Positions 1-33,349 of a DNA stretch of 33,349 nucleotides are shown in pieces. The DNA is taken from the NCBI GenBank assembly GCA_016874535.1, contig VGUA01000021.1:1-33349 (forward strand), given 5' to 3'. The position numbers were made by a program, and so were the translations under genes. Numbering within the stretch: the stretch's first letter is position 1; each line of letters starts with the position of its first letter. Origin of the DNA: Gammaproteobacteria bacterium. Lineage in GTDB: Bacteria; Pseudomonadota; Gammaproteobacteria; Ga0077536. The notes below the pieces were generated by a model. It searched no databases. It was not told where the DNA came from and was given only the letters and a program-made list of their open reading frames with translations.

Positions 1-38
1 ACTCATGCCGCGCCGGCACCAGCAAGACACGGAGCATC

Positions 39-1475
39 ATGGCCTACGGAATCCTCTCTTTTGGCGCCTATGTGCCAACCCTGCGCATTCCGCGCAAAGC
101 CATCGCCGAGGCCATGGCCTGGGCCTCGCCTGCCCTCAAGGGACTTGCGAAAGGCGAGCGCGCCTTCGCCAACTGGGACGAAGACAGCATCACGCTGGCC
201 GTGGAGGCCGCACGTGACTGCCTGCGCGGAGTTGCCGAACGACCCGACCAGATTCAGCTTGCCTCAACCACCTTGCCCTTCGCGGACCGCAGCAACAGTG
301 GTGTGGTGGCCGATGCACTGCTGTGCGCGGAGCGCACGACCACCGAGGATCTCGCCGGCAGCCGCCGCGCGGCGACCAGTGCGCTCGTCCGTCTCGGGCA
401 TAACCCGGGGCCCCGCAGCACCTTGCTGCTGGCGGCCGACTGTCGCGACGCCCGCCCTGCGAGCGTGCAGGAGATGAACTACGGTCATGGCGCCGCTGCA
501 CTCCTGGTGGGGCAGGGCGAGCCCATCGCACTGATCAAGGGGGCTGCCTCCTGGCACGACGACATGGTCGACCAGTACCGCGCTGCCGATACCGATTACG
601 ACTATGTGCTGGAAGAGCGCTGGATTCGCGAGGAGGGCTACAACAAGCTGGTGCCGAAGGCAGTCGCCGCGGCGCTCGCAGAGGCCGGCCTCGACATCGG
701 CGAAATCCACCGGGTGGTGTTTCCGGCCTCCAGCGCCACGGCGAAAGGGGTGGCCAAGGCCATCCGCGCCAACCCTGACCTGTTCATCGATCCCTTGCTC
801 GCCAACTGCGGGGACTGTGGCACGGCCCAACCACTGCTGCTGCTCGCGCACGCGCTGGAGACCGCCGTGGCGGGCGAGAAGATTCTGGTCATCGGGTTCG
901 GCCAGGGTGCGGACGCCCTGGTGCTGGAAACGACACCGCGGCTGGCCGAAGTGCAGTCCGCTCACGGTCCAGCCGCCTATATTGCACAACGCCGGGTCTG
1001 TCCCGCCTACACGCAGTTCCTGTCGCTGCGCAGCCGCCTCGAGGTGGACTTCGGGCTGCGGGCGGAGCGCGACAACCGTACCGCCCAGTCCGCTTTCTAC
1101 CGGCGCCGCAAAGACATTACCGGCATGGTGGGGGGGCGCTGTACCCGCTGCAACACACTGCAATATCCTCGCTCCCAGGTCTGCGTGAAATGCGGCGAGA
1201 TGGAGACCCAGCAGGACGAGAGCCTGTCCGCACTCCAGGGACGCGTGAAGTCCTATACCGAAGACTGGCTGGCCTACACGCCGCTGCCGCCGTACATCTA
1301 TGGCAACGTCGAGTTTCCGGATGGCGCCAACTGTATGCTGGAATTCACGGATTTCGCGCCGGGTGAGGTGAAGGTGGGCAGCAGCGTGCGGATGGTTTTC
1401 CGGATCAAGGACTTTGACCCCAAGCGCCACTTCAGAAGATATTTCTGGAAACCCGCGCCGCTCTCCGGCGCCTGA
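39..1475 (+). CDS. HMG-CoA synthase-like protein fused to a DUF35 zinc-ribbon/OB-fold domain
   Basis: The 478-residue protein has a thiolase-fold, HMG-CoA-synthase-like core (about residues 1-330). A C-terminal DUF35 module follows: a zinc ribbon with C368-x2-C371 and C382-x2-C385, then an OB-fold (about 390-470). DUF35 proteins are acyl-CoA-binding partners of thiolase-fold enzymes. In archaea, separate thiolase, DUF35 and HMG-CoA synthase subunits form a channelling complex, and here two of those parts are fused and lie 22 bases before a thiolase. The canonical catalytic residues look absent: the nucleophile region (104-115, DLAGSRRAATSA) has no cysteine, and the segment where the catalytic His is expected reads FPASSATAKG. 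The protein may therefore be a scaffold or CoA shuttle rather than a true synthase. The ATG at 39 follows CGGAG. The family assignment is firm and the reaction is not known. Confidence 0.85.
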   Translation: MAYGILSFGAYVPTLRIPRKAIAEAMAWASPALKGLAKGERAFANWDEDSITLAVEAARDCLRGVAERPDQIQLASTTLPFADRSNSGVVADALLCAERTTTEDLAGSRRAATSALVRLGHNPGPRSTLLLAADCRDARPASVQEMNYGHGAAALLVGQGEPIALIKGAASWHDDMVDQYRAADTDYDYVLEERWIREEGYNKLVPKAVAAALAEAGLDIGEIHRVVFPASSATAKGVAKAIRANPDLFIDPLLANCGDCGTAQPLLLLAHALETAVAGEKILVIGFGQGADALVLETTPRLAEVQSAHGPAAYIAQRRVCPAYTQFLSLRSRLEVDFGLRAERDNRTAQSAFYRRRKDITGMVGGRCTRCNTLQYPRSQVCVKCGEMETQQDESLSALQGRVKSYTEDWLAYTPLPPYIYGNVEFPDGANCMLEFTDFAPGEVKVGSSVRMVFRIKDFDPKRHFRRYFWKPAPLSGA

Positions 1476-1497
1476 AACAGCAACGAGGTACCGCATC

Positions 1498-2700
1498 ATG
1501 GCCAAAGGCATCAGGGACAAGGTCGCCATCATCGGCATGGGCTGCAGCCGTTTCGGCGAGCGCTGGGACTGTGGACCGGAGGAACTGATCCTCGAGGCCT
1601 TCAAGGAGGCGCTCGCGGACGCAGGGATCACCCGCGACGAAATCGAGATGGCCTGGCTCGGCCTTTTCTACCAGGAACAGAGCGCCGGGAAGTCGGCGCT
1701 GCCGCTCAGCCTGTCCCTGCGTCTGAACAACATCCCGGTGACCCGGGTAGAGAACATGTGCGCCACAGGCACTGAGGCCTTGCGCGGTGCGGTGTACGCC
1801 GTGGCTGCCGGCGCCTGCGACATCGCACTCGCAGTGGGCGTGGAAAAACTCAAGGACACGGGTTACGCAGGTCTGCCCGAGCGCACGAAGGGCACTTTTG
1901 ACGACCTCTGGCTGCCCAATGCCACTGCGCCGGGCGCCTTTGCCCAGCTGGCGAGCGCCTATGCCGCCAAGCACCGGGTGGACATGCAAGACCTCAAGCG
2001 CGCCATGGCTCATATCTCGGTCAAAAGCCACGCCAATGGCTCGCTCAACCCCAAGGCTCACCTGCGGCGGACGATCACCGAAGAGGAAGCCTTGAACGCC
2101 GGGATGGTCGCCTACCCCCTCGGGCTCATGGACTGCTGCGGCGTCAGTGATGGCGCGGCCTGTGCGATCGTCACCAGCGTGGAAAAGGCCCGCGAGATGG
2201 GCTTGAAGGACATGGTCACGGTCAAGGCCATGCAGCTCGCACCCAGCAATGGCTTCGAGATGTCCAATACCGGGTGGGACGGCAGCTACCTGCACACCAC
2301 GAGAGTCGCGGCCCAGCGCGCCTATGCCGAGGCCGGGGTCACGGATCCCCGCCGGCAGATCAACATGATGGAGGTCCATGACTGCTTCTCGGTGACCGAG
2401 CTGGTGGTGATGGAGGATCTCGGTATTTCGCCCGAAGGTGGCGCCATCAAGGACGTGATGGACGGAGTCTTCGACAAGGATGGTGCCATCCCCTGCCAGA
2501 TCGACGGGGGGCTGAAGTGCTTCGGCCATCCCATCGGAGCAAGCGGGCTGCGCATGGCCTACGAGATGTACCTGCAGCTGCTCGGGCGAGCCGGGGATCG
2601 TCAACTGAAGCACCCGAGCCTGGGCCTCACCCACAATCTGGGCGGGCATCCTTTCCGCAACGTGGCCAGCGTCTCCGTATTCGGACTGCATTCGGCTTGA
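1498..2700 (+). CDS. Thiolase family protein (SCP-x/acetyl-CoA acetyltransferase type)
   Basis: The 400-residue protein starts at the ATG at 1498, giving MAKGIRDKVAIIGMG; an earlier in-frame ATG at 1414 lies inside the previous gene. Thiolase landmarks are all present: nucleophile C88 in ENMCATGTEAL, H294 in the HDCF box, and C341/H344 in LKCFGHPIGASG. It should form or cleave a beta-ketoacyl-CoA. The HDCF and GGLKCFGHP motifs place it with SCP-x-like and archaeal-type thiolases that work with DUF35 proteins, and the gene just upstream carries such a domain. The two products plausibly form one complex. Chain length and direction of the reaction cannot be told, but the neighbouring dehydrogenase and hydratase favour a degradative role. 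Confidence 0.93.
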   Translation: MAKGIRDKVAIIGMGCSRFGERWDCGPEELILEAFKEALADAGITRDEIEMAWLGLFYQEQSAGKSALPLSLSLRLNNIPVTRVENMCATGTEALRGAVYAVAAGACDIALAVGVEKLKDTGYAGLPERTKGTFDDLWLPNATAPGAFAQLASAYAAKHRVDMQDLKRAMAHISVKSHANGSLNPKAHLRRTITEEEALNAGMVAYPLGLMDCCGVSDGAACAIVTSVEKAREMGLKDMVTVKAMQLAPSNGFEMSNTGWDGSYLHTTRVAAQRAYAEAGVTDPRRQINMMEVHDCFSVTELVVMEDLGISPEGGAIKDVMDGVFDKDGAIPCQIDGGLKCFGHPIGASGLRMAYEMYLQLLGRAGDRQLKHPSLGLTHNLGGHPFRNVASVSVFGLHSA

Positions 2701-2744
2701 GACTGATCACCCCATACACACAGCACATGAGCATGAGGTAGCAG

Positions 2745-3896
2745 ATGGACATGAAGACACGAGTGAACGGCTGGGAGTCCCCGGATCACGAGTTGTATCG
2801 CACTACCGTGCGACGTTTCATCGAAGCGGAATTTGTGCCGCATCGTGAAAAGTGGATAGAGCAGGGCTACTGCGACAAGTCCGCCTGGCTCAAGGCGGGC
2901 GAAGTCGGCCTGCTGTGCCCGGACATTCCGGCCGAATGGGGCGGTGGTGGCTGCGACTTCGGCTTCGATGCCATCGTCTACGAGGAACTCATGCGGGCTG
3001 GCATCACGAGCTTCGGCTCCGGCATCCAGAGCATCGTCGCCCACTATCTGGTGGTGTATGGCACCGAGGCCCAGAAGCAGAAGTACCTGCCAGCCATGGC
3101 GCGGGGAGAGATCATCACTTCCATCGCCATGACCGAGCCCGGCACCGGTTCGGATCTGCAAGCGGTCAAAACCCGTGCGGTGCGTGACGGCGATCATTAC
3201 GTGGTCAACGGGTCCAAGACCTTCATCACCAACGGCTACAACGCCGACCTGATCGTGCTGGTGTGCAAGACCAACCCGGCCGAGCGGGCCAAGGGCATCT
3301 CCCTGCTGTGCGTGGAGACCCGGGATCTGGAAGGTTTTCGACGGGGCAAGCCGCTGAAGAAGATCGGCCAGAAAGGCCAGGACACCTGTGAGCTCTTCTT
3401 CACGGATTGCCGCATTCCCGTACAGAACCTGCTGGGCGGGCAGGAAGGTCAGGGTTTCTTCCAGCTCATGAACCAGCTGGGGCGTGAGCGTCTCATCATC
3501 GCCATCTCCGCGGTGGCGAGCATGGAAGCCTGTGTGGCGGCCACCACGGACTACATCAAGCAACGCGAGGCCTTCGGCCGCAAACTGGTGGATTTCCAGA
3601 CGGCGAAGTTCACGGTGGTGGAATGCAAGACGGAAACCCGCATTGCCCGCGTGTACGTGGACAAGTGCATCGAGCAGCTGATCGCCGGTGAACTCAGCAA
3701 TGAAGATGCTTCAATGGCCAAATACTGGTGTACCGAAAAGGCCTTTGATATCGCCCATCGCTGCCTGCAGCTCCATGGAGGCTATGGCTACATCATGGAT
3801 TATCCGATCGCGCATTATTTCGCGGATGCCCGGGTCGGCATGATTTATGGCGGCAGCAATGAAATCATGAAGGAGCTCATCTCCCGCTCACTGTAG
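2745..3896 (+). CDS. Acyl-CoA dehydrogenase
   Basis: This 383-residue protein is a standard-length FAD-dependent acyl-CoA dehydrogenase, which introduces a 2,3-double bond and passes electrons to ETF. The FAD/substrate region reads AMTEPGTGSDL, and the C-terminal part has LHGGYGYIMDYP followed by YGGSNEIM. The usual medium-chain catalytic Glu (YEGT box) is Gly here. A Glu in the helix-G motif GRERLIIA (E248) is the likely base, as in isovaleryl- and long-chain acyl-CoA dehydrogenases, which hints at a branched or bulky substrate. The ATG at 2745 follows a GAGG-type ribosome site; a second ATG at 2751 is possible. It sits between the thiolase and the CoA ligase in the same operon. Confidence 0.95.
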   Translation: MDMKTRVNGWESPDHELYRTTVRRFIEAEFVPHREKWIEQGYCDKSAWLKAGEVGLLCPDIPAEWGGGGCDFGFDAIVYEELMRAGITSFGSGIQSIVAHYLVVYGTEAQKQKYLPAMARGEIITSIAMTEPGTGSDLQAVKTRAVRDGDHYVVNGSKTFITNGYNADLIVLVCKTNPAERAKGISLLCVETRDLEGFRRGKPLKKIGQKGQDTCELFFTDCRIPVQNLLGGQEGQGFFQLMNQLGRERLIIAISAVASMEACVAATTDYIKQREAFGRKLVDFQTAKFTVVECKTETRIARVYVDKCIEQLIAGELSNEDASMAKYWCTEKAFDIAHRCLQLHGGYGYIMDYPIAHYFADARVGMIYGGSNEIMKELISRSL

Positions 3897-3915
3897 GCGG
3901 GCAGCAGGCCGACCG

Positions 3916-5406
3916 ATGTCCCAGCACAATCTTTATCTCGCGTACGCGGAGCACTTCCCCTCCGCGGACGCCGAATTCCTGCGCACCGAAACCGGCCATT
4001 GCGAGACCTACGGGGATCTCGACCTGCGCTCAGCCCAGATGGCCCACTGTCTGTTGCAGCAGGGCCTGAAGGCGGGTGACCGCGTCACCGTGCAATGCGA
4101 GAAGTCCCCCGAATTCATTCATCTCTACCTGGCCTGCCTGCGCGCCGGGCTGGTGTTTCATCCGCTCAACCCCGGCTACCCGGCCGCCGAGGTGGAGTAT
4201 TTCGTGCAGGATGCGGCACCGGGATTGATCCTGGGTGATGCATCCACTCTCGAGGGCCTGGCCAGTGCGGCCTCGAGGCACGGTAAGGCACGGGTGATGG
4301 AGCTCGAGGGGCTGGCCGACGCCAGTCGCAACGCACCGGAGACCTTTGCCACCGTCGCCTGCCAGCCGGATGCCCTTGCGGCACTGCTGTATTCCTCCGG
4401 CACGACCGGCAAGCCCAAGGGCATCATGCTGAGCCACCACAATCTGGCCTTCAATGCGCGTGCCCTCAGCAAGGCCTGGGGCTTCACGCATGAAGACGTG
4501 CTGCTGCACCTGCTGCCGCTCTTTCACGTCCATGGGCTCTTCATTGCGTTGGGCTGCATCTTGATGTCCGGCTCGCGCATGCTGTTCGGCACAAAGTTCG
4601 AGGTGGCCAGGGCACTTGCCTGGCTCCCCGAGGCCACAGTGATGATGGGAGTGCCGACCTACTACACGCGCCTGCTCGGAAGCCCGGACCTGAACCGGGA
4701 TCTCGTGCAGGGGATACGTCTGTTCACCAGCGGCTCGGCCCCCCTGCTTGCCGAAACCTGGCATGCCTTCCGGGAACGGACCGGCCACGAGGTGCTGGAA
4801 CGCTATGGCATGACCGAGACCAGCATCATCGCCACCAACCCTCTGCAGGGAGAGCGGCGCCCCGGTTCGGTGGGGCCTGCGCTGGAAGGCGTGGAGATTC
4901 GCATCGTGGACGACGCGGAAACGGTGTTGCCTGTTGGCACCACCGGGCATGTGCAGGTGCGCGGCGACAGCGTCTTCAAGGGTTACTGGGGGATGTCGGA
5001 AAAAACCCGTGCGGATATCCTCCCCGAAGGCTGGTTCCGCACTGGCGATGACGGAGTGCTCGATGCCCGGGGCTATCTCACCCTGGTGGGGCGGGCCAAG
5101 GATCTCATCATCACCGGTGGACTCAATGTCTATCCCAGCGAGGTGGAGACCGTACTCGACGAGGTGCCAGGGGTGCTGGAATCCGCCGTGATTGGCCTGC
5201 CGCACGAGGATTTCGGCGAGCAGGTGGTGGGCGTGGTCGTGCTGAAGCCCGGCGCAAGCTGGGATGAGCAGGCCGCGCGCAACCATCTGCGCGCCCAGCT
5301 GGCGGCCTTCAAGTGCCCCAAACTCTACCGCGTGGTGCAGGAACTGCCCCGCAATGCCATGGGCAAGGTGCAGAAAAACCTGCTCCGCGACACACACTCA
5401 AACTGA
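3916..5406 (+). CDS. AMP-dependent acyl-CoA synthetase, malonyl-CoA synthetase (MatB)-like
   Basis: The 496-residue protein is an ANL-family adenylating enzyme that activates a carboxylic acid with ATP and CoA. It has the P-loop [11 protein letters not shown] (about 159-169), the adenylate motif ERYGMTET (about 295-302), a TGDDG hinge region and the C-terminal lysine K484 in NAMGKVQKN. Several stretches resemble MatB malonyl/methylmalonyl-CoA synthetases as I recall them: [22 protein letters not shown], the ERYGMTET context and MGKVQKN. That suggests a small dicarboxylic or branched acid substrate, but specificity is not proven. It starts 19 bases after the dehydrogenase and is followed by a hydratase and a CoA-ester lyase that would act on dicarboxyl-CoA compounds. 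Confidence 0.88.
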
Positions 5407-5432
5407 CAACGAACGACCGACGGAGGGACTGC

Positions 5433-5888
5433 ATGGCCGGACTGTATTTCGAGGAATTCGAGGTGGGGCAGGTTTTCCACCATCCCATTCATCGCACCGT
5501 GACCGAGATGGACAACGTGCTGTTCTCGGGCCTCACTCACAATCCGGCGCGCCTGCATCTGGATGAACAGTACTGCAAGGAGCATACGGAATTCGGCCAG
5601 CGTATCCTGAACAGCGCCTTCACCCTGGCACTGATGGTGGGCGTCTCGGTCTATGAGACCACGCTCGGGACCACCGTCGGTAACCTTGGCTGGGATGAAG
5701 TGCGTTTTCCCAAGCCCGTTTTCCATGGGGATACCCTGCGTTTCGAATCCGAAGTGCTCGAAAAGCGCGAATCGCGCTCGCGCCCTCAGAACGGCATCGT
5801 GATCTTCGCCCATCGCGGTTACAACCAGCATGGGGACCTCATCGCCTCCTGCAAACGCACCGGCCTGATGCTGAGGAAGCCGGCATGA
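5433..5888 (+). CDS. MaoC-family dehydratase (mesaconyl-CoA-hydratase-like)
   Basis: A 151-residue single-hotdog MaoC-type hydratase, starting at the ATG at 5433 after CGGAGGGA. The active-site segment is [12 protein letters not shown] (36-47). H42 matches the catalytic His, but N37 stands where classical (R)-enoyl-CoA hydratases carry Asp. As I recall, the same change occurs in the mesaconyl-CoA-hydratase-like branch, which also shares the [17 protein letters not shown] type of helix. The gene overlaps the CitE-like lyase by 4 bases (ATGA), so the two are translationally coupled. Hydration of an unsaturated dicarboxyl-CoA followed by lyase cleavage is the natural reading. Confidence 0.9.
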
Positions 5889-6766
5889 AAATTCTGCGCT
5901 CCATGCTGTTCGTGCCAGCCGACAGCGAGAAAAAAATGGGCAAGGCCGCCTCGGTAGGCGCCGATGCCCTCATCCTCGATCTGGAAGACTCGGTGGCGGC
6001 GGTGCGTCGTCCCGTGGCACGCCAGATGGCGCTTGAATATCTTCGCTCGGCAGACAGGACCAAGGGCGAGCTCTGGGTCCGCATGAACCCGCTGGACTCT
6101 GCAGACGCACTGGCCGACCTCGCGGCCGTGGTGGCGGGTCGCCCGGATGGCATCGCGTTGCCAAAATGCGATGGCCCGCATCACGTGCATCAGCTTGATC
6201 ACTATCTTCAGGCGCTGGAGACGCAGGCAGGCATTCCGGTGGGCTCGATAGGCATCACTGCCATCGCGACGGAAACTGCTGCAGCACCCTTCACCCTTGG
6301 GCAGTACAAGGGCGCACCGCGCCTGCGCATCCTGACCTGGGGCGCGGAAGATCTCGGCGCGGCGCTGGGGGCAAGCTCCAACAAGGATGAACACGGTGCC
6401 TATACCGCGCCCTATGTGCTTGCGCGGTCGCTGTGCTTGTTTGGTGCGCACGCGGCAGGTGTACAGGGGCTCGACACGGTGCAGCCGGATTTTCGCGCAC
6501 CCGACAAGCTGCTGCGCGAATGCAATGAGGCGCGCCGTGACGGCTTCCTCGGCAAGATTGCGATTCACCCCGATCAGGTGGCGGTAATCAACGAGGCCTT
6601 CACGCCTTCGGCGGCTGAAATTGCGCATGCCCAGGCAGTGATCGCAGCCTTTGCTGCCAACCCGGAAGCGGGCACCTTGAGCCTCGACGGCAAGATGATC
6701 GACATGCCTCACCTCAAGCAGGCCGAGCGCGTGATGTCGATTGCGCGCCAGGCGGGCGCGCTGTGA
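5885..6766 (+). CDS. CoA-ester lyase of the CitE/HpcH family (malyl/citramalyl-CoA lyase-like)
   Basis: The 293-residue TIM-barrel lyase belongs to the CitE-like family, whose members cleave malyl-CoA, citramalyl-CoA or beta-methylmalyl-CoA into a keto acid and a shorter acyl-CoA. Visible landmarks are [13 protein letters not shown] at the N terminus, DLEDSV (32-37), R66 in WVRMNP, the Mg ligand E130 in IATETAAA, and D156 in [13 protein letters not shown]. No citF or citD (citrate lyase alpha and acyl-carrier subunits) lies nearby, so it is not a citrate lyase subunit but a stand-alone lyase. The coupled MaoC gene upstream would supply the hydroxyacyl-CoA. The exact substrate is unknown. Confidence 0.9.
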
Positions 6767-6773
6767 TTCAGGC

Positions 6774-7211
6774 ATGAGTGCACCACAGACTTCCGAACGG
6801 CCGGATTTCCCGGCCCTCGTCCCGCTCGGGGCCAGCCATCAGACCTCGCTGGTCGTAAGTCATTCACTGACGGTACAGGCCACGGTGCCCGCGCTGCCGC
6901 CGGTGTATGCCACGCCGCACATGGTCATGGCGATGGAAATTGCCTGCTCTGATTTGCTGGGGGGCTTCCTTCCCCCGGATTGGGTGTCGGTGGGTGCCTT
7001 GGTCAATGTGAAGCACCTCGCAGCGACGCCGGAGGGTTTTACCGTGACGGTTACGGCACGGGTGGTGGAGGTCACAAAGAATCTCGTCACTTTCGAGGTG
7101 GAGGCGCACGACGGCGTCGATCTCATCGGCAAGGGCCAACATTCCCGCGCGCCCATCCAGAACGAACGCTTCATGGCTGGCGTGGCGCGCAAGCAGGCAC
7201 AAAAACCATGA
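6774..7211 (+). CDS. Hotdog-fold thioesterase, fluoroacetyl-CoA thioesterase (FlK)-like
   Basis: A 145-residue hotdog thioesterase starting at the ATG at 6774, 7 bases after the lyase stop. T47, E55 and H81 have the same spacing (8 and 26 residues) as the FlK triad Thr42/Glu50/His76, in the contexts YATPHMVMAMEIA and VNVKHLAATP. Members of this group hydrolyse short acyl-CoAs, or the protein may simply release CoA from a pathway intermediate. Nothing points to fluoroacetate itself. Its stop overlaps the panB-like start by 4 bases (ATGA), so expression of the pair is coupled. A second thioesterase (TesB type) ends the operon. Confidence 0.87.
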   Translation: MSAPQTSERPDFPALVPLGASHQTSLVVSHSLTVQATVPALPPVYATPHMVMAMEIACSDLLGGFLPPDWVSVGALVNVKHLAATPEGFTVTVTARVVEVTKNLVTFEVEAHDGVDLIGKGQHSRAPIQNERFMAGVARKQAQKP

Positions 7212-8026
7212 GCACACATGCCACCAACACTGCCAAGGTCACCACCCAGACCTTGCGTCAGATGAAGGAGCGCGGTGAGCGCATCTGCTCCCTCACCGCC
7301 TATGACGCCGCGTTCGCGCGGGTGCTGGACGAAGCCGGCTGTGATTTCATCCTCATGGGCGATTCGGTCGGCATGGTGGTGCAAGGACATGCCAGCACCA
7401 TCCCTGTGACCATGGATGAGATCATCTATCACACCCGGATGGTGGCCCGGGGTGCCTCCCGGGCGCTCATCATGGCCGACATGCCTTTCATGAGTTATCA
7501 CTCGGCCAACGACTGCATGCACAACGCCGCGCGCCTGATGAAGGAAGGCGGGGCGGAGATGGTCAAGCTCGAGTGGGGTGCGCTGCAGCTCGACATGGTG
7601 GCGCGGCTCACCGAGTGTGGCATCCCGGTCTGCGCGCACCTCGGGCTCACGCCGCAGGCCATCTTCAAGATGGGGAGCTACCGGGTACAGGGACGCCAAC
7701 ATGACACCGCGACGCGCATGATTGAGGATGCGCGCGCGTTGGAGGCCGCGGGCGCCGACATGCTGCTGCTGGAATGCGTGCCGATGGCACTTGCGGAGGA
7801 GATCACTCGCGCTGCGAAAGTCCCGGTGATCGGAATCGGCGCTGGCCCCGGAGTGGACGGGCAGATTCTGGTGCTCTACGACATCCTCGACATCGCGCCG
7901 GGCAAGCGCACCCGCTTCTCCCGCAACTACATGGAGGGCGCGGGCAGCATCCATGATGCCATCGGCAACTATGTGCGGGATGTGAAATCAGGCGCCTTCC
8001 CCACGCCCGACTACGCCTTCACCTGA
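7208..8026 (+). CDS. panB: 3-methyl-2-oxobutanoate hydroxymethyltransferase family protein (PanB-like)
   Basis: The 272-residue protein is a full-length ketopantoate hydroxymethyltransferase homologue. The Mg ligands D52 (MGDSVG), D91 (MADMPF) and E122 (KLEWG, usually KLEGG) and the catalytic E189 (LLECVP) are present, as are AHLGLTPQ, YRVQGR and GIGAGPGVDGQ. PanB transfers a hydroxymethyl group between methylene-tetrahydrofolate and a 2-keto acid. No panC or panD lies nearby; instead the gene is wedged with 4- and 1-base overlaps between two thioesterases in a CoA-catabolic operon. It could be the housekeeping enzyme caught in the operon, or a paralogue acting on a branched keto acid. The family call is strong and the role is uncertain. 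Confidence 0.93.
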   Translation: MSTHATNTAKVTTQTLRQMKERGERICSLTAYDAAFARVLDEAGCDFILMGDSVGMVVQGHASTIPVTMDEIIYHTRMVARGASRALIMADMPFMSYHSANDCMHNAARLMKEGGAEMVKLEWGALQLDMVARLTECGIPVCAHLGLTPQAIFKMGSYRVQGRQHDTATRMIEDARALEAAGADMLLLECVPMALAEEITRAAKVPVIGIGAGPGVDGQILVLYDILDIAPGKRTRFSRNYMEGAGSIHDAIGNYVRDVKSGAFPTPDYAFT

Positions 8027-8880
8027 TGAATCCGGTACTCGCGACTTTCATCCAGCAGCTCGCGCTGGAGAAACTGGAAGAGAACCTCTTCCGCGGTGCG
8101 ATTGGGGACACCCTCATCAAGCGCGTCTATGGCGGCAAGGTGCTGGGTGAGGCGAGTACGGCAGCCCAGCTCACCGTGGAACCGGACCGCGCCTTGCATT
8201 CCCTGCACGCCTATTTCCTGCGCGAGGCGGACTCCCGCTCACCGGTTGTCTATTCGGTCGATCGCAGCCGCGACGGCAAGAGTTTCTCAGCGCGCCGGGT
8301 GACGGCCATCCAGCACGGTCAGCCGATTTTCACGCTCGAAGCGTCTTTCCATCGCACCGAGAGCGGCATCGAATACCAGCGTAATTGTCCTCCCGTGCCA
8401 CCACCTGAAGCAGTGCCTCCGGTGGTGTGGAGCCAGGACCGGATCGAGAATTTTCCGCCGCGCCTGCAACGCATGGTACGGGTGGTGGCGCCGTTCGAGA
8501 TCCGCGCCTTGGAGACCCGCGAGGGCGGGCGGGATGCCGAGGGCACGCCGATTCGCCGCGCCTGGGTGCGGGCCATCGATGTGCTGCCCGACAATCCCGC
8601 CCTGCATCGCGCGATGCTTGCCTATCTCTCGGACTACGGCCTCATCTGGACCTTGCTGGCCCATCATGGCTTCCAGATCACCAATGAGAATCTGGTGGTG
8701 GCGAGCCTCGATCATGCGATGTGGTTCCATCGCCCCTTCCGCATGGACGAGTGGCTGCTCTATTACTGCGAGGGTGTCTCCTCGGCCGGTGCCCGCGGCC
8801 TGGCTCGCGGTACCTTCTACAATCAGGCAGGCGAGCTGGTTGTGTCGGTGGCCCAGGAAGGCCTGATGCGCGTGATCTGA
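8026..8880 (+). CDS. tesB: Acyl-CoA thioesterase II (TesB family)
   Basis: The 284-residue double-hotdog thioesterase matches TesB in length and architecture. D203 (LSDYG), S227 (VASLDHAMWFHRPF) and Q277 (AQEGLMR) coincide with the E. coli TesB triad Asp204/Thr228/Gln278. The N-terminal half carries YGGKVLGEASTAA and LHAYFLREAD. It hydrolyses medium- to long-chain or branched acyl-CoAs in the cytoplasm. The ATG at 8026 shares one base with the panB stop (TGATG). It is the last gene of the plus-strand operon and ends 4 bases before the convergent transporter gene; no terminator hairpin is visible in that gap. Confidence 0.95.
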   Translation: MNPVLATFIQQLALEKLEENLFRGAIGDTLIKRVYGGKVLGEASTAAQLTVEPDRALHSLHAYFLREADSRSPVVYSVDRSRDGKSFSARRVTAIQHGQPIFTLEASFHRTESGIEYQRNCPPVPPPEAVPPVVWSQDRIENFPPRLQRMVRVVAPFEIRALETREGGRDAEGTPIRRAWVRAIDVLPDNPALHRAMLAYLSDYGLIWTLLAHHGFQITNENLVVASLDHAMWFHRPFRMDEWLLYYCEGVSSAGARGLARGTFYNQAGELVVSVAQEGLMRVI

Positions 8881-8884
8881 GCGA

Positions 8885-11621
8885 TCAGCGCAGGGTTTTT
8901 ATGGTGTTCGTGATACGGGCCGCGAGTATGCGGCTCAGGTTGGCATAGACGACCGCCGCGATGGTGGGATAGCGCTGGCGCAGGCGGGCGAACTCGGTTT
9001 CGCCGAAGCGCAGGAGGCGCGCATCCCCGGTCACGTCCACGTCCGCGCTGCGGCCCTGGGCAAAGAGTGCGACTTCGCCCACCACATCGCCACGATGCAT
9101 GCGGTTGAATTCCACCCGCTGACCCTCCCGTTCGAGACTGGCGGTGAGCTCACCGTCGATGATGATGAACATCTCGTCACCCTTGTCTCCCTCCGCAAAG
9201 AGCCGTTTCCCGCTCTCCAGCTGTACGGTGCTGGACATGAGGGCGAAGATTCGTGCCTGGCGCTTGGTAAGCCCCTGGAAGAGTGGAACGGATCGTTGCG
9301 GCTCATGACACAGATCGAGTGTCAGCACATCCCACAAGGTCACCAGCCGCACGCCCGAGCAGATGGCCGGCGAAAGCGTGCGCTCCAGCACCCAGCCAAC
9401 CATCAGGGTGAATGCCGACAGCAACCCGAATTCCACCTGGTTGCGCAGCTCGGAGGCGGTCAAGGCCAGAAAGCCCAGACACAGGCCGACGGTCGTGAAG
9501 GTGACGGGCCGGATGACTGCCCTGAGGGTGCTGACAGTCGCTTTCTTCTCGTTGCCGAGCCGCCGCGCTTCCAGGGCAAAACGGGCGAAGTAATGCACGG
9601 TGTCGTCCACTGCAATACCGAGTGTGATGACCCCGATGAGGCTGGTGGACAGATTCAGCGGGATACCCGTCAGTCCCAAGGCCCCGTAATAGAGAGCAAC
9701 GGGTACGAGGTTCGGCACGAGCGCGTAGAGCCCCACGCGAAAGGAAGTCAGGAGGAGGCAGAGCGTGAGGTAGATGGTGAGGAAGGCGGTTCCGCTGCTG
9801 CTCAACATGCCGCGGGTGATGTCGTCCATGGTGTGGCTAAGCAGCACCAGATCGCCGGTTGGACGGGCATGCAGGCGCTTGGGCAGCTGGTCGAGTCTGT
9901 CCTGCACGCGTTCCATGAATGCCGCGACAGTCCCCGAGTCGCTGATCTTGGCGCGCACCGTGATGTTGGCGGTGCGCAGTCGGCCGTCGACGAAGCCGGC
10001 CGTGAGATCCTCCCCTCCAAAGAACAGCAGCTCGCGCAGCAGGCCCTGCCGCGCGGGGATGTCGAAAGCGGCAGCGTCGTTGTCATTGAACGCCTGATTG
10101 AGCAGCATCACGCCGTCCGCCAAGGAAGCCGTACTGCCGATTTCGGGCTGGGCTTCCAGCCATTCCTGCAGCTTGCGCAGTTCGCGCAGATTTTCCGGCC
10201 GCGAAAACGCCTGGTTTTCATCGGCTTCCACCACGATGAAGAAGGAGCTGAGCCCGCCCAGCCGCTCATTGAGCGTCTCGAAAGTGGTGCGTATGGGTGA
10301 GCTCGCCACGAAACTCCCCACGAAACTGCTCGAGACCTGCAAGCGCGTGATGCCAAAGACTGCGACGGCCAGCACACCGAACACCAGCGTGAAGATCAGG
10401 CGTCGGTTGCGTACATCGAATTCGCCCATGCGCCCGGCCCAGCGCTCCAGACGCCCCTCCGCATGCTGGCTGTGGCGTTGGCGGGGTGGGCCGAGCAGCA
10501 CCAGCAGGGCGGGAATGAACACCAGAGAGACGAGGGTGGCGGTGAGCACACCGATGACGGACCAGAGGCCGAACTGGCGGATGGCGAGCACCGTGCTCGT
10601 GCAGAGCGACAGGAAGCCGAGGAGGGTGGTCATGCCATTGACGAAGATTGCGAGGCCCATTTCTCGCAATACCGTCACGACTGCGGCTGTGTTGCCGGCA
10701 CGGTCGACGACCGGTGCGCGCTCCAGCACTTCGTAGTATTCGGACATCACGTGCATCGCCGAGGCGAAGCAGAGGGTGATGAGCAGCGGCGGGATGATGT
10801 TGTAAACCAGATTCAGGGGAGTTCCGGTCCAGCCCATCGCCCCCAGGGTCCATACCAGCGACATGCCGATGGCAGCCACCGGCAGCAACACGCCGCGTGC
10901 CGATCGAAACGCCGGCAAACAGAGCAGGGCGGTGATGCCGGCAACGAGCGGCAGGATGAGCCCGAGTTCGGAAACGATGGTGCGTCCGAGTTCCGCCTTG
11001 ATATGCGGATTGCCGGTAACCAGCACGATCACACCGGCTTCCTCGCGCGCAATCCCTGCCAGATGGCCGCTGATGTCGCGGGTGACGAATTCGCGCGCAT
11101 CCATCGCCTCGAGGAATACGACCAGAGCCGTAGCGCGACCGTCAGCGGCCACCAGGGCATCACCGTAGATCGGATGCGCGAGCACCGCAGCGCGCAGTGC
11201 ACCGAGGCTGGCAGGATCCGTTGGAGGCTCCTCGAAGAAGGGGCCGACCTCGATATCCCCGTCAATACCGCGGACCTGTGTCGCATTGGCGAGTGAGATC
11301 ACGCGCAGTACCGACGGCTCCGCCTCCAGACGTTCAGTCACACGCTGGACACGCTCCAGCATGGAGGTCGAAAAAAACTTCCTCACCGTCCAGCACCAGC
11401 AGGATGAATTCGTCGCTGCCGAACTTGCGACGCGCCTCGTTGTAGAACCGACGCTTGGCGTCACCTTCCGGCAGGAGACGCTCGAGTGCGGGATCTATCG
11501 ACAGGCGGATCTGTCCGCTGCGCAGATCGACCATCCCCTGCAGTGCCACTACGCTCAGGACCATCAGCAACAGGACGAAAGTCCAGGGGCGCTGTGTCAC
11601 CTGGCGTGCAAACCACTGCAT
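8885..11621 (-). pseudogene. RND/MMPL-family transporter with C-terminal cyclic-nucleotide-binding domain, frameshifted
   Basis: Two adjacent frames together give a protein of about 911 residues. The first part starts at the ATG at 11621 behind GGAGG and encodes a first membrane helix and the start of a periplasmic domain. It leaves frame at a run of seven T (plus-strand A at 11371-11377); dropping one T reads straight into the rest (GEEVF then STSMLERVQ). The remainder has two RND halves with clusters of membrane helices, including GIAVDDTVHYFARF, typical of MMPL/HpnN-like lipid exporters. The last 130 or so residues form a cNMP-binding domain with VGEVALFAQGRSADV, keeping the Glu and Arg-Ser of the phosphate-binding cassette. 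It is last in the minus-strand operon, 17 bases after the SMP-30 gene. The frameshift may be real, a sequence error or a slippage site. Confidence 0.85.
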
Positions 11622-11638
11622 GGGGGCCTCCTGCCGGC

Positions 11639-12553
11639 TCAGCCGGCGAATCTGGGTTCCGGGGTCCCTTGGATACCAAGCCCGCGAATACGGAAAAGGC
11701 TGCCCGCCCCGAACTGCGGGCGCACCTGCTTGGCAAAATGATCATGTACTGCGGGGTGGCGTACCCTCGCCATGGAGGTGACGTAGATCTCGTCGAGCCC
11801 GGGGCCACCGAAGGTGAGGCTGGTGATGTTGCGGACCGGCATGCCGATGCGGCGTTCCACTTCGCCATCCGGGGTGTAACGGATCAGATCCCCGCCGATG
11901 ACCAGCGCGTTCCAGACACAGCCTTCGGCATCCACGGTCGAGCCGTCGAAGAAACCGGTGTCGTCCCGCGTGCTGGCAAAATCGCGCCGGTTGGCCAGCG
12001 TGCCGTTGGCGAGATCATAGTCATAGGCCCACATGACCTGCTGGAAGGTGTCGGCGAAATAGAAGGTGCGATCATCCGGGCTCCAGCACGGGCCATTGGA
12101 GCAGATGATCCCTGATTCCACGCGGGTGACTGAGAGATCCGGGTCAAGCCGCCACAATCCGCAGAGGGGCAACTCTTCCTGATCGTCCATCCCGCCGGCG
12201 AAGAAGCGGCCACGCCTGTCGCACTTGCCGTCATTGAGGCGCGAACGGGGCTGGTCGGCATCGATGCGCTGGATGAGTTCAAGGCGACCGTTCTCGAAGT
12301 CGAAGAAGTGGAAACCATCGGCAAGCGCGAGCACGGCGCCACCGTCTTTGCGCAAGGCCATCGCCCCCACATCGTGATCGAGCACCCAATGTCGCTTTTC
12401 CCCCGTGCGGGGATTCAGCCGCCAGAGGGCTGGCTTGCCCACCCTGCGTCCGGTTCCGTCCACCCAGTAGAGCAAGCCCTCACGCTCGTCCCAGATTGGA
12501 CCTTCACCGAGTTCGTTCGAGTCGGACACCAGGCATTCAATGGAAAAATTCAC
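11639..12553 (-). CDS. SMP-30/gluconolactonase-family lactonase
   Basis: A 304-residue six-bladed beta-propeller of the SMP-30/gluconolactonase/LRE-like family. The metal ligands E17 (GEGPIWD), N153 (CSNGPCWSPD) and D204 (FFDGSTVDAEG), and the substrate-side R105/N107 (RLNDGKCD), line up with human SMP30 Glu18, Asn154, Asp204, Arg101 and Asn103. It should hydrolyse a lactone to a hydroxy acid. The start is the GTG at 12553 with GAGGT just upstream; no better ATG is visible. It sits 21 bases after the TetR gene and 17 before the transporter. In this setting it may open a lactone made by the upstream dehydrogenases, though the substrate is unknown. Confidence 0.93.
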   Translation of the reverse strand: MNFSIECLVSDSNELGEGPIWDEREGLLYWVDGTGRRVGKPALWRLNPRTGEKRHWVLDHDVGAMALRKDGGAVLALADGFHFFDFENGRLELIQRIDADQPRSRLNDGKCDRRGRFFAGGMDDQEELPLCGLWRLDPDLSVTRVESGIICSNGPCWSPDDRTFYFADTFQQVMWAYDYDLANGTLANRRDFASTRDDTGFFDGSTVDAEGCVWNALVIGGDLIRYTPDGEVERRIGMPVRNITSLTFGGPGLDEIYVTSMARVRHPAVHDHFAKQVRPQFGAGSLFRIRGLGIQGTPEPRFAG

Positions 12554-12574
12554 TTTGACCTCACAACGGAAAAA

Positions 12575-13315
12575 TCAGGAAATTGACGCGACGTGGGGGG
12601 GCGGCTGTCCAGCCCGTTCGCCGCTTTTCAATACATGGGCGTGAACCCGCTGGAAAGCCTCACTCGCAAACCGGACGAACCCTTCCACCTGCAACTCGAT
12701 CATGAAATCCGGATCGGTGGGCGGCGCGGCATGAAATACATGTTTGCGCATGATTCCGTAGATCACCGTGGCATGCAGGCCCAACACCAGCTCTTCCTCC
12801 AGTGGATGCAGGGGCAGGCTCACAGGTGCAGGCAGCCCCACGAAGGCCCGGCATTCCGCCACGATGGGGGCGATGAGCTGTTCTCTCAGGCGCGCGACAT
12901 AGCGCTGGCTGATGCTCTCGTTCCGCAGCGCCGAAAAAAGGGAGATCCGGATCACTTCGTAGCGATCGATGCTGCGGTTGTAGTCCTTGTAGAAACTGGT
13001 CAGCCGGGTCGTGAGCGGAAGATCCCGCCGCATCAGGAGCGCTTTCCACTCAGGATTCCAGCGATTCAGGAAGACGACTTCGTAAACGCGATCTATGAGT
13101 GCGGCCTTGTTCGGAAAGTAGCGGAACAGCAGCGCCTGGCTGATGCCGAGATGGGCGGCGAGCGCCCGGGTCCCGCCGTCGAAACCGTATTCGGCGAAAT
13201 GGGAAATGGCACCTTCCAGAATCTGCTGAGCACGTGCATCAGGCGCCAAGCGCCTTGATGGGGGTTTCTTCGATCCCTCCTGCGCACGGATCTCAGGCAA
13301 GCGGGCGTCCTCCAT
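12575..13315 (-). CDS. TetR-family transcriptional regulator
   Basis: A 246-residue TetR/AcrR-type repressor. The N-terminal helix-turn-helix spans about residues 28-75, with ILEGAISHFAEYGFDGGT, then LAAHLGISQALLFRYFPNKAAL. The rest is a helical ligand-binding domain that I cannot match to a subfamily. The ATG at 13315 is preferred because an earlier in-frame start would run deep into the SDR gene; even so it overlaps the SDR stop by 23 bases. It lies inside the minus-strand operon and would be autoregulated with it. The palindromic elements upstream of the hisD-like gene (16251-16399) are its most likely targets, but this is inference. Confidence 0.92.
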   Translation of the reverse strand: MEDARLPEIRAQEGSKKPPSRRLAPDARAQQILEGAISHFAEYGFDGGTRALAAHLGISQALLFRYFPNKAALIDRVYEVVFLNRWNPEWKALLMRRDLPLTTRLTSFYKDYNRSIDRYEVIRISLFSALRNESISQRYVARLREQLIAPIVAECRAFVGLPAPVSLPLHPLEEELVLGLHATVIYGIMRKHVFHAAPPTDPDFMIELQVEGFVRFASEAFQRVHAHVLKSGERAGQPPPHVASIS

Positions 13316-14045
13316 CGACAGGGATGATGGCGCCGGTGGTGAAGTCGAGGAGGGTACAGGCGGCGAGAACGGCCCGTGCCACGTCATCCGGTCGCGCGAT
13401 GCGCCCCAGGGGAGTCCGGGCGATCTGTGCCTGTAGATAGGCCGGATCCGCGCGGGCCGCATATTCGCCCTCCACCCAGCCGGGTGAGACCGAGAGCACC
13501 CTGACGGACGGGGCAAGTGCCCTCGCGAGGGAGCGGGTCATGTTGTCCAAGGCGGCCTTGCTTGCGCAGTAGGCAATGTTGCTTCCCACGGCAGTGGTAC
13601 CCGCGATCGATGAGAGGTTGATGATGACCCCGTGGCTTGATTCCAGCAAGCCGCGAAAAGCGCGCACACAAGCGAACGCACCGCGTACATTGGTGTTGAA
13701 GATGGCGTCGAATGTCTGGTCATCCAGGCCATCCAGATCGCCGTGCTGGACCACGCGAGTGATGCCGGCATTGTTCACCAGAATGTCCAGGCGCCCCTGC
13801 CGCGAAGCCAGTTCGATGGCCAGTTTGCGCAGGCCATCGCTGTCGAGGACGGACACTTGTGCGACCTCGTGTCCCGTACCCGGCAAACTGCCAATCAGCG
13901 CTTCGGCTCGCGCCAGATTCTGGTGACAGGTTGCCACCACCCGGGCACCTGCGGCCGCCAGCTCGCGACTGATCGCAGACCCGATACCACCGGCGCCGCC
14001 GGTGATCAGCGCAACTTTGCCGGCAAGCGGCTGCAGTGCGTTCAT
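13293..14045 (-). CDS. Short-chain dehydrogenase/reductase (SDR, FabG-like)
   Basis: The 250-residue classical SDR has the nucleotide-binding motif TGGAGGIG (15-22), NNAG (91-94), the catalytic S146 in NLSSIAG, Y159 and K163 (YCASK), and a PGW motif followed by a PVDGG C-terminal box. It would interconvert an alcohol and a ketone with NAD(P). It overlaps the upstream acetoacetate-decarboxylase-like gene by 4 bases and the downstream TetR gene by 23, so the three are translated as a unit. Acting before the decarboxylase-like protein, it could make the beta-keto acid that the latter handles. That order is a guess from the operon context. Confidence 0.94.
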   Translation of the reverse strand: MNALQPLAGKVALITGGAGGIGSAISRELAAAGARVVATCHQNLARAEALIGSLPGTGHEVAQVSVLDSDGLRKLAIELASRQGRLDILVNNAGITRVVQHGDLDGLDDQTFDAIFNTNVRGAFACVRAFRGLLESSHGVIINLSSIAGTTAVGSNIAYCASKAALDNMTRSLARALAPSVRVLSVSPGWVEGEYAARADPAYLQAQIARTPLGRIARPDDVARAVLAACTLLDFTTGAIIPVDGGRPLA

Positions 14046-14887
14046 CGCAGACGACGGGTTTCGCCCACATCACCCACCCAGCCGTGGGTTCTGGTGACCA
14101 CTGCCAGTCGCGGTTCCACGTGCGGGAGACCTGCGATGCCGTTGACCACATTCCACAGGGTCGGCATGTCTTCCCAGCGCACCTCATTGCGGACGAGCTG
14201 CGCCCGGCCGAACTGGCGGGAATCGATGGTCACATTGGGGTGGATGTCCGCAGCCAGCGGGTCGGGCGAGTGGGTGGGATAGCTTGCATCAGGCCCGGCA
14301 GAGGGCGGCGTGCCGGGGATGTATTTCCACTGCAGCCAGCCGCTGGTGGGAAAGTCGTCCCGGAATTGCGCAGGAGGTTCGTTGGTCAGTCCGCCGATGG
14401 ACACCCTTAGAAATTCATGCCCGTCCCAGGCGAGGCGGGCGACGACCTCGTCATCGCGCACGATGAGAGGAGGGATTTCGCAAAAGATTTTGGGATGACC
14501 CAGTTCATCGCGCCCAGTGATGATGGGGTCCGCGAAGTTTTCAAAAAGCACGGCGGCAAAGCGGCCGGTTTCTGTGTCCTGCGTGCCCTTGAACGTCGCG
14601 GGCCAGGAGAGGAGGGCCAGGTGATAACCGCGCCCCGCCAGCCACGGTATTTCCGTCAGATAGGCAATATCGAGGGACACTACCGGTTCGCCCGCCAGCT
14701 CGAAGCCGGGCGGGAGATGTGCGGAAAGGGCTTCATGGGTGGAGAGGAAGCGATAGGTCACGACCGTCGAACGCGGGAAGCGCGTGTGATCGAGCACCAC
14801 CCCGGGAGGAATGTTGCGTGGGCCGAACATGGGACCGAAATGACTGGGCATGCGATAGCGCGCGCCCGGAATGAAGCTGTAGCTCAT
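14042..14887 (-). CDS. Acetoacetate decarboxylase-family protein
   Basis: A 281-residue protein of the acetoacetate decarboxylase superfamily. The Schiff-base lysine is recognisable as K133 in GRDELGHPK. The residue after it, a second lysine that tunes the pKa in true acetoacetate decarboxylases, is Ile here. The superfamily includes aldolase-dehydratases and other Schiff-base enzymes, so decarboxylation of acetoacetate should not be assumed. The ATG at 14887 has GGAGG 10 bases upstream. It lies 17 bases after the hisD-like gene and overlaps the SDR by 4 bases. It probably works on a keto acid or keto-CoA-derived intermediate of the same pathway. Confidence 0.88.
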   Translation of the reverse strand: MSYSFIPGARYRMPSHFGPMFGPRNIPPGVVLDHTRFPRSTVVTYRFLSTHEALSAHLPPGFELAGEPVVSLDIAYLTEIPWLAGRGYHLALLSWPATFKGTQDTETGRFAAVLFENFADPIITGRDELGHPKIFCEIPPLIVRDDEVVARLAWDGHEFLRVSIGGLTNEPPAQFRDDFPTSGWLQWKYIPGTPPSAGPDASYPTHSPDPLAADIHPNVTIDSRQFGRAQLVRNEVRWEDMPTLWNVVNGIAGLPHVEPRLAVVTRTHGWVGDVGETRRLR

Positions 14888-14904
14888 CGGATCTGTTCCT
14901 CCTG

Positions 14905-16185
14905 TCAGGATGTTTTGAGACGACGCACGCGGATATCAGCCTGCTCCCTGTGCCCGGAGAAATGCTCTATTTCGCACAGGCGCGAGCAGTACTCACCGAT
15001 CTCCACGGACGCGGCATCGGTAAGCACACGCTGGTAGGTGTGAGTCTTGATGAATTTCCCCACCCACAAGCCTCCCGTGTAGCGTCCCGCGCGCCGCGTC
15101 GGCAAGGTGTGATTGGTTCCAATGACCTTGTCGCCGTAGGCCACGTTTGTCCTGTGTCCGAGGAACAGGGCGCCATATTGCGTCATCCTGTCGAGGAACC
15201 AGTCCGGATCCCGGGTCATTACCTGCACATGCTCCGAGCAGATGCGTTCCGCTTCGGCGAGCATTTCTTCCTCCGTGTCGCAGAGGATGATTTCGCCATG
15301 GTTTTCCCAGGCTTGGCGCGCGATGGGTGCCGTATCCAGCCGTGCCAGGACGCTTTCGATGGCTGCAGGCAGCGCATTCGCGATTGTCGTGGAGGTCGTG
15401 AGGCAGATCGCAGGGGAGTTGGGACCATGCTCCGCCTGGCCGAGCAGATCCACCGCCACCAGTTCGGCGTCCACGGAGTCATCGCAGATGACGAGTGTTT
15501 CGGTGGGACCTGCCAGCAGATCGATACCCACTCGCCCGAATAACTGCCGTTTGGCTTCCGCCACATAGGCATTCCCGGGCCCGACCAGCATGTCGACGGG
15601 GGCTACGGTCTCCGTGCCGAGCGCCATGAGGGCAATGGCCTGCACGCCTCCGAGCACATAAATCTCATCCGCTCCAGCCAAGGCCATTGCGGCAATCGTG
15701 GCCGGCTCTGGTTTGCCCTGGAACGGGGGCGTGGCGCCGATCACGCGCTGCACGCCGGCGACTTTGGCCGTGAGTACGCTCATGTGCGCCGAGGCCACCA
15801 TCGGATATTTACCGCCCGGCACGTAACAGCCCACCGAATTGACCGGAATGTTCTTGTGGCCAAGCACCACACCCGGAAGCGTCTCGACCTCGACATCGCG
15901 CATGGACAGGCGTTGCACTTGGGCAAAGCGCCGGATCTGGGCCTGTGCAAAACGAATGTCGTCGAGAGTCTGTCGCGGCAGGGCGGAGAGGCAGGCTTCT
16001 ATCTCTGGCTCGCTCAGGCGGAAGGAGGCGGGGGACCAGTCATCCAGTGTCTTGGAATACTGGCGCACGGCGGCTTCTCCGCGTTGTTCGATGTCGGCCA
16101 GCATCTGCTCCACGGTGGTCCTCACCTGCGTGTCGGTTTCCCGCTGCGCGGCGGCGGCCCGGCCGGCCTTCAGTGACTTGATCAT
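14905..16185 (-). CDS. Histidinol dehydrogenase-family protein (HpsN-like catabolic paralogue)
   Basis: The 426-residue protein matches HisD in length and active site: likely zinc ligands Q250, H253 (GQAEHGPNS), D352 and H412 or H408, and the E318-H319 pair (CSEHVQ). HisD carries out a two-step NAD-dependent alcohol-to-acid oxidation. There are no other his genes here, and segments such as [18 protein letters not shown] and [18 protein letters not shown] recall catabolic paralogues such as the sulfopropanediol dehydrogenase HpsN rather than the biosynthetic enzyme. It heads the minus-strand operon with GGGAGG about 10 bases before its ATG. It probably oxidises a pathway alcohol to the acid; the substrate is unknown. 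Confidence 0.9.
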
Positions 16186-16228
16186 CGGAACGTTTCCTCC
16201 CTCTCTGTTCGGAACGGGATCTCAGGTG

Positions 16229-16250
16229 CGATGCAGCAAAAACCGCATCG
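16229..16250. promoter_or_regulatory. Inverted repeat in the hisD-like leader
   Basis: CGATGC and GCATCG are perfect 6-base arms separated by 10 bases. The element lies between the putative promoter and the ribosome-binding site of the hisD-like gene, so it would be in the 5' leader of that transcript. It may be a small hairpin or a protein site; no riboswitch family is recognised. Confidence 0.3.
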
Positions 16251-16265
16251 AAGAATTTCTTGCCA
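16251..16265. promoter_or_regulatory. Operator-like palindrome, copy A
   Basis: AAGAATTTCTTGCCA contains perfect AAGAA/TTCTT arms around one base. Fourteen of its 15 bases recur at 16385-16399. It lies immediately downstream of the putative -10 box of the minus-strand promoter, where a bound repressor would block initiation. The TetR protein of the same operon is the natural candidate, but no binding evidence is available. Confidence 0.4.
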
Positions 16266-16266
16266 A

Positions 16267-16295
16267 ATAATGAGCGCCTGATAAATTAAACTCAA
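16267..16295 (-). promoter_or_regulatory. Putative sigma70 promoter for the hisD-like operon
   Basis: Read on the minus strand, TTGAGT (16295-16290) and CATTAT (16272-16267) are separated by exactly 17 bases, each matching four of six consensus positions. The region is AT-richer than its surroundings, and transcription would start near 16260, about 75 bases before the hisD-like ATG. The match is moderate, so this is a prediction. Confidence 0.45.
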
Positions 16296-16363
16296 GTGCA
16301 TACTCGGAAAAAACGACTCTGGCCCTGCTGAGTCCACGCCGTATCCGACGAGCAAGTTGATGC

Positions 16364-16387
16364 CTTGCTTATCGAATGATAAGCAAG
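16364..16387. promoter_or_regulatory. Perfect 10-base inverted repeat with 4-base loop
   Basis: CTTGCTTATC and GATAAGCAAG are perfect complementary arms around GAAT. No T-run follows on either strand, so it does not look like an intrinsic terminator. With its position in the divergent region upstream of the hisD-like promoter, an operator or an upstream regulatory site is more likely. Its right arm overlaps the second operator-like copy. Confidence 0.45.
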
Positions 16388-16399
16388 AACTTCTTGCCA
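16385..16399. promoter_or_regulatory. Operator-like palindrome, copy B
   Basis: AAGAACTTCTTGCCA repeats the element at 16251-16265 with one mismatch at the central base and in the same orientation, 134 bases away. It is wedged between two inverted repeats (16364-16387 and 16393-16415). A repeated palindrome in one intergenic region suggests a regulator that binds two sites, possibly with looping. Confidence 0.4.
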
Positions 16400-16415
16400 G
16401 GCCCCTTCTGGCAAG
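16393..16415. promoter_or_regulatory. Inverted repeat, 8-base arms
   Basis: CTTGCCAG and CTGGCAAG are perfect arms around a 7-base loop. The left arm reuses the TTGCCA of operator-like copy B. No T-run follows. Its role is unknown; it may belong to the same regulatory cluster or to the edge of the adjacent repeat array. Confidence 0.35.
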
Positions 16416-16427
16416 ACACGGTCCGGC

Positions 16428-16630
16428 GCCCGGCGCTGGCCCCTTCGCGCTTCGCACTGCGTGCGGCGCGCGTCGGGTTCAATCGCCAGCCGGCTTTGAA
16501 CAATTCAGCGGAACGGCTTTTTCGAGAGTGCTGGTGAGCGGATGTGCGGGGGATGCCCTGTCGCGGACATTGGAGTTCGTCCGCGGAGGGGCGCCCCCTG
16601 TGCAGCCGCGTTGGCACGGCCAAGGCCGCC
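16428..16630 (+). repeat. Structured intergenic repeat, copy 1 (203 bases)
   Basis: This unit is followed directly by a second, closely similar copy. Both begin GCCCGGCGCTGG and end CGGCCAAGGCCGCC. It contains a GC-rich small hairpin near the 5' end and a long imperfect hairpin at 16538-16609, with the perfect core GCGGAC/GTCCGC. Short open frames through it are in different phases relative to the flanking genes and look non-coding. Together with the next copy it fills most of the gap between the hisD-like and Mo-hydroxylase genes. Confidence 0.85.
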
Positions 16631-16834
16631 GCCCGGCGCTGGCCCCTTCGCGCTTCGCACTGCGTGAGGCGCGCGTCGGGTTCAATCGCCAGCCGGCTTT
16701 GGACAATTCAGCGGAAGGGCTTTTTCGAGAGTGCTGCTGAGCGGATGTGCAGAGGGATGCCCTGTAGCGGACATTGGAGTTCGTCCGCAGAGGGGCGCCC
16801 CCTGTGCAGCCGCGTTGGCACGGCCAAGGCCGCC
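16631..16834 (+). repeat. Structured intergenic repeat, copy 2 (204 bases)
   Basis: A head-to-tail duplicate of the preceding unit with scattered substitutions and one extra base. The 3' part (16741-16813) folds as a long imperfect hairpin: GCGG/CCGC outer arms, several paired blocks, GCCC/GGGC, then GCGGAC/GTCCGC closing a 10-base loop. A 9-pair hairpin including G-T pairs is possible at 16650-16672. The remaining 185 bases to the next start codon (16835-17019) show no gene or clear promoter. Confidence 0.85.
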
Positions 16835-17019
16835 GCGAATGGCAACGAGCGGATCGGCTGATGGTAGAGGCGGCATCAGTAGTGGTAGGTTCGCCGTGCC
16901 CCTCCATGTCGACCCGTGGTGCATTCACGACCGGGCGGCACGGTGGGAATGACAACAAACGAATCGCAGCGCTCTCCTACGGATTCCCCGCAGGAACCAG
17001 GGCGCCCCAAGGGGGAGAG

Positions 17020-17898
17020 ATGTATCCAGCGATAATCGAGGACTACCAACGGCCCGAGAGCCTGCAAGAAGCCGTGGCCATCCTGAGCGGGTATGAACCC
17101 GGCGACGCCATCTTCATGGCCGGTGGCCAGAGCGTGATGCAGGCAATGAAGTCGCGCATGGTGCGACCGCGCTGCGTGGTGGACTTGCAGTCGATTGCCG
17201 AGCTGAAGGGCATCTCCTCCGCGAACGGTCTGCACATCGGTGCGATGACCCGATATGTGGAGATAGCCGGTGCCGTCGAGCTGGCCGGGGCCAACGCAGC
17301 CCTGCGGGATGCGGCACAACACGTGGGTGATCGTCAGGTGCGCAACCGCGGCACGATTGGCGGCAGTTGCTGCTGGAATTACGTGGCCTCCTGCATGCCA
17401 GCGGTGACCCTGGGGCTCGGCGCCATATTCCATCTGCTGGATCCACAGGGCAAGACCCGCGCAGTGCAGGCGGATGATTTTTTCCTCGGCCCGCTGGAGA
17501 CCGCCCGGGGGGATCACGAACTTCTCACCCACCTCAGCTTTGAAACCACACCGCGCAGTGGCAGCGCCTACAAGAAGTGGGGGCTGGTGACGGATGCCCT
17601 GCCGGTGGTCGGGGTGTGCCTGAAGCTCAGTCTGGACGCAGCCGGCCGCTGCAGCGCAGTGCGCATGTCCCTGTCAGGTCTCCCGGCCGGGGCACAACGG
17701 GCCCCGGCAGGCGAGGCTGCCCTGATGGGCAGCGATGGCTCGCGTGAATCGGTGGCGCGCGCGATGGAGGCGGTGGTCGACTCGGTCGAGTGCCACAGCG
17801 ACAAATGGGCGGATGCGCACTACCGCCAACAACTCATCCGCACCCTCGGTCAGGAGGTGGCGGCCACAGCATTCGCGCGGGCGAGGGGAGAACAATGA
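17020..17898 (+). CDS. Molybdenum hydroxylase FAD-binding subunit (CoxM-like)
   Basis: The 292-residue medium subunit of a xanthine-dehydrogenase-family hydroxylase carries FAD motifs AGGQS (34-38) and TIGGS (112-116), and the CO-dehydrogenase flavoprotein C-terminal fold. The ATG at 17020 is preceded by GGGGGAGA; the longer open frame upstream runs through the repeat and is not coding. Electrons from the Mo site pass through the 2Fe-2S subunit to this FAD. The gene overlaps the 2Fe-2S subunit by 4 bases (ATGA). TIGGS is followed by CCWNYVASCMPA rather than the more common ADPAAD-like stretch, a divergence that may reflect the substrate or the electron acceptor. Confidence 0.94.
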   Translation: MYPAIIEDYQRPESLQEAVAILSGYEPGDAIFMAGGQSVMQAMKSRMVRPRCVVDLQSIAELKGISSANGLHIGAMTRYVEIAGAVELAGANAALRDAAQHVGDRQVRNRGTIGGSCCWNYVASCMPAVTLGLGAIFHLLDPQGKTRAVQADDFFLGPLETARGDHELLTHLSFETTPRSGSAYKKWGLVTDALPVVGVCLKLSLDAAGRCSAVRMSLSGLPAGAQRAPAGEAALMGSDGSRESVARAMEAVVDSVECHSDKWADAHYRQQLIRTLGQEVAATAFARARGEQ

Positions 17899-18371
17899 AG
17901 ACCGTCAGCATCACCATCAATGGCGAACGCTACGAGGAGACCGTGCCTGCACGCATGCTGCTCGTCGATTTCATCCGCGAGAAATGCGCGCTCACCGGCA
18001 CGCACGTCGCGTGCACTTATGAGGGCGTGTGCGGGGCGTGCACGGTGCAGCTCGACGGTGAAGCCATCAAGAGCTGCATGATGCTGGCGGTGCAGGCGGA
18101 CGGCCATGCCGTAACCACGGTGGAAGGCCTGGCGCGCGGCGCCGAACTCACTCCGCTGCAGCAGGCCTTCAAGGCTCACCATGGATTGCAGTGTGGTTTC
18201 TGTACCCCCGGCATCCTCATGAACATGAGCGAATTCCTGGAAAAGAATCCCGACCCCACGGACGAAGAGATCCGGCACGGACTCGTCGGCAACCTCTGCC
18301 GCTGCACGGGTTATGTACATATCGTGGACGCCGTGCGCGCTGCGGCGGCCCAGATCAGGAGGGGCAGCTGA
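17895..18371 (+). CDS. Molybdenum hydroxylase 2Fe-2S subunit (CoxS-like)
   Basis: The 158-residue small subunit holds two 2Fe-2S clusters. The plant-ferredoxin-type cluster uses C40, C46, C49 and C61. The alpha-helical cluster uses C100, C103, C135 and C137 (CGFC, then CRC). The first spacing is C-x5-C in [10 protein letters not shown], one residue longer than the C-x4-C I expect. It passes electrons from the Mo cofactor to FAD. Start and stop are shared with its neighbours through 4-base and 1-base overlaps, so the three subunits are translationally coupled. Confidence 0.96.
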
Positions 18372-20773
18372 TGTCGGCAAAACCCGATGACCGTGGGTCC
18401 TGGATGGGCACACGCCTGCCACGCAAGGAAGATCTGCGACTGATTACCGGCCAGGGCAAATATGTGGCAGACATCGTGCTGCCGGGCATGCTGCACGCCG
18501 TGTTCGTGCGCAGCGACTATGCGCACGCACGCCTGGTGAACGTTGACGTGTCGGCGGCACTGGAGGCGCCCGGCGTGGTCGCCGTCATCACCGGCGAGGA
18601 GATGAAGAGCCACTGCCGTTCGCTGCGCCAGCCCGTACTTCTGCCCAATCTGCCGGCGAAATATCCGACCTACTACGGGCTCGCGGTCGACAAGGTCAAG
18701 TTCCATGGGGACCCCGTCGCCATGGTGATCGCACGGGATAAATACCAGGCGGTGGATGCCGCCGAACTCGTGGTGGTGGATTACGAGGAGTTGCCGGTCG
18801 TGCTCGACCCGGAAGCGGCGCTGGATGCAGACGCCCCCCGTGTTCATGACGAGGAAGCGGACAACCTCATGTTCGAGATGACCTTCACCGGTGGTGGCAC
18901 CGATGAGGAGCGCGCGAAGAACGAAGCCGAGGTGGAGAAGATCTTCCAGTCCGCGGACGTGGTGGTGAAGGGGCGTTTCCGCGTGCATCGCACGGGCACC
19001 ACGCCCATGGAAACGCGCGGCGTGCTGGCCGAGTGGTCGGCCTCCGATGGCCTCACCGTCTACAACACCACCCAGCGTCCGCATATCGATCGCCTGGCGT
19101 TCGCCGACATCCTCGATATTCCGGCGGAGAAGGCGCGGGTGATTGCGCCGCGTGACATGGGTGGTGGCTTCGGCCTCAAGGCGCCGTTCTATCGTGAGAG
19201 CGTGGTGGTGGCCTATGCCTGCCGCAAACTGGGCAGGCCGGTGCGCTGGATCGAGTCGCGCTACGAGAGCCTCATGAACATCGGCCAGGAGCGCGGACAG
19301 ATCAACACCCTCGAGGTGGCTGCCAGCAAGGACGGCAAGCTGCTGGCCCTGCGCAACCGGGGCATCGCCGACGTGGGAACGGGCCAGATTGGTGTGTACT
19401 GGGGCTTCGTGATGCCTTTCCTCGGCGCCGTGGAAATGCCGAATGCCTACACCTGGGAGGCGGGTGACACCAACCTCAAGGTCATCTTCACCAACAAGGC
19501 CTGTCTCACGCCCTCACGGGCGTTTGGCCATTTCCCCACCCGTTTCGCCATGGAGCGCGCGGTGGACATGGTGGCGCGGAAGATTGGCATGGAGCCTTCC
19601 GACCTGCGTCGACGCAATCTGGTGCCGCGCCTGCCCTACACCTCTGTCACGGGTGAGTACTACGACAGCGGCGACTTCCTGAAGGTCTGGGACAACCTCA
19701 TGGTCCAGGTCGACCTGCCGGCCTTCCGCAAGGAGCAGGCCGAGGCCAGGGCGCAGGGCCGCTATCTCGGCATCGGTTTCGGCTGTGGCGTGGAATTATC
19801 CGGGGTGGCATCGGAACTGATGGTGCCCATGGAAAACCAGCCGGGTTACGGCGCGGCCACAGTGCGCATCGATCCGCGCGGCAAGGTCTTCATCATGGGT
19901 GGCGATGCGCCGGGCGGGCAGGGGCATGAGACCACCATCTCGCAGATCGTCGCCGCGACCTTTGGCATCAGTCCGGAAGACACCATCATCACGACAGGTG
20001 ACACGGGCACCACGCCGTTCGGTTCGGGCACGATCGGCGCCCGCATGGGCTCCTATTTCGCGAGCGCCGTGCGCAAGGCCTGCGATGAACTCAGGGAGAA
20101 GATCACCCACGTGCTGGCGCATGATCTCGGGATCCGCGCAACCATGGAGGAGTTTGCGTTTACCGAAGGCGAGGTCGTCTATCAGCGCGACCCGTCCAAG
20201 CGCAAAGGCTTCCGCGAAATCGCCGAGCGCATCGTCATGTTCCCGATCAACCTGCCGGAAGGTGAGGTCGGCGGGCTCGAGACAACTGCCTTCTTCGAGG
20301 CGGCCAAGCCCATGATCTGCTTCAACGCGGACGCCTGCGTGGTGGAAGTGGAACTCGCCACCGGGCAGTTCAAGGTGCTGCGCTGGCAAACCTCCGAAGA
20401 CGTCGGCAATGTGATCAACCCCATGATCGTCGATGGCCAGATGCAGGGTGCGATCATCCAAGGGCTCTCGAATGCCATTTTCGAGGAGTTCATCTACAAC
20501 GATCAGGGTCAGCAGATGACGGCGGACTTCGAGCACTACAAGCTCGCTACCGCCGCCGATGTGCCGGACGTGAAGGTGACCTACGCCTCCACGCCCTGCC
20601 CGCATACCCCATTGGGCACGCGTGGTATCGGGGAAGGCCGCCCCAGTGCGGTGCCCGGTGCGCTGTGCAACGCCCTGGTGGACGCCCTCGCGCCCTTTGA
20701 TATCGACATCACCGAATTGCCGATTCGGCCTTCGGTGCTGTGGCAGAAGCTGAAAGCGGCGGGGGCAGTCTGA
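18371..20773 (+). CDS. Molybdenum hydroxylase large subunit (xanthine dehydrogenase/CoxL superfamily)
   Basis: The 800-residue Mo-cofactor subunit has the usual features: GQGKYVADI near the N terminus, MGGGFGLKAPFY, GGQGHETTISQI, and the catalytic Glu E755 in GIGEGRP. The active-site loop reads PSRAFGHFPTRF (about 381-392). It matches neither the CO-dehydrogenase signature AYxCSFR nor the common AYRGAGRPE form, so this is not a CO dehydrogenase. The family hydroxylates carbon atoms of heterocycles, aldehydes, aromatic acyl-CoAs and steroid or terpene side chains, using water as the oxygen source. The associated CoxG-like protein suggests a CO-dehydrogenase-type maturation or membrane anchoring. 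The substrate cannot be assigned. Confidence 0.95.
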   Translation: MSAKPDDRGSWMGTRLPRKEDLRLITGQGKYVADIVLPGMLHAVFVRSDYAHARLVNVDVSAALEAPGVVAVITGEEMKSHCRSLRQPVLLPNLPAKYPTYYGLAVDKVKFHGDPVAMVIARDKYQAVDAAELVVVDYEELPVVLDPEAALDADAPRVHDEEADNLMFEMTFTGGGTDEERAKNEAEVEKIFQSADVVVKGRFRVHRTGTTPMETRGVLAEWSASDGLTVYNTTQRPHIDRLAFADILDIPAEKARVIAPRDMGGGFGLKAPFYRESVVVAYACRKLGRPVRWIESRYESLMNIGQERGQINTLEVAASKDGKLLALRNRGIADVGTGQIGVYWGFVMPFLGAVEMPNAYTWEAGDTNLKVIFTNKACLTPSRAFGHFPTRFAMERAVDMVARKIGMEPSDLRRRNLVPRLPYTSVTGEYYDSGDFLKVWDNLMVQVDLPAFRKEQAEARAQGRYLGIGFGCGVELSGVASELMVPMENQPGYGAATVRIDPRGKVFIMGGDAPGGQGHETTISQIVAATFGISPEDTIITTGDTGTTPFGSGTIGARMGSYFASAVRKACDELREKITHVLAHDLGIRATMEEFAFTEGEVVYQRDPSKRKGFREIAERIVMFPINLPEGEVGGLETTAFFEAAKPMICFNADACVVEVELATGQFKVLRWQTSEDVGNVINPMIVDGQMQGAIIQGLSNAIFEEFIYNDQGQQMTADFEHYKLATAADVPDVKVTYASTPCPHTPLGTRGIGEGRPSAVPGALCNALVDALAPFDIDITELPIRPSVLWQKLKAAGAV

Positions 20774-20776
20774 TTC

Positions 20777-21352
20777 ATGGAGCTCAAGGACCAGATTCGC
20801 ATCAACGCGCCGCGTGAGCGCGTGTTCGCCGCGCTCAACGATCCGGCAATTCTCAAGCAGGCCATTCCCGGGTGTGAAAGTCTGGAGGCGACCTCGCCCA
20901 CGGATTTCACGGCAGTGGTTGCCGCGCGGATCGGGCCGCTGGCGGCTCGCTTCACCGGCAGCGTCAGTCTGGCCGATATTGAAGCTCCCGTGCGCTACAC
21001 GCTCAGTGGTGAGGGTAAGGGTGGTCCGGCCGGCTTTGCGAAGGTCAAAGCCTCCGTCGAGCTCGAGGAGGATGGCGCAGCCACCTTGCTCGGGTATTCG
21101 GTCAAAGCCGACATCGGGGGCAAGCTCGGGCAACTCGGCGGTTCCATCGTGGATCGCACAGCCCAGAAGCTTGCGGGCGAGTTTTTCCAGCAATTCGACG
21201 CGCTCATCGCAGCGCCCGCCGAAGCCACCGACGATGCAGGCGATTCCAAGCCCGTTGTCATGGCGCAACCGCCGGCAAGGGGCGTGGGGCCCGTGTGGTG
21301 GGGGGTGGCCGCGATGATTGCGCTTCTACTCGCGTGGATGGCGCTCAAGTAA
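20777..21352 (+). CDS. CoxG-like SRPBCC protein with C-terminal membrane anchor
   Basis: A 191-residue protein: an SRPBCC/CoxG-type domain (about 1-150, starting MELKDQIRINAPRERVFAAL and with IPGCESLE), a linker rich in Ala, Pro and Asp, and one hydrophobic C-terminal helix (about 172-189, VWWGVAAMIALLLAWMAL). CoxG in carboxydotrophs helps attach the Mo enzyme to the membrane, and the tail helix here fits such a role. It begins 3 bases after the large-subunit stop. Confidence 0.93.
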   Translation: MELKDQIRINAPRERVFAALNDPAILKQAIPGCESLEATSPTDFTAVVAARIGPLAARFTGSVSLADIEAPVRYTLSGEGKGGPAGFAKVKASVELEEDGAATLLGYSVKADIGGKLGQLGGSIVDRTAQKLAGEFFQQFDALIAAPAEATDDAGDSKPVVMAQPPARGVGPVWWGVAAMIALLLAWMALK

Positions 21353-21375
21353 CATTCAACCTGCAGGAGATCGAA

Positions 21376-22032
21376 ATGATCAAGCTTTACGGATTCGCAG
21401 TCAGCAACTACTACAACATGGTCAAGCTGACATTGGAGGAGAAGGGGCTCGCCTACACTGAGGTGGCGGCCATGCCCAGCCAGGAGCAGAGCTACAAGTC
21501 ACAAAGCCCGATGGGCAAGGTCCCGTGCATCGAGACCGACGAAGGGTTCCTGTCCGAGACGGCCGCCATTCTCGAGTACCTCGAAGAACGCCAGCCCACC
21601 CCCGCCATGCTGCCGGCCAATCTTTTTGCGCGCGCCAAGACCCGCGAAATCATGCGCATCATCGAGCTCTACATCGAGCTCGCCGCACGCCGCCATTTTC
21701 GGCATATCTTTTTCGGTGAGGCTCTCAACGAAGCCGCACTGGCGGAAGTCCGACCGGTGATCGAGAGCGCCATCGCGGCGCTGAAGCAGATTGTCAAACC
21801 CGGCCCCTTCCTGTGCGGCAGCCAGATGACCTTTGCAGACGTCTACGCCTGCCACAGCTTCCCTTATGCGAATGCCGTCACCACCAAGCTCTACGGCTGG
21901 GACATCATTGCCGCAGTTCCCGGCTTGAAGGACGCCATGGCCGCGGTTGCCGCGCGCCCTGCGGCTCGCAAGGTGGATGCCGACCAGCAAGCCGCACTTG
22001 CGGCCTTCATGGCGCAGAACAGCGGCGGTTGA
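21376..22032 (+). CDS. Glutathione S-transferase family protein
   Basis: A 218-residue GST: N-terminal thioredoxin-like domain (1-78) with MGKVPCIET and the SETAAILEYLEE glutathione-binding stretch, then an all-helical C-terminal domain with the FADVYAC N-cap box. It starts 23 bases after the coxG-like gene behind GGAGA and probably belongs to the same transcript. GSTs in degradative clusters may open epoxides, dehalogenate or isomerise; the class here is not evident, and S10, Y12 or Y13 could be the catalytic residue. Confidence 0.92.
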   Translation: MIKLYGFAVSNYYNMVKLTLEEKGLAYTEVAAMPSQEQSYKSQSPMGKVPCIETDEGFLSETAAILEYLEERQPTPAMLPANLFARAKTREIMRIIELYIELAARRHFRHIFFGEALNEAALAEVRPVIESAIAALKQIVKPGPFLCGSQMTFADVYACHSFPYANAVTTKLYGWDIIAAVPGLKDAMAAVAARPAARKVDADQQAALAAFMAQNSGG

Positions 22033-22069
22033 GCGCGGTGACCTGGGGCGTTGGAGCCCGGGTCTGACC

Positions 22070-22255
22070 TCAATGGGTTTCGACGCGGGTTGCTTCGCAA
22101 CGCGCGCAGCGATAGACGGTGACCAGCTTGCCGGCTTTCACGTCGAACTGCTTCTTCTGCCAGATCGCCCATTTATGGAAACCTTCCCGGCACAGGGTCT
22201 TGTGCCGGGCCTTCTCGCCCGGCGGGCGTTTGCGGAACTGCAGGATGTCGGCCAT
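22070..22255 (-). CDS. Small conserved zinc-ribbon-like protein
   Basis: A 61-residue basic protein starting MADILQFRKRPPGEK. C22 and H27 (TLCREGFHKW) and C50/C53 (YRCARC) could bind zinc. I recall similar small proteins of unknown function in Gammaproteobacteria. The start is placed at 22255; an in-frame ATG at 22267 is also possible. A longer frame upstream enters the inverted repeat copy and is unlikely to be translated. It is convergent with the GST gene, with 37 bases between stops. Confidence 0.75.
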   Translation of the reverse strand: MADILQFRKRPPGEKARHKTLCREGFHKWAIWQKKQFDVKAGKLVTVYRCARCEATRVETH

Positions 22256-22335
22256 GGGCTGCAGCATACCGCCAATGCCTGCCGTGTGATGTGAACCGGT
22301 TCCGGATCCCTTGAGCGGGGACGTCGATGCCGGGC

Positions 22336-22538
22336 GGCTGCCCTGGCCTCGCCACATGCGGCTGCACAGGGGGCGGCCTTCCGCGGACGAACCCCAATGT
22401 CCGCTATAGGCCATCCCCCTGCACATCCGCTGGGTGATGCTTCAGGAAGCGCTCAAGGTGAGGATATTCAAAGCCGGCCGGGGATTGAACCCGTAGCGCG
22501 CCGCACGCAGTGCGAAGCGCGAGGGTCAAGCGCCGGGC
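22336..22538 (-). repeat. Structured intergenic repeat, copy 3 (inverted, 203 bases)
   Basis: The reverse complement matches the two copies at 16428-16834 along its whole length, though more diverged in the middle. It keeps the GCCCGGCGC start, GCGCTTCGCACTGCG, GGGTTCAATC, and the long hairpin (22358-22430) with core GCGGAC/GTCCGC. It occupies most of the 307-base gap between the 61-residue protein and the VOC gene; the rest of that gap shows no feature. Its orientation is opposite to copies 1 and 2, so inverted copies flank the Mo-hydroxylase operon. Confidence 0.85.
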
Positions 22539-22562
22539 GGCTGACCGGGCCCGGCCGACTTC

Positions 22563-22958
22563 TCAGCTGCGCTGGACGAATTCCACCACGTTGCCGTCTG
22601 GACCCCGCACCATCGCGATGAACACGCCGGGCATGAGTTCCTGTCTGGGAATGTCGAAAGCTACGCCCGCCCGCTCGCAGTCGGCGCAGATCTCCTCGAG
22701 ATTGCTCACCTGAAAGGTGAGATACCGATAGCCGAGCGCCTTGGTCAGACCGACCTCACCTGCAGGAGGAACCTTTTTGGGGTCCACCAGCTTGACGAAA
22801 CTGTCACCGAAAGCCAGCCGGTGCATATGGCCAAAAGGAATCGGGAGTTCACCCAGTTTCTGCAGGCCGAGGACCCCCTGATAAAAGGCAAGGCTGGCGG
22901 TGATGTCCTTGACGAGGATGCCGATATCGAGAGCGTTCTTGGCGGGAATCATGCCCAT
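22563..22958 (-). CDS. VOC-family (glyoxalase/dioxygenase fold) protein
   Basis: A 131-residue single-unit VOC protein with two beta-alpha-beta-beta-beta modules: DIGILVKDITASLAFYQGVLG near the N terminus, YRYLTFQVSNLEEI in the middle, and RGPDGNVVEFVQ with the usual metal-binding Glu at the end. The first metal-ligand position (usually His in the first strand) is not His. The ATG at 22958 has GGAG 7 bases upstream; a longer frame to 23099 lacks support. The function may be that of a lyase, epimerase or dioxygenase. It is divergent from the gene at 23117. Confidence 0.88.
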   Translation of the reverse strand: MGMIPAKNALDIGILVKDITASLAFYQGVLGLQKLGELPIPFGHMHRLAFGDSFVKLVDPKKVPPAGEVGLTKALGYRYLTFQVSNLEEICADCERAGVAFDIPRQELMPGVFIAMVRGPDGNVVEFVQRS

Positions 22959-23116
22959 GCGCGTACTCCGGGATGAATGTGATTGGCTGCGAATTGCGTG
23001 CCGACCGGAGTGTGCCAAGGTGCGGCCCTCCGGGCCAGCGCTTGCAGCGGGAGCGGGAAAGCCGGCGGCCGGCGTGATAAGTTTCCCCATCACGAACACG
23101 CGAGAGGAATACCGCC

Positions 23117-23707
23117 ATGAAGGGGTTGATTGCCATTCTGTTGGGCCTGTGCGCCCTGACCGCCAGTGCGGCGGACGCCGCAGCGCCGGCCTGCGCCGAA
23201 GATTCCGGTCCGCGGGCCGCGGTGGAGGGCTTCATGCACGCGATGAAGGCCCGCAAATTCGACGAAGCGTACAACTTTGTGACCGCCACCATGACAGATG
23301 GAAGGCCACGGGAAGAATGGGCGGCCCTGCAGAAGAAGATGTTCGACATGGGCGGAGTGCGCATCGGAGCCGTAGACGTGCGCGCAGGTCGACGTGAGAT
23401 CCTGTCGGATGGCACCTGCGGCAACAAGGCCTGGGTGCCCAATGTGCTGCGCGCGGGCGATGTGCTGAATACCGAAGGCAGTACCGAGTTCGAGGTCTAC
23501 ACGGTGATACAGGAGGGCAGCACCTGGAAAATCGATTCCCAGGAGACCCTCTTCGATGAAGAGAAGATTCGGGAGTGGTTCCCCGAGGACGAGATACCTG
23601 AATTCGGGGCGACTCGACGCTCGCCCGTTCCCAGCTGGATTGCCATTCCGCGTGATCTGAAATTCGAATCCGATGCCAAGGCCGGCCAGGCCACGGCCAC
23701 TCGCTGA
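23117..23707 (+). CDS. Secreted protein of unknown function
   Basis: The 196-residue protein starts with a clear signal peptide (MKGLIAILLGLCALTASAADA, cleavage near residue 19-22). The mature part has an NTF2/DUF4019-like look: a helical start (GFMHAMKARKFDEAYNFVTA), then strands ending WKIDSQETLFDE. No catalytic motif is visible. A GAGAGGAA site precedes the ATG. It is followed 21 bases later by the HAD hydrolase. I do not recognise a specific function. Confidence 0.85.
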   Translation: MKGLIAILLGLCALTASAADAAAPACAEDSGPRAAVEGFMHAMKARKFDEAYNFVTATMTDGRPREEWAALQKKMFDMGGVRIGAVDVRAGRREILSDGTCGNKAWVPNVLRAGDVLNTEGSTEFEVYTVIQEGSTWKIDSQETLFDEEKIREWFPEDEIPEFGATRRSPVPSWIAIPRDLKFESDAKAGQATATR

Positions 23708-23728
23708 CCCAGGGATATTTCACTCTCC

Positions 23729-24370
23729 ATGAGCATCAAGGCCATTCTGTGGGATTTTGGCGGGGTGATGACCACCTCGCCGTTCGAGGCGTTCAACCGG
23801 TTCGAAGCGGAGCATGGGCTTCCTCGTGATTTCATTCGCACCCTCAATGCGCGCGATCCGGACGACAATGCCTGGGCTCGGTTCGAGTCCAGCCGCATCT
23901 CGCTGGAAGAATTCGACCTCGCGTTCGAGGAAGAATCCCGCGCTGCCGGACATGCCCTTGCAGGCCGCTCGGTGCTGGCCCTGCTGGGCGGAGACGTGCG
24001 CCCGCGCATGGTCGAAGTCTTGCGTCGCTGCCGCAATCACTACCAGGTGGTCTGCCTCACCAACAACATGAACACGGGACACGGCCCGGGGATCTGGGGC
24101 ACGCCCGAGCGCTGTGCGGCGGTGGATGCCGCAATGTCCCTGTTTCACGGGGTTATCGAGTCCAGCAAGATCGGGATGCGCAAGCCTGATCCGGAGATCT
24201 ACCGCTACGCCTGTACGCGCATGCAGGTCGCGCCCACGGAAGTGCTCTACCTCGACGACCTCGGGGTCAACCTGAAACCGGCCAGGGCGCTGGGCATGCA
24301 GACCATCAAGGTGGTCAGCGAGGCGCAGGCCATCGCCGACCTGTCCCTGGCGCTTGGCATGACCTTCTGA
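23729..24370 (+). CDS. HAD-superfamily hydrolase, subfamily IA
   Basis: A 213-residue HAD protein with motif I ILWDFGGVMTT (D9), motif II CLTNN, the Lys motif GMRKPDPEIY, and motif IV YLDDLGVN. The residue two after the nucleophile is Gly, where phosphatases have the Asp acid/base. That pattern occurs in haloacid dehalogenases and in the N-terminal domains of epoxide hydrolase-like and ACAD10-like proteins, so phosphatase activity is not assured. It follows the secreted protein by 21 bases and ends 5 bases before the ABC transporter start. Confidence 0.9.
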   Translation: MSIKAILWDFGGVMTTSPFEAFNRFEAEHGLPRDFIRTLNARDPDDNAWARFESSRISLEEFDLAFEEESRAAGHALAGRSVLALLGGDVRPRMVEVLRRCRNHYQVVCLTNNMNTGHGPGIWGTPERCAAVDAAMSLFHGVIESSKIGMRKPDPEIYRYACTRMQVAPTEVLYLDDLGVNLKPARALGMQTIKVVSEAQAIADLSLALGMTF

Positions 24371-24375
24371 CCAAG

Positions 24376-26241
24376 GTGCAATCGCCCACCGATCAGGCAC
24401 TCCCCGCCGGGCCGCTCGCTTTCATCGCGCACTTCGTGCGTCTGTACTGGCCGGCAGTCCTTGCCGTCGCCTTGCTGGAGAGTGGGCAGTCCACCTGCGC
24501 GATTCTGCTGCCCTTCGCCATCCGCCGCATCATGGAAACGGTGGAGAGCCTGCGCCTCGACGGCCTTACAGGCGCGGACGATCCTATTCTCTGGGCAGCG
24601 TTGGGTGATCCGCTGCTGCTGTTCGCGGCACTCAATGTGGGTGTGATCATTTTCAGCCGGGGCAGCGGCGCCGTGCTAGTGATGCTCGGGCCGGCCCTCA
24701 GACGCCGTATCCGGCGCAGCCTGTTTGCCTGGCTGCAACTGCACTCCCAGCGCTATTTCCTCGGCAATTTCGCCGGGTCGTTGGCCAACCGCATCGCCGA
24801 GACTTCCATGAGCACGGCCCAGGTGCTGTGGACGGTCATGTTCGATTTCTGGCCGCTGTTCATAAGCTTCGGCGTCTCCCTCTACCTGCTCGGTCAGGTG
24901 AGCAGTGATCTGGCCCTGCTGCTGGGTGTGTGGGTGGCCGTGTATGTGACCATCTCCTTCCTGCTGGCGCGTCGCTGCCGTCGTTACGCCCGGGATTACG
25001 CGGCCGCTCGAAGCCTGGTGAGTGGCAAGATCGTGGACTCCGTCACCAACATCACCAATGCCAAGCTGTTCGCGCGCCAGACCCATGAGCGGCAGTACCT
25101 TGAGCGCTATCTCGACATCGAAGTCGACAAGGCGCGGCGCACCTTCTGGTTCATGGAAGGTATCCGCTGGTTCCAGTTCATTGCCGCCGCCGCTCTCATG
25201 GTGGGGCTCGTTTATGCGGCAATCGGTGTGTGGGCTGACGGCCGCATGAGCCTGGGCGCGTTCGCCATGTCGGCCAGCCTCGGTCTGCTGCTCATCGAGC
25301 AGGCCCGCGGCCTCAGCCGGAAATTCCTGGATTTCTTCGAGTATCTCGGCAACGTCTCCGATGGCGTGGCGACCATCGTGCAGCCGCACGAAGTGCTCGA
25401 TGTGCCCGGGAGGCCACCACCGCAGGTCACGAAGGGAGAGATCCGGATCGAGGATCTGCGTTTTGGCTATCTGGCCTCGCGGCCGGTATTCGAAGGCCTC
25501 AGCCTCACGATTCCAGCGGGGCAGAAAGTTGGTCTGGTGGGCTTCTCAGGCAGTGGCAAGAGTTCCTTGCTGAATCTGGTACTGCGGCTCTTCGAGCCGC
25601 AGGGCGGGCGTATCCTCATCGATGGTCAGGACATCAGCCAGGTGAGCCAGGAAAGTCTGCGCGCGGCCATTGCGATGATTCCCCAGGAGCCGATGCTGTT
25701 TCATCGCACCCTCCTGGAAAATGTGCGCTACGGCCGGCTGGAGGCCACGGATGAAGAGGTCATGGCAGCCGCGCAAAAGGCTCACGCGCACGAATTCATC
25801 GTCCAGGCCGAAGATGGCTATGCAGCCCTCGTTGGGGAACGGGGCGTGAAGCTCTCGGGTGGTCAGCGACAGCGTATCGCGCTGGCCCGCGCCATCCTCA
25901 AGGCCGCGCCGCTGCTGCTGCTCGACGAGGCTACCAGCGCGCTGGACTCCGTGACCGAGCGCTATATCCAGGAATGCCTGCAGGAGCTGATGCGCGACAA
26001 GACGGTGCTCGTGATTGCACACCGCCTGTCCACGCTCGCGCATCTCGATCGCATCCTCGTCTTCCATGAGGGCCGCATCATCGAGGATGGCTCGCACGCA
26101 AGCCTGCTGGCGCAAGGGGGGCATTACGCACGGATGTGGGCGATGCAGGCTGGAGGGTTCCTGCCGGAAACCGAGAACCCCGGTGGCTCTGGCGGCCGGA
26201 AGCGCGGGGCATTCAAGGGCGTTGAGACCGAGGCGTCGTGA
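24376..26241 (+). CDS. ABC exporter, fused membrane and ATPase domains (MsbA-like)
   Basis: The 621-residue half-transporter has an N-terminal six-helix membrane domain (about 15-320) and a C-terminal ATPase. Visible motifs are Walker A GFSGSGKSS (389-397), the Q-loop MIPQEP, signature LSGGQ (493-497), Walker B LLLLDEATSALD (D517-E518) and the switch H549. It probably works as a homodimer exporting lipid or a hydrophobic compound. The start is a GTG at 24376, 5 bases after the HAD stop, and its ribosome site is weak, so translation may depend on coupling. Confidence 0.94.
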   Translation: MQSPTDQALPAGPLAFIAHFVRLYWPAVLAVALLESGQSTCAILLPFAIRRIMETVESLRLDGLTGADDPILWAALGDPLLLFAALNVGVIIFSRGSGAVLVMLGPALRRRIRRSLFAWLQLHSQRYFLGNFAGSLANRIAETSMSTAQVLWTVMFDFWPLFISFGVSLYLLGQVSSDLALLLGVWVAVYVTISFLLARRCRRYARDYAAARSLVSGKIVDSVTNITNAKLFARQTHERQYLERYLDIEVDKARRTFWFMEGIRWFQFIAAAALMVGLVYAAIGVWADGRMSLGAFAMSASLGLLLIEQARGLSRKFLDFFEYLGNVSDGVATIVQPHEVLDVPGRPPPQVTKGEIRIEDLRFGYLASRPVFEGLSLTIPAGQKVGLVGFSGSGKSSLLNLVLRLFEPQGGRILIDGQDISQVSQESLRAAIAMIPQEPMLFHRTLLENVRYGRLEATDEEVMAAAQKAHAHEFIVQAEDGYAALVGERGVKLSGGQRQRIALARAILKAAPLLLLDEATSALDSVTERYIQECLQELMRDKTVLVIAHRLSTLAHLDRILVFHEGRIIEDGSHASLLAQGGHYARMWAMQAGGFLPETENPGGSGGRKRGAFKGVETEAS

Positions 26242-26350
26242 ATATCCACCATGGCTGGAGTAAGCTCGGGCCGGTGCCCCGGCGCGTCCGCGGCACTCCC
26301 GATCCGTCAAGCGTTGGCCCCATCACTAGCCCTACCACCAGAAGAGAACC

Positions 26351-27112
26351 ATGAACGCCATGCTGGAAATATTTCTGCAGCCCGAAGCCCTGATTGCTTT
26401 CCTCACCCTCACCGCACTTGAACTGGTACTGGGGATAGACAACGTGATCTTCATCTCCATCCTGGTGGACAAGCTGCCGACCGCGCAGCGTGAATTTGCG
26501 CGTCGCATCGGGCTCTTCCTTGCCATGTTCATGCGCATCGGGCTCTTGTTCCTCCTGAGCTGGATCGTGGGGCTCACGGCCCCGTTGTTCACGGTACTGG
26601 CCCAGGAGATCTCCGGCCGTGACCTCATCCTCATCAGTGGCGGTATGTTCCTGCTCTGGAAAAGCACCATGGAGGTCCATCAGTTGCTCGAAGGCGCGGA
26701 GGGCCATGCTTCGGCCGGCGTGCGCGCGACTTTCGGTGCGGTGATCTTCCAGATCATCCTCATCGACATGGTGTTTTCGCTCGATTCCATCATTACGGCC
26801 GTGGGCATCGTCGACGAAATCGCCATCATGGTGTCCGCGGTGGTCGTCTCCGTGGCCCTGATGATGCTGTTCGCCAGCGCTATCGGGCGCTTCGTGTCGG
26901 CGCACCCCACCATCAAGATGCTGGCCCTGTCCTTCCTGTTCGTGATCGGGATGGTGCTGGTGGCCGACGGCATGGATCACCACGTGCCCAAGGGCTACAT
27001 CTACTTTGCGATGGCTTTCTCGGTGGGTGTGGAGATGCTGAACATCCGTCTGCGCAGGAAGCAGGCTGCGCCCGTCAACCTGCGCGAGTCCTACTCCCGC
27101 GAAACCGAATGA
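26351..27112 (+). CDS. TerC-family integral membrane protein
   Basis: A 253-residue membrane protein with about seven hydrophobic helices and both TerC signatures, LVLGIDNVIFISI (about 26-38) and MVFSLDSIITAVG (about 140-152), whose acidic residues are thought to bind metal. Family members export manganese or take part in tellurite resistance and in metal loading of secreted proteins. I looked for a yybP-ykoY manganese riboswitch in the 109 bases upstream and did not recognise one. AGAAGAGAA precedes the ATG. Confidence 0.94.
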   Translation: MNAMLEIFLQPEALIAFLTLTALELVLGIDNVIFISILVDKLPTAQREFARRIGLFLAMFMRIGLLFLLSWIVGLTAPLFTVLAQEISGRDLILISGGMFLLWKSTMEVHQLLEGAEGHASAGVRATFGAVIFQIILIDMVFSLDSIITAVGIVDEIAIMVSAVVVSVALMMLFASAIGRFVSAHPTIKMLALSFLFVIGMVLVADGMDHHVPKGYIYFAMAFSVGVEMLNIRLRRKQAAPVNLRESYSRETE

Positions 27113-27137
27113 CTTCGGTCTGCGCGGGGGCGGTCCG

Positions 27138-27452
27138 TCACTCGAAGTGGCAGATATAGTCGAAAGGGCCGTCGCTGACCTCGATGTCGAAGCTGCTGTT
27201 GCCTGGCACCGAGAAAGTGTCGCCGGCGCGGTAGGTCTGCCAGGTGCTGGCACCATCGAGCCGCACCTTGCATTCGCCTGACACCACTTCCATGCGCTCA
27301 GGCGCGCCGGTATTGAAGCGCAGACTGGCTGGAAAGATCACCCCAACGGTGGTTTTGCCGCCATCGGCTTTGATGAGCGTGTGACTGACGCATTTGCCAT
27401 CGAAATACACATTCGATTTGGCGACCACGGTGACATTCGCAATTTCTGACAT
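27138..27452 (-). CDS. ppnP: Pyrimidine/purine nucleoside phosphorylase (PpnP, YaiE/DUF1255)
   Basis: A 104-residue single-cupin protein matching PpnP in length and sequence pattern: NVYFDGKCVSHTL, TVGVIFPASLRFNTGAPE, MEVVSGECKVRL, and the C-terminal FDIEVSDGPFDYICHFE. The family phosphorolyses several nucleosides to free base and ribose-1-phosphate in salvage. It is convergent with the TerC gene, 25 bases apart, and stands alone. Confidence 0.96.
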   Translation of the reverse strand: MSEIANVTVVAKSNVYFDGKCVSHTLIKADGGKTTVGVIFPASLRFNTGAPERMEVVSGECKVRLDGASTWQTYRAGDTFSVPGNSSFDIEVSDGPFDYICHFE

Positions 27453-27572
27453 GGATGACCTCTATTGCAGCTGCGGAAGGGAAATCCGGACGCCTGATGA
27501 GCATCCGGGGCGCGACCCTATCATGGCCCTGTGCCGGCCGGAACCTCCTTCACACCACAGGCGGGGATCCGT

Positions 27573-28811
27573 TCAGGCAGCGACTTCCCGGGGATGGTCG
27601 TGCGGCGCAAAGCAGGGCAGGGTGATCGCCGCGAGGGCCCCACAAAGCAGGCTGCCGGTGATCATCCACAGTGCCGGGCCGTAATTGCCGTAACCGTCAT
27701 AGAGGCGACCGGCGAGGGCGGGTCCAGCGGCGATGCCGATCCAGAAACACGCGTAGATGACCGCATAGAGGAAGCCGTAATAGCGCAGCCCGAAGTAGCG
27801 CGACGTGAGGTAGGCCAGCAGATCGACTTCGGCGCCAAGGGCAAAGCCGATGAGCAGGGCCGCGGTGCGGGCATGCCCGGTGCCGCCCACAATCAGCAGC
27901 AGGCAGCCCAGCGCAGCCACGGTAAAGATGAGCGCTGCTACCCGCGGGGCGAAGAAATGATCAATCGCCCAGCCGATGACGAGACGCCCGGCCACCACGC
28001 CGATGCCGATGACTGCCGCCACGGATGCTGCGTCGACCGCTGTGAGGCCGGCATCCCGCAGCAACGGGATGAGATGCACGACTGTCGCTGAACAGCCGAT
28101 GGAGACGGCACCAAAGCCGAGCACGATGGTCCAGAAGGGGCGGCTGGCCATCGCGTCGCGGCGCGTCATGCCGCTCAGGGCCGGCGGTGTGGTCATCGGG
28201 GTTTGCCCCGCTGGCGTGCGGCGGCGCTCGAGCGCCAGCAACACCAGCAGCCAGGGTGTGACGGCGAGCCAGGCGAGCACCTCGAAGCCAGCCCGCCAGC
28301 CCGAGGTTGCGATGATGCCGGTCATGAACGGTGGCAGCAGGACGGCGGCAGTGCCGGGGCCCGTGAGCGTGATGCCGAGCGCGATGCCCCGCGCGACATC
28401 GAAATGGCCTGCAACCGCGCGCGTATAGAGGATGGGCGTGGTGCCACTGCCGACCAGCGTGGTCAGGAAGAACAACAGGTAGAACATCGCGAGCGAAGCC
28501 TCGAAGCGGCTCGCCGCGAAGAGGAGGGCAGAGAAGGCGGGAACAGCCGCGAGAGCCACTCGTCGGGGCCCGAAACGGTCGATCAGCCAGCCCAGCAGGG
28601 GTGCGACCAGGATGAGCCCCAAGCTGCCGAAGAACAGGGTGGAAGTGACCTCGCCGCGACTCCACTGGAAGTGCTGCTGCAGGGGTTCCACGAACACGCC
28701 GAAGCTGTAATAGACCAGCGATGAAGCGCCCATGCCGCAACCCAAGGTTGCGGTGAACAGGAGCATCCAGCCACTGGAAAATTCGGTGCGCAGGTCGGAG
28801 CTGGCGGGCAT
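27573..28811 (-). CDS. Major facilitator superfamily transporter
   Basis: A 412-residue MFS transporter with about 12 hydrophobic helices. The loop 2-3 signature appears as GWLIDRFGPRRVAL, with a related GWAIDHFFAPRV in the second half. It resembles MFS members that often carry organic acids (monocarboxylate-porter/OFA type), but the substrate is not predictable. The ATG at 28811 is chosen because the family normally begins shortly before the first helix. A GTG at 28880 would add 23 mostly polar residues and cannot be excluded. Confidence 0.92.
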   Translation of the reverse strand: MPASSDLRTEFSSGWMLLFTATLGCGMGASSLVYYSFGVFVEPLQQHFQWSRGEVTSTLFFGSLGLILVAPLLGWLIDRFGPRRVALAAVPAFSALLFAASRFEASLAMFYLLFFLTTLVGSGTTPILYTRAVAGHFDVARGIALGITLTGPGTAAVLLPPFMTGIIATSGWRAGFEVLAWLAVTPWLLVLLALERRRTPAGQTPMTTPPALSGMTRRDAMASRPFWTIVLGFGAVSIGCSATVVHLIPLLRDAGLTAVDAASVAAVIGIGVVAGRLVIGWAIDHFFAPRVAALIFTVAALGCLLLIVGGTGHARTAALLIGFALGAEVDLLAYLTSRYFGLRYYGFLYAVIYACFWIGIAAGPALAGRLYDGYGNYGPALWMITGSLLCGALAAITLPCFAPHDHPREVAA

Positions 28812-28885
28812 GCGGCATTGTGGGGCCGACTGTTCCCTGCGACAAGCTTGCGCTTGCCGGGAATCGGGTTTGTCTGCCACCCTGC

Positions 28886-28898
28886 CGAGGTTACCTCG
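28886..28898. promoter_or_regulatory. Operator-like palindrome between divergent genes
   Basis: CGAGGT and ACCTCG are perfect 6-base arms around one base, located between the MFS gene and the divergent small exported protein. The geometry suits a dimeric repressor. No adjacent regulator gene is present, and the element is short enough to be chance. Confidence 0.3.
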
Positions 28899-28913
28899 TA
28901 TCAGGAGCGCACC

Positions 28914-29340
28914 ATGTCCTCAACTCGCAAGGCTTTCTTCCGTCACACTGTCCCTCACTCTGCGCTCGCTCTCTGGAGCGCGTTGTCACTCTGCCTCTGG
29001 CCACTGCAAGGGCAGGCGCAGCAGCCGGATCCTGCGGAGATGGAGCGCATGATGCAGCAGGGGGCAACGGATGGCCGAATGCATGTCCAAGGTGGATCCC
29101 GCGGAGATGGAAGCTCTGCAGGCGCTGGGTGAACGCATGGACGCCGAGATCACCGCCCTGTGCAAGGCCGGCAAGCGTGATGCAGCCATGCAGAAGGCCG
29201 TGGAGTTCGGGCGTGAAATGTCCGCAGCGCCGATCATGGACAAGATGCGCGATTGCGGCAGCATGATGGATGAATTGATGAAGGGCGGGCTCGTTGCCAA
29301 TTCGGCTGGTGACGAACAGCACGTCTGTGACGACCTCTGA
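28914..29340 (+). pseudogene. Small exported protein of unknown function, frameshifted
   Basis: The first frame starts at the ATG at 28914 behind GGAG and encodes a signal-peptide-like N terminus (cleavage near AQA), then QQPDPAEMERMMQQ. It leaves frame at a run of five G (29060-29064). Dropping one G continues into the second frame as GQRMAECMSKVDPAEMEAL and runs to the stop at 29340, giving about 141 residues. The second part is helical and charged, with Cys in LCKAGKRD and MRDCGSM. I recall similar small Met-rich periplasmic proteins of unknown function. The lesion may be a sequence error. Confidence 0.7.
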
Positions 29341-29449
29341 GCGACTTGTTGCTCCGCGCCTGCAGGGCTGATTCACCGATGCCGGCGCGCCGCAGGGCCC
29401 TTGGTCCGCCGCAGAGCTTGTCGGATTTCGCTGGAACCTGGCCCCTCCC

Positions 29450-30685
29450 GTGCTGAAATCGGACGGGGCGGGCGCGGACACGGGGCAATGGGATGTCGGG
29501 GTCGTCGGTGGGGGGCCGGCTGGGCTCATGGCGGCGGAGGCCGCGGCTGAAGCCGGTGCGCGGGTGGTGGTCTTCGAACGCATGGCCTCCGCGGGTCGCA
29601 AGTTCCTGCTGGCAGGCAAGGGCGGACTCAATCTCACGCATGCCGAGGCACTGGAACGCTTCCATTCCCGCTTCGACCAACCGCGGCTGCAGCCTGTACT
29701 CGACGATTTTCCGCCGCGGGCAATTCGCGCCTGGGCCGCTGATCTCGGCATCCCGACCATTACGGGCTCATCCTCCCGGGTTTTTCCGGAGGATTACAAA
29801 TCCGCGCCCTTGCTGCGGCGCTGGCTGGTCCGTCTGCGCAGCCTGGGCGTGGTGGTGAAGGTCCGTCATCGCTGGTGCGGTGGACTGGAACCCGGGCATC
29901 TCCAATTCGAGACCCCATCGGGAGTGGTCACCGTGCAGACGCGTGCGATGGTGCTGGCGCTGGGCGGCGCGAGCTGGCCGCAGCTCGGCAGCGATGGAAC
30001 CTGGGTGGCCGGGATGGAGGGGCAGGGTGTATCCATTTCAGCGCGGGCGGCTTCCAATTGCGGTATCGAGGTGCCGTGGAGTGAATTTCTGCGCGCTCAT
30101 CATGCCGGAGCACCACTGAAGTCGGTCATGGCCTGGGTGGACGGCGGGGCGCGGCGCAAGGGGGAGAGCATCCTCTCCGAATACGGCTTGGAAGGCGGGC
30201 TCATCTATGCGCTGGGCGCCGAGCTGCGTGCGGCGCTGGGGTGCCGGGAGACCGTCGCGCTGCATCTCGATCTGGCGCCCGATGTGGAGCAGGCGCAACT
30301 CGCGCGAGCACTGGCGAAGCCGCGCGGCAAGCGCACGCTCGCCAGCCACCTCCAACGCCAGGCGGGACTCGCCGGCGTCAAGGTCGCGCTGCTGCATGAG
30401 TTGCTGCCGCGCGAGGCGATGCAGGATCCCGTGCGTCTGGCCGCGGGAATCAAGGATCTGTCAGTGTCGGTGAGCGGCACTCGCCCGGTGAGCGAAGCCA
30501 TCAGTACGGCCGGCGGCGTGCGCTTCGAAGGGCTGGATGAAGGTCTGATGCTGAGCTCCCGTCCGGGCGTGTTCTGTGCGGGGGAGATGCTGGACTGGGA
30601 TGCGCCGACCGGCGGGTATCTGCTCTCCGCCTGCCTGGCCAGCGGTCGTTGGGCCGGCCGGCATGCCGCGGCCTGGAGGGCCTGA
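29450..30685 (+). CDS. FAD-dependent oxidoreductase (HI0933/YhiN-like, TIGR03862 type)
   Basis: The 411-residue flavoprotein begins, after a short tail, with the dinucleotide-binding motif VVGGGPAGLMAAEAAAEAG and then GRKFLLAGKGGLNLTH, which is characteristic of the HI0933-like/YhiN family. The C-terminal FAD-contact region reads GVFCAGEMLDWDAPTGGYLLSACLASG. The protein is conserved but its reaction is unknown. It starts with GTG at 29450, as no ATG is available upstream in frame. The 109 bases before it hold no other feature. Confidence 0.92.
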   Translation: MLKSDGAGADTGQWDVGVVGGGPAGLMAAEAAAEAGARVVVFERMASAGRKFLLAGKGGLNLTHAEALERFHSRFDQPRLQPVLDDFPPRAIRAWAADLGIPTITGSSSRVFPEDYKSAPLLRRWLVRLRSLGVVVKVRHRWCGGLEPGHLQFETPSGVVTVQTRAMVLALGGASWPQLGSDGTWVAGMEGQGVSISARAASNCGIEVPWSEFLRAHHAGAPLKSVMAWVDGGARRKGESILSEYGLEGGLIYALGAELRAALGCRETVALHLDLAPDVEQAQLARALAKPRGKRTLASHLQRQAGLAGVKVALLHELLPREAMQDPVRLAAGIKDLSVSVSGTRPVSEAISTAGGVRFEGLDEGLMLSSRPGVFCAGEMLDWDAPTGGYLLSACLASGRWAGRHAAAWRA

Positions 30686-30705
30686 GTTCGGCCGCGGATT
30701 CGCCC

Positions 30706-30750
30706 GAAGAGTGCACAAATGCCGGTTGTGGTAACGTCCATGCACTCTTC
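30706..30750. promoter_or_regulatory. Long-spaced perfect inverted repeat upstream of the acyl-CoA ligase
   Basis: GAAGAGTGCA and TGCACTCTTC are perfect 10-base arms 25 bases apart, in the 85-base gap between the flavoprotein and the acyl-CoA ligase. No T-run follows, so an intrinsic terminator is unlikely; it ends 20 bases before the ligase ATG. A two-half-site operator or a leader hairpin affecting ligase translation are both possible. Confidence 0.45.
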
Positions 30751-30770
30751 TGGACGGAGGACTCGCCAGG

Positions 30771-32339
30771 ATGTTCGCTTTCGACGCCATACACACGGTC
30801 GCCGATATTCCCCGCCACCAAGCGCGAACCCAGCCCGAGCGGCCGGCGCAGATCTTCGAAGGGCGTGAGACGACCTTTGCCACGCTCGACCGCCATGTGA
30901 ACCAGGTGGCGCAGGGCCTGCTCGCACTGGGGTGTCAGCCGCAGGCCCGTGTCGCCTATCTCGGCAAGAATTCCGACCATTACTTCGAAGTCTTGCTGGG
31001 TGCGATCAAGGCCCGGCTCGTGATGGTGGCGGTCAACTGGCGGCTCGCAGTGCCGGAGATGTCCTGGATTCTGAATGATGCTGGCTGCGAACTCCTGTTC
31101 GTGGGCCTCGAATACAAGGACTGCATTGAAGCCCTGAAGGCAGCCTGCCCCAGCTTGCAAAAGGTGATTCTGATGGAGGGCGAGCTGCCGGATGCACTCT
31201 CCTACACCGCATGGCGCGACGCCCAGTCGATGCAAGACCCGGCATTGCCGATTGCGTTGGAAGATGATGTGCTGCAGCTCTACACCAGCGGCACAACCGG
31301 TCATCCCAAGGGCGTGCAGCTCACGCATGCGAACTATCTGGCCCTGTTCCGCTGCGCCCAGAACACCGGAATGATGGATGCCGTGCCTGGGGAATCGGGA
31401 CTGGTCGCGATGCCGGTGTTCCACGTCGCGGGCACCAATATTGGGCTCCTCAACCTCGCCCAAGGCGCAACCAGCGTGGTGCTGCGCGAGGTCGATCCCG
31501 GGCAGATCCTCGAGCTCATTCCGCGCTATCGCATCAACCATGTGTTCGTGGTCCCCGCCGTGATCCTCTTCCTGCTGCAGCACCCGCGCTGCCGGGAAAC
31601 CGATTTCTCCAGCGTACGACGCCTCTCCTACGGGGCTTCGCCCATTGCCGAACCTTTGCTGCGGCAGGCGCAGGCCGTGTTCGACTGTCCCTTCATTCAG
31701 CTCTACGGACTGACCGAGACCTGCGGTGCCGGCACCTTCCTGCCACCGGAAGCCCATGCCCCTGAACGCGCCAAGCTGCGCTCCTGCGGAATTCCGTATC
31801 CCGGTATCGAGATTCGTGTGGTGGATACCGCCGGCAACAGCGTGCCCGCCGGTGAGGTGGGGGAAATCATCGTGCGCAGCGGGGTGGTGATGAAGGGCTA
31901 CTGGAACCGGCCGGATGCCACGGCGCAGGCCATCATCAACGACTGGTTCCATACCGGCGACGCGGGCTATTTCGATGCGGAGGGGTTCCTCTTCATCCAT
32001 GATCGCCTGAAAGACATGATTGTCTCCGGCGGTGAGAACATCTATCCGGCCGAGGTCGAAAACGCCCTGTTCGGACACCCTGCGGTGGCCGACGTGGCAG
32101 TGGTCGGCGTGCCGGATGAAAAATGGGGAGAAGGAGTCAAGGCTTTCGTGGTGCTGAAACCGGGCGAGGCGACCACGGCCGAAGAAATCATTGAATTCGC
32201 ACGTGCCCGCATCGCCGGCTACAAGATCCCGCGCTCGGTCGATTTCATTGCGGCGTTACCACGCAATCCTTCGGGCAAGATCCTGCGCCGTGAACTCCGT
32301 GCCCCGTATTGGGACGGCAAGACCCGTCAGGTCAATTGA
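30771..32339 (+). CDS. Fatty-acid/long-chain acyl-CoA ligase (FadD-like)
   Basis: The 522-residue ANL-family ligase has the P-loop LYTSGTTGHPKG, the adenylate motif QLYGLTETCG, the hinge region WFHTGDAGYFDAEGF followed by DRLKDMIVSGGENIYPAEVE, and the catalytic C-terminal Lys in RNPSGKILRREL. It activates a fatty or alicyclic acid as CoA thioester. It is longer than, and clearly different from, the MatB-like ligase at 3916. GGAGG lies 10 bases before the ATG. It resembles ligases of the FadD3/FadD17/FadD19 kind used for steroid or branched acids, but the substrate is not resolved. It is monocistronic here and convergent with the VWA gene. Confidence 0.94.
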   Translation: MFAFDAIHTVADIPRHQARTQPERPAQIFEGRETTFATLDRHVNQVAQGLLALGCQPQARVAYLGKNSDHYFEVLLGAIKARLVMVAVNWRLAVPEMSWILNDAGCELLFVGLEYKDCIEALKAACPSLQKVILMEGELPDALSYTAWRDAQSMQDPALPIALEDDVLQLYTSGTTGHPKGVQLTHANYLALFRCAQNTGMMDAVPGESGLVAMPVFHVAGTNIGLLNLAQGATSVVLREVDPGQILELIPRYRINHVFVVPAVILFLLQHPRCRETDFSSVRRLSYGASPIAEPLLRQAQAVFDCPFIQLYGLTETCGAGTFLPPEAHAPERAKLRSCGIPYPGIEIRVVDTAGNSVPAGEVGEIIVRSGVVMKGYWNRPDATAQAIINDWFHTGDAGYFDAEGFLFIHDRLKDMIVSGGENIYPAEVENALFGHPAVADVAVVGVPDEKWGEGVKAFVVLKPGEATTAEEIIEFARARIAGYKIPRSVDFIAALPRNPSGKILRRELRAPYWDGKTRQVN

Positions 32340-32348
32340 TGCGTTCGT

Positions 32349-33349
32349 TCAGGTGCGCACGCGCATCAGCGCGTTGATGATGTTTTCGAGCTGACGCAGG
32401 CTGCGGCAGGATTCCACCTGGTCGCAGGCTGCCGACAGACGGCGCATCTCGGAATCCCCCGTGTTCCAGAACACGCGAGGCTCGGGATTCAGCCAGACCA
32501 CGCGCCCCGCACGCTCATGAATGCGATGCAAATCGCGGTGTCCGGGATCTCCATGATTGGAGCGTCCATCGCCGAGGATGAGGACGGTGGTGCGATGATC
32601 GATGTCATCCAGCACTTTCTCCCGCAGCTGACCCAGGGCGCGTCCGTAGTCGGTCGAGCCCCACCCATGACGTTTGAGGGTGGTGGCAACGGCCTCTTCC
32701 ACCGGCAGGGTTTCGAACAGGGCCGTGACTTCGGCGAGCTCGGCGGAAAATACAAATGCCCTGACCTTGGGCAACACCTCGCTCACGCTGTAGAGAAACA
32801 GCAGCAGGAAGCGCGCCATGCTCGCGACCGAACCCGAGACATCACATACCGCCACCACTTTCGGACGGTCGATACGGCGTTGCTTCCATACGATGTCGAA
32901 GAGCAGCCCGTCGTACTGGATATTCCGGCGCAGGGTGTGGCGCACGTCGAGCCGACCCCGATCATCCACGCGGCGACGCCGCGAATGAAGCGCAACGAGG
33001 CGTCGTGCGAGTTTGCGCACGAGTGCCTGCATCAGGGTGAAGTCGCTGTACTCGGCCCTGGACAACGGGACTTCGCGCAGAATCTCCTCCCGCAGGCGGG
33101 TACCCGCATTTGCCGTGAGGAGCACGATCTGGCGCTCGACATGGGCGGTGACTTCCTCCCGCAACTGCGCCAGCGACTGTTGTAAGGCCCCGGCGCCGGC
33201 CGCATCTCCCGCCGCCCGCAATACCGCCATGCGCTGCTCCACGGCCACCACGCCCATGGCCTCGAGCATGCGCCGGGAATAGAGGCCGCGCTGGGTGAAG
33301 AGCCTGGTGTCCTGCACGCGCGCGGCCTGCGCCGCTTCGGCAAGGGCAA
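32349..33349 (-). CDS. CoxE-like VWA-domain protein (N-terminal part beyond the window)
   Basis: The frame is open to the right edge, so the N terminus is missing; 333 residues are visible. The VWA domain carries the MIDAS motif DVSGSV, then a Rossmann-like core with VLILGDGRSNHGDPG and a C-terminal VVWLNPEPRVFW. CoxE-type proteins pair with MoxR-type AAA+ ATPases (CoxD), and in carboxydotrophs they mature the Mo-Cu site of CO dehydrogenase. A coxD-like gene would be expected just outside, upstream on this strand. The Mo-hydroxylase operon lies about 10 kb away, so a link is possible but unproven. Confidence 0.88.
   Translation of the reverse strand, partial: ALAEAAQAARVQDTRLFTQRGLYSRRMLEAMGVVAVEQRMAVLRAAGDAAGAGALQQSLAQLREEVTAHVERQIVLLTANAGTRLREEILREVPLSRAEYSDFTLMQALVRKLARRLVALHSRRRRVDDRGRLDVRHTLRRNIQYDGLLFDIVWKQRRIDRPKVVAVCDVSGSVASMARFLLLFLYSVSEVLPKVRAFVFSAELAEVTALFETLPVEEAVATTLKRHGWGSTDYGRALGQLREKVLDDIDHRTTVLILGDGRSNHGDPGHRDLHRIHERAGRVVWLNPEPRVFWNTGDSEMRRLSAACDQVESCRSLRQLENIINALMRVRT

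Follow-up and report, generated by a model that had tools for sequence, protein, structure and literature searches.

A mosaic repeat of two long palindromic hairpins in intergenic regions of two sister gammaproteobacterial species

Two-hairpin units in the window

In the window, by which we mean the whole 33,349-nt stretch of DNA analysed, the spacer separating hisD from the divergent FAD-dehydrogenase gene (16296-16858) carries two head-to-tail units of ~203 nt on the plus strand, each composed in order of a hairpin A, a 37-nt linker, a hairpin B and a 16-nt linker, with a start-to-start spacing of 203-204 nt. The first unit comprises hairpin A (16423..16498, ~75 nt, fold of -40.5 kcal/mol), the 37-nt A-B linker (16499..16535), hairpin B with its GCGGAC/GTCCGC inner stem (16536..16609, ~75 nt, -51.3 kcal/mol) and the 16-nt B-A linker (16610..16625). 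It is followed by the second hairpin A (16626..16701), the second A-B linker (16702..16738), the second hairpin B (16739..16813) and a segment (16814..16836) that holds a B-A linker and the opening bases of a third A, which is truncated; the tandem homology ends there. Both A hairpins matched model R2 and both B hairpins model R1. The tandem homology spans 16409-16836, slightly wider than the 16428-16834 given in an earlier sequence-only reading of this DNA.

That reading had described tandem units of about 203 bases that differ by scattered substitutions and one indel around a perfectly kept GCGGAC/GTCCGC core, and the alignment agreed with it on each of these points. The two units share 96% identity and differ at nine positions: hairpin A and its linker to B account for five, all substitutions, and hairpin B for the other four, of which three are substitutions and one is a 1-nt indel. 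The core is the same in both. The "small 5′ hairpin" that it had placed at the start of each unit turned out to be the full hairpin A, as long as B. It had further proposed that paired positions are conserved and loops vary, which holds across the wider family only: in the two units themselves, B differs at four positions, two of them in the outer stem (the indel, and a G-to-A change that breaks a G-C pair) and two in its internal loop, with no change in the apical loop.

A third A-linker-B copy, absent from the earlier reading, was found on the minus strand at 22329-22543 with ~79% identity, lying ~20 nt past the stop codon of a glyoxalase-like gene. It consists of hairpin A (22469..22543, model R2), a 36-nt A-B linker (22433..22468), hairpin B (22358..22432, model R1), in whose stem a compensatory change has turned a C-G pair into G-C, and a B-A linker with the first ~12 nt of a truncated A (22329..22357). 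Protein coding was rejected, as the open reading frames across the array had no family match and the indels were not multiples of three (successive units start 203 and 204 nt apart in the window, and 206-212 nt apart in an array on contig C85), in agreement with the earlier statement that no protein is evident.

Two other structures were observed in the hisD/FAD-dehydrogenase spacer. At 16357-16384 lies a perfect 10-bp palindrome, CTTGCTTATC-gaat-GATAAGCAAG, whose TTATCGAATGAT core is kept in a sister species (G003, below), which suggests a putative operator. Just 5′ of the array, a 9-bp hairpin (TCTTGCCAG/CTGGCAAGA, 16392-16416) is terminator-like on the minus strand, and none was seen in the aligned spacer of the sister species.

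Arrays, folding and gene context in the draft genome

A genome-wide search for further copies, set beforehand as a refutation test, was performed on the draft genome of this uncultured bacterium (3.08 Mb, 189 contigs) and found six arrays of 2-7 modules, with more in the sister species. They hold at least 11 B and at least 10 A modules, numbers that are lower bounds, given repetitive arrays in a fragmented assembly. The two window arrays read ABAB and AB, the C85 array B(AB)3, the two C51 arrays BAB (C51a) and ABA (C51b), and the C94 array BA. Within any array all modules share one strand. Whole hairpins are the units of this mosaic, and in this genome the array boundaries adjoin whole hairpins. 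The A-B linker measures 36-37 nt at 7 of the 8 junctions here, although its sequence varies between loci, and the B-A linker 16-23 nt; the corresponding lengths in the sister species are 29-30 and 43 nt. The A-B unit was duplicated in tandem within an array: local tandem copies are the most alike (97% for A and 95% for B in the window, 99% for A in C85 and 97% for B in C51a), and identity between loci is mostly below that within arrays. Subfamilies with CATCTGACTT and CATTGGAGTT loops were found side by side in both species.

No clear sequence relation was seen between A and B. BLAST of the unit against the whole draft genome, down to E 10, returned no partial copies elsewhere above chance-level short matches, and the inner B core was never found alone in the genome even when 2 mismatches were allowed. 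If A and B were the two ends of a miniature element (MITE) belonging to a classical DD(E/D) insertion sequence, the element would be short, non-coding and dispersed, as this family is; but no inverted repeat joins A to B, BA and BAB arrangements and single modules are found as well, and the ends are shared with no other sequence of the draft genome beyond chance-level short matches; we regard this origin as highly improbable. On another contig, two tandem palindromes of ~92 nt, with a 92-nt spacing, lie directly after a purD-like gene (C6:29130-29297; L014, G000). They match hairpin A in the apical core CTTCGCACTGCGTGAGGCGC only and differ in the outer arms, and may possibly represent a related repeat family.

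The folding of the hairpins was then compared with that of shuffled sequences. With RNA parameters on the plus strand, B folds at -42 to -55 kcal/mol and A at -33 to -49 kcal/mol, which is 3.0-8.4 sd (16 copies of B) and 1.6-6.7 sd (14 copies of A) below dinucleotide shuffles; therefore, the hairpins are not due to chance. Covariation in the predicted stems, the second refutation test, left the structural reading standing, with a few compensated pairs: columns 15-64 (three sequences) and 22-57 (one sequence) in B, and columns 2-73, 3-72 and 11-63 in A. The observed covariation score was reached by 22 of 500 shuffles for B and by 1 of 500 for A. Since most stem pairs are invariant and the copies are related, this support is moderate. 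Quasi-palindrome correction could yield the same compensated pattern without selection.

Gene context was assessed with mechanical open reading frames filtered by codon composition, and with Pfam/NCBIfam for the window genes. By these gene calls every locus appears intergenic, and several lie 5-45 nt from a stop or start codon. The first window array and C51b lie between divergent genes, C51a and C94 between convergent genes, the second window array after a gene on the same strand, and the C85 array antisense between co-directional genes; in the sister species, C44 and C259 copies precede gene starts. Orientations as varied as these speak against one common role as a sense-strand RNA, and they count against the proposal that the family is a multiplied functional RNA or cis-acting mRNA element, such as a two-hairpin RNA, an attenuator or an mRNA stabiliser. 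The constant A-B spacing, the very stable hairpins and the compensated stem pairs, with covariation above most shuffles, would suit this proposal, but the plus strand gives the more stable fold of B in 15 of 16 copies and the minus strand that of A in 11 of 14, which leaves no single strand best for the whole unit as RNA. Moreover, Rfam gave no match above the gathering threshold (sub-threshold matches only, at E up to 5), no terminator-like T-run occurs inside the array, where no GC-rich hairpin is followed by a T run, and the sister species lacks the element at both window loci. The "RNA element" suggested by the sequence-only reading found nothing specific in its favour, and we consider an RNA role quite unlikely.

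Filled and empty sites and the probable spread of the family

The sister species G003, of the same genus, whose contigs match JAURMM01 (a Gammaproteobacteria MAG), contains five B and about five A modules. Covariance models detected neither A nor B in any of the 34 other genomes of the order that were searched, with the best ~135 candidates per genome scored, a depth at which weak relatives may escape; this limits the family to two sister species among these 36 genomes of the order. The exact A core occurred in none of the 368 other genomes in a sample of 369 from the class (G003 lies outside this sample), and plasmid and phage records and viral contigs gave no match. A pattern scan of the genome collection returned the five contigs of the sister species and two others, from Nakamurella and an Acidobacteria MAG; neither of the latter is surrounded by an outer palindrome, and both were taken as chance matches.

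Comparison of orthologous sites between the two species revealed filled and empty states. The hisD/FAD-dehydrogenase spacer (16296-16858) is 561 nt here vs 148 nt, element-free, in G003, and the GST/glyoxalase region (22309-22569) is 259 nt here vs 21 nt, again element-free, in G003; the two loci are 6 kb apart, and at both empty sites the same flanking genes are present and intact. Thus, copies were gained or lost between the species. Gain in the lineage of the window would be the simpler reading than loss in G003, because the family is in no other genome of the genus. At three further loci (C94, C51a and C51b) the same junction between genes is occupied by elements in both species, with changed module content, for example BA here vs ABA in G003. 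Two empty and three shared loci together indicate that the family is dispersing, and from these positions some insertions appear to predate the species split and others to follow it. In the sister species, shortened copies were also observed (G003 C51 and C224; L036, L034), in which hairpin A lacks its apical part or most of the hairpin, with mostly the 5′ arm left in C224; such copies look as expected for hairpin deletion during replication.

On these grounds, we consider it probable that the family is a lineage-specific, non-coding and non-autonomous BIME-like mosaic of two long palindromes, whose spread involved insertion as well as local tandem duplication. The "non-autonomous mobile element" of the sequence-only reading gained support from the filled and empty sites and from the lack of coding, and we infer that the family is non-autonomous. 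An enzyme that handles single-stranded hairpins would copy or insert A/B hairpin DNA into intergenic sites, a candidate being a Y1/HUH-type transposase, e.g. a RAYT working in trans, or a transposase that has since been lost; tandem copies would then result from slippage or from unequal recombination among the direct repeats, and a copy lying close to the end of a gene may also happen to serve as a transcript-stabilising hairpin. It is also conceivable, if doubtful, that a putative ssDNA enzyme recognises the apparently unrelated A and B together, as two hairpins at a set distance, which would make the family a hairpin mobile repeat served by no known RAYT.

Several findings count against insertion. 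One Y1 transposase gene (PF01797) is present in the genome (C11:10603-10926), scoring 69.7 bits against the NCBIfam REP-associated tyrosine transposase model NF047646, below the cut-off of 80. This RAYT-like gene is flanked by several GGTGACAGTTACC inverted repeats (L046:1965-2630, G000 C11), and no A or B lies near it; G003 has one RAYT-like gene of the same length. The link to a RAYT raised earlier was thus not found, and the gene was rejected as the cognate partner of A/B, having its own, different flanking repeats. Di Nocera et al. (PMC3733652) report RAYT genes whose flanks are long TIRs with no relation to GTAG repeats, a description that the GGTGACAGTTACC-flanked gene fits. In addition, BLAST of the unit against the whole genome to E 10 brought up no transposon whose ends match, the copy number is low relative to typical REPs, and inspection by eye revealed nothing convincing as a target-site duplication at either empty site, the flanks being too diverged to define one.

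A rival account does without transposition: the copies would have arisen by ectopic recombination, gene conversion or replication template switching at hairpins, with quasi-palindrome correction, rather than selection, keeping the stems near-perfect. The lack of a definable target-site duplication and of a partner transposon speaks for it, and the species-specific linker lengths, despite three shared loci, hint at within-genome homogenisation. However, whole arrays are cleanly present or absent at two loci with the neighbours intact, for which insertion is the simplest reading, and the occurrence of both the CATCTGACTT and the CATTGGAGTT loop subfamilies in both species means that homogenisation is incomplete. 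An origin without transposition was judged rather unlikely, though it deserves some weight.

Comparison with known palindromic repeats

A GTAG-tagged REP is described as a 20-40 bp palindrome with an unpaired GTAG at one end, the RAYT gene is flanked by the same repeat, and there are usually >100 copies per genome (PMC3733652, PMC2817692). Measured against that description, hairpin B resembles such a REP in having GTAG directly before the GC-rich inner stem in 11 of 16 copies, and the family likewise is intergenic and resides in a gammaproteobacterial host with a RAYT-like gene. In contrast, the GTA of B sits in an internal loop within a longer stem instead of at the end and none occurs at the end of A, the hairpins are ~75 nt vs 20-40 bp palindromes, 11 B and 10 A modules (lower bounds from a 189-contig draft) stand against usually >100, and the RAYT-like gene is flanked by GGTGACAGTTACC and not by A/B.

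BIMEs are intergenic mosaics of REPs in alternating orientation with linkers (PMC2817692). The A/B family is itself an intergenic mosaic of palindromic units separated by linkers, and it shares with BIMEs the alternating palindromes, the alternating linkers, the whole modules as units and the tandem amplification (PMC2817692). It differs in that the REPs of a BIME alternate in orientation, whereas A and B always lie on the same strand within an array and look unrelated, and in that A and B are each 2-3 times the length of a REP. Length, tag position, RAYT flanks and copy number all fail to agree with REPs, the modules do not alternate in orientation, and the family was not filed as a REP.

The BOX elements of pneumococcus consist of distinct hairpin-forming modules in the fixed order boxA-boxB-boxC, with one module variable in copy number. 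By description only, the A/B family resembles them as a mosaic of distinct hairpin modules with variable module copy number; it differs in phylum, and the order of BOX modules is fixed. Collectively, the A/B family is a palindromic intergenic mosaic repeat outside the REP family by published criteria. With it, the known palindromic intergenic repeats gain a small and seemingly young family limited to a pair of sister species, in which shared, gained and expanded loci can be ordered between two genomes, and, since filled and empty sites both exist, it provides a workable case for how hairpin repeats move without a matching RAYT.
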